Below, in pieces: positions 1-64,000 of a DNA stretch of 64,000 bases (position 1 is its first letter; each line of letters begins with the position of its first letter). The notes under the pieces were generated by a model. It was not told the origin of the DNA and searched no databases. It worked only from the letters and a program-made list of their open reading frames with translations. This DNA is from an uncultured Prevotella sp. (GTDB lineage: Bacteria; Bacteroidota; Bacteroidia; Bacteroidales; Bacteroidaceae), in the NCBI GenBank assembly GCA_946188165.1, contig CAMHTW010000006.1, positions 33,658-97,657 on the forward strand. Reading direction: 5' to 3'. The translations under genes were made by a program, and so were the position numbers.

Positions 1-151
1 GCTCCAACATATCAGGACGCCCGCCCTAATTTATTCGGGCAGCCGCCCAAATCTGCCAAGATGCCGTCTCGCTCCCTGCTACATCCCATGTTAATCCCTG
101 CAACTACGGAACTCTTCCCCTTTCTCCTCCTAATATTAAATTACTGAACTT
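1..151. other. no clear gene; possible decayed coding sequence
   Basis: No open frame of useful length is visible. On the minus strand one short stretch reads protein-like (LTWDVAGSETASWQIWAAARIN) before an in-frame TAG. It could be part of a broken gene that continues beyond the window, but nothing stronger can be said. Confidence 0.25.
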
Positions 152-262
152 TCAAAAAGAAAGCAACTGCTCGCGTCCACTTACCACCAAGGTAATGAGG
201 TAGGTGCCGCGACCATGGTAGTCATGTCCTGGATTACGTGGCCGATATGCTGATGTCATCAT
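152..262 (-). pseudogene. REP-associated (Y1-type) transposase, N-terminal remnant
   Basis: Read on the minus strand from a double ATG, 36 codons run to a TGA. The peptide contains RPRNPGHDYHGRGTYLITL, which resembles the start of the REP-associated tyrosine transposases (Y1_Tnp, IS200-like) common in Prevotella and Bacteroides, where the HDY...YLITL stretch forms the first beta strand. The HUH motif and catalytic tyrosine that should follow are absent. A -7-like TAACTTTG lies just upstream (about 274-281). It sits directly downstream of btuC in the same orientation. I infer a decayed insertion. The family assignment is from memory of the N-terminal motif only. Confidence 0.45.
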
Positions 263-310
263 TCTGCACACAAAGTTAGCAATTATAAATCAAGATACTC
301 TGACGTGGCG

Positions 311-1315
311 TTAATGTCTGAGTTTCAGAATGACGTAAATGATGACGGGAGCACCTAACAGGGGGGTGACGGCATTCAGGGGGATGACGCCATTCTCGCC
401 TGGCAACACGCACAACAGATTGCAGACGAGGGCTGTTACCGAACCCATCAGAATGGTGGCGGGCAACAGGGTTCTGTGGTTATCGGTGGTCAGCAACAGA
501 CGGGCCACATGAGGTACGGCCAGTCCGATAAAGGAAATGGGACCGCAGAAAGCCGTAACGACAGCAGTCAGCAAGCCTGTAACAACCAGCAACCAGTTGC
601 GTACACGAACCACATTAACGCCTAAGTTTTCTGCATAGCGTTCGCCTAACATCAGGGCATTGAGGGGTTTTATCAGCAGAAGGGCACAGAACAGCGCCAA
701 CAGCGTGATACTGGCGAAGGCTGGCATCATGCGCATGGAGACACCGCCAAACGAGCCCATGCCCCATACGACATAGGACTTGACGCCCTCGTCGGTGGCA
801 AAGAAGTTGAGCAGGGTGACGGCTGACGACGAGACATAGCCGATCATGATGCCGACAATGAGCAGCATGACAGACGAACGGACCAGTCCGGAGAAGAAAA
901 AGATGACCAGCATGACGGCCATAGCACCCAGGAAGGCTGCAACAAGGATGGCAACGAAACCAGAAACCGTCACTGTACCAGCCGTGATGCTACCGCCTAA
1001 GAACAGCATGACCAATGCCACACCCAGTCCGGCACCACTGCTGATACCAAAAATACCCGGGTCGGCCAACGGATTGCGGAATGCCGTCTGAAGCATCAAA
1101 CCACTTGCAGCCAAGGCGCCACCAGCCAATACGGCGGTGATGGCCTGTGGCAGACGCGACTGTAGCACGATATACTGCCACGAGGGACGTATGCCTTCTG
1201 TAGAGCCTGTCAGGATGCTCAACACATCGGAGGCAGGGATATGGATAGACCCTACCAGAATATTGACAAACACGAGCACTATGGCCAGTACTGCAAGGAA
1301 GAGACACTTTTTCAT
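311..1315 (-). CDS. btuC: BtuC-type cobalamin ABC transporter permease (FecCD family)
   Basis: This 334-residue polytopic protein is a FecCD/BtuC inner-membrane permease. Hydrophobic segments run through its whole length, and the family's conserved region GGALAASGLMLQTAFRNPLADPG-type sequence lies near residue 65-90. About ten membrane segments are expected for the family, and the length is normal. It overlaps the end of the substrate-binding protein gene by 4 bp and is the last gene of the riboswitch-controlled operon. The context (BtuB, BtuG, BtuF upstream) makes vitamin B12 the likely substrate rather than iron-siderophore. The partner ATPase BtuD, normally the next gene, is missing; the reading frame is followed by a transposase remnant. 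Confidence 0.85.
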   Translation of the reverse strand: MKKCLFLAVLAIVLVFVNILVGSIHIPASDVLSILTGSTEGIRPSWQYIVLQSRLPQAITAVLAGGALAASGLMLQTAFRNPLADPGIFGISSGAGLGVALVMLFLGGSITAGTVTVSGFVAILVAAFLGAMAVMLVIFFFSGLVRSSVMLLIVGIMIGYVSSSAVTLLNFFATDEGVKSYVVWGMGSFGGVSMRMMPAFASITLLALFCALLLIKPLNALMLGERYAENLGVNVVRVRNWLLVVTGLLTAVVTAFCGPISFIGLAVPHVARLLLTTDNHRTLLPATILMGSVTALVCNLLCVLPGENGVIPLNAVTPLLGAPVIIYVILKLRH

Positions 1316-2430
1316 TTTACCAAGTGATAATAACGCAACGTATGATGTGGCAAGACGTCTGGGTGCAAGATACGGATAAAGTCGGACAACAACAGGTCAG
1401 GACGGAAAGGCGACTCCTCGTAGAACAACGACTGTTCGACATTGCAGCCATAGACCCTACCCTCACGGAACGAACGGAACTGACTGTAGCCACGGTGTTC
1501 GCTTAGCAACTGCTGACGGGTCAACTTCTGTTGGCCACTATAGCGCAAGAGCCACACATCGCTCTCGCCGGCACGTTCAAGGACTGTCTCGAAAGGCAAT
1601 GCTACTGAACCGCTATGCTCGTCAGCAGCCCACGGATAATCGGCGCCAGCATCGGCCAGCATACAGCCAATGGTGCTACGTCCGCCAGGCACATACCAAA
1701 CGGAACCTGTAATCTTATCCAATAGGGATGAAGTCCGCTGTTTGATGCCTGACATCTGTTGTTTCAGGGCATTGTAGCTGCTGTCGACGAGGGCAAACAA
1801 ACTGTCGGCCTCGTGTTCACAGCCATACAGCATACCGTAGAAACGCACCCACTCTGCCCTGCCCAATGGCGATGCTTCCATATATTCAGCACACTCGACG
1901 ATGGGGATGTCTATTTCCTCCAACGGTCCATAGCCGCCACTGTTCTCGAAGGGCGACAACAACATGGCATCAGGATGCAGGTCGATAATATTCTCGATGA
2001 CAGGACTCATACCGTCGCCACAGTCCATAATACGTCCGCTATCGACACCGGACTGGACAAACGGAGCCTTGATATACTTCAAATCAGCAACGCCCGCAAC
2101 ACTGTTTTCGCGATGAAGCATGCTGAGCAGCGAACAATGGACGGTCGTAAACACCACACTGCGACGCAAAGGAGTGCGAATCACGGTACCCTCAGGCACC
2201 ACCTCAGGCAAGGCACTGTCGGCAGGTATCAACACATAGCGATGGAGCACGGCATCCTGACGCCAGGGATGGCTAATCGTAGCAACCGTATAACCTTGGT
2301 AGCGAACCAGGCTGAGCAGTCGGGCATATTGTAAATGGACAGTGTCGCCACCGTCTGCGGAGGAACGCATTCGTCCCCCGCAAGACGATAGCAATACTGC
2401 CAATATGAATAAATAAATCAGCCTGTACAT
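1312..2430 (-). CDS. btuF: BtuF-like periplasmic substrate-binding lipoprotein
   Basis: A 372-residue class III (TroA/BtuF-like) solute-binding protein. It begins with a lipoprotein signal (LLSSC at about residue 13-17), so it is probably anchored in the periplasm. The domain organisation fits the family: an N-terminal lobe with VAGVADLKYI, a middle section with LHPDAMLLSPFE (the 'P-D-hydrophobic' strand) and a C-terminal lobe. It should capture cobalamin and deliver it to the permease encoded next, with which it overlaps by 4 bp. It directly follows the DUF4465-like gene. Substrate is inferred from the B12 riboswitch and neighbours; a siderophore-binding role is less likely here. Confidence 0.8.
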   Translation of the reverse strand: MYRLIYLFILAVLLSSCGGRMRSSADGGDTVHLQYARLLSLVRYQGYTVATISHPWRQDAVLHRYVLIPADSALPEVVPEGTVIRTPLRRSVVFTTVHCSLLSMLHRENSVAGVADLKYIKAPFVQSGVDSGRIMDCGDGMSPVIENIIDLHPDAMLLSPFENSGGYGPLEEIDIPIVECAEYMEASPLGRAEWVRFYGMLYGCEHEADSLFALVDSSYNALKQQMSGIKQRTSSLLDKITGSVWYVPGGRSTIGCMLADAGADYPWAADEHSGSVALPFETVLERAGESDVWLLRYSGQQKLTRQQLLSEHRGYSQFRSFREGRVYGCNVEQSLFYEESPFRPDLLLSDFIRILHPDVLPHHTLRYYHLVK

Positions 2431-3297
2431 TTAGAACTGAACAGCGACATCGTCGTAGGCAAAGTACGCAGGCGTGTTAAGACCCCAATCGCCCTTGTCC
2501 GTACCGTCCATGTCGAAGACAACCATGACAACCTTGCCAAGAGCAGAGAGGTCGAACTTGGTCCAGTCAGAGACATATACGCCGTCCTTGCACAAATCGA
2601 ACTGGACGGAGCCAGTCTCGTTGCCATCAGCATCGTAACCTGTAGCAGTAATCCACAGACTGCCTTTTTGCGAAACCAGCGACTTGGTATATCCATCGCC
2701 ATTGATAATGCTGTTCAGCGTATAAGTGGTAGGAATGACATACATGTGGTCAATGACACGGGCAACATCATCAGAGAAATACAAGTAAGGAGCAATGCCC
2801 ATCATGGTGCTTGAACCGAAATGAACACAGAAGTTCTTGGAACCATTGTGACCTGTGGCAACAGGAATAGCCAATTGGTTCTCATAAGTGCCCTTCGACA
2901 GGTCTAACTCAGAATAATTAGAAACGGCATGGCCACCATAATAGTACTGATTGTCGTCGAACAAACCTCCAATGATGATATGAGCCAGGAAGGTATTGCC
3001 GTCATCACTCCAGTTATATGCTGGCGTTGTAGCCTCTGTAGGAGCGAGCATCTTACCACCATACTGAGGATAGTCAATCAGCGTGCTCCAGTACTGCTGG
3101 CCAAGATAGTTGGTACCAGCCTTCCAGTCGGCATCCTCAAAGGTCAGGACACGGATGGTCTGACCAGGCACATCATCACTACCAGTGCCAGTGCCAGTGC
3201 CACTATCGCCACTGGGATTGTCGATTTTAGAACACGATGTGAAAGCAGCCATTGCGCATACGAATGCTGCAGACATAAATAACACTTGTTTTTTCAT
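2431..3297 (-). CDS. DUF4465-like surface lipoprotein of the B12 locus
   Basis: A 288-residue predicted lipoprotein: signal peptide ending in FTSC (about residue 19-22), then a flexible Gly/Ser/Thr-rich spacer (SGTGTGTGSDD) and a beta-rich body. The C-terminal part (GVYVSDWTKFDLSALGKV and NTPAYFAYDDV) resembles the DUF4465 family, often found in B12 uptake loci of Bacteroidetes. A family of B12-binding lipoproteins named BtuH has been described in such loci; I cannot say from sequence alone that this is one. It lies 31 bp downstream of another secreted protein and ends one base before btuF begins. A role in capturing cobamides at the outer surface is inferred. Confidence 0.65.
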   Translation of the reverse strand: MKKQVLFMSAAFVCAMAAFTSCSKIDNPSGDSGTGTGTGSDDVPGQTIRVLTFEDADWKAGTNYLGQQYWSTLIDYPQYGGKMLAPTEATTPAYNWSDDGNTFLAHIIIGGLFDDNQYYYGGHAVSNYSELDLSKGTYENQLAIPVATGHNGSKNFCVHFGSSTMMGIAPYLYFSDDVARVIDHMYVIPTTYTLNSIINGDGYTKSLVSQKGSLWITATGYDADGNETGSVQFDLCKDGVYVSDWTKFDLSALGKVVMVVFDMDGTDKGDWGLNTPAYFAYDDVAVQF

Positions 3298-3328
3298 AAC
3301 TGTTTGTTTTTAAAAAAAGAGTAAATGT

Positions 3329-4450
3329 TTATTGAATGATAAAAATTCTTCCGTTTCGGACGTAGAGTCCCTTGCGTGGGTGTGCCGTCTTTTGCCCAAG
3401 CAGATTGTAATACGAAGCATTGGGTGACGACAACGTCTTCATGTCACGTACGCCGGTCGTGCTGTCCTTGACACGCTGGACGGAAGTGTCAAGATGCAGG
3501 TCCTCGGCACCTAACAGCTCCGTTGATGTCTCGCCAATCCATCCACACTGCTGATTCACAGCGGTATAGACACGAACGAAATCAACAAAATCAATCGTCA
3601 CTGGCTGACGGCTCACTACCTCGACGGCATTGTCGAAGTCGAAGCTGCCATTCTCAGCCACAGTATTAGGCTTGTTATCGACATAACCCCATGCCAATGG
3701 TTGTAATATCCAGTTCTCTTTAGGATACACCAGCGTATTGTATCCATTCCGAGGCAGTAACGTCTGCGGTCCGAACGTCATCGTATCGTCATTGACCCAC
3801 ATCGGATAATACGTCTGGGCATGGTATCGGTTTTTGCTGACATAGCCACTCTGGCCCTGATTATCAGTCCAAGGGACATACTGCTCTATTGTAATATCCT
3901 TGGAAATCGCACTGGTTTTGCCGTCAGCCTGCTCGGTGGTGGGGCGTTGATAAGTGATGGTATAGCCATAGACGACCTTACCCACGCTGTCAGCATCGGC
4001 ACTGCCTTTCAGCTCATACCACGTATCGTCAGGAAGTCCGTTTCCATTCTCGTCTTTCGACACCATAACGATACCTGGTTCGCTATTGCCTTCGAAGTTA
4101 GAATTTCCCAGTATCAAGACGTCAGCCTGACCCTGCACGTTAGCAATGGAATGGTCGAAATGAAAGGTAATATACCCGCCATATCCGCCCAGGCACACCA
4201 TATCGCGCTGATTATTGGCCAGCGACTCAGTACATTTCTGTGCCATACGTGCAGCATCGTCGCCCTGTTCGTATTTCGGCATCATGTTGACAAACTGTCC
4301 GGGGGCTGGGCGATACTCATCGACAGCCACAATATATGGCGTATGCTGCGTGACGTTATCCAACCGCTGAGCTTGCAGACCGATTGACAGCCAGAAGCCC
4401 CAACCTATCAAATAGATTTTCTTCATCATATCATATCTTTTATCTTTCAT
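3329..4450 (-). CDS. secreted cell-surface protein of the B12 locus
   Basis: A 373-residue protein with a signal peptide (MMKKIYLIGWGFWLSIGLQAQ), most likely starting at Met8 or Met9 rather than the annotated Met1. The body is beta-rich with a possible EF-loop-like stretch (DENGNGLPDD, about residue 132-141), which is common in Bacteroidetes surface proteins. The last 40 residues (YNLLGQKTAHPRKGLYVRNG) match the short C-terminal extension seen on many Prevotella extracellular proteins and are reminiscent of secretion-linked C-terminal tails. It overlaps the btuG end by 4 bp (ATGA). The molecular function is not known. The locus suggests cobalamin capture or scaffolding. Confidence 0.6.
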   Translation of the reverse strand: MKDKRYDMMKKIYLIGWGFWLSIGLQAQRLDNVTQHTPYIVAVDEYRPAPGQFVNMMPKYEQGDDAARMAQKCTESLANNQRDMVCLGGYGGYITFHFDHSIANVQGQADVLILGNSNFEGNSEPGIVMVSKDENGNGLPDDTWYELKGSADADSVGKVVYGYTITYQRPTTEQADGKTSAISKDITIEQYVPWTDNQGQSGYVSKNRYHAQTYYPMWVNDDTMTFGPQTLLPRNGYNTLVYPKENWILQPLAWGYVDNKPNTVAENGSFDFDNAVEVVSRQPVTIDFVDFVRVYTAVNQQCGWIGETSTELLGAEDLHLDTSVQRVKDSTTGVRDMKTLSSPNASYYNLLGQKTAHPRKGLYVRNGRIFIIQ

Positions 4451-5613
4451 TTCTCATCTTTCATCAAGAACACCGCATGTCCAGGAATATCACCCGTACG
4501 CACCATATAATCGAACGAACCGTCTGCATTGAAATGGAGCAGACTGCCACTCGACACAAAGTTTTTGGCATCCATCAGATAGAAATCATGATTCGTAGGA
4601 TGCACGATGATGCCGTAGGGTTGCTCCATAAACCAATACGCGTCAGGAATCGCCAGATGAGTCGTTACAATCTCATGTGTACGGACATTGATAATACCTA
4701 ACGATTGCTCGTAATTTGCCGTAGCGTAATTGAACTCTGCACCCAGATAATAGAGAGAGTCGCCAACGATACACATGTCCGAAACAGGCATATCCATTCT
4801 TCCTTTCAACTGCATCTGTCCGTTGTTATCGCTCTGCAACCAGCACAGGCCAGACGGGTTGTCATAATAATCCCCTCTGGTAGTTACCCATAACTGTCCG
4901 TACTTGTCAGCACGGCAACGATGCAGATTGACGGCTACGTCTATCTGGCGCTCTTCGGTGAACGATTCGAGATTGACGACACTCACAGTCTGGTCATAAT
5001 CAGGCACGCGGTAGCCACCACTATTAGCTACATACAACTTGCCTCCGACGACAGCCATCTCCTCTGGCTGATAGCCGACAACCACAGAGTCGACCTTCTG
5101 TAACGTCAGCGTATCTACCTTATACACCCTACCACGAGGTGCATTACCATCTATGGCTACTGGACCTACATACGAACTGACGTATGCATAACCGCCATCG
5201 AACGTCACATAACGGCAGTTGGGAATGTCCACCTTGCCTATCTTGACGGCATCTGCAGCACGGCACACCTCTACTTTGTTCGAACAATTGATGACAAGCC
5301 ACAGGCGCGAACCGTATATTTTGATGTCGTTGCCCACATCGCCCAACTCCTTGACTTCATTGGGATTACGCTCAGCGTAGATATTACGGTTATAATGGAT
5401 GGTGCTGTCGTTACCTGACAGATCCAGGTAGTCAAGTGTGCACTTGTTTGAGCCCATATTACCCTCATTCAGAATATACATACCTATTACCTCACTGGTC
5501 ACAGCCTTCACGCCCGTATCCTCATCTTCTGCATAGATGATGGTATCGTCCGTACGACAGGCCGTCAGTAGCATCGACAGAGCTGTTATAATATATAATA
5601 GGTATAATCTCAT
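4447..5613 (-). CDS. btuG: BtuG-like beta-propeller B12-binding lipoprotein (DUF5074/YncE-like)
   Basis: A 388-residue lipoprotein (lipobox LLTAC, residues 15-19) with repeated beta-propeller blades such as GSRLWLVINCSNKVEV, GGYAYVSSYVGPVA and GGKLYVANSGGYRVP. This matches BtuG, the surface propeller that binds cobalamin very tightly and sits on BtuB in gut Bacteroidetes. It starts 4 bp inside the end of btuB, and the whole block follows a cobalamin riboswitch, so co-production with the receptor is expected. Length is typical of a single seven-bladed propeller. A generic YncE-like propeller is the alternative, but the position beside btuB strongly favours BtuG. Confidence 0.8.
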   Translation of the reverse strand: MRLYLLYIITALSMLLTACRTDDTIIYAEDEDTGVKAVTSEVIGMYILNEGNMGSNKCTLDYLDLSGNDSTIHYNRNIYAERNPNEVKELGDVGNDIKIYGSRLWLVINCSNKVEVCRAADAVKIGKVDIPNCRYVTFDGGYAYVSSYVGPVAIDGNAPRGRVYKVDTLTLQKVDSVVVGYQPEEMAVVGGKLYVANSGGYRVPDYDQTVSVVNLESFTEERQIDVAVNLHRCRADKYGQLWVTTRGDYYDNPSGLCWLQSDNNGQMQLKGRMDMPVSDMCIVGDSLYYLGAEFNYATANYEQSLGIINVRTHEIVTTHLAIPDAYWFMEQPYGIIVHPTNHDFYLMDAKNFVSSGSLLHFNADGSFDYMVRTGDIPGHAVFLMKDEK

Positions 5614-7646
5614 ATCTTCACATCAAAGGTTAAACCGTAGTTACGCTTAGGCATCGGATAGTTTAATATGACGTCATAGTCCTGCGAGAACACGTTGTTC
5701 ACCTCCAGCATCACCCTCATCTCTAAACGCCTGACTCCAAACTGATATGACAACGACACGTCGCTGGTGTACCAGGGTTGCATGTAGTTGTACTTGATGT
5801 TCTCCTGCTGGTTATAACGCTCGCCGGCATAGATAAAACTGTAGTTCAAATCCCAGCCTTGATATTGTATATTCAGAATGGCTGAACCAGAATGCCAGGG
5901 AATGTAGGGAATCTGGTGGCGATAATACGAGTCAGCAGGATCAGTCACATCACGCGCCTGTTGCCACGTATATTGCACACGTCCTGTCACTAACAGTTTA
6001 CGGACAGGAACGATAGTGGTCTCGGCCTCTACATCAATACCCTTGATATGCACACGCCCAAGGTTAAGCATGGTCCAACGGAACTGCTGTCCCTTAGGAT
6101 AAGCTACTATCTTGTTGTGTACCGTATTGTAGTAGGCATCCGCCTGCACGTGAACATAGCGCAACAAACCATTTGAGAAATGCTTGTCGTAACTCAGTCC
6201 GACATTATACTGCAGGGCACTCTCTGGCTTCAGCAACGCATTGCCGATTTCTGTATAATAAAGGTCGTTGAACGTAGGCATGCGGAAACTTTTCTTGGCA
6301 TAGGCACGGATGGAGAGATGGCGTGAAGCCAGCGGATAGACGTTGAAGAACACGGCAGGCGTCCACTCCGTCATGGCATCCTTGCTCTGACCACTGGTGC
6401 GGTCTTTTACCGACGTCATCAGCAACGAAGCTTGAAGCTTGAAGCGTTCGAAGTTTACAGCCGATGCAAATGCCAGATAATGACTCCAACGTTGCGGATT
6501 CACGAACTGACGCATGTCGGCATCCAACTTATTCCAGCGCAGGTCATAGCTCAGCGAAGCACTCCACCAAGGCAACAGCTCGTAGACGTTCGACGTCGAG
6601 AATAGCAACTCCTGCTGACGATAGGTATTATCCACCATCAACTGCGTGGTGTCACGATTCACGTAACGGGTTTGATAGTAGGCGTATTTGGCCACAGCCT
6701 GTGTTGTAAACTTCGGTGTCAGCTGTTGTTGCCAGCGTCCCTGCACAAAAGTGTTATGGTCCCATTGGCGTTCGCCTCGGCGCCACACATTATTGACGAT
6801 AGCGCCAGGGATGCCACGTTCAGAATGATAGGTGTAAACCTTCAGTTTCCAGAAGCCGTCGTCCAACATACCATGCAGGTTCCCCTCGGCACGAAATGCC
6901 CAGATGTCGCCATTCTGACGGGTAGCCGTCGTATCATAAGCCACCGTACCATCCTGACGTTTGCGAAGATAGCGGAACTCATATTTGCCCGATGACGACA
7001 AGCCTTCTGCCGACAGCGAAGAACTGACCTTCGAGGACAGTTTCTGTTCCCATAGGGCAGACAACTTAAAGAGGTCGCTGGAACCATACTTACCCTTAAT
7101 CCGCAAGTTATATGAACGACCATCGCTAAAACGAGGTGCACGTGTGCGGATATACACCGCACCAGCATGACCAAAATCACTGGCAGGTTGTAGCAGCGCA
7201 CTCTTCTGACCATTAAACAGGGTTATCTCCTCAACATTGTCCAATGAGAACTGGGCAAGGTCTATCTGACCATTCTGCGCATTTCCGAGTTCAACACCAT
7301 CGTACGAAATACCCAGATGGTTGGTACCCATGGAACGGATATTCACCGTCTTGATGCCTCCAACACCGCCATAGTCCTTCAGCTGAAGCCCGGAGAAATA
7401 ACGCAGCGCATCAGCCACAGAGTGAGCACTCAACTTCTCCAGTTGCTGGCCGCCAAGCGTTTGCGACGGTATCACCTCTTTGTGATTATAGCGTGCCGTA
7501 ACAATGACCTCGTCCACATACTGGATGCTGTCGAAACGACTGTGCTGTGCATAAGATGTAAGAAGTGAAAAATGAAAAGATAAAAATAGCAGCATCCGCT
7601 TGTTCAGAGGATGTGTCAGCCATTGATATAATATCTCATCTTTCAT
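5610..7646 (-). CDS. btuB: TonB-dependent vitamin B12 outer-membrane receptor
   Basis: A 678-residue TonB-dependent receptor. A plug domain (about residues 45-160, with DEVIVTARYNHKEV near the TonB box position, SVADALRYFSGLQ and GIKTVNIRSMG) is followed by a 22-strand-type barrel ending with an aromatic C-terminal strand (NYGLTFDVKI). It imports cobalamin across the outer membrane. It is the first gene after the cobalamin riboswitch. The signal peptide FLSFHFSLLTSYAQ is encoded by a stretch that resembles the short pyrimidine-rich iterated repeats found between genes here. Met18 is an alternative start. The riboswitch plus BtuG make the substrate assignment firm. Confidence 0.88.
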   Translation of the reverse strand: MKDEILYQWLTHPLNKRMLLFLSFHFSLLTSYAQHSRFDSIQYVDEVIVTARYNHKEVIPSQTLGGQQLEKLSAHSVADALRYFSGLQLKDYGGVGGIKTVNIRSMGTNHLGISYDGVELGNAQNGQIDLAQFSLDNVEEITLFNGQKSALLQPASDFGHAGAVYIRTRAPRFSDGRSYNLRIKGKYGSSDLFKLSALWEQKLSSKVSSSLSAEGLSSSGKYEFRYLRKRQDGTVAYDTTATRQNGDIWAFRAEGNLHGMLDDGFWKLKVYTYHSERGIPGAIVNNVWRRGERQWDHNTFVQGRWQQQLTPKFTTQAVAKYAYYQTRYVNRDTTQLMVDNTYRQQELLFSTSNVYELLPWWSASLSYDLRWNKLDADMRQFVNPQRWSHYLAFASAVNFERFKLQASLLMTSVKDRTSGQSKDAMTEWTPAVFFNVYPLASRHLSIRAYAKKSFRMPTFNDLYYTEIGNALLKPESALQYNVGLSYDKHFSNGLLRYVHVQADAYYNTVHNKIVAYPKGQQFRWTMLNLGRVHIKGIDVEAETTIVPVRKLLVTGRVQYTWQQARDVTDPADSYYRHQIPYIPWHSGSAILNIQYQGWDLNYSFIYAGERYNQQENIKYNYMQPWYTSDVSLSYQFGVRRLEMRVMLEVNNVFSQDYDVILNYPMPKRNYGLTFDVKI

Positions 7647-7734
7647 CTTATAATCATTACATTTTTAATAAGATTCTCTGAAAATGGGAGACCACATGTC
7701 TCACGACATAAGTCTCCCGACTTATATAATAATA

Positions 7735-7940
7735 CACGTATTGCCGACTCCGGCCTAACCCCAGAGGCCTCGAAGTACGGACTTAGATACAACAGGCAGG
7801 TCTTCTGACTTACAGCCAGGGTGAACGTCTTCCCAAGAATATCAGTGACTTACAGTGTTCACCCCACTTAATAACTGCTTACAGCTGCGGGACAGTTGAG
7901 GACTCACACCTCATTCCCTTTTCCTGTTGCGCTTGCAAAG
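7735..7940 (-). promoter_or_regulatory. cobalamin riboswitch upstream of btuB
   Basis: On the minus strand the leader contains the conserved core of the AdoCbl riboswitch: GGTGTGAGTCCTCAACTG, CCCGCAGCTGTAAGC, GTCACTG, TGGGAAGAC and the B12 box AGTCAGAAGACCTGCC. These appear in the correct order and spacing. It should switch off the uptake operon when cobalamin is plentiful. The region between the B12 box and the btuB start (7647-7790) holds stems that can serve as the expression platform. Confidence 0.95.
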
Positions 7941-7941
7941 G

Positions 7942-7985
7942 TAATGTAAATCGAGCGAAAAACCAAAAGAAAGACAAGAATTTCT
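7942..7985 (-). promoter_or_regulatory. promoter of the cobalamin uptake operon
   Basis: Minus-strand sequence reads TTTTGG, about 19 bases, then TACCTTTGCA just upstream of the riboswitch. This fits the Bacteroidetes -33 (TTTG) and -7 (TAnnTTTG) elements. Confidence 0.7.
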
Positions 7986-8007
7986 TGGTATTTCCCACTT
8001 TTTTTAT

Positions 8008-8015
8008 TACTTTTG
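8008..8015 (+). promoter_or_regulatory. -7 box of the metH promoter
   Basis: TACTTTTG followed by CAC, about 22 bases before the metH start codon, matches TAnnTTTG. The promoter is divergent from the riboswitch-controlled operon. Confidence 0.65.
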
Positions 8016-8036
8016 CACGGCAAAAACTAAGTTACA

Positions 8037-11609
<3,573 letters not shown>

Positions 11610-11640
11610 TAACGACAAAACGAAATATCGATAAAAGAAC

Positions 11641-12597
11641 ATGAAAGTAATAGACATCCTGAATAGTTCTAAACAACCGTTTGCCAGTTTCGAGTTGGTA
11701 CCACCTCTGAAGGGCAGCGATGTTACCCGACTCTACGACAGCATTGAACCTTTGATGGAGTTTGCGCCACCGTTTATCAACGTTACATGCCATCGCGACG
11801 AAGTGGAATATGTGCCAAACAGTAATGGTACATACACGAAGATGACTTTGGCCAAACGTCCAAGCACCATTGCCATCGTGGCAGCCATTATGCGCCGTTA
11901 TCCGCAACTGGAGATTGTGCCACACGTCATTTGTGGCGGTGCGTCACGCAGTAAAGTTGAAAGTGAACTGCTTGACCTGCACTTTTTGGGTATTCAGAAC
12001 GTAGTCGCTCTCCGTGGTGATGCCCTACCGGGACAGCGTTTCTTCATTCCCGAGCCCGATGGTTTTAGTCACAGTTCAGAACTGGTGGGAATGATTCACA
12101 ACCTGAATCAGGGACAGTATCTTGACCCCACAGTAAAGAATGGTCTTTCAACAAATTTCTGCGTGGGTGTGGCAGCCTATCCCGAAAAACACTACGAAGC
12201 AGCCAACCTCGATACAGACATCAATAATCTGAAGCAGAAGGTGAAGGCTGGTGCCGACTACATCGTCACACAAATGTTCTTCGACAACGACCAGTATTAC
12301 CGTTTTGTCGATAAGGTACGCAATGCGGGTATCAGCGTACCCGTCATTCCTGGATTGAAGCCGATTTCCAGTCAGCGACAGATTGATTTGTTGCCACGTT
12401 CTTTCCATATTGACATTCCGCAGACGCTGGTAAGCGAACTCAACAAGGCCAAGACTGCTGACGCAGCCTATCAGATCGGTATTGAATGGGCTATTGAGCA
12501 AAGCCGTGACCTGTTGGCACACGGTGCTCCTGCCATTCATTATTATACAATGGCTAAGACGGACAATGTTCGGAAGATTGTAAAGGCCGTCTTTTAA
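11641..12597 (+). CDS. metF: methylenetetrahydrofolate reductase
   Basis: A 318-residue MTHFR TIM barrel that reduces methylene-THF to methyl-THF with FAD. Family signatures are present: FASFELVPP at the N-terminus (catalytic Glu), PHVICGG (about 99), NVVALRGD (about 120) and YIVTQMFFDN (about 213). Length is normal for the bacterial enzyme. It lies 31 bp after metH with no promoter box between, so the two are probably co-transcribed and MetF feeds its product straight to MetH. Confidence 0.94.
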   Translation: MKVIDILNSSKQPFASFELVPPLKGSDVTRLYDSIEPLMEFAPPFINVTCHRDEVEYVPNSNGTYTKMTLAKRPSTIAIVAAIMRRYPQLEIVPHVICGGASRSKVESELLDLHFLGIQNVVALRGDALPGQRFFIPEPDGFSHSSELVGMIHNLNQGQYLDPTVKNGLSTNFCVGVAAYPEKHYEAANLDTDINNLKQKVKAGADYIVTQMFFDNDQYYRFVDKVRNAGISVPVIPGLKPISSQRQIDLLPRSFHIDIPQTLVSELNKAKTADAAYQIGIEWAIEQSRDLLAHGAPAIHYYTMAKTDNVRKIVKAVF

Positions 12598-12659
12598 TTG
12601 ATTTATCTGCAAAGGCGCAAAAAAGAGTTTGAAAGTTTTGGTAGTTCAAATTTTATTTG

Positions 12660-12667
12660 TACCTTTG
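12660..12667 (+). promoter_or_regulatory. -7 box of the rho promoter
   Basis: TACCTTTG (CAG) with a TTTG-like element about 20 bases upstream. It leaves a leader of about 100 nt before rho. The leader holds a weak hairpin (CTCCA...TGGAG) before a T-rich run; a role in autoregulation would be speculation. Confidence 0.65.
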
Positions 12668-12771
12668 CAGACGAATTTCCGAAAACATGACTCCACAATG
12701 ATGGAGCATTCTTTCCAGAGTTTTCTTTTTTAAATCAAAAAATATCATTCAAATCACTGTATATACTCACT

Positions 12772-14718
12772 ATGTACACAAAGGAAGAATTAGAAAAACT
12801 GCCTATCCCCGAATTAATGGAGATAGCAGCAGAATTAGGCATTAAAGTGTCGCAGAATGACGAGTTGGAAAATGTCATATACGCCATTCTCGACAAAGCT
12901 GCTGAGAACTCGGCTGCAGGTGTTTCCACGCCCAAGCGCAAGCGCACGCGTATTACAAAAGATAATAGTAAGGTTTATACCGTCAACGGAACAGACGCCG
13001 AAAACCTTGATACAAAAGCAACCAAAAAGGTTAAGAAGCCCTCACTCGACTCACTGTTTGCCGAGCAGGAAGCTGCTGAGCAGGCTGCTGCAGAGAGTGC
13101 AAAGGCAGAAGTAAAAGAGGAAGTAGAAAAGCCCGCACCCAAGAAACGTGGTCGCAAGTCTAAGAAAGAGTTGGAGGCTATTGCTGCTGAAGAGGCTGCA
13201 AAAGCTGCAAAAGCACAGGAACCACAGGCTACAGAAACCGCCCTCGAATTCAAGGAACAGGAGGCACCTGCAGAGCAAACCGACATCATTCCAGAGGCTG
13301 CACAGGTTGCTGACGATTCGCAAGTAAACGAAGAAATGCTAAACCAGCTTCAGGAAAAAATGGTTATGCGCAACCAGGTTGAAAGCGAAGAGTTGAGAGA
13401 TGATATTGGTGAGAGCGTTTGGGAAGGTGATCCTGGCGATGGTACCGATTTCATTGTAAAGGTTGACCTGCCTATTGAAGACGAAGCCGCCATCCCCACC
13501 CTCGACATGTTCGATCGTCCCATGACGCAACAGCCTGCCACTGAGCCCATCATGCCAGTGGACCGTACAATGGGCCGAAGCAATGAAATCTTTGACTTCG
13601 AGGACCTGATTACGGGTAATGGTGTCCTTGAGGTATTACAAGACGGTTACGGTTTCCTGCGTTCAAGCGACTATAACTATCTGTCATCGCCGGACGACAT
13701 CTACGTATCTCCTCAGCAAATTAAGAAGTATTCGCTGAAGACTGGTGACGTAGTAGAATGCACTGTTCGCCCACCGCACGACAACGAGAAGTATTTCGCC
13801 ATGTGCAATGTCAATGCCATCAACGGACGTCAGCCTAATGAAGTGCGTAACCGTGTGGCTTTCGAACATTTGACGCCACTGTTCCCAGAGGAGAAGTTCA
13901 AACTTTGTGGCGATAAGGCTACCACTAATCCTTCAGTACGTATTGTTGACCTTTTCGCTCCTATCGGTAAAGGTCAGCGTGCACTCATCGTAGCCCAGCC
14001 AAAGACTGGTAAGACCATCCTGATGAAGGATATTGCCAACGCCATTGCAGCCAACCATCCTGAGGCATACATCATGATGCTGCTCATAGACGAGCGTCCA
14101 GAAGAGGTAACGGATATGGCCCGCACGGTAAATGCCGAAGTGATTGCATCAACCTTTGACGAGCCTGCTGACCGTCACGTAAAGATTGCAGGTATTGTCT
14201 TGGAGAAGGCTAAGCGTATGGTGGAATGCGGACACGATGTTGTCATCTTCCTCGACTCTATCACACGTCTGGCCCGTGCCTATAATACCGTCAGTCCGGC
14301 ATCTGGTAAGGTGCTGACGGGTGGTGTCGACGCCAATGCACTACAGAAGCCCAAGCGTTTCTTTGGTGCAGCCCGTAACATTGAAGGAGGCGGTTCGCTG
14401 ACCATTATCGCTACAGCACTTGTGGATACTGGTTCAAAGATGGACGAGGTGATTTTCGAAGAGTTCAAGGGTACAGGTAACTCCGAAATACAGCTTGACC
14501 GCATGCTCTCTAACAAGCGTGTGTTCCCTGCCCTCAACCTGGTACAGTCTTCTACTCGTCGCGATGATCTGCTGCAGGATCAGACCACGCTGAACCGCAT
14601 GTGGATTATGCGCAAGTATATTGCAGAGATGAACCCCATCGAAGCAATGAATACTGTTCGCGACCGTTTGGTTCAGACCCACTCGAACGAAGAATTCCTC
14701 CTGTCCATGAACGGGTAA
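12772..14718 (+). CDS. rho: transcription termination factor Rho
   Basis: A hexameric RNA-dependent ATPase that ends transcription. At 648 residues it is much longer than the 419-residue E. coli protein because of a charged Lys/Ala/Glu-rich insertion (about residues 45-265) after the N-terminal Rho_N helix domain ([20 protein letters not shown]). Such insertions are usual in Bacteroidetes and may add RNA binding or phase-separation behaviour. The CSD RNA-binding fold follows ([17 protein letters not shown]), then the ATPase with Walker [13 protein letters not shown], Walker [13 protein letters not shown] and [11 protein letters not shown] (the Q/R loop region). It is monocistronic, bounded by its own promoter and a strong terminator. 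Confidence 0.95.
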
Positions 14719-14771
14719 GGCAACCTACAAATAGTCCGGCATTATTATACTATACTTCCGGAATAAATGAA

Positions 14772-14815
14772 AATAGTCCAGCATTATCTCCTGATAATGA
14801 AGGACTATTTTTATA
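14772..14815 (+). terminator. rho-independent terminator after rho (possibly bidirectional)
   Basis: AATAGTCC...GGACTATT with an inner ATTAT/ATAAT stem, followed by TTTTTAT. The GH25 gene converges from the other side and ends two bases later. Confidence 0.8.
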
Positions 14816-14816
14816 T

Positions 14817-15710
14817 TCAGTCGCTATAGGCATCCTCGCCTATCTGTTCGCGAGCTCCGATAGTCATTTTACGGAGATCGTACATTGAGCCATTGTAGAT
14901 GTTGAAGTCAACATTACCCTTGATGCCAGGCAAACGTCCAACATCTGTATGCTGCCAAAATTTCCATTTGCCCTGATACTCCACAGAGTCTACATAGTAA
15001 TGGGCTATCCAATAAGGATAGTCGTCAAAGACAGGATCACTCAAGTATTGCGTCTTAAATTTATAATAAGTATAGATGATGGGCTTTACACCATAGTGTT
15101 GTTCAACGATATCAAGCCATTGCAAGACGCTTTGCTTGAATTCCTCGTCGGTTTGGTTCTTAGGTTTATGCTCAACATCAAGCACAGGAGGCAGGTCGCC
15201 ATTCTCAAGTTTGACTTTGCGAATAAAGAAAGCGGCTTGCGGCTTGGCTGATGAATGAACGCTATAAAAATGGTAGGCACCACGTGTAAAACCGTATTCG
15301 CGAGCCTGATAGAAATTATCTTCGAATTTCGGGTCAACGCGCGTTGCACCTTCAGTAGCCTTAATCATGACAAAACGCACAGGAAACTTGTCAATCATTC
15401 CATGATCCTTAAGTTCCTGCCAGTTAATATTGCCTTGGTGGTGTGAGATGTCTATGCCATGTATTTCGTATCCTTCTGGATAGCTGATATCACCATAGAG
15501 GGCACGCCAACGGAAACCGAACGGACTGACAAAGATATAATAAAAGAAGAACACATAAGCGGCCACCACCAAACATCCGCCCAGCCACCAAGCCCACCCA
15601 GGCATGTGCTGCAACAGACGAATAAAGACATTCGGACGCCTATGTTGCACAATGCTTCTTCGGCGTCCGGATGTCGGTTTACTTTTATGTTGGTCCTTCT
15701 TCTGAGGCAT
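14817..15710 (-). CDS. membrane-anchored GH25 lysozyme (muramidase)
   Basis: A 297-residue protein with a basic N-terminus (about residues 1-30), one membrane segment (AWWLGGCLVVAAYVFFFYYIFV, about 35-57) and a GH25 N-acetylmuramidase domain. Catalytic-site motifs are visible: GIDISHHQGNINW (first strand Asp), MIKATEG, GAYHFY and PPVLDVEHKP (the DxE pair). The enzyme should cleave the glycan strands of peptidoglycan on the periplasmic side. It starts 3 bases after the pfp stop codon, so they share a transcript, although no functional link is obvious. Family members also occur in phages; the anchor and chromosomal setting argue for a housekeeping role. Confidence 0.88.
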   Translation of the reverse strand: MPQKKDQHKSKPTSGRRRSIVQHRRPNVFIRLLQHMPGWAWWLGGCLVVAAYVFFFYYIFVSPFGFRWRALYGDISYPEGYEIHGIDISHHQGNINWQELKDHGMIDKFPVRFVMIKATEGATRVDPKFEDNFYQAREYGFTRGAYHFYSVHSSAKPQAAFFIRKVKLENGDLPPVLDVEHKPKNQTDEEFKQSVLQWLDIVEQHYGVKPIIYTYYKFKTQYLSDPVFDDYPYWIAHYYVDSVEYQGKWKFWQHTDVGRLPGIKGNVDFNIYNGSMYDLRKMTIGAREQIGEDAYSD

Positions 15711-15713
15711 TAA

Positions 15714-17351
15714 TTATTTTGCCTTCTCAAGAGCCAAAGTCTTAGTGGGCTGGTCGCAAACCTCAGTGGGTCCCCAATACTGGATAGGACCAGGATATAC
15801 ATAAGCTGTCTCACGAGCCCAGCGATCACGTTCCTTGGCAAATGCCTTGAAGGGAGCACCATCAAGTTCAACGAGTGCCTTACGGATTACGGGTTTCATC
15901 TCACCGGCACGCTTCTCCATGTTCATCATCATCGTGATAGGCACACCACCGGCAATCCACTGGTCAGCAGGAGCTGTCGTATTCTTAACGATAGCCATAT
16001 AACCAGTCTTACCATTGGCAATCAGCTGAGCTGCTGAAGTACCAAGTGCATAGCAATAGTCTGCATCGAAGTTAGAAGGAGCAGCGCAACGTCCCTCATA
16101 ACCAAAGAAGTGGTGCTGAGTTCCGAACTTACCAACATACTTGCCTTCCTTCTTCATCTGCTCGAGCTTCTTGCCAACCATCTCTGACAGCAGTTTCTCG
16201 GTCTCAATAAGAGATACCTGTACGTTTCCGTGAGGATCACGGTCGAGAGCCAGCTGACGAGCCACACCTACGGGCAGGCTGTTGAAAACAGCAAGGTTCT
16301 CGGGAGTCAGATGACTCTTGGCGAAGTCAACCTGCTCGTCGCGACTAATTGTCTTAGCCTCTGGCAGAGCCAGCACGTCGTTCAACTGAGCAATCAGTTT
16401 CTTAATGGCGGGAATAAACTCGATGACACCCTCAGGAATAATAACCGTACCGAAGTTGTTGCCATCCTCCGCACGTGCAGCTACAACGTTAGCAATGTAG
16501 GTCACGATATCGTCGAGGCTCTGACCCTTAGCCTCTACTTCCTCAGAAACGAGACAGATATTAGGTTGTGTCTGCAGCGCGCACTCGAGAGCGATGTGGG
16601 AAGCTGAGCGACCCATGACCTTGATGAAGTGCCAGTACTTGCGTGCAGAATTACAGTCACGCTCGATGTTACCAATCAGTTCTGAATAAGTCTTACAAGC
16701 GGTATCGAAACCGAAAGAGGTCTCAATCTGCTCGTTCTTCAGGTCACCGTCGATAGTCTTGGGACAACCAATCACCTGTACACCATAATTCTTAGCGGCA
16801 TAATACTCAGCCAGCACACAAGCGTTGGTGTTAGAGTCGTCACCACCAATAATCACGATAGCCTTGATGTCGAGCTTGCGGATAATCTCGAGACCTTTCT
16901 CGAACTGGTCAACCTTCTCCAGCTTTGTACGACCAGAACCAATCATATCAAAACCACCAGTGTTACGATATTCATCGATAATTTCCGGAGTCAACTCCAT
17001 ATAATTGTGGTCAACCAAACCACCAGGACCCAGAATGAAACCATAGAGACGGTTCTCAGGGTTCAGCTTCTTAATCTGATCGAACAAACCTGTAATCACA
17101 TTGTGACCACCAGGAGCCTGACCACCAGACAGGATGATACCTACGTTCATCTTCTTGGTGTTAGCCTCAGTAGCAGGCTCAAACTCTACGATAGGCATAC
17201 CGTAGGTGTTTGGGAAAAGTTTTTTGATTTCCTCTTGATCGCCAACACTCTGGGTAGGCTGACCTTCTTTGATTTTCACTGCGCCCTGAAGAGCCTTAGG
17301 CAATTTGGGCTGATAAGCGGCTCTCGCCAACTGCAATGCACTTTTTTCCAT
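15714..17351 (-). CDS. pfp: PPi-dependent 6-phosphofructokinase
   Basis: Diphosphate:fructose-6-phosphate 1-phosphotransferase, which phosphorylates F6P with pyrophosphate in reversible glycolysis. It matches the long (about 550 residue) PfpB class: N-terminal [32 protein letters not shown] at the PPi site, GGDDSNTNA (GGDD rather than the GGDG of ATP enzymes, which indicates PPi use) and [10 protein letters not shown] use the Met at 17351 (545 residues) instead of the ORF-track start, because the -7 box at 17397-17404 would lie inside the longer frame and the upstream 25 residues look non-coding. The GH25 gene follows. Confidence 0.93.
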
Positions 17352-17396
17352 TGTCTTTAATATTATATTTAGATGAATAATTGAAATTTCAGAATG

Positions 17397-17404
17397 CAAA
17401 AATA
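17397..17404 (-). promoter_or_regulatory. -7 box of the pfp promoter
   Basis: The minus strand reads TATTTTTG (CA), with TTTG about 21 bases upstream. It fixes the pfp start at 17351. Confidence 0.7.
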
Positions 17405-17489
17405 CGCTTTTTTTGTGAGAAAACACAAAGAAATAATGCTTTTTAAGATTTTTTTTTGATGAAAGTCATTGTATATCGATTTTTTTTAG

Positions 17490-17497
17490 TATCTTTG
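17490..17497 (+). promoter_or_regulatory. -7 box of the six-gene operon promoter
   Basis: TATCTTTG with an upstream TTG at the right distance. A strong ribosome site GGAGGAAAAAAAT lies directly before the ATG at 17540. Confidence 0.65.
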
Positions 17498-17539
17498 ACC
17501 TCAAAAGATATCATAATTTATTTTTTGGAGGAAAAAAAT

Positions 17540-17803
17540 ATGGCAAGTAAAAGACATTTGAAACAAAGTATTAACTTGATTTGCGAAGAGCTTTTCGCTG
17601 AATGTGTGGCCGGTTCACTCTATGGTCAGAATCGTGAAAGTGCAAAGGCACTTATCTTCAGCACCATTAAGATGCGTAACAACTTTGTCCGTCGCATCTC
17701 ACATCCAGAGCCAGGCATGTCGGCAAAAGTGTACTACAAGGATTTGAAGGAGAAATTTACTGCTCAAGCTGGAGAACTGATAGACCAGTTAAACAGTTTC
17801 TAA
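17540..17803 (+). CDS. conserved small Bacteroidales protein of unknown function
   Basis: 87 residues, mostly helical, starting MASKRHLKQSINLICEELF and containing SHPEPGMSAKVYYKDL. I recall similar short proteins in many Bacteroides and Prevotella genomes without an assigned role. The ORF track begins at 17456, but the GGAGG site 8 bases before the ATG at 17540 and the promoter box at 17490 decide the start. It heads a tight operon with an acyltransferase and a cell-wall amidase. The basic N-terminus superficially recalls ribosomal protein S20, but the rest does not fit it. Confidence 0.7.
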   Translation: MASKRHLKQSINLICEELFAECVAGSLYGQNRESAKALIFSTIKMRNNFVRRISHPEPGMSAKVYYKDLKEKFTAQAGELIDQLNSF

Positions 17804-17833
17804 CATAAGGATTCACGAACGACAACATAAACT

Positions 17834-18388
17834 ATGTGGAAATCATTCTGCCGATGGCTGCTATACAAACGTATGGGGTGGACAGCTGAGGTAACAGAAG
17901 CACACCCCGACAAATGTATTATCTGCCTGGCCCCTCACACCAGCAACTGGGATTTTCTTATTGGCCAGCTTTATAGTAAAAGTACAGGTTTGAAGAGCAA
18001 CTTCCTGATGAAGAAGGAGTGGTTCTTTTGGCCGCTTGGTCCTATTTTCCGTCGTATGGGCGGTATTCCTGTTTGGCGTTCCAAACACACCAGCATGACG
18101 GATAATCTGGCTGAGACAGCCCAGAGACTACCCGTCTTCCAATTGTGCATTACGCCCGAAGGTACACGCAAGCTGAATCCTGAGTGGAAACGCGGTTTCT
18201 ACTATATCGCCCAGAAAGCTGGAATACCTATCCTACTCTATGGTGTCGATTATGAAAAGAAATTGATTCGTTGCACCAAAACAATTGTACCTAATGGCGA
18301 CATCGACAGTCAGATGCGTGAAATCAAAGCATATTTCAAGAACTTCAAGGGGCGCTATCCTGAGAACTTTACTATAGGGGAGGAATAA
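17834..18388 (+). CDS. PlsC-like 1-acyl-glycerol-phosphate acyltransferase family protein
   Basis: 184 residues with the acyltransferase motifs HTSNWD (HX4D, about residue 35-40) and PEGTR (about 109-113), plus GGIPVWR. These are the catalytic and glycerol-phosphate-binding blocks of the PlsC superfamily. It lacks an obvious long membrane anchor and is shorter than classical PlsC (about 240), so it belongs to the short soluble-looking subgroup and may acylate a lipid or lysophospholipid other than LPA. It is 30 bp after the small protein gene and 4 bp before the amidase gene. Confidence 0.8.
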   Translation: MWKSFCRWLLYKRMGWTAEVTEAHPDKCIICLAPHTSNWDFLIGQLYSKSTGLKSNFLMKKEWFFWPLGPIFRRMGGIPVWRSKHTSMTDNLAETAQRLPVFQLCITPEGTRKLNPEWKRGFYYIAQKAGIPILLYGVDYEKKLIRCTKTIVPNGDIDSQMREIKAYFKNFKGRYPENFTIGEE

Positions 18389-18392
18389 TACC

Positions 18393-21281
18393 ATGTATAA
18401 AATTCTATTGTATCTGCTTTTATTATCAGCCCCAACTATCTGTTTCGGACAGTCAGCCAAAGACGAAGCAAAGATGGCCGACCGCCTGAAACAGTTTTTT
18501 TCTACCTATAAACCCAAAGACTTGCGACTGTCTCGACAGTACCGTATGCAGAGCTATCAGGTGGACGATAACGAGAAAACGCTTACTATCAATACCGACG
18601 AATGGTTCGCCATGCAAGCGTTAACGCCCGAGATTACTGAGAACATTTATAAAAAGATTAAGAGCGAACTGCCAAAGCCATATAATAAATATAAGGTAAG
18701 TATCGTCGTTAATGGTATGACCATTGAAGAACTGATTCCCAATCGTCTCACGAAGAATGCCGACAAGTCACGCCTTTGGGGAAACATCGAATACGACGGC
18801 GAACCTTGGGTAAAGAATATATCTACCCCATTCCATCCGACTCACGGACTGCAAAACCGTCATCTCTCCTTGTGGGCCAGTCATGGACGTTACTACGACC
18901 AGAAGACATCACAGTGGCGCTGGCAACGTCCGAAACTGTTTGCTACCACCGAAGACCTGTTTACACAAACTATTGTTGTTCCCTACCTCATTCCTATGCT
19001 AGAACGAGCCGGAGCCATCGTCTTCACACCACGTGAACGTGACTGGCAGACCGAAGAGGTTATTGTCGACAATGACGGTTCAAAGAGCAATTATATCGAG
19101 GTTACTGCTCATGGTAAGTGGCAGACAACACCACAGCCAGGCTTCATGATGCACGAAGGGCATTATCAGGATAACGAAAATCCCTTTGAGGCAGGTACAG
19201 CCCGTATGGCTAACACCACAAGCAGCAACAAGCGTTACTCCGTTGCTACCTATCAGCCCCGTTTCCAAAAAGCTGGTCGCTATGCTGTTTACGTCAGCTA
19301 CCAGTCACTTCCCAATAGTGTCAACGATGCTCTATATACCGTTTGGCATAAAGGTGAACGCACGCAGTTCCGCGTCAACCAACAGATGGGTGGTGGCACA
19401 TGGGTATATCTGGGCACCTTTGAGTTTGATGCCGGTTACAGTGAGTTTAACCGTGTCACGCTGACCAATCAAAGCAAGCACAATGGTGTAGTGACTACTG
19501 ATGCCGTCCGCTTCGGTGGCGGTATGGGTAATATCGAGCGCTTTGGCGAAATCAGCGGTATGCCACGAGCCATTGAGGGAGCACGCTACTATGCACAATG
19601 GGCTGGTATGCCCTACTCCGTCTATAGTGGACGACAGGGTACTGATGACTATGCCGATGATATCAATGTCCGTTCGTTTATGACCAACTACATAGGCGGT
19701 GGCTCATGCTATTTGCCGACACTTGAAGGTCTGAAGGTTCCCATCGAGCTCTCTTTAGGCATCCACAGCGACGCAGGCTATTTCAAAAATGGAAAGGATG
19801 TATGGGGCTCACTGTCCATCTGTACCACCAACCATCATGAAGGAAAATTGAATTCAGGTATCTCGCGTATGGCATCGCGCGACCTTGCCGATGCTTTGCT
19901 CAATAACGAGGTAGCCGACCTGAAATATAAATATGGCGATTGGGTACGTCGCGACCTGTACGACCGCAACTATTCGGAGTCGCGTGTTCCTGAGGTGCCC
20001 AGCGCTATCCTTGAGACTTTGTCACACCAGAGTTTCCCCGATTTACGCTATGGGCTGGATCCTAACTTCCGGTTCACGCTGGCCCGCTCTATCTACAAGA
20101 CGCTGCTTCGCTATGTCAACGACCAGCACGGGACATCGTATGTAGTGGCTCCGCTGGCACCCGACAATTTCCGCATTGAATTCAAGAACAAAAACGAGAT
20201 ACAGCTCAGTTGGAATGCCGTCAACGACCCTCAAGAACCAACATCGAAACCTACAGGTTATCTGCTTTATACTGCTGTGGGCGATGCAGATTTCGACAAC
20301 GGCACCCATGTCAAGAAGACTTCATACGAGTTGAAACTCGAACCTGGTCAGACCTATCATTTCCGTGTTGCTGCCGTCAATCGTGGCGGCGAGAGTTTCT
20401 GCACAGAGGTACTCTCTGCTTGTTACCAGCCTGGAGCCACCAAGACAGTAATGATTGTCAATGGTTTCAATCGCGTCTCGTCGCCAGCCATTCGCAACAA
20501 TGAGTTGGAGCAAGGTTTCGACCTCGACGAAGACCCTGGCATTACTTATGGTCCTACATTCGGATGGGTGGGTCGCCAGATTAATTTCGATATTTCGCAG
20601 ATAGGAAATGAAAACGGAGGCTTAGGCTATAGTGGCGAAGATCTGCAAGGGCAGTTGATTGCTGGTAATGACTTCAATTACGTTCGCACGCATGCTGATG
20701 CTATTGCCTCTGCCCAAAAGTATAATATTGTAAGCTGTTCCAACGAAGCTGTCGAGACGGGTAAGGTCAACCTCTCGCGCTATGATGCTGTCGACTTGCT
20801 GCTGGGACTCGAGCGCAACGACGGACACAGTCTGAACTACTATAAGAGCTTCACGTCTCTCCTACAAAATGCACTGCAGAAATACAGTCAGAATGGTGGT
20901 GCCCTCTTGGTAAGCGGTGCCTATGTGGGCAGCGACATGACGGCTGATACTGAACAGCAGTTCCTATCCAGTGTTTTGAAGTGTCGCTATGCTGGTCGTT
21001 CGCTGGCAGGTTCTAGCACAGTAAATGGTCTTGGGATTAAGCTCGACTATTGGAACACGCTTAACGCCACACACTATGCTGCCACTTCTGTCGATATTCT
21101 GCAACCTGTCAAGCCAGCCTTCACAGCTATGCAGTATGCCGACGGACAGGATGCTGCTATTGCTTATAAGCAAGGACGTGAAAGTGTGTTCGTGATGGGC
21201 TTCCCCTTTGAGTGCATCAAGGACCGCCAAAAGCGTATATCTATCATGCAAGGAATATTAAACTATTTGCTAAATAATTAA
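18393..21281 (+). CDS. secreted N-acetylmuramoyl-L-alanine amidase-like protein with golvesin and FnIII domains ('xanthan lyase' type)
   Basis: 962 residues with a signal peptide (LLYLLLLSAPTICFGQ). Regions in order: N-terminal alpha/beta segment; a golvesin/xanthan-lyase CBM-like beta domain (about 225-375); an amidase_3-like domain (about 420-585) with GIHSDAGYF and a Glu in AILETLSHQSF that correspond to zinc/catalytic positions of N-acetylmuramoyl-L-alanine amidases; an FnIII domain (about 590-690, APDNFRIEF...GQTYHFRVAAVN); and a C-terminal Rossmann-like domain ending in GFPFECI. Databases often call such proteins xanthan lyases, but the amidase motif points to peptidoglycan. It is part of the six-gene operon. 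Confidence 0.75.
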   Translation: MYKILLYLLLLSAPTICFGQSAKDEAKMADRLKQFFSTYKPKDLRLSRQYRMQSYQVDDNEKTLTINTDEWFAMQALTPEITENIYKKIKSELPKPYNKYKVSIVVNGMTIEELIPNRLTKNADKSRLWGNIEYDGEPWVKNISTPFHPTHGLQNRHLSLWASHGRYYDQKTSQWRWQRPKLFATTEDLFTQTIVVPYLIPMLERAGAIVFTPRERDWQTEEVIVDNDGSKSNYIEVTAHGKWQTTPQPGFMMHEGHYQDNENPFEAGTARMANTTSSNKRYSVATYQPRFQKAGRYAVYVSYQSLPNSVNDALYTVWHKGERTQFRVNQQMGGGTWVYLGTFEFDAGYSEFNRVTLTNQSKHNGVVTTDAVRFGGGMGNIERFGEISGMPRAIEGARYYAQWAGMPYSVYSGRQGTDDYADDINVRSFMTNYIGGGSCYLPTLEGLKVPIELSLGIHSDAGYFKNGKDVWGSLSICTTNHHEGKLNSGISRMASRDLADALLNNEVADLKYKYGDWVRRDLYDRNYSESRVPEVPSAILETLSHQSFPDLRYGLDPNFRFTLARSIYKTLLRYVNDQHGTSYVVAPLAPDNFRIEFKNKNEIQLSWNAVNDPQEPTSKPTGYLLYTAVGDADFDNGTHVKKTSYELKLEPGQTYHFRVAAVNRGGESFCTEVLSACYQPGATKTVMIVNGFNRVSSPAIRNNELEQGFDLDEDPGITYGPTFGWVGRQINFDISQIGNENGGLGYSGEDLQGQLIAGNDFNYVRTHADAIASAQKYNIVSCSNEAVETGKVNLSRYDAVDLLLGLERNDGHSLNYYKSFTSLLQNALQKYSQNGGALLVSGAYVGSDMTADTEQQFLSSVLKCRYAGRSLAGSSTVNGLGIKLDYWNTLNATHYAATSVDILQPVKPAFTAMQYADGQDAAIAYKQGRESVFVMGFPFECIKDRQKRISIMQGILNYLLNN

Positions 21282-21292
21282 ACCAACAAACT

Positions 21293-21640
21293 ATGTACAA
21301 AATTCAAACAAACTCATCAGGTACAAGAAGTATCGAAATCAGCGAAGAACATCTGCAGACGATTGAAGACTATCAGTTGTTCCGTGACCTTATTGACTCT
21401 AACGGCTATGTCGATGAACAAGTACTCGACAAGCTGAAGTTCAATATCCGTTCGATGCTCGAGTCCGATGCTGGAAAGGACAAGCGACTGCTCGACCTTT
21501 GTCTCGACGTGATATATCACAGCAACATGAAGGCTTTTGGTTTGCAACAGCTCGTACTGCTCTTTATCAATTGGAAGAATCAGGGCAACGGCGAATTGGG
21601 TATGACTAAACGTGCCATACAAGGAACTCCTTTTAATTAA
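21293..21640 (+). CDS. hypothetical protein, operon member
   Basis: 115 residues, acidic, mainly helical by eye, no signal peptide or membrane segment. I do not recognise a domain. It lies 11 bp after the amidase-like gene and 37 bp before ygiQ, in the same orientation, so it is almost certainly translated from the same message. No paralogue is seen in the window. Confidence 0.65.
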   Translation: MYKIQTNSSGTRSIEISEEHLQTIEDYQLFRDLIDSNGYVDEQVLDKLKFNIRSMLESDAGKDKRLLDLCLDVIYHSNMKAFGLQQLVLLFINWKNQGNGELGMTKRAIQGTPFN

Positions 21641-21677
21641 GAATTAAGAATTAATTGGTAAGAAATAAGAAGTAAGA

Positions 21678-23498
21678 ATGGATTATAGGCTGACTGATTT
21701 TCTCCCCACGACAAAGAAAGAGATGGAACTACGCGGTTGGGACGAGGTGGATATCATCCTCTTCTCAGCCGATGCTTATGTTGACCATCCTTCCTTTGCC
21801 AATGCTGTCATCGGACGCACACTCGAGGCAGCAGGCTATCGTGTGGCTATTGTCCCTCAGCCTGACTGGCATGGCGACTTCCGCGACTTCAAGAAGTTGG
21901 GGCGTCCACGTTTGTATTTTGCCATCTCTCCAGGCAATATGGACTCGATGGTCAACAAGTACACCGCTAATCGTCGTTTGCGTTCAGAAGATGCTTATAG
22001 TCCTGATGGCCGTCACGGCCTTCGTCCTGACTATCCGTCAGTTGTCTATTCCCAGATTTTACGCCAACTCTATCCTGATGTGCCTATCGTCTTAGGTGGT
22101 ATCGAGGCTTCCTTGCGCCGACTTACCCATTACGACTATTGGCAGGATAAACTGCGGCCTTGTATCCTTTGCGATGCACCTGCCGACATCCTTGTTTATG
22201 GCATGGGCGAGAAGCCGATGGTCGAGCTGTCACGCCGTCTTGCAGACGGACTTCCCATCAGCGTCTGTCGCGACATACCCCAGACGGTTTATATTGCCAA
22301 TGATGTGACACCTCTGGAGAGTGATATTGTGCTGCATAGCCATGAGGAGTGTCTGCACGACAAGCGCTCACAGGCTGAAAATTTCCGCCATATCGAGGAA
22401 CAGTCGAACATGATGCATGCCCAACGTCTGTTACAAAAAGTGGGTAACAGTTATGTTGTGGTCAATCCTCCCTATCCTCCCATGACTACTGAGGAACTGG
22501 ATGCTTCGTTCGACCTTCCTTACACGCGCGTACCTCATATCAAATATAAAGACAAGCGCATTCCTGCTTACGATATGATCAAATTCTCCGTCAATATCCA
22601 TCGTGGCTGTTTTGGCGGTTGTGCCTTCTGCACCATCTCTGCCCATCAGGGCAAGTTTATTGCCTGTCGGTCCAAGGAGAGCATTCTGCGCGAGGTGAAA
22701 CAAGTCATTCAGATGGACGGCTTCAAGGGCTATCTCTCTGATTTAGGTGGTCCATCAGCTAACATGTACGGTATGCATGGACGCAACCTCAATGCCTGCG
22801 AAAAATGTAAGCGTCCCTCGTGCATCAATCCCCAGATTTGTCCTAACCTGAATACTGACCACTCGAAACTGCTTGAAATCTACCGTGCTGTCGATGCATT
22901 ACCAGGTATCAAGAAAAGTTTCATTGGCAGTGGTGTACGTTACGACTTGCTACTGTATCACAGTAAGGACGAGAAGTCGAATAAGGCTGCAATGGAATAT
23001 ACCCGCGAACTTATCAAGAACCATGTCAGCGGACGTCTGAAGGTAGCGCCCGAACATACTTCCGACCATGTGCTCAGACTCATGCGCAAGCCTTCGTTCA
23101 AACAATTCTACGAGTTCAAGCGCATCTTTGACCGCATCAATCGCGAGGAGGGACTGAACCAACAAATCATCCCCTACTTCATCTCCAGCCATCCTGGTTG
23201 TCGCGAGAGTGATATGGCTGAGTTAGCGCGACTGACACGCCAGATGGGTTACAAGCTCGAACAGGTGCAAGACTTCACGCCAACGCCCATGACGGTGTCC
23301 ACCGAAATGTTCTATACAGGCTATGACCCCTACACGCTCGAGCCTGTCTATGCTGCCCATACACAGGACGAGAAACTGGCTCAGCGTGAGTATTTCTTCT
23401 GGTATAAAAACAAACCCACTCATGGAGATTATCGAACAAAACCTCGTCGCGAAGAATCCAAAGATGAAAAGCGAGGACGGAATCGTCGTCACAAATGA
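21678..23498 (+). CDS. ygiQ: YgiQ-family radical SAM protein
   Basis: 606 residues matching the UPF0313/YgiQ family. The N-terminal part (LRGWDEVDIILFSADAYVDH, GRTLEAAGYRV) is cobalamin-binding-like without an obvious DxHxxG, and the radical SAM core has the CxxxCxxC cluster motif in RGCFGGCAFCTISAHQG (about residue 315). The C-terminus has the family's SSHPGC and basic tail (KRGRNRRHK). The family's reaction is unknown. The spacer before it (21641-21677) is an iterated ttaagaa/gaagtaa repeat. Its 3' end overlaps the next gene by up to 77 bp. Confidence 0.9.
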   Translation: MDYRLTDFLPTTKKEMELRGWDEVDIILFSADAYVDHPSFANAVIGRTLEAAGYRVAIVPQPDWHGDFRDFKKLGRPRLYFAISPGNMDSMVNKYTANRRLRSEDAYSPDGRHGLRPDYPSVVYSQILRQLYPDVPIVLGGIEASLRRLTHYDYWQDKLRPCILCDAPADILVYGMGEKPMVELSRRLADGLPISVCRDIPQTVYIANDVTPLESDIVLHSHEECLHDKRSQAENFRHIEEQSNMMHAQRLLQKVGNSYVVVNPPYPPMTTEELDASFDLPYTRVPHIKYKDKRIPAYDMIKFSVNIHRGCFGGCAFCTISAHQGKFIACRSKESILREVKQVIQMDGFKGYLSDLGGPSANMYGMHGRNLNACEKCKRPSCINPQICPNLNTDHSKLLEIYRAVDALPGIKKSFIGSGVRYDLLLYHSKDEKSNKAAMEYTRELIKNHVSGRLKVAPEHTSDHVLRLMRKPSFKQFYEFKRIFDRINREEGLNQQIIPYFISSHPGCRESDMAELARLTRQMGYKLEQVQDFTPTPMTVSTEMFYTGYDPYTLEPVYAAHTQDEKLAQREYFFWYKNKPTHGDYRTKPRREESKDEKRGRNRRHK

Positions 23499-24264
23499 TT
23501 TCATTGCCGTCATCGATGGATCTACCTCCAAGTCTCAGTATCGTCACAGCCTCTTTCGCAGCAATGGTCGCTATGCCATGCAACTGGTCGGTCGCTATAT
23601 CCGTCGCATGCCTAAAAACACTACCTGTGAGGCTTTTCTTCGTGGTGTTACGGCATATATTCGCAAGCATTATAAAAAAGCGATGCTATCCCGTATGGCC
23701 GAACATCCTGAGGATCGCTTGACCTGTTCCGTAGTAGTATTCAGTCGTCTGTGTCGCGAAATATGGATGATTGGCGACTGCCATGCTATGGTTTTGCCCC
23801 TTACATCTGACCTCTTACCTCTTACTTCTCACCTCTACTACGACAATCCCAAACCTTACGAAGCAGAGCTGGCTGCCATGCGCGCCGAAGAAGCTAAGCG
23901 TCAGTTGTCAGACGGAAAAACCATCAATGACATTTGTCGCAACGACACGGCCCGTCCTGTCATTATTCCCCGCATGATTGAAACCATGCGCAATCAGAAT
24001 ATTACCTATAGCGTGGTCGATGGTTTTCCGATTCCTCGTCAACATGTTCTTGTTATCCCACTCGACTTCCGTCCTTATGAGATTGTCATGGCTTCCGATG
24101 GCTACCCTTTCCTCTATCCATCACTTGAAGAAAGCGAGGAGGCCCTGCAACACCAGCGTCAGAATGACCCGCTTAACATCGGACCGCATTTTCAAGCCAC
24201 TAAGGCTTTCCATCCAGACAACAATTCCTTCGATGACCGCACTTACATCCGCTTCCGCGTGTAA
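23422..24264 (+). CDS. PP2C-like phosphatase-fold protein
   Basis: About 280 residues. PP2C-like signatures can be seen: FIAVIDGSTSK (DG-x motif, about 27-37), MIGDCHAMV (GD motif, about 115-123) and MASDGYPFLYP (SDG, about 224-234), so a PPM-type phosphatase fold is likely, though an activity is not proved. The ATG at 23422 lies inside ygiQ; an alternative start is 23464. Within the frame a stretch encoding LTSDLLPLTSHL has the look of the intergenic pyrimidine-rich repeat (cttacctcttacttctcacctc) absorbed into the protein. Last gene of the operon. Confidence 0.6.
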   Translation: MEIIEQNLVAKNPKMKSEDGIVVTNDFIAVIDGSTSKSQYRHSLFRSNGRYAMQLVGRYIRRMPKNTTCEAFLRGVTAYIRKHYKKAMLSRMAEHPEDRLTCSVVVFSRLCREIWMIGDCHAMVLPLTSDLLPLTSHLYYDNPKPYEAELAAMRAEEAKRQLSDGKTINDICRNDTARPVIIPRMIETMRNQNITYSVVDGFPIPRQHVLVIPLDFRPYEIVMASDGYPFLYPSLEESEEALQHQRQNDPLNIGPHFQATKAFHPDNNSFDDRTYIRFRV

Positions 24265-24269
24265 CAATC

Positions 24270-24336
24270 AACGGTTCGCGGTTCACGATTGATGGTTCAT
24301 TGTGAATGGCTCACGGTTCATGGTGAATGGTTCAAA
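24270..24336. repeat. imperfect iterated repeat at convergent gene ends
   Basis: Repeated variants of ggttcacgatt / ggttcatggtgaat / ggctcacggttcat fill the gap between the PP2C-like and YihY-like genes, reaching the last codon of the latter. No hairpin terminator is clear. Confidence 0.6.
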
Positions 24337-25639
24337 GGTCTTGTAGCTTGATGTCCCTGGCACCTCGCAGATACTCACTGCGCAGTTCTATTGCTTTAGT
24401 CCATTCACCCTTGAACAACTCGCTCACATCAAGGTCAATCTTCCAGTGTCCTTTAGACTCCAGTCTGTCCACCAGAATGCCGTAAGTCAGATTGCTGATG
24501 TCTTCGGCAGGCATAAAGCGCGACGTCTCGCCCTTCTCGTCACCACTAATTTCTATCAGCAACTTGGCATCAATCAGTTCGTATAACAAATCGTTCACAA
24601 TACGGATAGGAATATTCGTCAGTCGACGCAGTTCATAGGCACTATATGCACGCTGTCCGTTGGAAAAGCGCTGGCATATCTTGCTCATCAGCAGCGCTGA
24701 CATCAGCAATTTGTAGCGATGACTAATCTCGCCCGTGTTTGCATCGTAGTCATAGTAGTCCAAGTTCTGATTCGTGTAGCACAACTCAGCACCAAACAGA
24801 CAGATAGTCCACGATATCTGCACCCACAGCATGAACAATGGCAAGGCGGCAAACGAACCGTAGATGGCGTTATAGCTTGACAGGAACATCTGCGAATGGA
24901 TGTAGAATATCTGCAGTCCCTGCATGGCAATACCTGCCAAAATGCCAGGCACCAGTGCACTCTTCAGTCTTACCCGCGTGTTAGGCATAAAGATGTATAG
25001 CGCAATAAACATGCCCGACATCAGCACGTAAGGCAACAGGTCTATCAACCATCTTACAAAGGGACCTAACAACAGGAAATTGGGTAGCGAGTTGGCCACT
25101 GTTGCCATAAAAATCGAGATACCTGACGTCAGCACGATGATGATGGGAAACAAGAAGAACATGGCCAAATAGTCGGTAAATGTGCGGAAAATGCTCCTTG
25201 GTTTCTTTACCTGCCATATCTCGTTGAAGGCATCCTCCACATTGCTTACCAGCATGAGCACCGTGTAAAGCATGAACACCAAGCCGACACCCAGGAACAC
25301 ACCACTCTGCGTGTGCACCAGATAACTGTTTACGAAGCCGATAATGATGTCGGCAGCCTGAGGTTGCGACTGGAAGGCATCCCTAAACCACACCTCGATA
25401 TACTTGTTGTAGCCAAAGCCGCGCGCAATGGCAAACACCACCGCCATAATTGGCACGATGGCCAGCAACATGCTATACGTCAACGCTGATGCTTTCTGCA
25501 TAACACGCTTCGCGGTAAAGAATCTGATAGCCAGCAGCAACTTCTTCAGCACCTCTAACAACAGATATTTTACTGGCGACACCTCGTCAGGACCTATACG
25601 CCAGATGTCCTTTTGCAAAAATTGAATCAGCTGTTTCAT
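24332..25639 (-). CDS. YihY/BrkB-family inner-membrane protein
   Basis: 435 residues. An N-terminal membrane part of about six helices (residues about 30-290) carries family motifs (ASALTYSMLLAIVPIMAVVFA; VEDAFNEIWQVKKPRS), followed by a soluble C-terminal extension with a winged-helix look (YSAYELRRLTNIPIRIVNDLL). The family was once misannotated as RNase BN and its function is uncertain; transport or virulence-related roles have been proposed. The C-terminal domain is typical for the long Bacteroidetes version. It stands downstream of rnpB on the same strand. Confidence 0.85.
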   Translation of the reverse strand: MKQLIQFLQKDIWRIGPDEVSPVKYLLLEVLKKLLLAIRFFTAKRVMQKASALTYSMLLAIVPIMAVVFAIARGFGYNKYIEVWFRDAFQSQPQAADIIIGFVNSYLVHTQSGVFLGVGLVFMLYTVLMLVSNVEDAFNEIWQVKKPRSIFRTFTDYLAMFFLFPIIIVLTSGISIFMATVANSLPNFLLLGPFVRWLIDLLPYVLMSGMFIALYIFMPNTRVRLKSALVPGILAGIAMQGLQIFYIHSQMFLSSYNAIYGSFAALPLFMLWVQISWTICLFGAELCYTNQNLDYYDYDANTGEISHRYKLLMSALLMSKICQRFSNGQRAYSAYELRRLTNIPIRIVNDLLYELIDAKLLIEISGDEKGETSRFMPAEDISNLTYGILVDRLESKGHWKIDLDVSELFKGEWTKAIELRSEYLRGARDIKLQDL

Positions 25640-25671
25640 GCACTATTTAATAACTCACTCTACACTAAAAA

Positions 25672-26037
25672 GAAAGCAGTGCCCCTGTAAGCCGGGTTCT
25701 GTACCCTTGCGGGCGTCTGTCATTTATCTACTACGCTGGTTACCCAGCGTCTCAAGCATCCTACCCTCCATCGTGTCCCGAAGAACTCGGACGGACAGCC
25801 CTCCGACGATGGTATACGCGAACTTGCAGCCTCCAGACGGAACAGCCCTACGATTACCCGCAGGCTGGTGGTCTCTTACACCACCTTCTCACCCTTACCC
25901 TTTCGGGCGGTTATTTTCTTCTCCCGTATCCTGCTGTCACCAACAGCTGGCACTTTCACCAGTGGAGCGTCCTATGCTGCCCGGACTTTCCTCTCGCACT
26001 CTAAAGAGTACCAGCGACAGACCGTTGCACTGCTTTC
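25672..26037 (-). ncRNA. rnpB: RNase P RNA
   Basis: The catalytic RNA that trims tRNA 5' ends. On the minus strand it begins GAAAGCAGTGCAACGG and ends GGGGCACTGCTTTC, which form a perfect P1 helix. Conserved core segments are present: GAGGAAAGTCCGGGC near the 5' side and ACAGAACCCGGCTTACAGG near the 3' side (universal CR-V region). Length of about 366 nt fits a bacterial type A molecule. Upstream is a clear promoter box. ORF-track frames across it are spurious. Confidence 0.96.
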
Positions 26038-26043
26038 AGTTTG

Positions 26044-26051
26044 CAAATGTA
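26044..26051 (-). promoter_or_regulatory. -7 box of the rnpB promoter
   Basis: The minus strand reads TACATTTG (CA), with TTTTGCAG about 20 bases upstream as the -33 element. It is 7 bases before the RNA 5' end. Confidence 0.75.
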
Positions 26052-26084
26052 CATAAAAAGTTTGATACTGCAAAACTTTCGGGC

Positions 26085-26122
26085 AAAAAACACCTTCGGA
26101 CCGGCAAGAGCCAGCCCGAAGG
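26085..26122 (-). terminator. rho-independent terminator upstream of rnpB
   Basis: The minus strand reads CCTTCGG-GCTGGC-TCTT-GCCGGT-CCGAAGG followed by TGTTTTTT. It separates the leucine-rich-repeat remnant from the rnpB promoter. Confidence 0.85.
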
Positions 26123-26165
26123 AGAATGATGAAATTACACAAGAAGAGATATCCCTTCTGTGTCA

Positions 26166-26470
26166 CATTTATTTGCCTTTAAATACAACCGTGAAGGCGG
26201 CATTCACATTCTTGTTCCAGTCGTCTCCCTTCGGTATGGCGTTCCATTTCTTCTCGTTGGCAGACTTCAGACTGTCAGCACAGCCAAAGTATATCGTCTT
26301 CAGGCTGCTGCAGTCCATGAAGGCTCTGTTGCGGATTTCCTTCAGGCCGTAGGGCAGGGAGATTTCCTCAATGCTCATACCTTTGAAGCCCTCGGGGTCG
26401 ATTTCCTCGATGCGTTAGCTCGGCGTTCGTCGAAAACCCTTGTAGTTTTCTGGCAGAACATTTGATTATT
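26166..26470 (-). pseudogene. BspA-like leucine-rich-repeat (LRR_5) gene remnant
   Basis: The 69-residue ORF (SIEEISLPYGLKEIRNRAF, CSSLKTIYFG) is one and a half LRR_5 repeats and the C-terminus of a BspA-type surface protein. Reading upstream in the same frame gives LPENYKGFRRTPS, a TAA stop, then RIEEIDPEGFKG, so repeat-like sequence continues through a stop codon. This is a decayed tail of a much larger protein. It ends at a strong terminator. Nothing remains of a signal peptide. Confidence 0.6.
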
Positions 26471-26507
26471 TCATACAGGGGGAATGTTCCCTGTGAGTAC
26501 AGTAAGA

Positions 26508-27134
26508 TCAAAGAAGTGGTTTGGCCAATGGCTCATACTGGCCGACATAGACGGAATTGGAGGTGCGGCCCTTCTTGTCCTTCATAAAGGCATAGAGGTG
26601 CAGTGTATGCCCCTTCCATTCGTCAGGAATCGGTGCACTGACAAAACCGACAGAACGGGCTACCGGGGCAACAAACAGTCCTTCGCGCTGGTCGGGACAG
26701 AAGACGAACAGATAGAACTCGTCGTTCTTGTTCTCCGTGGTACAATTGCCGTCGAAAGCAACGCAAACCATACCTTCTTGATTCACGTCGGCAGAGGTGA
26801 TGCTGAAACCAGTCACCGAACCCCAGCTGATACGAACGCGGGGATAGTCGATGCCGTCGGCACCATAGCAGTCTTTGTTGAGTTTCTTGAAAACGCTATG
26901 GGTGTTCAGCTTTTCGCGCACGGCCTTACTATGAAGCCCCACCGAGTGAGCCACCTTCATGGCCGACGACAGCCGCGAAATCTCAGCAAAGGCATTGCGA
27001 TGTGCCTGCTGCGCCTCGGTCTGCGGATTAGCCACCGACTCAGGCATCTTCCGCTCATACGGTCTGCCGTGCCATGAACTGTAAATCACGCCACCCAGCT
27101 TTCCGCTCTTCTCTTCACCACGATATTTTGCCAT
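26508..27134 (-). CDS. DUF6266-type protein
   Basis: 208 residues from the start MAKYRGEEKSGKLGGVIY; the track's extra MetIle is probably not used. The architecture (Gly-rich KLGGVIYSSWHGRPYERK start, then helical NPQTEAQQAHRNAFAEISRL, then a beta-rich C-terminal half) matches what I know of DUF6266, a family of about 200-residue proteins widespread in Bacteroidetes with unknown role. There is no signal peptide. It is a lone gene with a striking 176-bp, 11-bp-period tandem repeat 86 bp upstream of its start. Confidence 0.65.
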   Translation of the reverse strand: MAKYRGEEKSGKLGGVIYSSWHGRPYERKMPESVANPQTEAQQAHRNAFAEISRLSSAMKVAHSVGLHSKAVREKLNTHSVFKKLNKDCYGADGIDYPRVRISWGSVTGFSITSADVNQEGMVCVAFDGNCTTENKNDEFYLFVFCPDQREGLFVAPVARSVGFVSAPIPDEWKGHTLHLYAFMKDKKGRTSNSVYVGQYEPLAKPLL

Positions 27135-27220
27135 AATCATTCACACTGTTAGTCCGACTTATTTCATCACGTTCTCCAGCTCTCCTCATATCCATCTCAT
27201 ACCTCTGCGGCTATCGAAAA

Positions 27221-27396
27221 CATAGAGCAAGTATAGAGAGGACTTAGAACTACCTTAGTGATACCCTTGAGATGCCTATGAGGAACCCCTGAGATACCCC
27301 TGAGATACCCCTGAGATACCCTTGAGCTACAATAGAGTTGGTATAGACTTGGTATAGAGTTGGTATAGACATGCTATGGAGTTGCATTGGGAGAAT
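27221..27396 (-). repeat. phased 11-bp tandem repeat upstream of the DUF6266 gene (about 16 units)
   Basis: Written on the plus strand in 11-base units the region reads catagagcaag, tatagagagga ... ccctgagatac (three identical), ccttgagctac, aatagagttgg, tatagacttgg, tatagagttgg and so on. Units diverge in blocks but keep the register throughout. In the gene's sense the core is ATCTC. The 11-bp period is close to one DNA helical turn. A related repeat lies at 52679-52755. Confidence 0.85.
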
Positions 27397-27500
27397 TAGC
27401 TTATAAAAATCTTTGTGTGGCAGTGATTGTTATAAGCCACTATTTTCTGATGCAAAGATACATCATATTTTTCAATTTTCCAAATTTTTTGGCAATTTTT

Positions 27501-27522
27501 CCTCACAAGGGCCTTGTGAGCC
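27501..27522. other. 19-bp odd palindrome beside a terminator
   Basis: CTCACAAGGGCCTTGTGAG is a near-perfect palindrome with one central base. It lies immediately outside the terminator of the wzz-SH3 operon. It may be an operator-like site or a second stem. Confidence 0.4.
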
Positions 27523-27549
27523 AAACAAAAGGGAGCCCGAAGGCTCCCC
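27523..27549 (-). terminator. rho-independent terminator of the wzz-SH3 operon
   Basis: Minus strand: GGGAGCC-TTCG-GGCTCCC followed by TTTTGTTT, 28 bases after the SH3 gene stop. Confidence 0.88.
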
Positions 27550-27576
27550 TGAATTAATATTTCTCCTTTTCTGACA

Positions 27577-28086
27577 TTAGCAACAGTTGGTCAGGGCGTT
27601 GCCACAGAGCCATTCTTCTTCTATCCAGCCGGTGAACTTGCCGTCGACGGTCTTTACCTTGACCCAGTCGCCCTTAATGTCCAGCGGGCGGAGCAGTATT
27701 TCGTCAGTGAACTGATAGACAACGGCAGACTTCTCGTCAGGTGATTTGCGTAATGTAAGTTTCTGATTATCATAATTGCGGGTTCCCAGAGCCAGCACGG
27801 AATAGTGAATCCAACAACCCGTGTCTGAACTTTTGACTTTGACTTGACTGTCGCCTGTATCGTAATTGTCGCCAACTATTTTCCACCAGCCATCGGTCGG
27901 CTTCTCGACACCTATCATAGCCGCCTCGCTAGTAGGAATGCGGTCGATAATCTTACCATTTGGCGCATTGCGAACGTTAGTGAACTTACCTTTACTATCC
28001 CAAGTAAAAACACCTATTGACTGGGCGCTGACAGTTGCCGACAGGGCGATCAACAATACAAGAAGTAAGATTAGGGGATTCTTCAT
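27577..28086 (-). CDS. secreted SH3-like domain protein
   Basis: 169 residues with a signal peptide (LILLLVLLIALSATVSAQ). Two bacterial SH3-like modules follow: about 25-75 (FTNVRNAPNGKIIDRIPTSE) and about 105-165 (LTLRKSPDEKSAVVYQF...DWVKVKTVDGKFTGWIEEEW). Such modules usually bind cell-wall peptides or act as adaptors in the periplasm. The tail carries a CCxN-like pair of cysteines (LTNCC). It is 23 bp downstream of the Wzz-type gene and ends at a terminator, so it may assist envelope polysaccharide work; that link is inferred from position only. Confidence 0.7.
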   Translation of the reverse strand: MKNPLILLLVLLIALSATVSAQSIGVFTWDSKGKFTNVRNAPNGKIIDRIPTSEAAMIGVEKPTDGWWKIVGDNYDTGDSQVKVKSSDTGCWIHYSVLALGTRNYDNQKLTLRKSPDEKSAVVYQFTDEILLRPLDIKGDWVKVKTVDGKFTGWIEEEWLCGNALTNCC

Positions 28087-28109
28087 AGTTGTTATGATTT
28101 TAAAATCAG

Positions 28110-29222
28110 TTACGACATGCCGAGCAGTGGCTTCAAGTCGTCTTCTTTATAGAGTATCCAACCTGTGGTGGCAAGGAAAGCCAAGAAGACGAAGATGAGA
28201 CACATCTGGGCGCGCTTGGGTCCAGCCTTCTGAGTTGGTACGGTTGCACTCTGAAGGGTAGTAAATGCAGGCGTTTCCTGCTGTACCTTGGCCTCGGCAG
28301 CCAACAGCTGTGCAGCCACTTGCTGGTAGGCATTATATTGAAGCTGCATTTCGTTCTCCAATTCTGTCTGACGCTGACGAACGGATTCAAGCAAAATATC
28401 CTGGTTGTGGTCTACAAAGTCGGCATACATGCGGCGAGCCTTGTCGTAGCGGGCCTTTGACTCTGTGTAGATTTTCTGGTTATACTCCAAATCGACGCGA
28501 GCCTTTGAGGTGCGGTAGTCGGTAATGAAGTTCTGCAGACGGTTCTTGACGGTATCAGCCATTGTAGCGCAAATAATAGCATTCTGGTCAGTGACGTTGA
28601 TGGTGATAACCATGGTCTTCTTGTCGACATCGCAAACTACTTTTTTGTTAAGCGCCTTGACAATAGCCGTCTGTTTATTGGTCAGACGGAAGGGGTTAAT
28701 AACCTCCTTTTTTTCTTCTTGTTCTTTCTTAGTACCGAACAAGCCTGAAATAGCCTTCATAGTAGCACCAATGGCTGCCGACCACCATGGCTTTTTCTGC
28801 TCCTTGCTCAGATAGTCGTAGTAGGTCATGGTGCGGTCCTTCTCACCCTTCTTCTTGTCACCCTCAATGGTGACAGGCACCTCAAACAACGACGTTTTGA
28901 AGTCGGTAGAGTTCATCAGTTCGGGATAGAGCGTGGGGAACAGTGCCTCAGAGCCCATACCGGCTGAACCAGAGCCGATATTGAAACCAAAACTACTGGC
29001 CAAAGAAGCCAAACCGCCTGAAGTACGCGAGCTGGACAACTCAGGACTCAACTTGACGGTACAGGAATAGACATTGGGCTGGCCAAGCGCATAGATGGCA
29101 GCCAACACAAATGCTACAGGAAGCACGATGTAGTAGAGACGCTTGTGCTTCAACAGGTCCTTAAATATTTTTCCGAAGTCGATTGAAGACTCCTCAACTT
29201 CTATTTGCTCAATATTCTCCAT
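28110..29222 (-). CDS. Wzz-type chain length determinant
   Basis: 370 residues. A cytoplasmic N-terminus is followed by a first membrane helix (YYIVLPVAFVLAAIYALG, about 30-47), a large periplasmic part with coiled-coil helices (about 230-320) and a second helix near the C-terminus (MCLIFVFLAFLATTGWILY). This is the polysaccharide co-polymerase layout (Wzz/GumC) without a fused kinase. It would control O-antigen or capsule chain length. No glycosyltransferases are nearby, so its partner locus must be elsewhere. Confidence 0.85.
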   Translation of the reverse strand: MENIEQIEVEESSIDFGKIFKDLLKHKRLYYIVLPVAFVLAAIYALGQPNVYSCTVKLSPELSSSRTSGGLASLASSFGFNIGSGSAGMGSEALFPTLYPELMNSTDFKTSLFEVPVTIEGDKKKGEKDRTMTYYDYLSKEQKKPWWSAAIGATMKAISGLFGTKKEQEEKKEVINPFRLTNKQTAIVKALNKKVVCDVDKKTMVITINVTDQNAIICATMADTVKNRLQNFITDYRTSKARVDLEYNQKIYTESKARYDKARRMYADFVDHNQDILLESVRQRQTELENEMQLQYNAYQQVAAQLLAAEAKVQQETPAFTTLQSATVPTQKAGPKRAQMCLIFVFLAFLATTGWILYKEDDLKPLLGMS

Positions 29223-29267
29223 AGTTTATATCTGAGTTTCTATGAAATATTACCTATATTCAGTTTG

Positions 29268-29275
29268 CAAAGTTA
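29268..29275 (-). promoter_or_regulatory. -7 box of the wzz-SH3 promoter
   Basis: The minus strand reads TAACTTTG (CA), about 45 bases before the wzz start. Confidence 0.65.
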
Positions 29276-29335
29276 CTAATTATATTTTAAATGACTGGCA
29301 TTTTACAACAAAAAAAATGCAAAAAGCCATCGGTA

Positions 29336-30535
29336 TCAGCGATTTTTATGCTTCAAAAACCAACGATGAGTCAGAAAATGATATATAAGCAGAGCCACTA
29401 CCGTGACCGCCAAGCAGGTGTAGAGTAGCATATCGCGAGCATCGTAGAACAAGCTATAGCCCAAACCAAGCCCTAAGGCCAGACCAGTTTCCCACCCAAG
29501 GAAATAGGTGCTCTGCGAGGTGCCTCGCTGGCAATGACGGCTCAGCTTGACAAAGAACAGCAGGAAGCGTGAGCTGATGACGCCGACGGCGGTACCTATC
29601 AGCAGCGGTGATACCAAACTGGCGGGATAGACTAACAGCACGAGCAGGGCTGCCAACAGAAGGATCAGTCCGGTAATTACCTCGCTCTTCAACTCGGCAT
29701 TGCGAAACACGAAACGCTGAGCCAGTAATGCCAAAAGGAAACCAAACATCATCAAAGCGTAGAACGCCAGCGACAAAGACAATGAGAGCGTCAGTCCGAT
29801 AACAATACTGATGAGCAGCAGATTGAAGAAAAGCACGAAACCGCTAGGTAGAAAGAATCTGTCTAGAGACACGATAGACACGCCCTCTTCCGGTGTACGG
29901 AACGGGAACGATACTCGACTGATGAGTAGTAAGCTTACAAGTGCAAGAATACCTGATACAAAGAGAATTGGCGTCATCTGCGAGAGACGACAGCCGAGTG
30001 GCAGCAGGTAACGATGAGCGGGAAGAAGGGCAACAGCCAATCCCACAACGGGACCTAACGACAAGGCAAAACGTGAGAACCAAGCTGCCCCAAAATTGGC
30101 CTCAGTGCGTTGGTGCGACTCGCAGGTATCAATGATGAGCGTGGACGTCAGCACCATCTGTGTCAGTCCGAAAGCAGCACCCAAGGCAACACGATGTATC
30201 AAAGCCCAGGGGAAGGATGTCAACGGACTGAAATAACCCATCGTCAATACGTTAACAGCCAGCGCTGCAATGCCCCAGATGCAGACCATATTACGACGGA
30301 AACGCTGCACCAGCCATGAACACTGGGAGCCAAACAGATACAGTCCGAAGGCGAAGGCCGCCATAGTCAGTCCAGTCTGCTCGGGCGTCAATTGCTGTTC
30401 AGCCATCAACCATTGCGGGAAGGTGGGTATCAGCATATATACCGACATCGTGAGCAGTAAATCGGCTATAACTAAAAGCCAGAACTCATGATGCCACAAA
30501 CGGATATGTACTGGTGTGTTTTGATTGTTCATCAA
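29336..30535 (-). CDS. MFS transporter
   Basis: 399 residues with about twelve hydrophobic segments, starting near [23 protein letters not shown] and with a basic loop 2-3 ([12 protein letters not shown]). The major facilitator superfamily fits in length and layout. Substrate is unknown; the sequence gives no clear specificity motif. It overlaps the panB stop by 4 bp, so it is translationally coupled to pantothenate synthesis, and export or import of a pathway intermediate is possible but unproven. Confidence 0.8.
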
Positions 30536-31353
30536 TATGATTCAGATTCGTTAGGGAAATCGCCACTCTTGACATCGGTTACATAGTGGCCTACAGCATC
30601 GGTAATAACCTCGTTAAGGTTAGCATAGCGACGCAGGAAACGGGGCGAGAACCCCTGAGTCATACCCAGCATGTCGGCAATGACCAGCACCTGACCGTCA
30701 CAGCCATTGCCAGCACCAATACCGATTGTAGGAACGGAAATCTCGCTGGTCACGCGGGCTGCCAATTGGGCTGGCACCTTCTCTAACACGATACCAAAAC
30801 AACCTGTCTCGGCCAATAGCTTGGCATCAGAAATCAGTTTCTCGGCCTCGGCATCTTCCTTGGCACGAACGGCATAGGTGCCGAACTTGTTGATACTCTG
30901 AGGGGTCAGTCCCAGATGTCCCATGACGGGAATGCCTGCATCAAGAATGCGTTTCACGGTGTCAATAATCTCAACACCACCCTCAAGTTTCAGGGCATCG
31001 CAACCACTTTCCTTCATGATGCGAATGGCATTGGTAACACCATCGGCAGCATTTACCTGATACGAACCAAAAGGCATGTCGCACACCACCAAGGCACGAT
31101 TCACGGCACGTACTACAGCACTAGCGTGATAAATCATTTGGTCGACGGTAATGGGCAGCGTGGTCTGATTACCTGCCATCACGTTCGAGGCTGAATCACC
31201 TATCAATATTACATCAACTCCAGCCTTATCGACAATACCGGCCATGGTGAAGTCGTAGCTGGTAAGCATTGAAATCTTCTCGCCCTTCTGCTTCATCTCC
31301 ATGAAGCGATGGGTCGTAACCTTACGGTTGTCTGAAACTAAATATCCTGCCAT
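30532..31353 (-). CDS. panB: 3-methyl-2-oxobutanoate hydroxymethyltransferase
   Basis: 273 residues, the first committed enzyme of pantothenate synthesis (ketopantoate from 2-oxoisovalerate and methylene-THF). Family blocks: [32 protein letters not shown] (Mg and substrate site), [25 protein letters not shown] and [14 protein letters not shown]. Normal length. It uses the folate one-carbon pool also served by MetF. It is flanked by a HAD gene upstream (12 bp gap) and an overlapping MFS gene downstream. Confidence 0.94.
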
Positions 31354-31365
31354 AATCTTTTATAA

Positions 31366-31980
31366 TTATAATAATGTATAATCACTAATAACTTGGTCGC
31401 AAAGCGGGGCAATCTTCTCAGCGCTGTTTGTCGTGGCCACCCCATAGACAAACATGCCTGCAGCCCTACCCGACTTTAAGCCATTGAATGAGTCCTCGAA
31501 AACCACACTCTCGTCGGGCGTCACACCTAAACGTTCAGCAGCCTTCAGATAGCAGTCGGGATCGGGTTTAGAACGATCGAAATCCTCTGATGTCAAAATA
31601 GCATCGAACAGATTGCAAAACTCTGGGTGCGACTGATAGACGGCCTGCATCTTAGGCTGATTAGAACTTGTCACAACAGCAGTCTTTATACCCTTTTGGC
31701 GCAACGACGTAATATAGTCAAGGAAGCCGGCAATATAGTCATAATGCATCTGCTGCTCGAACATGTTCAAGCGTTCGGTAATGACAGCCTGCTCAGGTTC
31801 CAACGGTCCGGAAAACCATGCGTCGTATATCTGCACTAACGTCTGACCTTTAATCTCTTGTTCTAGTCCAGGATGCTCAGGATGGTACTCACGACATTGC
31901 TGTCCCCAGAACACGGTGTACTGAGGTTCAGTATCGAATACCACACCATCTAAATCAAATAAAGCGGCCTTAAAATTCAT
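31366..31980 (-). CDS. HAD-family hydrolase (beta-phosphoglucomutase-like)
   Basis: 204 residues from the Met at 31980 (MNFKAALFDLDG). The longer track start cannot be used because the -7 box at 32002-32009 puts transcription start near 31996. HAD motifs: I FDLDGVVFDTE (nucleophile DxD), II VVTSSNQ, III KPDPDCYLKAAERL, IV VFEDSFNG. The helical cap inserted after motif I places it in subfamily I with beta-phosphoglucomutase and phosphoglycolate phosphatase. Substrate unknown. First gene of an operon with panB and an MFS transporter. Confidence 0.82.
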   Translation of the reverse strand: MNFKAALFDLDGVVFDTEPQYTVFWGQQCREYHPEHPGLEQEIKGQTLVQIYDAWFSGPLEPEQAVITERLNMFEQQMHYDYIAGFLDYITSLRQKGIKTAVVTSSNQPKMQAVYQSHPEFCNLFDAILTSEDFDRSKPDPDCYLKAAERLGVTPDESVVFEDSFNGLKSGRAAGMFVYGVATTNSAEKIAPLCDQVISDYTLL

Positions 31981-32001
31981 CTCATTTCTCATTTGCGGCT
32001 G

Positions 32002-32009
32002 CAAAGGTA
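32002..32009 (-). promoter_or_regulatory. -7 box of the HAD-panB-MFS promoter
   Basis: Minus strand TACCTTTG (CA), 22 bases before the chosen HAD start codon. Confidence 0.7.
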
Positions 32010-32057
32010 CAAATAAGTAAGAGAAATTCCAAATTTATTTAAGAATTTCAAACGTTT

Positions 32058-33035
32058 TCAGACATTTATGGAACCACAATGAGGGCAGGCTCCCTTCTGT
32101 TGTAGTGCGGCTCCACAGTTACCACAACGCAGAGAAGTGCGGGCATGTAGGACCCATCGCCTAAGGGCAAAGAAAATGTAGGCAGGAAGAAGAAAATAGC
32201 CAATATAGTATAGTGTCAGGATGCTAAATATAACATATAACACAGCGCAAACGGCACCAAGTCCGAAGAGGTAAAGAAGTGCATCAAAGGCCTGAAGACG
32301 ATGTATAGTATCGTCGACAGCAGCCACACCAACGATGATGATTGCCCATACGGAACTGACGAAAAGGCCAAGGGTAAAGGGAAGGTTGAAGGGATTGAGC
32401 GAAGGATGGAAATAGTAGTGTCGCCACTGCTCAGCACCGAAAGTCTGGATGGTGGCATAGGCTGTGGCGGAGCAGGCCATGAGAATACACAGCAGCGTGG
32501 GATAGAAGGAATCAATGTCGTTTAAATGCACAATATAGGCATTGCGTCGTAATAGTTTACGCATGGCATAGGCGCCACCTACGATAACACAAAAAGCCAG
32601 GAATACCAGCAGGTGGGTGTCAGAGAATACGTCGATGAATTGTGAAATGGGGTCATCAGGCGACACCGCATTCAGTAGTTCGCTCTCACGAATCCAGCCC
32701 TGAGTAATCTGGTCTCGAGCTACCTTTACCCATACAGAATCGATAGTATCCGTCGGAATAGTCTCAATATCAGCTACCACTATACGCTGTCCTTTCGTGA
32801 CATACATTGTATCGAAAGCCATATCGCCCTTACTATCAGCCAACGGCAACAACTCGGAGCGAACCAAGAAATTATAGTTCTGCGTGTAATGATGCGTCGT
32901 TGAGAAGGATATGGAGTCTATCTGCTGCTTGCTCAGGTCCCAGGCATCAGGTGTCTTCTGGCCGTGATTGTAGCACGCGCAGCACAAAACAGAAATCAGC
33001 AACCCTATGACAATCCTAACGAGACGCATACACAT
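32058..33035 (-). CDS. membrane protein with lipobox-like N-terminus, SH3-like segment and C-terminal zinc ribbon
   Basis: 325 residues. The N-terminus (IVIGLLISVLCCACYN) looks like a lipoprotein or signal segment. A periplasmic-looking part with an SH3-like stretch (DSVWVKVARDQITQGWIRESELL, about 100-123) follows, then about five membrane helices (about 135-290) and a terminal zinc ribbon CGNCGAALQQKGACPHCG. The ribbon resembles those in the kinase/AAA operon that runs into this gene. Start overlaps the U32 gene end by 20 bp. Function unknown; last gene of the long operon. Confidence 0.6.
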   Translation of the reverse strand: MCMRLVRIVIGLLISVLCCACYNHGQKTPDAWDLSKQQIDSISFSTTHHYTQNYNFLVRSELLPLADSKGDMAFDTMYVTKGQRIVVADIETIPTDTIDSVWVKVARDQITQGWIRESELLNAVSPDDPISQFIDVFSDTHLLVFLAFCVIVGGAYAMRKLLRRNAYIVHLNDIDSFYPTLLCILMACSATAYATIQTFGAEQWRHYYFHPSLNPFNLPFTLGLFVSSVWAIIIVGVAAVDDTIHRLQAFDALLYLFGLGAVCAVLYVIFSILTLYYIGYFLLPAYIFFALRRWVLHARTSLRCGNCGAALQQKGACPHCGSINV

Positions 33036-34818
33036 TCATTTGACAATTCTTACAATCAAACTCCAGACGGAACTGACGTCCATCAGCTAAACGAAGACTT
33101 AACGGTTCCTTCCATGCAGGATGCTTCCCACCATGTTTGACACAATAGCCCAGGGCATAACGCAGACAATGACGACATTGCATCACGGGGCCGTCCTCAC
33201 TTTTTATCTCATAAGCTGAAATGGCATCAGTATGATAGAAATCGCGCGAAAGGCGATTGGCGATGTTGTAAAGATAGGAATAGGCATAACGAGGAACAGG
33301 CTCATTGGAAGAAACACTGAGAACTGTGTGCCCAGCAGTATCGCTGCAGGGATTGCTGGGATTATTCAATGCCTCCACCAATAAACGGCGCAGTTCACTC
33401 AGTAAGCTATTGGGAATAAAATAATTGAAACCATCATCAAACGTCACCTCGCAGCATTCGTAAATCGTTCCTCCCAACTTAGACAACTGGCGTTGGATGT
33501 TTTCGTGCTGTAACTTGTTGGCAACTTGGTGCTCACAAGGCACAGAAACGCTAACGCCATTAGCTGACAAACAGAAGCCATCATCGGTAACCGACAGATG
33601 CATCGATATGGGCAGTTTGCGTTCGGATGTAGGACGTGACAACAAGCGTTCAAACTCCTGATCATAATTGCGATAGAGTGCCATACCTGAACGTAGATTA
33701 TTAGGCATCTGATAGGGGAACAAACGATTGCCTTGCGCACGATTGACACGGAAGCCCTCTAACTCATGGTCAGCATTGATAAAACACAAACCGTCGCCAT
33801 TAGCAAACGAAGCAGTACCTGCCACATTGAAAGAATCGTGGCGCAACTCCTTGACCGTACCAACAAATTCTCCCATAGCCTTGGGTGTGTCAGGAGAGAA
33901 AATATCTGGCTGCCGACCATGCAGAAAATAAGTGGTAAAGCCACGATTGAACGTCTTCTTCAGATTCGGCGTAAACGAATAAGACACCCTACCCTTGGAG
34001 GCACGACAATAAGCATCGGGATGCTTGGCAATAACAGCATCAAGACGCTGACTATAGGCTGCAACAACATTCTTGACATAGCTGGCATCCTTCAAACGGC
34101 CCTCTATCTTAAACGAGCAGGCACCAGCATCTATCAACTCTTCAAGATGTTGTAGTTGGTTCATATCTTTCAGAGACAGCAAATAACGTTGGTGTTCCAG
34201 TTCACGACCATCAGCATCGAGCATGTCGAACTTCATGCGACAAAACTGGGCACACTCGCCACGATTGGCTGAACGCTGGAAACAATGTTGTGACACATAG
34301 CACAAACCACTATAACTAACACAAAGGGCACCATGAACAAACACCTCTAATTCAACATCGGACACCTGACGATGAATCTCAGCAATCTCGTCGACAGATA
34401 ATTCACGCGCCAGCACGACCCTACGGAATCCTAAAGAGCGTAACCATCGGACCTTGTCAGCAGTACGATTGTCAGTCTGCGTCGAAGCATGCAATGCTAT
34501 AGGCGGCAACGACATCTTCAAGATACCCATATCCTGCACAAGGATTGCGTCAACCCCAGCATCATACAGTTGTTGGATGAGCAGCTGGGTAGCCTGTAGT
34601 TCATCATCATAAAGGATGGTATTGACAGTGACATAGACCCGTGCAGCAAACTGATGAGCATGCAGACACAACGTGCGGATATCCTCGACACTATTGCCTG
34701 CTGCAGCACGTGCACCAAAACGTGGAGCACCAATATAGACAGCATCGGCACCATGGTCAATAGCAGCTATACCACACTCCAGATTCTTGGCAGGAGCCAG
34801 CAGTTCCAATTGCGTCAT
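33016..34818 (-). CDS. U32 'peptidase' family protein (likely RNA hydroxylation factor)
   Basis: 600 residues. The N-terminal U32 domain has ELLAPAKNLECGIAAIDHGADAVYIG, the family signature EVFVHGALCVSYSGLCYVSQ and the conserved cysteines in SANRGECAQFC (about 175-200), followed by the long C-terminal domain of the family and a closing pair CRHCLR/CKNC. Although named peptidases, characterised U32 proteins (TrhP, RlhA) support prephenate-dependent hydroxylation of tRNA or 23S rRNA, probably with an iron-sulfur cluster. The Cys set here fits that. It starts 4 bp before the metA stop and is co-transcribed. Confidence 0.82.
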   Translation of the reverse strand: MTQLELLAPAKNLECGIAAIDHGADAVYIGAPRFGARAAAGNSVEDIRTLCLHAHQFAARVYVTVNTILYDDELQATQLLIQQLYDAGVDAILVQDMGILKMSLPPIALHASTQTDNRTADKVRWLRSLGFRRVVLARELSVDEIAEIHRQVSDVELEVFVHGALCVSYSGLCYVSQHCFQRSANRGECAQFCRMKFDMLDADGRELEHQRYLLSLKDMNQLQHLEELIDAGACSFKIEGRLKDASYVKNVVAAYSQRLDAVIAKHPDAYCRASKGRVSYSFTPNLKKTFNRGFTTYFLHGRQPDIFSPDTPKAMGEFVGTVKELRHDSFNVAGTASFANGDGLCFINADHELEGFRVNRAQGNRLFPYQMPNNLRSGMALYRNYDQEFERLLSRPTSERKLPISMHLSVTDDGFCLSANGVSVSVPCEHQVANKLQHENIQRQLSKLGGTIYECCEVTFDDGFNYFIPNSLLSELRRLLVEALNNPSNPCSDTAGHTVLSVSSNEPVPRYAYSYLYNIANRLSRDFYHTDAISAYEIKSEDGPVMQCRHCLRYALGYCVKHGGKHPAWKEPLSLRLADGRQFRLEFDCKNCQMNVYASR

Positions 34819-35732
34819 TTAATTTGATTAATATCGTAAGGTGTCTCCTGATAGACGTAATAATTTATCCAGTTGCTATACAGCAGGTTAGCATGAGCAC
34901 GCCACGTTACCAAAGGTGGCTGCGACGGGTCGTTGAAGCGATAATAGTTACGCGGAACATCAACATCCTTTCGTACATCCTTATCGCGGCGATACTCCTT
35001 ATCAAGGGTGTCAGGCGCATACTCCAAATGTCCGGTGATAAAAAACTCACGACCATTACGGGCCATTACAATGCTAACACCACTATCAGGTGACTCTGCT
35101 ATAAGCCGCAAATCAGTATTGGCTAGAATATCTTCGCGATGCAATTCTGTATGACGGCTGTGAGGCATCTGGAACACATCATCGAACCCACGGAAAATCG
35201 GCAGTAGCGGATCAAGTGTATGCTGCGGGAAAATACCGAACATCTTCTGGGGTAACGGGTACTTGGGTATACCATAGTGGTAGAAGAGACCAGCCTGAGC
35301 AGCCCAACATATATATAATGTACTCGTAACGTGCGTACGCGCCCACGCGAAGATTTCCTTCATTTCCTCCCAATAACCTACATCCTCGAACTCCAATTGC
35401 TCAACAGGCGCACCAGTAATAATCATGCCGTCATACTTCTCGGTACGCATCTCCTCGAAACTGCGGTAGAACATCATCATGTGCTCAATTGGTGTATTCT
35501 TGGGCGTATGGCTCTTCAACTTCATGAAACTGATTTCCAACTGCAAAGGCGTGTTCGACAAGAGACGTACCAAATCAGTCTCTGTTGTTATTTTCAGTGG
35601 CATCAAGTTGAGAATAACAATCTTCAAGGGACGGATATCCTGCATATGAGCACGAGTATAGTCCATCACAAAGATGTTCTCTTGCTTTAGCAACTCAATG
35701 GCAGGTAATCTGTCTGGTAATCTTAAAGGCAT
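34815..35732 (-). CDS. metA: homoserine O-acetyltransferase (MetA family)
   Basis: 305 residues, MetA/HTS family. The catalytic Cys is at 142 in STLYICWAAQ; the His and Glu of the triad are in ITGHLEYAPDTL. Residue 111, which is Gly in the succinyl-CoA-using E. coli enzyme and Glu in acetyl-CoA-using members, is Glu here (ITGAPVEQLEFEDV). I therefore name it an acetyltransferase, although databases usually label the family succinyltransferase. It would make O-acetylhomoserine for MetY (50672). It lies between the PP2C gene and the U32 gene in one transcript unit. Confidence 0.9.
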   Translation of the reverse strand: MPLRLPDRLPAIELLKQENIFVMDYTRAHMQDIRPLKIVILNLMPLKITTETDLVRLLSNTPLQLEISFMKLKSHTPKNTPIEHMMMFYRSFEEMRTEKYDGMIITGAPVEQLEFEDVGYWEEMKEIFAWARTHVTSTLYICWAAQAGLFYHYGIPKYPLPQKMFGIFPQHTLDPLLPIFRGFDDVFQMPHSRHTELHREDILANTDLRLIAESPDSGVSIVMARNGREFFITGHLEYAPDTLDKEYRRDKDVRKDVDVPRNYYRFNDPSQPPLVTWRAHANLLYSNWINYYVYQETPYDINQIK

Positions 35733-35767
35733 CTAACTAATTACTATTTGACAATTAACAACATTCT

Positions 35768-36514
35768 TTATTCCACATGGAAGACACAAACAGAAACATT
35801 ATCAAAACCACCAGCCTCAATAGCAGCTTCGCACAAAGCATTGGCAGTAGCTCCTTCATTCATCAGTTTCTCAATATCTTCGTGATCTACCATATCATTC
35901 AGTCCGTCAGAACACAACATATAGGTGTCGCCTGATAAGAAATCGGCAGTAAACTCATATAAATCGAGATAGGAATTCTTGCAGCCCGCACCAATACAGT
36001 TCGTAATAATATTGGAATGCTTTTTCTCACCATTGGCATTGCTGAGCGAATGGTCGGTAGATAACTGCACCAACTTTCCATCACGCAAGCGATATAAACG
36101 ACTGTCGCCACAATTGAACCAAAAGTACTTGCCACCATAATAGATAACACCAACCAAGGTCGTACCCATTTCATGCAGCGAGGGGTCGGAATTACCTCGA
36201 CGATTAATGGTTGTATTGATATATTCAAGCCACTCTAACATGGTCTCGTCAAACTCACCAATAGACAAGCCACGGGGAATGTCGTTTATAAAGAACTTCA
36301 AACTATCAAGCGTCTGCTCACTGGCTACCTCGCCAGCACGATGACCACCCATGCCATCAGCAAGAGCAATGACAAAGCGCTCATTGTTTTCAGTCATAAA
36401 TTCTGTACGATAGGCGTCACTACGCACAAACTTGTCATAAGCCAACACCATGTCTTCGTTATTGCTTCTAATACATCCTACGCGACTGGCTGATGTTAAT
36501 ACGATTCTACTCAT
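35768..36514 (-). CDS. PP2C (PPM) Ser/Thr protein phosphatase
   Basis: 248 residues, complete bacterial PP2C/Stp-type catalytic domain with no extra domains. Metal-binding motifs are intact: SNNEDMV (RSNNED block), LADGMGGHRAGE, GTTLVGVIY, NCGDSRLYRLRDG, TDHSLSN and LCSDGLNDMV. It should reverse phosphorylation by the membrane kinase encoded two genes upstream. The gene is 37 bp after the FHA gene. Kinase-phosphatase pairs in one operon are usual for Hanks-type signalling. Confidence 0.92.
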   Translation of the reverse strand: MSRIVLTSASRVGCIRSNNEDMVLAYDKFVRSDAYRTEFMTENNERFVIALADGMGGHRAGEVASEQTLDSLKFFINDIPRGLSIGEFDETMLEWLEYINTTINRRGNSDPSLHEMGTTLVGVIYYGGKYFWFNCGDSRLYRLRDGKLVQLSTDHSLSNANGEKKHSNIITNCIGAGCKNSYLDLYEFTADFLSGDTYMLCSDGLNDMVDHEDIEKLMNEGATANALCEAAIEAGGFDNVSVCVFHVE

Positions 36515-36551
36515 AATTATTACTAATCCTAAAACATCTTATATATTATCA

Positions 36552-37148
36552 TTAATTCACGCTAACTTGCAAATTTATATTTGCAAGGGTTACGATGTCA
36601 CCCGACTTAATAGACATAGGTACATCTGGAAGAAGATCGCGTTGATTAAGCTTTGTTCCGTTAGACGAATGCTTATCGATGATGCACCATCCAGTATCAG
36701 GTTTGTATATGAGCTGGGCATGAACACCGGAAATGAACATGTTGCCTTCAAACAATTGCTGATATGGACCTTGCCGACGACCAATAACAGCTCCATTCAC
36801 ACCAACTATGCGGATATCAAGTGATGGGTTGTAGAGGGTCAGCGAAGGTATACCGCTCTTGGTTGCTACAGGTTGCTGGGGCACATCAGGCTCAGGTTCA
36901 CGCAAAGAAGCTTGTGTCACCTGATTGAACGAGAGATTGGCAGCATTTATAGAAGCAGACATGGAAACGGCACTGGCCTCCTTCTTTCCCAAATTATCAG
37001 GACTAACCATCAACCCACCGCAATGAGTACAACGGCGACCTTTACCAACACGTCCGCAGTTAGTACAATACGCCAACTCTTGGCCACACTGGTCACAAAA
37101 GTGCGATCTTTCTTCTATCTCTTCTTTACAATTCGGACAGATTATCAT
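36552..37148 (-). CDS. zinc-ribbon plus FHA domain phosphopeptide-binding protein
   Basis: 198 residues. The N-terminus has two zinc-ribbon-like Cys pairs of modules: CPNCKEEIEERSHFCDQCG and CTNCGRVGKGRRCTHCG. After a linker (about 55-100) comes an FHA domain (about 105-198) with the diagnostic GRRQGP, SGVHAQLIY (Ser-His) and DKHSSNGT. FHA domains bind phosphothreonine peptides, so this is the likely reader of the kinase's products. It overlaps the AAA+ gene stop by 4 bp (ATGA), implying balanced production of the two. Confidence 0.88.
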   Translation of the reverse strand: MIICPNCKEEIEERSHFCDQCGQELAYCTNCGRVGKGRRCTHCGGLMVSPDNLGKKEASAVSMSASINAANLSFNQVTQASLREPEPDVPQQPVATKSGIPSLTLYNPSLDIRIVGVNGAVIGRRQGPYQQLFEGNMFISGVHAQLIYKPDTGWCIIDKHSSNGTKLNQRDLLPDVPMSIKSGDIVTLANINLQVSVN

Positions 37149-40100
37149 ATATTCTCATTAATATCTTCTGGCATAATCATTTGATAAGTCTCTGGCGTTA
37201 CCTCCGACTGATTCATCTGGCTAACACGCATAGAAAGTTGCTGGATGGTCTGATCGAGCATGTTGCGCATCTCACGGGCGTTGCCGAAGGATTCTGACTT
37301 GTTGACCACAATACGACAGATAACATCCATCAGTTTGAATTCTGCCTCAGGCGACAGCTTGTAGTTGTCCTTCTGAGCCATCTTCTTGTAGATAGCCAAC
37401 AACTCGTCTTCATTATAGTCATCGATATGCATTTTGTGAGAGAAGCGGCTGGCCAAACCTGGATTGACAGCCAAGAAGGTTTCCATCTCATCCTTATAGC
37501 CGGCAGCAATCACCACAAACTTGCCACGATCATCCTCCATACGTTTCATCAGCGTATCGATAGCTTCCTTACCATACTGGTCATTCTCAGATGAAAGTGT
37601 GTAGGCCTCATCGATAAACAGGATACCACCCATAGCCTTGTCGCAAATGTTGTTGACAATCTTCGGTGTCTCACCCATATATTTACCAACCAACGTAGCA
37701 CGACTGGCCTCAATCACACGGCTGGTGGGAAGAATCTCCATAGCTTGCAAAATTTCACCCATCTTACGAGCAACAGACGTCTTACCTGTACCAGGATTAC
37801 CTGTCAGGATGAAGTTCATAGACATCTGCTGAACCTTACCGGCACCCATAGCAGCACGTTGCTTCATGAACATACTCTGTACTGCCAGACGACGAATCAT
37901 GTTCTTCACTGAACGCATACCGATAAACTCGTCGAGTTCGTTGAGGACCTCGTCGAGTGGACGAGCCTTCTCACTCTGAGCAACCTCAAGGTCAGCACTG
38001 GTAATACGATACATATCATCGTCCTTAAAGTCAGGATTACCCATCATGCTTACAAGACGTTGGCTCTGTTTCTCGACAGCCTGATCAAAGATCCTGCGTG
38101 CCTCACGGGCATTACCAAAGTTCTTGTCACGACGCAAATAAAGCTGCTCGAACTGACGATGAATAGTACCCTGAGTTTCTTCGTCCACAGTAAAGTTCTT
38201 ATCCTTACAGAGGTTGAGGAATATCTGCGTGAGTTCGTCGGGTGTGTAGTCGTCGAAGTGGATAGTTTGTGTGAAACGGCTCTTCAATCCAGGGTTAGAA
38301 TCGATAAAGTCATGCATGTTGTCAGTATAACCAGCAACAATACAAATGAACTTGCCACGATCATCCTCCAAACGCTTGAGCAAGGTATCGATGGCTTCAG
38401 CGCCAAACGAATCTTGATCATTAGACTTCAGTGTATAGGCCTCATCGATGAACAGCACACCACCCATAGCAGAATCAATCAACTGGTTGGTCTTGATGGC
38501 AGTCTGACCAGCAAAACCTGCAACCAGCTTAGAACGGTCTGCCTCTATCAACTGTCCACGTGAAAGAATGCCTAAAGTACGGAAGACATCTGCCATGATA
38601 CGAGCCACGGTAGTCTTACCTGTACCAGGATTACCAGAGAATACATAGTGCTTGCCCTGGAATGTATTGGTTTCTCCACGACGAATCTGAAGATTGAGGA
38701 AGGCTGCTAAGTTCGAAATTTCCTTCTTGACAGCAGCCAAGCCAACCATACCGTTGAGTTTGGCCAGACATTCTGTATAATCGACAGCCTTTGGAGCATC
38801 GTAAGGAATGTCAGCAACATCAATTGTCATCAACTGCTCGTTGCTGAGTGTAGATATGTCAACCTTTTGCATGCGCTCTGCCTGCTTGGTGCAAATCTTC
38901 TCAAACAACTGACGCATAGTGCGACCATTGGCAAAGTCCTTATCACGCGAATTATACAACTCGGTAATCATCTTCAGCGTCAACTCACGAGCCTCAGGTG
39001 TAAACTGATATTTCTTGTCGCTGGCAAACACTTCCATAATCTGGAACAGCTGATCGGGATTGTAGTCCTCGATATTCAGGAAATAACTGAAACGGCTGCG
39101 TACACCTGGATTGATTCTGAACAGGTTTTCCATCTCTGTGCGATAGCCTGCTGCAATGACAATAAACTTGCCTCGGTCGTCCTCCATGCGCTTCATCAGC
39201 GTTTCCAAAGCCTGTGTACCCTGCTGGTCACGTTCGCCACCACTACTGAGGGGCACCAAAGTATAAGCCTCGTCGACAAAGAGAATACCACCCATGGCCT
39301 TGTCACACAAACGGTCAACTACCTTAGGTGTCTCGCCCTGATACGGACTAATCATCTTAGAACGGTCTACCTCAACAACATGACCACTGTCCAGATATCC
39401 GATAGCCTCCATGATTTCACCTAACTTACGGGCTATGGTCGTCTTACCAGTACCAGGATTACCTGTCAGTACGATATGAATACCTGCCTTCTCCTGTTCG
39501 CCTAGTCCACGTTGTGCACGTTGTACATTGTTGTGAACAGTGAAAGCTATCTCGCGAACAGCCTTCTTCACCTCGTCCATACCAATATAATGGTCGAGAT
39601 CGCTCAAGATGTCCTCCAGCGTTCTTTCTACTGGTACATAACCACGAATATCGGTTTCCTCTATCATGGTGGCTTGAGAGCCACGGCTGATAAACGACGT
39701 AAAGATATCTTCGGCAGTTTTCACAGCCAAATGGGCATAACCAAAAGTATCGTCCTTGATTTTCACCTGATATTGGAAGAAACGCAACAACTTACGTTCT
39801 GCCTCAGGAGAAAAAGCGGAGAGTCCATATTTTGATTGTAGCTCCTGTTTACAGATATCACACAATTCCGTATAGCCTGGTGTTGGCAGACGGAACATAT
39901 ATTTGAAGCGGTTCTGTGCAGCAGGATTGGCAGACAGGAAATCGTCAAGTCCCTTGGGCAAACCAGCAATCATCACAATAGGATTCTCATCCCATTTGTC
40001 CATCTCAACAAATAGTTTGTCAAGTGGGTTTACTTGATTCGAATAACGATCTGGGAGAAGTTTCTGGACATTATCAAAGAACAGGATACCTCCTCTGGCA

Positions 40101-40462
40101 TTCTTGACGTTTTCATCCCATTTCTCGACGAAACGCTGATAGTCAACAGCATCAACCATCGTCAACTTAGGATTCTCAATAATCTTGTGCTGATAGAAGT
40201 AGTCGCGTATCACCTCTGCCAATGCCGTCTTACCTGTACCCGTCTCACCAATAATAATGGTATTCACGCTAAGGCGCACATTCATCACGTCCCTGCGCGA
40301 ATGGAGATAAGTATAAGTGTCAACAACTGTTTTCAGCTGCTGCTTTACCTCATCAAGCCCCACCATACGGTCAAGCACATTGAGGGATACAAGCTGGTGT
40401 CCACACCACTTACAGAACTTCGCTATCGAGCGGTTTTCTTTATGACATTGCTCACAAATCAT
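37145..40462 (-). CDS. AAA+ protein with four CbbX/SpoVK-like modules and an N-terminal zinc ribbon
   Basis: 1105 residues. A zinc ribbon (CEQCHKENRSIAKFCKWCG) opens the protein, then four AAA+ modules with Walker A at about 72 (GETGTGKTAL), 345 (GNPGTGKTTI), 607 (GNPGTGKTTV) and 885 (GNPGTGKTSV). Modules 2-4 have Walker B FVDEAYTL, FIDEAYTL and FIDEAYTL and are CbxX/CfqX-like, the group that includes Rubisco activase CbbX, SpoVK and EccA. Module 1 is diverged: its Walker B is FFDNVQKL, with Asn in place of the catalytic Glu. Cytosolic, probably a hexameric or pseudo-hexameric remodeller. It lies between kinase and FHA genes. Confidence 0.88.
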   Translation of the reverse strand: MICEQCHKENRSIAKFCKWCGHQLVSLNVLDRMVGLDEVKQQLKTVVDTYTYLHSRRDVMNVRLSVNTIIIGETGTGKTALAEVIRDYFYQHKIIENPKLTMVDAVDYQRFVEKWDENVKNARGGILFFDNVQKLLPDRYSNQVNPLDKLFVEMDKWDENPIVMIAGLPKGLDDFLSANPAAQNRFKYMFRLPTPGYTELCDICKQELQSKYGLSAFSPEAERKLLRFFQYQVKIKDDTFGYAHLAVKTAEDIFTSFISRGSQATMIEETDIRGYVPVERTLEDILSDLDHYIGMDEVKKAVREIAFTVHNNVQRAQRGLGEQEKAGIHIVLTGNPGTGKTTIARKLGEIMEAIGYLDSGHVVEVDRSKMISPYQGETPKVVDRLCDKAMGGILFVDEAYTLVPLSSGGERDQQGTQALETLMKRMEDDRGKFIVIAAGYRTEMENLFRINPGVRSRFSYFLNIEDYNPDQLFQIMEVFASDKKYQFTPEARELTLKMITELYNSRDKDFANGRTMRQLFEKICTKQAERMQKVDISTLSNEQLMTIDVADIPYDAPKAVDYTECLAKLNGMVGLAAVKKEISNLAAFLNLQIRRGETNTFQGKHYVFSGNPGTGKTTVARIMADVFRTLGILSRGQLIEADRSKLVAGFAGQTAIKTNQLIDSAMGGVLFIDEAYTLKSNDQDSFGAEAIDTLLKRLEDDRGKFICIVAGYTDNMHDFIDSNPGLKSRFTQTIHFDDYTPDELTQIFLNLCKDKNFTVDEETQGTIHRQFEQLYLRRDKNFGNAREARRIFDQAVEKQSQRLVSMMGNPDFKDDDMYRITSADLEVAQSEKARPLDEVLNELDEFIGMRSVKNMIRRLAVQSMFMKQRAAMGAGKVQQMSMNFILTGNPGTGKTSVARKMGEILQAMEILPTSRVIEASRATLVGKYMGETPKIVNNICDKAMGGILFIDEAYTLSSENDQYGKEAIDTLMKRMEDDRGKFVVIAAGYKDEMETFLAVNPGLASRFSHKMHIDDYNEDELLAIYKKMAQKDNYKLSPEAEFKLMDVICRIVVNKSESFGNAREMRNMLDQTIQQLSMRVSQMNQSEVTPETYQMIMPEDINENI

Positions 40463-40465
40463 AAC

Positions 40466-43400
40466 TTATTCTGCATCATTATCATTTTGTATCTGGTCGA
40501 CAACTTCTGTAGTCTGAACCTTAATCTTTTTGCCGATGTCAGACTTATTAATATTCAACAAGTTTGGACTGAAGACTACCAACTCAGCCACCAACATGCC
40601 CATCATCAAACTCCATAGAATATAGTGAATCACAGACTCACCACTGATAGAGCGAACCTGATTAGCCACGTCGTCAAGCAGGCCAAACTTAGAGCCTTTG
40701 AAACGGAATGACCTCTGCTTGAAAGTGAAATAGAGTGGTTCCAACAGTGTAGACTTGATATCATGGTCATCCATTACCTCACTTACCAACTGGCTGTCAC
40801 TCTTAGTCACGCTACGATAGTCTGTAAAGTGACATATTATAATATATATTAAGGTAATGACAACAATTGCTGGTACAAACATGCTGGGGAAAGATCCATT
40901 CACATAGCGTAATACCGTTACTGGTATCCATGCAGAAAGGTAACCTATCAATCCCCAAAGGCTGGAAATGAGGAAGCCATAGCCTCGGAAATATGCTCTG
41001 GAGGCTAAAATCAATGCGGTAGCTCCTCCCACTGGAACACCTATCGTCAGCATGGGATGCTGTAGAACATACTCTTTAGACGGTACGCCAAAGATCATTA
41101 CCAACAGCAACCATACAGCAGCTAATCCAAAGAACATGCCACGCCATAATTGTTCCTTACGCTTGGCCTGGAAGTAGCTTTGACGAACTTCCTGATACTT
41201 GTTGGCAGTTTGCTTACGAGCATCACAGAAGCGTTTGTAGAATTTATGATGAGCGTCTATCTCGCCTATCTCATTAATCCACTCCTCCAACTTATGCTCG
41301 TAGCTATATGTTTCCAGGAATTCATTATGAGGGTCTTCATGATAGAACACAGACATCCATTGGCACAAAGAGCCACGCTTGATGGCCGCCAACAACTGTG
41401 GTCTGTAAGCCAACTTATCTACAGTTTGGGGCGATTTCAATATAGTACCATCCTCCAACTGATACGAAGGAATAGCACCTAGAATACGACAGAAACGATA
41501 GGCAGCTGTACGCAAATCGTATGCGCCTAAACGTTCGCGATTCTCTTCACTCTTCAGGTCAAAGCAGGCACGTGCCTGACTGATCTGATCTATCCAACCA
41601 TGTAACTGAGCGAAATAGAAGAAACGTCCATTGGGGTCATTATAATCTGACACCTTCTCAGCAAATGCAATATCATCGAGCGACTGCCAACCAATGAGTT
41701 GACGAGCCATCACTTCGCCCACTTTATATGGTGTATCAGCATCGCGCAAATCATAAGCAGCCTCTCGATCCAGATTATAAAGCACCTTATAGGCCAACGA
41801 ACGTGTAGGCTTTTGTCCTTGTGTCATAATGCGCAAAGCCTCACAGGCCATAGCATCCTCACGACAATACATCCATGAAAGCAAACGACCATCAGTCAAA
41901 CTGTTCCATTCGTCATCACTACAGTTCTCGTAACCAAACGAATGGGTTATCTCTTCAACAGTAGAAGATGGAAATTTAGCCAAGAAAGGAATATCCCTGT
42001 CTATCTCGTATACCAATCGGAGCACAGCCACGCGCCCGTCATAGTTGGCATCAGCAGTAAAATAACTACGCAAGCGACTGACATCAGCTTTGCTGTGAGA
42101 TTCCAAATACAGGAATAAACGGTCGTTTGGATTAACCAACGATAGCGCATATTCCTCTTGATAACTTAAGACTGAAATAGCCAGACTGTGGATATCGTCA
42201 CATTTATTACCCTTAATATCCTCATAAGGATAGGTCGGTTCCATCATATAGATAGCAGACATCAGACCTGCCATCTGGTCAGCCGGATATCTGTTAACCA
42301 CAATATCCTTGACAGCCGAACTCAGTTTTACATTACCACACTGTTCCAGCCAACCAGCTATTCGTCCGTTATAAAGATAGCTGCACGACAGGCGTTCATT
42401 ATCAAGCAACAGCGGAATAAGTTCATGGACATTATCAGCAACCAGGTTGCGCTCAGGATCGACAACAAAGCTACGATACTTAAGCAAGGGCGACGTGACA
42501 TCAACACTCACATCCTCGCCCAAGAACCAGCGTTCCACTTCGTCATAGCCCCAGCGGCTCTGCGGATTGACGGCTGTCAGACCCATGACAATCATCTTGA
42601 CACGCTCAGGCAGTTCGTTGATACGAGGCAGACGACCTTCGTTCTTCTTACGCATCATGACACGCTCATTCTGGCTCAACGGATTCTCTCCCAACCAGAG
42701 TGTCATCAAGGTAATACCCAAGGAATAGAAATCGACAGCTGGTGTGATTTCCACCTCGCCATCAATCACGTCATTGTACATTTCAGGGGCAGCATACACA
42801 GGTGTACGAGCCTGAGTAGTACGATGCACCTTCTCGTCATTTTCCATCACACTTGAGATACCGAAGTCGCCTAGTACTATCTCTTTATGCTTCGTGTCAC
42901 GGAAGAAATAGTTACCAGGTTTGATATCCTTGTGAATCACATTGTTCTGATGACAGTAAGCCAAGGCTGCAGCAGCCTGCAATGCAATACGACGGAATTG
43001 GTTGAAGTCGCCGTCCAAGTCATAATCACTCAACGTACCACCGCGAAGATACTCCATCAGTTCATAATCGCGATTCTTTCCGTCAACATAAGTCTTACCA
43101 TAGTCTATAATCTTGACTATCATCTCCATGTTGAAGTTCTGAATGATACGCATCAGTGTCTTCTTAATCGTGAAGTTCGGATAGTATATCTTCAATACCT
43201 TCTCGCCTTCATTATTCGCAACAAGGAACACCTGTGCCTCACCAGAATTATCACTGATGCACCTGATACTACGATATGCTCTCCCCTTCAGGATGAAGTC
43301 GGTACCACCATCAGTCTCCATGTAGACAGCAGCAGTTCCTGGTTTTACTGTGGTCTCATTGTTCGCTGAGGAACCAGAAGTACGCTGAGGACTAACAACA

Positions 43401-43483
43401 CGGATAGTCGCAGACATATCTTGAGGTACTGCTGTTTGCTGGGGATTTGTGGCCGGATCGGGCTTACGTATGGTCTCGTCCAT
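40466..43483 (-). CDS. membrane-anchored Hanks-type Ser/Thr kinase with a long helical middle region
   Basis: 1005 residues. The kinase domain (about 75-330) has a lysine in VLKIYYP, catalytic loop VIHKDIKPGNYF, DFG (LGDFGISSV) and an APE block (YAAPEMY), so it should be active; HRD is replaced by HKD, a tolerated change. Residues about 335-790 are helical without a recognised domain. About five hydrophobic helices follow (about 795-990), for example AVWLLLVMIFGV and FVPAIVVITLIYIIICHF. Unlike PknB there are no extracellular PASTA repeats. The N-terminus is Thr/Ser-rich (NNETTVKPGTA), a plausible autophosphorylation site for the FHA partner. Confidence 0.88.
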   Translation of the reverse strand: MDETIRKPDPATNPQQTAVPQDMSATIRVVSPQRTSGSSANNETTVKPGTAAVYMETDGGTDFILKGRAYRSIRCISDNSGEAQVFLVANNEGEKVLKIYYPNFTIKKTLMRIIQNFNMEMIVKIIDYGKTYVDGKNRDYELMEYLRGGTLSDYDLDGDFNQFRRIALQAAAALAYCHQNNVIHKDIKPGNYFFRDTKHKEIVLGDFGISSVMENDEKVHRTTQARTPVYAAPEMYNDVIDGEVEITPAVDFYSLGITLMTLWLGENPLSQNERVMMRKKNEGRLPRINELPERVKMIVMGLTAVNPQSRWGYDEVERWFLGEDVSVDVTSPLLKYRSFVVDPERNLVADNVHELIPLLLDNERLSCSYLYNGRIAGWLEQCGNVKLSSAVKDIVVNRYPADQMAGLMSAIYMMEPTYPYEDIKGNKCDDIHSLAISVLSYQEEYALSLVNPNDRLFLYLESHSKADVSRLRSYFTADANYDGRVAVLRLVYEIDRDIPFLAKFPSSTVEEITHSFGYENCSDDEWNSLTDGRLLSWMYCREDAMACEALRIMTQGQKPTRSLAYKVLYNLDREAAYDLRDADTPYKVGEVMARQLIGWQSLDDIAFAEKVSDYNDPNGRFFYFAQLHGWIDQISQARACFDLKSEENRERLGAYDLRTAAYRFCRILGAIPSYQLEDGTILKSPQTVDKLAYRPQLLAAIKRGSLCQWMSVFYHEDPHNEFLETYSYEHKLEEWINEIGEIDAHHKFYKRFCDARKQTANKYQEVRQSYFQAKRKEQLWRGMFFGLAAVWLLLVMIFGVPSKEYVLQHPMLTIGVPVGGATALILASRAYFRGYGFLISSLWGLIGYLSAWIPVTVLRYVNGSFPSMFVPAIVVITLIYIIICHFTDYRSVTKSDSQLVSEVMDDHDIKSTLLEPLYFTFKQRSFRFKGSKFGLLDDVANQVRSISGESVIHYILWSLMMGMLVAELVVFSPNLLNINKSDIGKKIKVQTTEVVDQIQNDNDAE

Positions 43484-43485
43484 AT

Positions 43486-44433
43486 TTATTTATCATCTTT
43501 TATTTCCGCTGAACTATTCTTGCCTAACACAACCCATTTACCTCCAAGATGGGGCTTGGCACAACCACATGGGCTGCTGTGCATGGCATGCTTATAGTTG
43601 CACACCCATGCCAGCCTCACGCCTGTTGGCTTGCTGGCCATCGCATAATTGCGCGCCTTAACTGGAGATGATGAAGGGGGAACGGCCAATTTCTCAAGTA
43701 TGGCCGAAAGCATCTTGACTTTGACTGCTTTCTGGTCTTCCAACTCCTCCTTCGTCATTCTATTTGACTCTATCTTGGGAATAACAGGTATTTCAACACC
43801 TTCGTCTTGTTGCAACAAAGTGAGCACTCGCTCGCGTAATTTCTGACAATTCTGCTCACGAACGACATCACGTTCAGAAGTATACGGCAGAACGTTCTCC
43901 AGTTTCGAGTAGTCTTGCACGATTTCCATCAACTGCTGATAGTCCGGATTCTTCTCCAACTGCTTGACCATCTGTTTGGCCTCTTCCGTCAAGGCTGTAC
44001 CGCATTTCTTGCAGAAAGCAAAATCGTTGAGTGAGTGACAGGTGGGGCACACCAAACCGCCTCTGGGACTACCGCACTCAGGACAATAGGCTTCAATACC
44101 AGACAAATGAGAACCACAAAAAGAGCACACATCTTTGCGGATATAGTGGTGACAAACTTCACAGAAATCAGCATCAGCGTCAACTTCAGCACCACAATGA
44201 GGGCACGTCATCTTGCTGATAGGTTGTCCGCACTGTGCACAGAACAATGCCTCAAGTTCATTGATAGCTCCACAATAGGGGCATTCCTTGCCAGCAGCCT
44301 GCTGTTGCCTTTGCTGCTGCATCATTTGAGGAATCGGTTGCTCACTCATTTGCGGGCGTATTGTCCGCTGCAGCATTTCCTGCGGCCTTACCGTCCTCTC
44401 CATTGGTCCAAAATTAGAAATATTGTCGTTCAT
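43486..44433 (-). CDS. multi-zinc-ribbon protein heading the kinase/AAA operon
   Basis: 315 residues. A disordered N-terminus with repeated RTVRPQEM/RTIRPQM-type segments rich in Thr, then four to five zinc-ribbon modules in tandem (CPYCGAINELEALFCAQCG, CPHCGAEVDADADFCEVC, CSFCGSHLSGIEAYCPECG, CPTCHSLNDFAFCKKCG; about 50-170), a helical stretch (about 180-270) and a terminal Cys/His cluster (WVCNYKHAMHSSPCGCAKP). It has no enzyme motif. The TVRPQ-type repeats echo the kinase N-terminus and could be phosphoacceptors. It starts 26 bases after a clear promoter box and is 2 bp before the kinase gene. Confidence 0.8.
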   Translation of the reverse strand: MNDNISNFGPMERTVRPQEMLQRTIRPQMSEQPIPQMMQQQRQQQAAGKECPYCGAINELEALFCAQCGQPISKMTCPHCGAEVDADADFCEVCHHYIRKDVCSFCGSHLSGIEAYCPECGSPRGGLVCPTCHSLNDFAFCKKCGTALTEEAKQMVKQLEKNPDYQQLMEIVQDYSKLENVLPYTSERDVVREQNCQKLRERVLTLLQQDEGVEIPVIPKIESNRMTKEELEDQKAVKVKMLSAILEKLAVPPSSSPVKARNYAMASKPTGVRLAWVCNYKHAMHSSPCGCAKPHLGGKWVVLGKNSSAEIKDDK

Positions 44434-44461
44434 TACGTAGACGATTAGTAATATATTGATG

Positions 44462-44469
44462 CAAAGTTA
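44462..44469 (-). promoter_or_regulatory. -7 box of the zinc-ribbon/kinase/AAA operon promoter
   Basis: Minus strand TAACTTTG (CA), with TTTG about 20 bases upstream. No other box is clear in the gaps down to 32058, so up to eight genes may depend on it. Confidence 0.75.
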
Positions 44470-44491
44470 CACATTTTTTTTTATTACAAAG

Positions 44492-44527
44492 AAAAAACCG
44501 CCGTAAATTTATATTTACGACGGCATT
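44492..44527 (-). terminator. rho-independent terminator after the M13 peptidase gene
   Basis: Minus strand CCGTCGTAAAT-ATAA-ATTTACGGCGG followed by TTTTTTC, 25 bases beyond the stop. Confidence 0.85.
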
Positions 44528-44551
44528 TTTCATCGATTTTAACAAAAAATG

Positions 44552-46579
44552 TTACCAAAGAGGCAATCGTTCTGCTTTTGGAACGAATAATTTATCACTT
44601 TCTTTCACACCAAAGGCTTCATACCACATGTCAATATGAGGCAACGCACCATTGACACGGTAACGTCCCAATGAGTGGGGGTCACTCTTCGTGCGATTAC
44701 GGATTTCAGCCTCTGTGATGTTACCTGCCCATACACCAGCGTATGCAATAAAAAAGCGCTGGTCGGCAGTCAACCCATCAATAACAGGTAAGGGGTTACG
44801 CTTGGTAGCATTCTTATAGGCATACCACGAAACCTGTAGACCACCATGGTCAGCCAGGTTCTCGCCAAGCGTCAGACGGCCATTGGCATTCAGGTCAGGC
44901 AACACTTTGATATTCGAGAAGAAATCAGCGAACTTATCTGTACGAGAAGTAAAATTCTTTCCATCCTCTTCCTTCCACCAGTCGTGCATGTTTCCATCCT
45001 TATCATACTGACGTCCCTGATCATCAAAACCATGCGTCATCTCATGTCCAATCACGACACCAATAGCACCATAGTTAAAGGCATCATCAGCCGTTGGGTC
45101 AAAGAACGGAACTTGCAGAATACCAGCAGGAAAACAGATTTCGTTCGTGGTAGGGTTATAGTAAGCGTTAACCGTCTGCGGCGTCATGTGCCAGTCGTCA
45201 CGGTCAACGGGTTTACCAGCTGTATGGTCTATATGCCACGCTGTCCAAAAGCGGCGGCACTCCATCATATTATCATAGTATGATTTTTTCGCATCAATCT
45301 TCAAGCCAGAAAGGTCTGTCCACTTGTCAGGATAACCAATCTTCACATAGAAGGTATTGAGTTTCAGCAGCGCATTCACCTTCGTAGAATCGTCCATCCA
45401 GTCCTGGGCAGCAATGCGCTCGCCTAAGGCAACGCGCAGGTTCTCGACCAGCGTCTTCATGCGCTCCTTAGAGGAAGCAGGGAAATACTTCTTCACGTAG
45501 ATGCGTCCCAAAGCCTCACCCATCACGCCTTGCACCTGATTGGTTGAACGGCGCCACAAAGGATGGTCTTCCTTCCTGCCTGAGAATATTTTACCGTAAA
45601 AATCAAAGTTAGCCTCACGGACGGCATCGTTCAAGTAACCTGTACAACCATCGATAATGCCCCACTCCATCACGTCACGGAACTCGGCGGGAGTCATGGT
45701 CGAGAACAGCTTGTCGGCAGCCTCCATAAAGGCGGGCTGGCCAACGACCATCTCCTGAATATACTGGCTCTTGACACCTTTGGCATTCATCTGGCGCTCC
45801 AACATCAGGTGAGGATAATTCGCATCGAACTCCTTCAGGGTCATCTTGTTATAGTTGGCCTGCGGGTCACGCAGTTCCGTATTCGACTTCGATGCTTTAG
45901 CCAAGGCCACCTCCACCTTCATGATGTTCTTCATCTTCTTCTCGGCCACGCTCTTCTTGAAGCCAAACAGTTGAAACATACGGACAATATGCTTCTTGTA
46001 TGCCTCACGAATCTTGGTGGTAGCCTCGTCGGTCTCCACATAATAGTCTTTCTGCCCCAAGGTCAGTCCCCCCTGCGAGATGTTAAGGATATTGTTCGTG
46101 GCATTCTTCTCGTCAGCACCGATATACGTACCAAACAGCTGTGATTCGCCATAAGACATCAGCTCCAACTGGATGTCGAACAACTGGTCCTTGGTCTTGG
46201 CAGCCTCCATTTTCTTAATGAGAGGCATCACCGGTGCCAGACCATCCTGCTCACGACGGGCAGAATCCATTGCCAGTTTATAGAGGTCGCTCAGTTTCTG
46301 TTCGACGGTACCGGCAGGATAGGTATTTTCCTGCAGTTCCTTCAAGATGCTGTTAATGCGCTTGTTATTATCTTCGGCCAAGCGGTCGAAACTGCCAAAG
46401 CGTGAATAGGCAGCAGGCAGCGGATTGGCTTTCATCCATCCGCCACAGGCATACTCGTAGAAGTCGTCGCCAGGGCGCACACTCTTGTCGAGGTCGTTCA
46501 TGTTGATGCCCGACTTCAACTGTGCCGATGCAGTGACTACTGTCACTGCTAATGCCATCATAGTCAGTAATTTCTTCAT
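44552..46579 (-). CDS. pepO: M13-family (neprilysin/PepO-like) zinc endopeptidase
   Basis: 675 residues with a signal peptide (LLTMMALAVTVVTASAQ), so it works in the periplasm or outside. The zinc site is intact: VIGHEMTHGFDD (HExxH) and GENLADHGG (third ligand Glu), as is NAYYNPTTNEICFPAGILQ for substrate binding and the closing CxxW-like aromatic C-terminus (ERLPLW). Normal M13 length. It lies 14 bp after the ABC-F gene, with no promoter box between, and is followed by a terminator. Confidence 0.93.
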   Translation of the reverse strand: MKKLLTMMALAVTVVTASAQLKSGINMNDLDKSVRPGDDFYEYACGGWMKANPLPAAYSRFGSFDRLAEDNNKRINSILKELQENTYPAGTVEQKLSDLYKLAMDSARREQDGLAPVMPLIKKMEAAKTKDQLFDIQLELMSYGESQLFGTYIGADEKNATNNILNISQGGLTLGQKDYYVETDEATTKIREAYKKHIVRMFQLFGFKKSVAEKKMKNIMKVEVALAKASKSNTELRDPQANYNKMTLKEFDANYPHLMLERQMNAKGVKSQYIQEMVVGQPAFMEAADKLFSTMTPAEFRDVMEWGIIDGCTGYLNDAVREANFDFYGKIFSGRKEDHPLWRRSTNQVQGVMGEALGRIYVKKYFPASSKERMKTLVENLRVALGERIAAQDWMDDSTKVNALLKLNTFYVKIGYPDKWTDLSGLKIDAKKSYYDNMMECRRFWTAWHIDHTAGKPVDRDDWHMTPQTVNAYYNPTTNEICFPAGILQVPFFDPTADDAFNYGAIGVVIGHEMTHGFDDQGRQYDKDGNMHDWWKEEDGKNFTSRTDKFADFFSNIKVLPDLNANGRLTLGENLADHGGLQVSWYAYKNATKRNPLPVIDGLTADQRFFIAYAGVWAGNITEAEIRNRTKSDPHSLGRYRVNGALPHIDMWYEAFGVKESDKLFVPKAERLPLW

Positions 46580-46593
46580 ATTGTATTGTTTGT

Positions 46594-48564
46594 TTAAAAT
46601 AATAATTGTTCCAATTCTTCCGATAGTCGTTCCCAGCGTTCCACTTCTTCGTCAAGAGCTTTCTTCGTTGAGGTATATTCTGTCACAAACTCCATGTTCG
46701 ACGCATTCTCTGGCTTCATCAGCAATTCGTCCAGTTCCTTTAGTCTGCGTTCCATATCGCTGATTTTACGTTCCGACTGCTCGACAGCCTTTTCGGCCTT
46801 CCGCAACTGCTTCTGCTGTTCCTTGTGTTCGACATAACTGGTATTCTTCGTTGCCGAAGGTTTAGCGGTTATTATTCCGACGCCTGCGGACTTGTTGTCT
46901 GACGCCTGCGGACTCTCAGTCCGTGCCTGACGGACTGTCAGGCCCAGCTCGTCCAGTTCTGAAATCTTCTTAGACTGCAGGAAGTCGTAGATGCCTCCCA
47001 GATGCTCGCGGACCTTGCCACCTCCGAACTCATAGACCTTCGTAACAAGACCATCCAGGAATTCACGGTCGTGACTGACGATAATGGCCGTTCCGTCGAA
47101 AGCCTTGATGGCTTCTTTCAGCACATCCTTCGATGCCATATCCAGGTGGTTGGTAGGCTCGTCAAGTATCAGCATATTGACAGGCTCCAGCAACAAACGA
47201 ATCATAGCCAACCGACTGCGTTCACCGCCGCTGAGCACCTTGACCTTCTTATCCGACTCTTCGCCTCCAAACATGAAGGCGCCCAGTATATCGTTGATTT
47301 TCAATCGGACCTCGCCCTTTGCGACGTTATCAATCGTCTGGAACACCGTCAGGCTTTCGTCTAACAGCTGTGCCTGGTTCTGTGCGAAATAGCCTATCTG
47401 CACATTATGTCCCACCTTCAGATGACCCTCGAAAGGAATCTCGTTCATGATACATTTTACCAGCGTCGACTTACCCTCGCCATTCTTACCAACGAAGGCT
47501 ACTTTCTCGCCGCGCTTGATGGTCAGGTTTACGTGGTCGAACACCACATGCGCATACTCCTTCCTGACATCCTCGCAGATGACGGGATAGTCGCCACTGC
47601 GCAGACAGGGCGGGAACTTCAGGTGCATGGCCGAGTTATCGACCTCGTCCACTTCAATAGGCACAATTTTCTCCAGCTGCTTCACCTTCTGCTGCACCTG
47701 CACGGCCTTCGTAGCCTTGTAGCGGAAGCGCTCGATGAAGTCCTTCATCTCAGCCACTTCCTTCTGCTGGTTCTCGTAGGCTCGCAACTGCTGTTCACGA
47801 CGCTCTTTGCGCAGCACGACATATTCGTCGTACTTCACCTTGTAGTCGATAATCTGTCCGCACGATATTTCCAGCGTCCTGTTCGATACATTATTAATAA
47901 AGGCACGGTCGTGGCTCACCAGCACGACAGCTTTGGCCGATTGGGAAAGGAACTGTTCCAGCCACTGGATAGACTCGATATCCAAGTGGTTGGTAGGCTC
48001 GTCGAGCAGCAACACGTCAGGCTTCTGCAACAGAATCTTGGCCAATTCTATACGCATGCGCCAACCGCCCGAGAACTCCTTGGTCGGTCGTTCCAGATCG
48101 TCTCTGGTGAATCCCAATCCCGCCAATGTCCGTTCCAGTTCTGCCTCACGACTCTCAGCACCCATCATCATATAGCGTTCGTGTTCCGTCGTGTAGCGTT
48201 CCACCAGCGCCATATAGTCTTCACTCTCGTAGTCAGTCCGCTCGTTCATCTGACGTTCCAACTGTTCTACATGCGCTTTCAGGTCGGTAATATTCGCAAA
48301 AGCCTTCTGAGCCTCTTGTCTGACTGTCGTATCGTCCTGCAAGTTCATGACCTGAGGCAGATAGCCGATGGTCGTATCCTGCGGCACGCTGACCGTGCCA
48401 CTGGTGGGCTTCTGCAGTCCGCAAAGTATCTTGAGCAGTGTAGATTTTCCGGCTCCGTTCTTACCCACGAGGGCTATACGATCTTTGTCGTTGACCACGA
48501 AACTGGCGTTCGCAAACAACGGCTTCACGCTGAATTCTACACGCAATCCTTCTACTGAAATCAT
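46594..48564 (-). CDS. ABC-F family ATPase (Uup/YheS-like)
   Basis: 656 residues, two ABC domains without membrane segments: Walker A GKNGAGKSTLLK (about 37) and GKNGEGKSTLVK (about 358), signatures EFSGGWRMR and LSGGERSRLAM. The ABC-F linker (about 245-300) has KAVQVQQKVKQLEK, and a C-terminal coiled coil ends the protein. ABC-F proteins act on the ribosome E site. The stretch before the coiled coil (about 540-570, TESPQASDNKSAGVGIITAK) is encoded by two copies of a 14-bp repeat. Divergent from ligA. Confidence 0.9.
   Translation of the reverse strand: MISVEGLRVEFSVKPLFANASFVVNDKDRIALVGKNGAGKSTLLKILCGLQKPTSGTVSVPQDTTIGYLPQVMNLQDDTTVRQEAQKAFANITDLKAHVEQLERQMNERTDYESEDYMALVERYTTEHERYMMMGAESREAELERTLAGLGFTRDDLERPTKEFSGGWRMRIELAKILLQKPDVLLLDEPTNHLDIESIQWLEQFLSQSAKAVVLVSHDRAFINNVSNRTLEISCGQIIDYKVKYDEYVVLRKERREQQLRAYENQQKEVAEMKDFIERFRYKATKAVQVQQKVKQLEKIVPIEVDEVDNSAMHLKFPPCLRSGDYPVICEDVRKEYAHVVFDHVNLTIKRGEKVAFVGKNGEGKSTLVKCIMNEIPFEGHLKVGHNVQIGYFAQNQAQLLDESLTVFQTIDNVAKGEVRLKINDILGAFMFGGEESDKKVKVLSGGERSRLAMIRLLLEPVNMLILDEPTNHLDMASKDVLKEAIKAFDGTAIIVSHDREFLDGLVTKVYEFGGGKVREHLGGIYDFLQSKKISELDELGLTVRQARTESPQASDNKSAGVGIITAKPSATKNTSYVEHKEQQKQLRKAEKAVEQSERKISDMERRLKELDELLMKPENASNMEFVTEYTSTKKALDEEVERWERLSEELEQLLF
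46879..46934 (-). repeat. 14-bp direct repeat inside the ABC-F gene
   Basis: gacgcctgcggact occurs at 46879-46892 and 46901-46914, followed by related cggact/agtccg inverted copies up to about 46934. It falls in the linker before the C-terminal coiled coil, so it changes only a disordered part of the protein. Confidence 0.75.
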
Positions 48565-48588
48565 ACCTTTATATTAATAAATAGGGTG

Positions 48589-48596
48589 CAAAGGTA
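48589..48596 (-). promoter_or_regulatory. -7 box of the ABC-F promoter
   Basis: Minus strand TACCTTTG (CA), about 25 bases before the start codon, divergent from the ligA promoter. Confidence 0.65.
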
Positions 48597-48599
48597 CAA

Positions 48600-48636
48600 A
48601 TAAATTAAGAATTAAGAATTAAGAATTAAGAATTAT
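48600..48636. repeat. ttaagaa heptamer tandem repeat between divergent promoters
   Basis: About four to five copies of attaaga separate the -7 boxes of the ABC-F gene and ligA. Copy number differences would change promoter spacing on both sides. Confidence 0.75.
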
Positions 48637-48640
48637 TTTG

Positions 48641-48648
48641 TACCTTTG
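48641..48648 (+). promoter_or_regulatory. -7 box of the ligA promoter
   Basis: TACCTTTG (CA), 24 bases before the ATG at 48672. It excludes the track's TTG start at 48657. Confidence 0.7.
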
Positions 48649-48671
48649 CACGAAAATTGAACAAAACTATC

Positions 48672-50675
48672 ATGACAGACGACAAAATAACGCGGATGCA
48701 GCAGCTGGTCAGCGAGCTGAACGAGGCTTCCGACGCCTATTACAATGGTCGTGCCGAACTGATGACCGACTACGAGTGGGACCAGCGGTTTGACGAACTG
48801 AAACGACTGGAGACTGAGACTGGCACTACCCTGCCCGACTCTCCTACACAGAAAGTTTCGGAAGACACCATTACCGGTCAGAAGGAAGCGCACGAATTTG
48901 CGGCGCTCTCGCTGGCCAAGACCAAGCAGACTGGCGAACTGGTGAAGTGGGCCGAGGAGCGTCCCATCTGGATTTCATGGAAGTTGGACGGTCTGACGCT
49001 GGTGGTCACCTACGACGACGGCCGACTGACCAAGGTGGTGACGCGTGGCAACGGACACATCGGCACCAACATCACGCACCTGTCGCGTTCCATCAGCGGC
49101 ATTCCCCAGGAGATTAGTGCCAAGGGGCATACCGTGATTCGCGGCGAGGCCGTCATCTCGTACGACGACTTCGAACGCTTCGTCATGGAGAGCGGTGAGG
49201 ACTATGCCAACCCGCGCAACCTGGCATCAGGGTCGCTGACGCTGAAGGATGCCGACGAGGTAAAGGCTCGTCATATCCAGTGGATTCCCTTTACATTAGT
49301 ATATACTGAAGAGGACATCACGAGTTGGGGCGAGCGCATGGATTGGCTGGACCGCCAGGGTTTCAACACCGTCGAGCGCCAACAGCTGGAACACCCAGAT
49401 CTCAGTGCCGTGGAAGCCTGTATAGCCGGCTTCACCGCAGAAGTCACGTCGAAGCAGAACCCCTATCCCGTCGATGGTCTTGTCGTCTGCTACGACGATA
49501 CGGCCTATGCCCAGACGGGTTCCGTGACGGGCCACCACGCCACCCGTGCCGGACTGGCATTCAAGTGGCAGGACGAGGCTGCCGATACGATATTAAAAGA
49601 GGTGGAGTGGTCGTGCGCCGCCAGCACTATCTCGCCCGTGGCCGTCTTCCAGCCAGTCGAGCTGGAGGGCACGACCGTCAAGCGTGCCTCGCTTTGCAAC
49701 ATCAGCGAGTGCGAGCGCTTGGGCATTGGCGACGCCGGCACGCAGATTAGCGTCATCAAGGCCAACAAGATCATCCCGAAAGTTATTGCCGTCACACAGA
49801 GCGTCGGCACGTTCAGCGTGCCTGGCGAGTGCCCCGTCTGCCATGCGCCGACGCAGGTAGTGGTCAGCGAGGCCAGCGGCACGAAGACGCTACGCTGTAC
49901 CAATCCCGACTGTGCTGCCAAGCAACTGAAGAAGTTGGCACGCTTCGTGTCGAAGGAGGGCATGAACATCGACGGCATCTCTGAGCAGACGCTGGCTAAG
50001 TTCATCAACTTAGGCTGGATTAGCGAGTATGCCGACATCTACGACCTGCGCAGCCACATTCTGGAACTCTCGCGTATGGAGGGCTTTGGCGAGAAGTCGG
50101 CATCGAACATCATGCGTAGCATCGACAAGAGCCGCGAGGTGGAGGCCCACCGCCTGCTCTTCGCGCTCAGCATTCCGCTGTGCGGTCTCGACGTCTGCAA
50201 GCGTCTGCTGTCGGCCTACTCGCTGGACGATTTGGTCAACGAAGCCATCAAGCAGAGCGACGACCTCTTTGCAACGCAGGCCGAACCGCAGGACGTCTTT
50301 GCACACATCAACAGCATCGGCCCCGAGAAGTCGGCACAGTTCGTACAATGGTTCCGCAATGCGCAGAACCTGGCCCGCTACCGCCGGCTGAAGGAGAAGC
50401 TGAACATCAAGGCGCTCGACTTGGCACCGACGGGCAATGCCTGCCAGGGGCTGACCTTCGTCATTACCGGCGACGTGCACCACTACAAGAACCGCAACGA
50501 GCTGAAAGCTTACATCGAGTCGCAGGGCGGCAAGGTGGCATCGGCGGTCAGCGGCTCGACGTCCTTCCTTATTAATAATGACGTCACATCGACATCGGGC
50601 AAGAACAAGAAGGCCCAACAGCTTGGCATTCCCATTATCAGTGAAGACGACTTCATATCAAAATATCAACAATGA
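48672..50675 (+). CDS. ligA: NAD-dependent DNA ligase
   Basis: 667 residues. The adenylation domain has YYNGRAELMTDYEWDQRF (NAD-binding Ia) and the nucleophile Lys in ISWKLDGLTL (KxDG), then the OB fold, a four-Cys zinc finger (CPVCHAPTQVV...CTNPDCAAKQ), HhH repeats (MEGFGEKSASNI) and a C-terminal BRCT domain (GLTFVITGDVHHYKNRNEL). It joins nicks in replication and repair. I use the ATG at 48672 because of promoter position. The 3' end overlaps metY by 4 bp (ATGA). Codon use is clearly richer in G and C than in the 32-44 kb region. Confidence 0.95.
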   Translation: MTDDKITRMQQLVSELNEASDAYYNGRAELMTDYEWDQRFDELKRLETETGTTLPDSPTQKVSEDTITGQKEAHEFAALSLAKTKQTGELVKWAEERPIWISWKLDGLTLVVTYDDGRLTKVVTRGNGHIGTNITHLSRSISGIPQEISAKGHTVIRGEAVISYDDFERFVMESGEDYANPRNLASGSLTLKDADEVKARHIQWIPFTLVYTEEDITSWGERMDWLDRQGFNTVERQQLEHPDLSAVEACIAGFTAEVTSKQNPYPVDGLVVCYDDTAYAQTGSVTGHHATRAGLAFKWQDEAADTILKEVEWSCAASTISPVAVFQPVELEGTTVKRASLCNISECERLGIGDAGTQISVIKANKIIPKVIAVTQSVGTFSVPGECPVCHAPTQVVVSEASGTKTLRCTNPDCAAKQLKKLARFVSKEGMNIDGISEQTLAKFINLGWISEYADIYDLRSHILELSRMEGFGEKSASNIMRSIDKSREVEAHRLLFALSIPLCGLDVCKRLLSAYSLDDLVNEAIKQSDDLFATQAEPQDVFAHINSIGPEKSAQFVQWFRNAQNLARYRRLKEKLNIKALDLAPTGNACQGLTFVITGDVHHYKNRNELKAYIESQGGKVASAVSGSTSFLINNDVTSTSGKNKKAQQLGIPIISEDDFISKYQQ

Positions 50676-51997
50676 CACAGAAAATGAAACGCGCCACGCT
50701 CTGCGTACAGGCAGGCTGGCAACCCAAGAACGGCGAATCGCGCGTGCTCCCCATCATCCAGAGCACCACGTTCAAGTATGACAACACGGAAGAAATGGCC
50801 GACCTCTTCGACCTGAAGAAGGAGGGCTACTTCTACACTCGCCTGCAGAATCCCACCAACGACGCGGTGGCCTCGAAGATTGCCGCACTCGAAGGCGGTG
50901 TGGGCGCTGTGCTGACCTCGTCGGGTCAGGCAGCCAACTTCTATGCCATCTTCAACATCTGTGAGGCCGGCGACCACTTCGTCACTTCCAACGAAATCTA
51001 CGGTGGCACGTACAACCTCTTCGGCATCACGCTGAAGAAACTGGGCATCGAGTGCACCTTTGTATCGCAAGAGGCCAGCGAGGAGGAAATCTCGGCAGCC
51101 TTCCGTCCTAACACCAAGGCGCTGTTCGGCGAGACCATCTCGAACCCTGGCTGCCAGATTCTGGACATCGAGAAGTTTGCACGCATCGCCCACAAGCACG
51201 GCGTGCCCCTCATCGTCGATAACACATTCCCCACACCCATCAACTGCCGTCCCTTCGAGTGGGGCGCCGACATCGTCACCCACTCCACCACGAAGTATAT
51301 GGACGGACACGCCACACAGGTGGGCGGCGTCGTCGTCGATAGCGGCAACTTCGACTGGGACACCTGCACCCACGTGGGCGCCACTACTCCCGACGGGTCA
51401 CCCTCGGGCAAAGACAAGTTCCCCGGACTCACCACGCCCGACGAGTCGTACCACGGACTGACCTACACCAAGAAGTTCGGCAAGATGGCCTACACCACCA
51501 AACTCGTTGCCCAGCTGATGCGCGACCTCGGCTCCATTCCAGCCCCACAGAACGCGTTCCTGCTGAACCTCGGACTGGAGACGCTGCACCTGCGCGTGCC
51601 CCGTCACTGCGAGAACGCCCAACGCGTGGCCGAATTCCTGGCGCAGGACGAGCGCGTGGCCTGGGTGCACTATAGCGGACTGCCCGGCGACAAGAACCAT
51701 GCACTGGCCCGAAAGTACCTGCCCAACGGCTCGTGCGGCGTCATTGCCTTCGGACTCAAGGGCGACCGCCAGACCGCCGTCCAGTTCATGGACTCGCTCC
51801 GCATGATTGCCATCGTGACCCACGTGGCCGATGCCCGCACCTGCGTGCTGCATCCCGCCAGCCATACCCACCGCCAGCTCAGCGACGAACAGCTGCGCGA
51901 GGCAGGCGTGGCTCCCGACCTGATTCGTCTCAGCGTCGGCATCGAGGACTGCGACGACATCCTGGCCGACATCCGTCAGGCGCTGGACAAGATTTAA
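50672..51997 (+). CDS. metY: O-acetylhomoserine sulfhydrylase
   Basis: 441 residues, Cys/Met metabolism PLP enzyme. Key blocks: FKYDNTEEMADLF, YTRLQNPTNDAVASKIAALE, TSSGQAANF, and the PLP lysine in THSTTKYMDGHA. The long form with an insertion (GKDKFPGLTTPDESYHGL) fits O-acetylhomoserine aminocarboxypropyltransferase rather than cystathionine synthase or lyase. It converts O-acetylhomoserine and sulfide to homocysteine, the MetH substrate. Met5 (50684) is another possible start. Translationally coupled to ligA. Confidence 0.92.
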   Translation: MTQKMKRATLCVQAGWQPKNGESRVLPIIQSTTFKYDNTEEMADLFDLKKEGYFYTRLQNPTNDAVASKIAALEGGVGAVLTSSGQAANFYAIFNICEAGDHFVTSNEIYGGTYNLFGITLKKLGIECTFVSQEASEEEISAAFRPNTKALFGETISNPGCQILDIEKFARIAHKHGVPLIVDNTFPTPINCRPFEWGADIVTHSTTKYMDGHATQVGGVVVDSGNFDWDTCTHVGATTPDGSPSGKDKFPGLTTPDESYHGLTYTKKFGKMAYTTKLVAQLMRDLGSIPAPQNAFLLNLGLETLHLRVPRHCENAQRVAEFLAQDERVAWVHYSGLPGDKNHALARKYLPNGSCGVIAFGLKGDRQTAVQFMDSLRMIAIVTHVADARTCVLHPASHTHRQLSDEQLREAGVAPDLIRLSVGIEDCDDILADIRQALDKI

Positions 51998-52012
51998 TCT
52001 TTAAATTAGAAA

Positions 52013-52067
52013 TGAGAAATGCAAAGCCCGTCATTTCTCATTCCTCATTCCTCATTTCTCATTTACT
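52013..52067. repeat. short iterated and inverted repeat (tcatttctcattcctcatt)
   Basis: agaaatgagaaatg is followed by catttctcattcctcattcctcatttctcattt, able to form a long imperfect hairpin between metY and the next gene. The same motif family appears before other genes in the window. Confidence 0.65.
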
Positions 52068-52511
52068 ATGAACATTCTCCTGATGATGCTCCGCGCACCG
52101 CGCCCCAGTCGCCAGAACGACATGCGCGCCGTGGCCAAGCCCCACTGGATCCGCAAGGGATACGACGGGCTGACCTTCTTCGGACACATCATCACGCATA
52201 CCGACGAGGAGGCCGAGGTGTTTAACCAGCACTTCGGCTCCTTTAAGAACCACGAGATGATTCACCTCTATCAGGCCCGCGACTGCCACGACTCATGGCT
52301 GCTGTTCTACCTGCGCTACGGCTGGTACTGGCTGCTGGCCAACCGCTACCGCCACCGGCTGAAGAATGCGGGCTACAGGCTGAACCCGTTCGAGATGGAG
52401 GCCTACGCCAACATGTACGACCTGCACTATCTGGACGACAAACCCCACGGCGCTGCAGGCTGGCGCCGCTACGCACGGATGTCGCTCGACGAACGGATGA
52501 AGCATCTTTAA
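52068..52511 (+). CDS. small protein with an HExxH motif
   Basis: 147 residues, no signal peptide. A central HEMIHLYQARDC and a downstream NPFEMEAYAN resemble the zinc site and third-ligand Glu of a minimal gluzincin-type fold. The middle (LLFYLRYGWYWLLANRYRHRL) is aromatic and could sit at a membrane. I do not recognise a named family, and protease activity is not shown. It lies 70 bp after metY and ends before a strong terminator. Confidence 0.6.
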   Translation: MNILLMMLRAPRPSRQNDMRAVAKPHWIRKGYDGLTFFGHIITHTDEEAEVFNQHFGSFKNHEMIHLYQARDCHDSWLLFYLRYGWYWLLANRYRHRLKNAGYRLNPFEMEAYANMYDLHYLDDKPHGAAGWRRYARMSLDERMKHL

Positions 52512-52559
52512 GACTAGAGGATGCATGATACGGGGGACAGCCCCACTTGTAAGATAACG

Positions 52560-52597
52560 ACCTCCCTGCACGTCGCTGTGCGGGGAGGTTTTTTTGG
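52560..52597 (+). terminator. rho-independent terminator of the ligA-metY operon
   Basis: CCTCCCTGCACG-tcgc-TGTGCGGGGAGG followed by seven T residues. Confidence 0.9.
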
Positions 52598-52678
52598 GGG
52601 GGGATACACGAAGGAAAAGATAGTTTATTCAAGTTTTATTTGGAAGTTTCAACAATAATTCTAATCTTTTACAACGGT

Positions 52679-52755
52679 ATATCTCCAATTCATCTCTAGT
52701 TCATCTCTAGTTCATCTCTAGTTATATTATTAGAGATATAGTAGAGTTAAAATAG
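52679..52755 (+). repeat. second phased 11-bp repeat (ATCTC core)
   Basis: atatctccaat is followed by three identical tcatctctagt units, then diverged 11-mers (tatattattag, agatatagtag, agttaaaatag). The unit shares the ATCTC core and 11-bp period with the repeat upstream of the DUF6266 gene. Its edge is 53 bp before a decayed small gene. Confidence 0.75.
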
Positions 52756-52808
52756 GGAAGAACATGAAATAAATTGTAGTATAACATCAACTAAATAGAA
52801 TAGGGATT

Positions 52809-52930
52809 ATGGCAGAAATGACGAAAGACATGTATGGGGCTGCAGGAAGAGTTGGCAACAAGAGTTTGCCAGCGACCGTTTCAACTTCGTGCCGGATAGT
52901 GGCGGTGACGACGAGCCGAATGAGAACTGA
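52809..52930 (+). pseudogene. decayed small gene related to the DUF6266 type
   Basis: The ATG opens MAEMTKDMYGAAGRVGNKS, a start like that of short Bacteroidetes proteins with a Gly-rich GRVGN motif, but the frame then turns into unlikely sequence. Two frames over, the 3' end reads SDRFNFVPDSGGDDEPNEN and stop, a natural acidic C-terminus. The two ends lie within 120 bp, so an internal deletion or shift has removed most of the gene. Relation to DUF6266 is inferred from the start and from the repeat upstream. Confidence 0.5.
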
Positions 52931-52934
52931 TTAA

Positions 52935-52966
52935 TTAAGGGAGTTAAAAAAGTTAACTCCCTTAAT
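52935..52966. terminator. bidirectional rho-independent terminator
   Basis: TTAAGGGAGTTAA-aaaag-... pairs perfectly with TTAACTCCCTTAA, with T-rich sequence on the plus side. It lies between the decayed gene and the 3' end of trpS and can serve both strands. Confidence 0.8.
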
Positions 52967-52990
52967 TTGTAAAACTTGAATTATTCGTCT

Positions 52991-54079
52991 TTACTTCGCG
53001 CGAAAGCGTTCGGCCTGACTCTGAATCAGCTCTGCGTCGTCGAAGTAGTTGATGCGCATGGCGCGGCGCACCTCGTCCATGGTCTGGGCGGCAGTCTCGC
53101 GGGCGCGCTCGGTGCCCTTCCTTAATATATTATAGATTTCTGGAATGTCCTGTTCGAACTCGTGACGGCGCTGGCGCATGGGTTCGAGGAACTCGTTCAG
53201 TATCTGGTTCAGGAACTTCTTGCACTTCATGTCGCCCAGTCCGCCGCGACGGTAGTGGTCCTTCAGCTCGTCCAGCGACTGGTATTCGGGCCAGTAGTTG
53301 GCAAAATGCTCGGGACGCGAGAAGGCGTCGAGATAGGTGAACACGGCGTTGCCCTCGACGTGGCCTGGGTCGTTCAGGTTGATGTGCTGGGGGTCGGTGT
53401 ACATGGAGCGTACCTTCTGCCATACGGTGTCAGCATCGTCCGAGAGGTAGATGCAGTTGCCCAGCGACTTCGACATCTTCTCCTTGCCGTCCGTTCCGGG
53501 CAGTCGGCGGGCGGTGGCGTTCTCGGGCAGCATGATGTAGGGCTCGACCAGCACGGGGCCGTAGGTGTGGTTGAATCGGTTCACCAGTTCGCGCGTCACT
53601 TCGAGCATGGGTTCCTGGTCCTCGCCGGCGGGCACGGTGGTGGCCTTGAACAGGGTGATGTCGGCAGCCTGGCTGACGGGGTAGCAGAAGAAGCCCAGCG
53701 GGATGTTGGCCTCGAAGTTGCGCATCTTGATTTCGGTCTTCACGGTCGGGTTGCGCTGTACGCGGCTGACGGTGATAAGGTTCATCAGGTAGGTGGTCAG
53801 CTCGGCCAACTCAATGATCTGGCTCTGTATGAACAGCGTGCACTTCTTGGGGTCCAGTCCGGCCGATAGGTAGTCCAGCGCCACCTCGACAATGTTCTGG
53901 CGAATCTTCTCAGGATTGTCGGCATTGTCGGTCAGCGCCTGCACGTCGGCCATGAACACAAACATCTTGTCAAAGTCGCCAGCGTTCTGCAGTTCTACGC
54001 GGCGACGCAGCGAACCTACGTAGTGTCCCAGGTGCAGTTTGCCCGTAGGACGGTCGCCAGTCAGTATAATCTTTCCCAT
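52991..54079 (-). CDS. trpS: tryptophanyl-tRNA synthetase
   Basis: 362 residues, class I synthetase that charges tRNA-Trp. The HIGH-equivalent is [12 protein letters not shown] (about 11-22) and the KMSKS loop is [10 protein letters not shown] (about 200). Length and the N-terminal [12 protein letters not shown] fit the bacterial enzyme. It has its own promoter (54111-54118) and no leader with Trp codons or a T-box-like structure is evident. Divergent from the NfeD/SPFH pair. Confidence 0.95.
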
Positions 54080-54110
54080 TTTTTTAAGATAGTTTTTTTA
54101 AATTTTCGTG

Positions 54111-54118
54111 CAAAGGTA
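54111..54118 (-). promoter_or_regulatory. -7 box of the trpS promoter
   Basis: Minus strand TACCTTTG (CA), about 32 bases before trpS; back-to-back with the next box, 13 bases apart. Confidence 0.7.
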
Positions 54119-54131
54119 CAAAATTATTTCG

Positions 54132-54139
54132 TATCTTTG
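54132..54139 (+). promoter_or_regulatory. -7 box of the nfeD-SPFH promoter
   Basis: TATCTTTG (CA), about 30 bases before the NfeD-like start. The two divergent boxes overlap each other's upstream elements, so the promoters may compete. Confidence 0.7.
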
Positions 54140-54168
54140 CACAAGATAACCAAAAAAATGTAACTGTT

Positions 54169-54636
54169 ATGATAGAGTATTTTCTTCAAAACATGTGGCA
54201 GGTATGGGCGGTCATCGCTGTCATCTGCCTGATTCTGGAGCTTTCGTCGGGCGACTTCTTCATCATCTGCTTCTCCATCGGCGCCGTGTTCGCCCTAATC
54301 TCGGCAGTCCTCGGGCTGAGCATCTACTGGCAGATACTCGTCTTTGCCGTCTTCTCGCTGCTCAGCGTCGTCTTCGTCCGTCCGGTAGCCCTGCGCTGGC
54401 TGCACAAGAACGAGCCCAACCGTGCGACGAATGCCGATGCACTGATAGGTCGCACGGGGCGCGTAACAGAGGCCATCGCCAAGGGCGGCAACGGCTATGT
54501 GCAGATAGACGGTGACCAGTGGAAGGCCGTCAGCACGGGCGACGACATAGCCGTAGGGACAACGGTCCGCGTCATCGACCGCCAGAGCACCATCGTCACG
54601 GTAGTGAAGAGTGAAGAATTAAGCATTAAACATTAA
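54169..54636 (+). CDS. NfeD-like membrane protein
   Basis: 155 residues. Two or three N-terminal membrane segments (WAVIAVICLILELSSGDFFIICFSIGAVFALIS; YWQILVFAVFSLLSVVFV) precede a C-terminal OB-fold domain (LIGRTGRVTEAIAKGGNGYVQIDGDQW), the NfeD1b layout. NfeD proteins are almost always paired with a stomatin-like SPFH protein, which follows 13 bp downstream. The pair acts in membrane microdomains or protein quality control. Confidence 0.87.
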   Translation: MIEYFLQNMWQVWAVIAVICLILELSSGDFFIICFSIGAVFALISAVLGLSIYWQILVFAVFSLLSVVFVRPVALRWLHKNEPNRATNADALIGRTGRVTEAIAKGGNGYVQIDGDQWKAVSTGDDIAVGTTVRVIDRQSTIVTVVKSEELSIKH

Positions 54637-54649
54637 ACATTATTATATT

Positions 54650-55603
54650 ATGGACATTATGACTTATGTACTGATTGCCATCGTCGTTCTGGTGGTCATC
54701 ATCGCCAAAAAGGCACTCGTGATTATCCCTCAGTCGGAAACCAAGATTGTTGAGCGTCTGGGCCGCTACTACGCCACGCTGAATCCCGGCATCAACCTCA
54801 TCATCCCCTTCATCGACCGCGCCAAGGACATCGTCGTGCTGTCTCGCGGCCGCTACGCCTACTCGAACAGCATCGACCTGCGCGAACAGGTCTATGACTT
54901 CCCGTCGCAGAACGTGATTACCAAGGACAACATCCAAATGGAAATCAACGCACTGCTGTACTTCCAGATTGTCGATCCGTTCAAGGCCGTCTACGAGATT
55001 TCGAACCTGCCCAACGCCATCGAGAAACTGACGCAGACCACGCTACGTAACATCATCGGCGAAATGGAACTGGACGAGACGCTGACCTCGCGCGACACCA
55101 TCAACACCAAGCTGCGCGCCGTGCTGGACGACGCTACCGACAAGTGGGGCGTCAAGGTGAACCGCGTAGAACTGCAGGACATCATTCCCCCCGCAACTGT
55201 GCTGAACGCCATGGAGAAGCAGATGCAGGCCGAGCGTAACAAGCGTGCACAGATTCTGACCTCAGAGGGTGAGAAGGCTGCCGAAATCCTGGCTTCAGAG
55301 GGTGAGAAGACGGCCATCATCAACCGTGCCGACGCCCAGAAGCAGCAGGCCATCCTGCACGCCGAAGGTGAGGCCCAGGCCCGCATCCGTAAGGCTGAAG
55401 CCGAAGCCAAGGCCATCGAACTGATTACCGAAGCCGTGGGCAAGAGCACCAACCCCGCCAACTATCTGCTGGCTCAGAAGTACATCCAGATGATGCAGGA
55501 ACTGGCCCAGGGCGACAAGACCAAGACCGTCTATCTGCCCTACGAAGCTACGAACCTGATGGGTAGCATCGGCGGCATCAAGGACTTGTTCAAGAGTGAA
55601 TAG
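54650..55603 (+). CDS. SPFH/Band 7 (stomatin, QmcA-like) protein
   Basis: 317 residues. One N-terminal membrane helix (YVLIAIVVLVVIIAKKALVII), then the Band 7 domain with QSETKIVERLGRYYATLNPGIN and QNVITKDNIQMEINALLYFQI, then the Ala/Glu-rich coiled coil (RKAEAEAKAIELITEAVG) typical of stomatins. It should oligomerise at the inner membrane with the NfeD-like partner. Normal family length. Confidence 0.92.
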   Translation: MDIMTYVLIAIVVLVVIIAKKALVIIPQSETKIVERLGRYYATLNPGINLIIPFIDRAKDIVVLSRGRYAYSNSIDLREQVYDFPSQNVITKDNIQMEINALLYFQIVDPFKAVYEISNLPNAIEKLTQTTLRNIIGEMELDETLTSRDTINTKLRAVLDDATDKWGVKVNRVELQDIIPPATVLNAMEKQMQAERNKRAQILTSEGEKAAEILASEGEKTAIINRADAQKQQAILHAEGEAQARIRKAEAEAKAIELITEAVGKSTNPANYLLAQKYIQMMQELAQGDKTKTVYLPYEATNLMGSIGGIKDLFKSE

Positions 55604-55640
55604 TAAGAGTTAAGAGTGAAGAATTAAGCATTAAGCATTC

Positions 55641-57221
55641 TTAAAGTCGAATCACATCATCGCACAATTCGGCAACCAGCGTGCGATGCGTAATCAACAG
55701 GAAAGTACGGTCTGGATACATAGTAAACAGACGCTCGAAAAGTTCGCGCTCGGTGGTCTCATCGAGCGCGCTACTTATTTCATCCAGTAGCAGAATAGTG
55801 CCCGGACGCAACAGTCCGCGGGCAATGGCGATACGCTGCGACTGACCCTCGCTCAGTCCGCTGCCGCGCTCGCCCAGCTCCGTGTCGAGACCGGCGGGCA
55901 ACTCGTTCACGAAGTCCGCACAGGCGGTATGCAGCACGTCCAATAGCTCCTGGTCGGTGGCTTCGGGTTTGGCCAGTTGCAGATTATAGCGGATGGTGCC
56001 ACTCATCAGCGTGTTGCCCTGTGGCACGAAACAGAACGCGGCATTCCGGTCCACACGTCCACTGGTAGGTTCAATAAAGCCCAGCAGCAGTCGGAACAGC
56101 GTCGTCTTGCCGATGCCCGTCTCGCCCATGATGGCCGTCTTCGACCCGGGCTTGAACTCGTGGGAGAAATGATCCAAGACCATGCGGTCGCCCTTGGCAT
56201 AGCGGAACGACACGTCGCTGAAGCGTATCGGCCCGGCGCCGGTTGTGGTCGCCGGTTCTGCCTGCGCCGATCCGTCGGTGGTCTCTAGTTCCTTCAGTCG
56301 GTCAATGCTGGCCGTACAGTGGATAACGCTCGGCACCATATTCAGCAATTGCAGAATAGGATGCTGAATCATGCCCACCAGTTGCAGGAACGACGTCATC
56401 ACACCAAACGAGATGGTGCCGTTGCGCAGTCCGATACCGCCCCACACAAAGGCCAGCAGGTAGCCCAGACTGAAGACGCAACCCATGATGATGCGCGTGA
56501 TGACCGTAAAGCGCAGGCGCCGCATGACGTTGCCGCGCAGACGCTGCTGCATGGAGTCGAGCCGGTCGGTGACCCACTGCTCGGAACCCAGCGAGCGCAG
56601 CACGGCATTATACTCCATGCCCTCCTGCACCTGCATCTGTATGCGGCTCTCGTCCTGACGGATGTCCAGCGTCATCTGGCGCAGCTTGCGGGCAATGAGC
56701 TTGCCGAACACCAAGGCCATCGGCGTCAGCAACAGCAGCGCCCAGGCCAGCCGCTCGTCAAACCAGCGCATCAGCAGGAACGCACCGCTCAGCTGAATCA
56801 TGGTGATGGCCATCTGGGGCAGCGTGTCGGTAGTGATAGTGCTGACCGTCTCGATATCCTTCGACATGCGCGACGTGACATCGCCCGAATGCAGTTCCTC
56901 TTCAGTATAAAGCTGGCGGCGGAACAGGCAACCGAAAATGCGCAAACGCATAGCATTGACCTGACGGATGTTGGCTGTCGTGGTCAGCCAGTAGCCCAGC
57001 TGGCGCAACAGCACCCCACTGGTCACCGTAATGACAAGCAGCACAATCATGTGGATGATATCGTCGGCAGTACCCGTGCGTATCGTCTCGTCGATGAAAC
57101 GGCGACTGAGCCATATCATCAGCAGACCGAGACCAACCTGCACAATACCTGCCACGATGCGCACCGCCGAATTCCAGCGAATGCCGCGCGACTGTTGCCA
57201 TAGCCACCAGACGTACTTCAT
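55641..57221 (-). CDS. ABC transporter, fused permease and ATPase
   Basis: 526 residues. The six-helix exporter transmembrane domain (about 15-310, with ISRM-type coupling sequence GDVTSRMSKDIETV) is fused to an ATPase with Walker A GETGIGKTTLF, signature GLSEGQSQRIAIARG and Walker B ILLLDEISSALDE. There is no C39 peptidase domain. It is the last gene of the HprK/S26/PqqD cassette, overlapping the PqqD-like stop by 4 bp, so it likely exports the product of that pathway or its mature peptide. Confidence 0.9.
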   Translation of the reverse strand: MKYVWWLWQQSRGIRWNSAVRIVAGIVQVGLGLLMIWLSRRFIDETIRTGTADDIIHMIVLLVITVTSGVLLRQLGYWLTTTANIRQVNAMRLRIFGCLFRRQLYTEEELHSGDVTSRMSKDIETVSTITTDTLPQMAITMIQLSGAFLLMRWFDERLAWALLLLTPMALVFGKLIARKLRQMTLDIRQDESRIQMQVQEGMEYNAVLRSLGSEQWVTDRLDSMQQRLRGNVMRRLRFTVITRIIMGCVFSLGYLLAFVWGGIGLRNGTISFGVMTSFLQLVGMIQHPILQLLNMVPSVIHCTASIDRLKELETTDGSAQAEPATTTGAGPIRFSDVSFRYAKGDRMVLDHFSHEFKPGSKTAIMGETGIGKTTLFRLLLGFIEPTSGRVDRNAAFCFVPQGNTLMSGTIRYNLQLAKPEATDQELLDVLHTACADFVNELPAGLDTELGERGSGLSEGQSQRIAIARGLLRPGTILLLDEISSALDETTERELFERLFTMYPDRTFLLITHRTLVAELCDDVIRL

Positions 57222-57487
57222 TCTATGACCTCAACTTTCAACCATTCATTGACAATATTCGTCACATCACGACGGGCAACGTCCTCTGTCACTTCGTATT
57301 CCTCACAAAGCTTTGCTACCAGACTGTCGATGGTGAAATCACCCATCTCGGCAGCCTTTTGCCACAGCCATGCAGCCGTCTCGTTCAGCGACAGTAACTT
57401 GCCGAAATTGATAGCTTCTAAACCTTCACCAGTAACTACATTCTCGCCGCAAACCTTACGCAGCACAAATCCTTTTTTTATCTTCAT
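57218..57487 (-). CDS. PqqD-family (RRE-like) protein
   Basis: 89 residues, matching PqqD: start FVLRKVCGENVVTGEGLE, middle LLSLNETAAWLWQKA, end VARRDVTNIVNEWL. PqqD-like domains are RiPP recognition elements that hold a leader peptide for modifying enzymes. It lies between the S26-type peptidase and the ABC exporter genes, so a peptide maturation role is likely. No radical SAM or cyclase gene is beside it. Confidence 0.85.
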   Translation of the reverse strand: MKIKKGFVLRKVCGENVVTGEGLEAINFGKLLSLNETAAWLWQKAAEMGDFTIDSLVAKLCEEYEVTEDVARRDVTNIVNEWLKVEVIE

Positions 57488-57513
57488 AACCTTTTCGTTT
57501 TTTGTTTTTACTT

Positions 57514-57939
57514 TTATAGCCTTCTATAGACTCCTAATATATATCGTCTCAGCGGAAACAGCACGTTCCAGACATAAACGCCACGCATGCGCCACTTCGT
57601 ATACAAATCATGCTTACGACCCTTGGCATCAACCACATGCGTAGCCAACGCACGGACATCGCTCAGCTGACAGTGTTCCAATGCTCCCAGATTACCGTCG
57701 CCCGTCAACGTGACAGCCTCGCCGTCAATCGCCTTGATGCGATGTACCACATAGTGTGTACCGTCAACCCATGCCAATATGACATGTCCTACCTTTAGGT
57801 TTTCCGGCTTCTGCAGGATAACGCTCTCTTTGCCGCCGATGATGAAGGGCAGCATACTCTGTCCGTTGACTGGCAACGTAACACAAAGTCCCTCTTTGAC
57901 TAGTCGGCAGGCCTCTTCGATGATTACCTGGTCCTTCAT
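57514..57939 (-). CDS. S24/S26-family peptidase (signal-peptidase-like)
   Basis: 141 residues. The catalytic Ser is in VNGQSMLPFI and the motif YVVHRIKAI gives a His where SPase I has Lys, as in the ER-type/SipW group. No amino-terminal membrane anchor is evident; the C-terminal helix (YVWNVLFPLRRYILGVY) could touch the membrane. In this cassette it may remove a leader peptide. It overlaps the HprK-like gene end by 4 bp. Confidence 0.8.
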   Translation of the reverse strand: MKDQVIIEEACRLVKEGLCVTLPVNGQSMLPFIIGGKESVILQKPENLKVGHVILAWVDGTHYVVHRIKAIDGEAVTLTGDGNLGALEHCQLSDVRALATHVVDAKGRKHDLYTKWRMRGVYVWNVLFPLRRYILGVYRRL

Positions 57940-58799
57940 CTCACAATGTTTTTATGGCACAGCTGGGCAGCGGCTTCGTCAGGCAGACATTCCAGATGCC
58001 ACGTGGGAATATTCATGGCCAGAGCATTCTCTGTTTTATGCAATCCGTCGGCTATACGCTTGTCCCATCGTTTACCGCTGATGCTGGGCACTAAAGCCAC
58101 ATAAGCATGAATACCTTTCAGACGCTGAATCTTGTTATACGGAGCCTGACTTAACAGCACAATACCACCCAACGGATAACTTAAATTGCGATAACAAGGC
58201 GTCTTACCACTCCAAGGCGAACCGTATACGGTGGCATGGCCATCGTCAAAGACCCGCACCACGGGATTGTCGTCGTTCAGCAGTTCCGTACCCTCGATGT
58301 ATTTCAGCCACAGGCTGGAATGTGTGCTCTTACCCGTACCACTAACACCCAGGAACATGTAGGCCTTGTCGCCAAAAGACACGGTAGAAGAATGGAACAA
58401 CGCTACCCCTAACTCTGCTGTCGAGAGTGCATAGAGTATCATCAGTGCATTGTCGATGGCCAGCTTACGATATCGACCTGTCACCACTAGCGTAGCCTGC
58501 TTGTAGTCCTGTGAACCCAAAAGCCAGCCAGCCGTCTCGTTGGCCCATATAAACTCAAACACCGGTTTTCCATCGTTCGTTTTACCACAGACAATCACCT
58601 GCCCTTCGTCATCCTGACGCATTTCTTCCGTATAAGCTATAGCATCGCCTTCTTGGACGTTAATTTGAAAAACTGAAGATTCTTGTTTCCCGTCAGGAAT
58701 AACAAACGGCTCATAGTTCTTCATCAATTCAAAATCATTGTCAAAAGCCGTAACAGCAAATACGACATCCGCAACCTTATAAAATTTAGTCTTACACAT
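57936..58799 (-). CDS. HPr-kinase-like ATPase of a peptide-modification cassette
   Basis: 287 residues from the Met at 58799; the promoter box at 58819-58826 rules out the longer track start. The C-terminal half is HprK-like: FHSSTVSF, Walker A LGVSGTGKSTHSSLW (about 160-175) and LLNDDNPVVRV as the second Asp block. HprK-like kinases in lasso and SynChlorMet-type RiPP clusters phosphorylate precursor peptides. It is the first gene of the cassette. Confidence 0.78.
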   Translation of the reverse strand: MCKTKFYKVADVVFAVTAFDNDFELMKNYEPFVIPDGKQESSVFQINVQEGDAIAYTEEMRQDDEGQVIVCGKTNDGKPVFEFIWANETAGWLLGSQDYKQATLVVTGRYRKLAIDNALMILYALSTAELGVALFHSSTVSFGDKAYMFLGVSGTGKSTHSSLWLKYIEGTELLNDDNPVVRVFDDGHATVYGSPWSGKTPCYRNLSYPLGGIVLLSQAPYNKIQRLKGIHAYVALVPSISGKRWDKRIADGLHKTENALAMNIPTWHLECLPDEAAAQLCHKNIVR

Positions 58800-58818
58800 T
58801 TCTTTTCTTTTTGGTCGG

Positions 58819-58826
58819 CAAAGGTA
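58819..58826 (-). promoter_or_regulatory. -7 box of the HprK/S26/PqqD/ABC cassette
   Basis: Minus strand TACCTTTG (CC), 20 bases before the chosen start codon. Confidence 0.7.
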
Positions 58827-58890
58827 CAAAAAAGTGAGTAAAATGCCAAATTTATTTGGATTTTTTGTTGTGGAAATGAAAATAAAGTCG

Positions 58891-58898
58891 TACCTTTG
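58891..58898 (+). promoter_or_regulatory. -7 box of the methylmalonyl-CoA operon
   Basis: TACCTTTG (CA), 36 bases before the epimerase start, with TTTTGTTG about 21 bases upstream. Confidence 0.75.
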
Positions 58899-58933
58899 CA
58901 AACAATTATATTATTTAATAATTTAAAAAAGGT

Positions 58934-59344
58934 ATGAAGATTTCTCACATTGAACATCTGGGCATTGCCGTCCAGAGCATTGAAGAGAGCCTGCCGTTCT
59001 TCACAGACGTGTTGGGCTTGGAGTGTTATGCAACTGAGGTGGTAGAAGATCAGAAGGTAAAGACTGCCTTCCTGAAGTGTGGTGAGGTAAAGCTGGAACT
59101 GCTGGAGCCGACATCACCCGAGAGCACTATCCAGAAATGGCTCGATAAGGGCAACAAGGGCGTACACCACGTGGCATTCTGCATAGAGGATGGTGTTGCC
59201 AATGCACTGGCAGAGGTTAGCGAAAAGGGCGTTCGCCTGATTGACGAGAAGCCTCGCAAGGGTGCCGAGGGCCTGAACATTGCTTTCCTGCATCCAAAAT
59301 CTACATGTGGCGTTCTGACAGAATTGTGCGAGCACCCAGAGTAA
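58934..59344 (+). CDS. mce: methylmalonyl-CoA epimerase
   Basis: 136 residues, glyoxalase-fold enzyme that interconverts S and R methylmalonyl-CoA. Metal ligands lie in IEHLGIAVQSIEES (His7 region), VKLELLEP (Glu), GVHHVAFCI (His) and a C-terminal Glu in GVLTELCEH. It heads the succinate-to-propionate module, 40 bp before the carboxyltransferase gene. The gap is an iterated ttgataa repeat. Confidence 0.92.
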   Translation: MKISHIEHLGIAVQSIEESLPFFTDVLGLECYATEVVEDQKVKTAFLKCGEVKLELLEPTSPESTIQKWLDKGNKGVHHVAFCIEDGVANALAEVSEKGVRLIDEKPRKGAEGLNIAFLHPKSTCGVLTELCEHPE

Positions 59345-59384
59345 ATAATTGATAATTGACAATTGATAATTGATAATTTAAACA

Positions 59385-60950
59385 ATGAGTAAGCAATTAG
59401 AAAAGATTAAACAGCTCATCGAGAAGCGTGAACAAGCCCGTCTCGGTGGTGGCGAGAAAGCCATACAGAAACAGCACGACAAAGGTAAATACACGGCTCG
59501 AGAGCGTGTCGAGATGTTGCTCGACAAGGGTTCGTTCGAGGAGTACGATATGTTCAAGGAACACCGCTGCCATAACTTCGGAATGGAGAAGAAGCAGTTC
59601 CTGGGCGACGGTGTGGTTGCTGGTTCTGGTACCATCGACGGTCGTCTGGTATTCATCTTCGCACAGGACTTTACTGTTCATGCTGGTTCGCTGTCTGAGA
59701 CTATGAGTCAGAAGATTTGCAAGGTCATGGATATGGCCATGAAGATGGGTGCGCCCGTCATTGGCATCAACGACTCGGGTGGTGCACGTATCCAGGAAGG
59801 TATCAACGCGCTGGCCGGTTATGCTGAGATTTTCGAGCGTAACATTCTGGCATCAGGTGTGATTCCTCAGATCAGTGGTATCTTTGGTCCTTGCGCCGGT
59901 GGTGCCGTATACTCCCCTGCCCTTACCGACTTTACCCTGATGATGGAAGGCACATCGTACATGTTCCTGACGGGTCCGAAGGTGGTAAAGACCGTGACTG
60001 GCGAGGACATCGACCAGGAGCATCTGGGTGGTGCTTCGGTACACGCTTCGAAGTCTGGTGTGACCCACTTCACTGCTAAGACTGAAGAAGAGGCTGTCGA
60101 GATGCTGAAGACACTGCTGAGCTATATACCTTCTAATAATATGGAGTTGGCTCCCCGCAAGAAGTGCGACGACCCTATCGACCGTCTGGAGGACTCACTG
60201 AACGAGATTATTCCTGAGAACCCCAACGAGGCATACGACATGTACAAGGTCATCATGGCTATTACTGACGATCACGAGTTCTTCGAGGTACAGCCTAAAT
60301 TCGCCAAGAATATCATCGTAGGTTTCGCCCGCTTCAACGGTCAAAGTGTAGGTATCGTAGCCAACCAGCCTTCTTGCTATGCTGGTGTGCTTGACGTAAA
60401 TGCCAGCCGTAAGGGTGCTCGTTTCGTTCGTTTCTGCGACGCTTTCAACATTCCTATCGTATCACTCGTTGACGTTCCTGGATTCTTGCCCGGTACTGGT
60501 CAGGAGTATAACGCTGTCATCCTGCATGGTGCTCAGTTGCTGTACGCTTACGGCGAGGCTACTGTACCCAAGATTACCGTTACCCTGCGTAAGTCATACG
60601 GTGGTTCACACATCGTAATGGGTTCTAAGCAACTGCATACCGACCTGAACTATGCATGGCCTTCAGCTGAGATTGCCGTCATGGGTGCATCAGGTGCTGC
60701 CGCAGTGCTCTATGCTAAAGAAGCTAAGGCAAAGAAGGAAGCTGGTGAGGATGTGAAGGCATTCATCGCTGAGAAGGAAGAGGAATACAACGAACTCTTT
60801 GCTAATCCTTATCAGGCTGCCAAGTATGGCTACATCGACGATGTGATTGAACCTCGCAACACGCGTTTCCGCATCTGCCGTGCATTGGCCCAGCTCGCCA
60901 CCAAGCGCGATGCTCTGCCCGCTAAGAAGCATGGTAACATACCAATGTAA
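59385..60950 (+). CDS. mmdA: methylmalonyl-CoA decarboxylase / propionyl-CoA carboxylase carboxyltransferase subunit
   Basis: 521 residues, two crotonase-like halves of the acyl-CoA carboxyltransferase family: TARERVEMLLDKGSFEEYD, the oxyanion blocks GGARIQEGINAL and GFLPGTGQEY, and the closing AKYGYIDDVIEP. Length fits MmdA/PccB. With the biotin carrier encoded downstream it moves CO2 between methylmalonyl-CoA and biotin, giving propionate. Whether the direction is decarboxylation or carboxylation cannot be read from sequence. Confidence 0.93.
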   Translation: MSKQLEKIKQLIEKREQARLGGGEKAIQKQHDKGKYTARERVEMLLDKGSFEEYDMFKEHRCHNFGMEKKQFLGDGVVAGSGTIDGRLVFIFAQDFTVHAGSLSETMSQKICKVMDMAMKMGAPVIGINDSGGARIQEGINALAGYAEIFERNILASGVIPQISGIFGPCAGGAVYSPALTDFTLMMEGTSYMFLTGPKVVKTVTGEDIDQEHLGGASVHASKSGVTHFTAKTEEEAVEMLKTLLSYIPSNNMELAPRKKCDDPIDRLEDSLNEIIPENPNEAYDMYKVIMAITDDHEFFEVQPKFAKNIIVGFARFNGQSVGIVANQPSCYAGVLDVNASRKGARFVRFCDAFNIPIVSLVDVPGFLPGTGQEYNAVILHGAQLLYAYGEATVPKITVTLRKSYGGSHIVMGSKQLHTDLNYAWPSAEIAVMGASGAAAVLYAKEAKAKKEAGEDVKAFIAEKEEEYNELFANPYQAAKYGYIDDVIEPRNTRFRICRALAQLATKRDALPAKKHGNIPM

Positions 60951-60984
60951 AATGAGATTCTCTCATTATCTATATTCAATATTT

Positions 60985-61134
60985 ATGAAGAACGAAGTTT
61001 ATGCAGCCATTGCGATGGCACTATACGAGTTCAAGGGCAATAACGTCCACGACAAGGAACCCGGCATCATCACGATTGCCGAGAAACAGACTCAGTGGAA
61101 CGGTTATGCTCTGACGATGACAGAACACCCCTGA
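60985..61134 (+). CDS. small delta-like subunit of the decarboxylase
   Basis: 49 residues from ATG at 60985 (MKNEVYAAIAMALYEFKG), ending ITIAEKQTQWNGYALTMTEHP. The pattern of AAIAMALY, then HD-E, then W near the end recalls the soluble tail of OadG/MmdD-like subunits found between mmdA and the biotin carrier in Bacteroidetes, without their N-terminal membrane helix. The 60953 start of the track adds an unlikely prefix. 27 bp before the carrier gene. Confidence 0.6.
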   Translation: MKNEVYAAIAMALYEFKGNNVHDKEPGIITIAEKQTQWNGYALTMTEHP

Positions 61135-61161
61135 TAAAGGAAAAGTGAAAAGTGAACAATT

Positions 61162-61593
61162 ATGAAGAAAGAATATAAATACACCATCAACGGTAATGAG
61201 TATGAAGTTGCCATTGGTGAGATTGTAGAGAATGAAGCCACAGTCACCGTGAATGGTGAGGAATATAAAGTGGCATGGGAACCAGAGGCTGAACCCGAGA
61301 AGAAAGTTGTAGTTCGTCCTGCAGCAGCTCAGGCTAACGAGTCAAGTGATTCCGGTGAGGCTAATGCAAATGTCAACACCAATAATGCCGTTAAGGCTCC
61401 TCTGCCCGGTGTCATTACCTCTATTGAGGTGGCTGTCGGCGACGAGGTAAAAGCAGGCGACACACTGCTGGTGCTGGAAGCCATGAAGATGGCCAACAAC
61501 ATTGAAGCTGAAAAGGATGGTAAGGTAATTGCCATTTGCGTAAAGCCCGGCCAGAGCGTTATGGAAGACGATGCACTGGTGGTTATAGAATAA
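61162..61593 (+). CDS. mmdC: biotin carboxyl carrier subunit
   Basis: 143 residues. A C-terminal biotinyl domain has the modification site EAMKMANNIE, preceded by an Ala/Asn/Ser linker (about 60-75) and an N-terminal beta segment that docks to the partner enzymes. It carries CO2 for the carboxyltransferase. Last gene of the operon; a terminator follows at once, so the membrane subunit (MmdB/OadB-like) usually encoded next is not here. Confidence 0.9.
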   Translation: MKKEYKYTINGNEYEVAIGEIVENEATVTVNGEEYKVAWEPEAEPEKKVVVRPAAAQANESSDSGEANANVNTNNAVKAPLPGVITSIEVAVGDEVKAGDTLLVLEAMKMANNIEAEKDGKVIAICVKPGQSVMEDDALVVIE

Positions 61594-61609
61594 GCAAACG
61601 ACTTAAGAC

Positions 61610-61647
61610 AAAAAAGAGGTTCACTTCACAAATGAACCTCTTTTTTA
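61610..61647 (+). terminator. rho-independent terminator of the methylmalonyl operon (bidirectional form)
   Basis: AAAAAAGAGGTTCA-cttcacaaa-TGAACCTCTTTTTT, symmetric with A and T runs, so it can also stop gldE transcription from the other side. Confidence 0.9.
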
Positions 61648-61688
61648 TGTTTCTATTTCTTGTTTATGTCTCTATTTCTATTTCATGT

Positions 61689-63011
61689 TTACTCCTGCGC
61701 TTCATGAACGACGACCTTGACCTTGGCTATGCGACGTTCCTCTATCTCGACGATTTCGAAGGTAAAATTCTTGAAGTCTATCTTCTCGTGCAACTTGGGG
61801 AAGTCGCCCTTCAACTCTAACATCAAACCTGCCAGTGTGTCTGCATCGCCCTCCACATCCTCAAAGATTGTATCATCGAGGTTTAGAATCTTATAAAAGT
61901 CACTCAGCAGTGTCTTTCCTTCAAAGATAAAGGTATTAGAATTGATACGGACATAACTCTTCTCATCCTCATCATATTCATCATTAATCTCGCCAACGAT
62001 TTCTTCAAGAATATCCTCAAGCGTCACGATACCACTAGTGCCTCCAAACTCGTCGACAACAATGGCAATATGGACTTTGTTCTCTTGGAATTCACGCAGC
62101 AGGTCGTCAATCTTTTTAGTCTCAGGAACAAAATATGGTGGGCGAATCAATGACTGCCAACGGAAGTTGTCCCCCTTGTTCAGGTGAGGCAACAAATCCT
62201 TGATATACAAGATGCCGCGAATGTTATCACTATTCTCCTGATAGACAGGAATACGCGAATAATTATTCTCTACAATACACTTGATGACCTCAGGGAAAGG
62301 AACCTTGAAGTCAAGATCTACAACATCCTGACGAGAGGTCATAATCTCCTTGGCTGTTTCGTCGCCAAAACGGACAATACCTTCGAGCATGCGCTGTTCT
62401 TCCTTGATATCTTCCTTATCCGTTAATTCCAAAGCCTGTTCAAGATCATCAACACTTAACACATGATTCTCTTTTTGAACCACCTTCTCAGCCAACATAC
62501 CCGTCCGCAACAGGATATTTGAAATAGGCCAGAACAGTCGACGGCAAAACATGATACCACCAACCGCCTTACGACAAAACTGAAGAGGAGCCTTTGCTGT
62601 ATATATTTTGGGCATAATCTCACCAAACAATAACAGCAGGAAGGTAAGCAATACTGTAATACAAAGGAACTGAAGCCAATAGGCACCACCAAAGTCAACA
62701 ACATGTGCTATGAAATAGTTACACAACATGATGATGGTAACATTGACAAGATTGTTGGTAATCAAGATGGTAGCCAACGTGCGTTCAGAATCCTCTCGCA
62801 ACATCTTTATCTGAACATCGGCCTCATGCTTCTCCTCATCGAGTTCACTTAAGTCAGATGGCGACAAAGAAAAAAAGGCTATTTCAGAACCTGAAGCATA
62901 ACCAGAGACAAACAACAAAAGACATGCCAACACACCAGCCAAAGTGGCACCAAGTGTTGGTGTCATTAGGGTTACCTCAGAAAATAACTGTTGAAAATAG
63001 TCTATGTCCAT
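61689..63011 (-). CDS. gldE: GldE-like / CorC-family membrane protein
   Basis: 440 residues. Four N-terminal membrane segments of the DUF21 (CNNM) type, then a CBS pair (about 210-340, with MTSRQDVVDLDFKVPF and VDEFGGTSGIVTLEDILEEIVGEI) and a C-terminal CorC_HlyC domain (NTFIFEGKTLLSDF). In gliding Bacteroidetes this protein is GldE; in non-gliders it may serve in lipoprotein or ion handling. It follows ssb with a 6-bp gap, the usual Bacteroidetes order. Confidence 0.88.
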   Translation of the reverse strand: MDIDYFQQLFSEVTLMTPTLGATLAGVLACLLLFVSGYASGSEIAFFSLSPSDLSELDEEKHEADVQIKMLREDSERTLATILITNNLVNVTIIMLCNYFIAHVVDFGGAYWLQFLCITVLLTFLLLLFGEIMPKIYTAKAPLQFCRKAVGGIMFCRRLFWPISNILLRTGMLAEKVVQKENHVLSVDDLEQALELTDKEDIKEEQRMLEGIVRFGDETAKEIMTSRQDVVDLDFKVPFPEVIKCIVENNYSRIPVYQENSDNIRGILYIKDLLPHLNKGDNFRWQSLIRPPYFVPETKKIDDLLREFQENKVHIAIVVDEFGGTSGIVTLEDILEEIVGEINDEYDEDEKSYVRINSNTFIFEGKTLLSDFYKILNLDDTIFEDVEGDADTLAGLMLELKGDFPKLHEKIDFKNFTFEIVEIEERRIAKVKVVVHEAQE

Positions 63012-63017
63012 AAGGCA

Positions 63018-63371
63018 TTATTCAGTAGGAATAGGCTCGGCAACTTTAGGAGTCAGCATTTCCATATTATCTGCCCATATCTCAGTGGCATAGCGCCGCT
63101 GCCCTTGCTTATCATCATATGTCGTATAGCGAATACGACCTTCGATATATAGTTTATCGCCCTTATGAACAAACTTCTCACAAATTTCAGCCAGTTTGCG
63201 CCACAATAGGACTGTATGCCAATCAGTACGATCAGGAACCTGAGTGCCATTCTGAAGCGTATAGCCACGTTCAGTTGTAGCCAATCGCAAACGAGCTACA
63301 GCAACATCCTTGTCAACATAACGTATCTCAGGATCAGCACCAACATTTCCTATCAACATAACCTTGTTCAT
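63018..63371 (-). CDS. ssb: single-stranded DNA-binding protein (short)
   Basis: 117 residues with a complete OB fold: MNKVMLIGNVGADPEIRY, TDWHTVLLWRKLAEI, YIEGRIRYTTYDD. It ends MLTPKVAEPIPTE shortly after the fold, so the Gly-rich linker and the acidic DDDLPF-type tip that recruits repair proteins are absent. A second Ssb is likely to carry out replication. It overlaps neither neighbour; 4 bp after the upstream unknown gene. Confidence 0.88.
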   Translation of the reverse strand: MNKVMLIGNVGADPEIRYVDKDVAVARLRLATTERGYTLQNGTQVPDRTDWHTVLLWRKLAEICEKFVHKGDKLYIEGRIRYTTYDDKQGQRRYATEIWADNMEMLTPKVAEPIPTE

Positions 63372-63374
63372 AGA

Positions 63375-63920
63375 CTACACCTCCAACTGTTTGCAATCAC
63401 CAAGATATATAAACTTGAAGTTTTTTCCTTTAGAAGAAGGGAACTGACTACGACTATCAACACGCTGACTCAGATGGTCAACAATACGGTTATAACAGTC
63501 TTGGCCTGAATAGGCTTTGCAACATGCCACAAAATGTGTATCGCGATATTGGAACTTACCTGTACCTGGCATCAACGTGACTCGCTTGAAATCCAAAGTA
63601 CCTTCATACCAACCATAGCGCTCTTCATTAAGACGAAGAACTGCTGGAGCTGCAGCTTTTGGAGCGACTTCAGAGCGTACAGCACGCTTTTCCTTAAAGT
63701 CCTGCATAGTAGCAGCTTCCGTTTTTATAATAATAAAGTATACGCGCGGACGTATTTTATATCTTTTAGGATATGCCACATCACTGGCCACATAGTCACG
63801 TATGTCTGCCTCAAGCATATGATTCATACCTATCTCGTCAATATCAGACAAGAATGCAATAGCTTCATCTACTGTGTTGACAAGTATTTCCCTGTCAAAA
63901 TAACGTAAGTATAAATTCAT
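63375..63920 (-). CDS. hypothetical protein upstream of ssb
   Basis: 181 residues from the Met at 63920 (MNLYLRYFDREILVNTVDEA). The longer track start runs through a tRNA gene and is rejected. The N-terminal half resembles a small alpha/beta domain found in Bacteroidales proteins of unknown role, and the C-terminal half has RYGWYEGTLDFKRVTLM and GTGKFQYRDTHFVACC. No named domain recognised. Likely transcribed with ssb and gldE. Confidence 0.65.
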   Translation of the reverse strand: MNLYLRYFDREILVNTVDEAIAFLSDIDEIGMNHMLEADIRDYVASDVAYPKRYKIRPRVYFIIIKTEAATMQDFKEKRAVRSEVAPKAAAPAVLRLNEERYGWYEGTLDFKRVTLMPGTGKFQYRDTHFVACCKAYSGQDCYNRIVDHLSQRVDSRSQFPSSKGKNFKFIYLGDCKQLEV

Positions 63921-63953
63921 CGAATTAGATTGTTTTCCTGTTGTATAAAAAAG

Positions 63954-64000
63954 AGCGGAAAACGGGACTCGGACCCGCGACCCCAACCTTGGCAAGGTTG
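63954..64000 (-). tRNA. tRNA-Gly (GCC anticodon), partial
   Basis: The minus strand reads CAACCTTGCCAAGGTTG (anticodon arm with GCC), GGGTC, a T arm GCGGGTCCGAGTCCCGT and the acceptor strand TTTCCGCT. No CCA is encoded. The 5' part lies beyond the window end. Confidence 0.9.

Follow-up and report, generated by a model that had tools for sequence, protein, structure and literature searches.

FHA domains normally require phosphothreonine (pThr). The physiological ligand is known for only a few bacterial FHA proteins; at the locus described here, sequence comparison predicts which protein is the reader, what it binds and at which Thr residues. In human MST2, an autophosphorylated linker with seven Thr-Met sites is read by the FHA domain of SLMAP, which prefers E/D-G-pT-M-x-R/K (PMC5663475). 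The FHA domains of DgcB and OdhI bind motifs in their own tails that have Glu at −2, and the motifs of GarA, OdhI and DgcB show Ser at +1 and hydrophobic residues at +2/+3 (PMC6733907). In type VI secretion, a kinase-dependent pThr on TssL recruits an FHA protein (PMC3953482).

We investigated a putative signaling operon in a window of 64,000 nucleotides, the whole stretch of DNA analysed, from an uncultured Prevotella sp. The operon comprises five genes, all on the minus strand, which were assigned by Pfam, in this order, to a zinc ribbon protein, a kinase, a triple AAA ATPase, a zinc ribbon-FHA protein and a PP2C phosphatase (Table 1). Two kinase-domain proteins and two FHA-domain proteins scored above the family cut-offs in the genome, and the operon holds one of each. 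No secretion genes were seen adjoining the operon.

Table 1. Operon features by position in the window
Feature	Position	Strand	Basis
Zinc-ribbon protein, 315 aa	43486..44433	-	Pfam DZR and Zn_Ribbon_1
Ser/Thr kinase, 1005 aa	40466..43483	-	Pfam Pkinase, 110.5 bits
AAA ATPase, 1105 aa, CbbX/SpoVK type, zinc ribbon at N-terminus	37145..40462	-	AAA, 4 stretches; AAA_lid_6, 3 stretches; TIGR02881, 796 bits
Zinc-ribbon plus FHA protein, 198 aa, proposed reader	36552..37148	-	Pfam FHA, 45.8 bits
PP2C phosphatase, 248 aa	35768..36514	-	Pfam PP2C_2, 47.7 bits
Kinase N-terminal tail, residues 1-62, three T-phi-[RK] motifs	43298..43483	-	Translation; homologous tails
Kinase motif 1, DETIRKP, residues 2-8, Thr4	43460..43480	-	Thr4 0.92 and Arg6 0.92 conserved in 13 orthologues
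Kinase motif 2, SATIRVV, residues 24-30, Thr26	43394..43414	-	Thr26, Arg28 and Val29 invariant in 16-row alignment
Kinase motif 3, ETTVKPG, residues 43-49, Thr45	43337..43357	-	Thr45 invariant, Thr44 not, in 16-row alignment
FHA domain	36585..36788	-	pThr-pocket residues conserved among 31 homologues
Linker segment QASLREP, residues 79-85, Ser version of motif	36894..36914	-	Significance doubtful
Zinc-ribbon tail motif ERTVRPQ, residues 12-18, Thr14	44380..44400	-	Prevotella-type loci only
Zinc-ribbon tail motif QRTIRPQ, residues 22-28, Thr24	44350..44370	-	Closer relatives only

A protein search of GTDB contigs recovered 23 related loci, every one of them in Prevotella or Prevotellaceae; ruminant samples were the source of several. 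In most of the 23, the same five genes were found in the same order. Whole-genome searches yielded more distant relatives in the family, in the order and in other classes of the phylum. The distribution of the operon was patchy: at the chosen thresholds, the kinase was detected in 12 of the 151 genomes searched from the family and in 7 of the 396 searched from the phylum. Among loci with enough flanking sequence, distant families and classes kept the order zinc ribbon-kinase-AAA-FHA-PP2C, apart from occasional losses or insertions (L123, L124 and L126).

As a whole, the system is not a member of any family tested. Scores fell below the cut-offs for the Stk1/PknB PASTA kinase (NF033483; 73.8 versus 450 bits), the Stp1/IreP PP2C phosphatase (NF033484; 157.8 versus 230), the type VI secretion FHA protein TagH (TIGR03354; 27.4 versus 120.25) and the MADS antiphage kinase MAD6 (NF047741; 79.4 versus 460). 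The SpoVK, CbbX and EccA profiles scored above their cut-offs (796, 638.5 and 712 bits), these scores being sums over several AAA copies per chain and thus no safe ground for equivalog membership. A label as an antiphage system, obtained from PADLOC, was rejected: the matches were to generic kinase and AAA domains, and the kinase match covered the kinase domain only.

The kinase has its catalytic Lys at position 98, HKD at residues 184-186 and DFG at residues 206-208, and the catalytic residues are invariant. Several hydrophobic segments lie near the C-terminus, and the protein is predicted to be membrane-anchored, with membrane segments judged by eye. The N-terminal tail is probably disordered, as its composition and poor alignability suggest; an AlphaFold model of residues 1-349, computed with 16 sequences, had a mean pLDDT of 35.6 and was unusable even for the kinase domain. 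A sequence-only reading had proposed Thr-rich segments of this tail and of the zinc-ribbon protein as candidate phosphosites, and all the segments that it quoted are present in the translations, namely, DETIRKPDPATN, SATIRVVS and NETTVKPG in the kinase and ERTVRPQEM and QRTIRPQM in the zinc-ribbon protein.

Among homologues, the tails preceding the kinase domain align poorly, yet almost all of them carry D/E-x-T-[IVLM]-R, often followed by Pro, which is the kinase-tail consensus obtained by comparing the sequences. Examples are DDDKTIRP..DDEKTIRP..DDDKTIRS..DDESTIRS in L095, the repeated DKTLKP of L100 and the repeated TMRP of L133. In 45 non-redundant Bacteroidota kinase tails, we counted 111 occurrences of T-[VILM]-[RK], compared to 6.8 ± 2.4 expected from composition-preserving shuffles, which do not model descent, so that the enrichment ignores kinship. 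By the same procedure, [DE]-x-T-[VILM]-[RK] was found 77 times versus 1.1, and the reversed letter order of T-[VILM]-[RK] occurred once. A set of 36 non-redundant tails gave 90 occurrences of T-[VILM]-[RK] versus 5.5 by shuffling; other orders of the same three classes were found 0 to 31 times, the 31 corresponding to [RK]-T-phi, which overlaps the motif. At least one T-phi-[RK] copy was present in 38 of the 45 tails and at least two in 34. Moreover, the strict motif was concentrated at the N-terminus, with 73 occurrences within the N-terminal 130 residues of the full set of kinases versus 3 in the kinase bodies, which total 31,632 aa.

In its way of working, the system would be most similar to MST2-SLMAP and to GarA/OdhI/DgcB, and the best functional parallel is probably MST2-SLMAP of the human Hippo pathway. 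As in MST2-SLMAP (STRIPAK), a flexible kinase segment holds several Thr-hydrophobic sites with an acidic residue at −2 and a hydrophobic one at +1, and a phosphatase belongs to the module; the reading of these sites by an FHA domain is proposed here, and the likeness is one of working only. The human system differs in being eukaryotic, in having its segment C-terminal to the kinase domain, in using PP2A instead of PP2C and in having the basic residue at +3 instead of +2, and homology is limited to the kinase and FHA domains. GarA/OdhI (PMC2784874, PMC6733907) resemble the locus in that a flexible Thr motif of the FHA protein, with an acidic residue near the Thr, is a Ser/Thr-kinase substrate and becomes self-bound, and the window's FHA protein shares the intact pThr pocket. 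However, the motif lies here mainly in the kinase tail, and the flexible region of the window's own reader contains QASLREP, with Ser in place of Thr. The sequence-only reading had likened the segments to the ETTV-type sites bound by GarA-like proteins, a resemblance that did not hold: the consensus D/E-x-T-[IVLM]-[RK]-P has a hydrophobic residue at +1 and Arg at +2, whereas GarA/OdhI/DgcB sites are of the ETT type with Ser at +1 and hydrophobic residues at +2/+3. Indeed, the second Thr of ETTVKPG (T45) was fully conserved in orthologues (1.0) and the first (T44) poorly kept (0.31), and thus the segment is best read as a T-V-K-P motif preceded by a chance Thr and not as an ETTV site. In DgcB of Bdellovibrio (PMC6733907), the FHA domain binds the own-tail motif EKpTSIV, which has E-K-T in common with reader ends such as EKTVRI (see below); that tail is N-terminal, the output is a GGDEF domain, and no such kinase operon has been described. 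The PpkA-TssL-Fha system (PMC3953482) is alike in its kinase-dependent recruitment of the FHA protein and differs in that the pThr is on TssL and not in an array on a kinase tail.

We then considered the proposed reader. The FHA protein meant by the sequence-only reading falls outside positions 40466-44433, at 36552-37148. In its predicted pThr pocket, Arg124, Ser140, His143 and Asn168 are invariant in 31 homologues and Asn163 is found in 30 of the 31. The best Foldseek matches of the protein were FHA structures, from a low-confidence AlphaFold model (pLDDT 58.5) that is good for recognition of the FHA fold only. In other lineages, the readers themselves carry the motif. Six of them (L095, L097, L098, L099, L121 and L122) end in [DE]-x-T-[IV]-R-[VIL]-COOH, the C-termini being EKTIRV, DATVRV, DKTVRI, EKTVRI, DRTVRL and EKTVRL; linker-borne versions were observed in L103 and L104 (NATIRPS and ESTVRVD), and the L143 reader has SSTLRG. 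Across 36 non-redundant readers, the flexible regions contained the strict motif 7 times versus 0.18 expected, and none of 1,000 shuffles reached 7; the overall count of the Ser version in these regions was not above chance. At two loci of one genus (L101 and L102), the kinase tail starts with DDHKTVGN and the readers have DKTVGG or DKTIGG, both forms having changed together. The motif in readers of other lineages is the strongest new evidence, at the level of sequence, for a link between kinase and reader.

On this evidence, the kinase tail probably serves as a multi-site pThr docking platform read by the FHA domain of the operon. Several observations count against such docking. The FHA ligands in the literature compared do not feature Arg at +2, the window's own reader has the Ser version in its linker, and the equivalent of SLMAP Arg53, as placed by the common S-x-x-H spacing, is Gly141 in the window's FHA domain, which bears on the reading of an acid at −2. 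In addition, 7 of the 45 tails lack T-phi-[RK], and several of the loci concerned (L104, L124, L127 and L129) encode an FHA protein. Alternatively, the motif could be nothing but the sequence that the kinase prefers for (auto)phosphorylation, tuning activity or clustering, with the FHA domain reading something else. The Thr-specificity and the acid at −2 would suit a kinase consensus equally, and it is in the kinase itself that the motif has its cleanest form. The C-terminal and linker motifs of other-lineage readers and the joint change in L101/L102 make this explanation unlikely, although the reader could yet be a mere substrate.

The preference for Thr bears on a further explanation, in which the tail would be a phosphorylation-independent linear motif for a partner such as the AAA ATPase or the zinc ribbons and the Thr would be kept for contact. 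Conserved Arg and Pro are common in unmodified docking motifs, and a second element, [IV]-I-S-[AS], accompanies the motif in distant kinases. However, Ser makes up about 40% of Ser plus Thr in the 45 tails and yet is excluded from the motif: the Ser version was not enriched (2 versus 5.2 expected), and the difference between the Thr and Ser versions had a Fisher P of 3e-26, with relatedness not modelled. Since the operon also encodes a kinase, a pThr reader and a phosphatase, we consider a phosphorylation-independent role very improbable.

Conservation in homologues had been proposed as a check of the T-[VI]-R/K-P pattern, and for the kinase the check was borne out: the T-phi-R/K motif is Thr-specific, has an intact-pocket FHA protein as neighbor and is kept not only between species but also between families and classes. 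In 14 alignable orthologues, motif positions were more conserved than other tail positions (0.81 versus 0.39; Mann-Whitney P 0.0005, a test that ignores descent). The argument rests on the persistence of the motif, mostly in 2 to 6 copies per tail, despite shifts in spacers, copy number and position, and on its recurrence across classes. The synonymous codons of the motif vary freely, with every one of the four Thr and six Arg codons in use, so that selection acts on the protein; a nucleotide-level cause was ruled out on this ground. A functionless low-complexity tail with local duplications, conserved through relatedness alone, is already disfavoured and hardly credible, for although recent duplication clearly gave rise to some copies (L133, SQDMTMRPASQDMTMR) and shuffles ignore descent, it sits poorly with this persistence, the conservation difference, the codon turnover and the presence of the motif in more than one class and more than one protein.

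Returning to the docking platform, we started from what was directly observed (the motif, its enrichment, Thr-specificity and conservation, the operon linkage, the intact FHA pocket and the motif in other-lineage readers) and infer from it steps of phosphorylation, FHA binding, assembly, reset and effector action. The kinase would phosphorylate its own N-terminal tail, which is cytosolic in this model, at two to six D/E-x-T-phi-R motifs, clustered kinases probably acting on one another in trans. The FHA adaptor would bind the phosphorylated motifs, and its zinc ribbons would bring the AAA ATPase and the zinc-ribbon partner to the membrane, zinc ribbons and AAA ATPase forming the putative effector side; PP2C would erase the marks. 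In lineages with motif-bearing readers, a phosphorylated copy may allow binding within one reader or between readers, in the manner of GarA/OdhI/DgcB. The domains are of known kinds, and the multi-copy Thr motif of a kinase tail shared with a linked reader appears to be a new arrangement; no description of the motif or operon was found in the open-access literature searched, the coverage of which is incomplete. The odds seem about even for a more far-reaching proposal, namely, that D/E-x-pT-[IVLM]-R is an undescribed bacterial docking code through which the multivalent, self-made array of a membrane kinase recruits an FHA-zinc-ribbon adaptor and a triple-AAA ATPase, with tail and reader spelling drifting together, as an independently evolved counterpart of MST2-SLMAP. 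If true, bacteria would have a multi-site kinase-tail switch akin to the one of human Hippo signaling, and the switch would offer an entry point to an uncharacterised signaling operon of rumen Prevotella and scattered Bacteroidota.

As for substrates outside the operon, genome-wide enrichment was absent: the [DE]xT-phi-RP DNA pattern occurred 35 times versus 38 for the control in the genome of the window, and no enrichment of DKT[IV]R was seen in four distant genomes. Among the DKT[IV]R matches covered, from 30 loci, no protein but the kinase and the reader had a terminal in-frame match, the remaining ones being mid-protein. Thus, a closed circuit within the operon would fit this partial sampling.

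The sequence-only reading had also extended the motif to the zinc-ribbon protein, and this part stood only for Prevotella-type loci. There, T-x-[RK]-P was enriched in zinc-ribbon tails (16 versus 0.5 by shuffling, Ser version 0), as was the looser [DEQ]-x-T-x-[RKN]-[PG] (26 versus 0.5). The motif is lost in some Prevotella (L038 and L041) and was not found in distant loci, the latter counting against docking; it may be a Prevotella-specific extra. Its consensus, T-x-[RN]-[PG], is looser than that of the kinase, with a free +1 position, and the zinc-ribbon tails align with each other more easily than the kinase tails do. In Prevotella, these TxRP sites would likely be extra substrates or docking sites.

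In the kinases of L095, L097, L098, L099, L121 and L122, many copies of the repeated Thr motif T-phi-R (phi, hydrophobic) in the tail N-terminal to the kinase domain have another short element, [IV]-I-[SP]-[AS], 6-9 residues further on (TVRAGSGVISADA). The kinase tails of L124 and L145 have retained IISS and lost T-phi-R. The repeat itself has been rewritten lineage by lineage, to repeated SGT[QK]RP in L143, to copies of DGTD[VT][LM]P in L144 and to copies of ATG[KR]AVRGNDD in L101/L102.

In the FHA protein of the window, the linker carries a Ser version of the Thr motif, QASLREP, which is kept in close relatives as QASIREP, SASMREP and QHSLRAP. The genome's second FHA protein has a zinc-binding-like segment of its own at the N-terminus and adjoins an HtpG-like gene and a protein with a SPOR-like C-terminus; no kinase lies near it.

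The AAA ATPase of the operon combines, in a single chain, an N-terminal zinc ribbon with several CbbX/SpoVK-type AAA units, the first of which appears divergent, and its length varies by lineage from about 830 to 1390 aa. The flanking genes (homoserine succinyltransferase-like, U32 peptidase-like and M13 peptidase-like) were found again next to the operon in other Prevotella loci.

Coordinates and loci of the features described
Feature	Locus	Position
Flanking genes of operon	window	33016-35732 and 44552-46579
AAA ATPase	window	37145-40462
QASLREP, FHA protein linker	window	36894-36914
Second FHA protein	L055 (G000 contig C9)	8454-9005
Kinase tails with [IV]-I-[SP]-[AS] after the Thr motif	L095, L097, L098, L099, L121, L122
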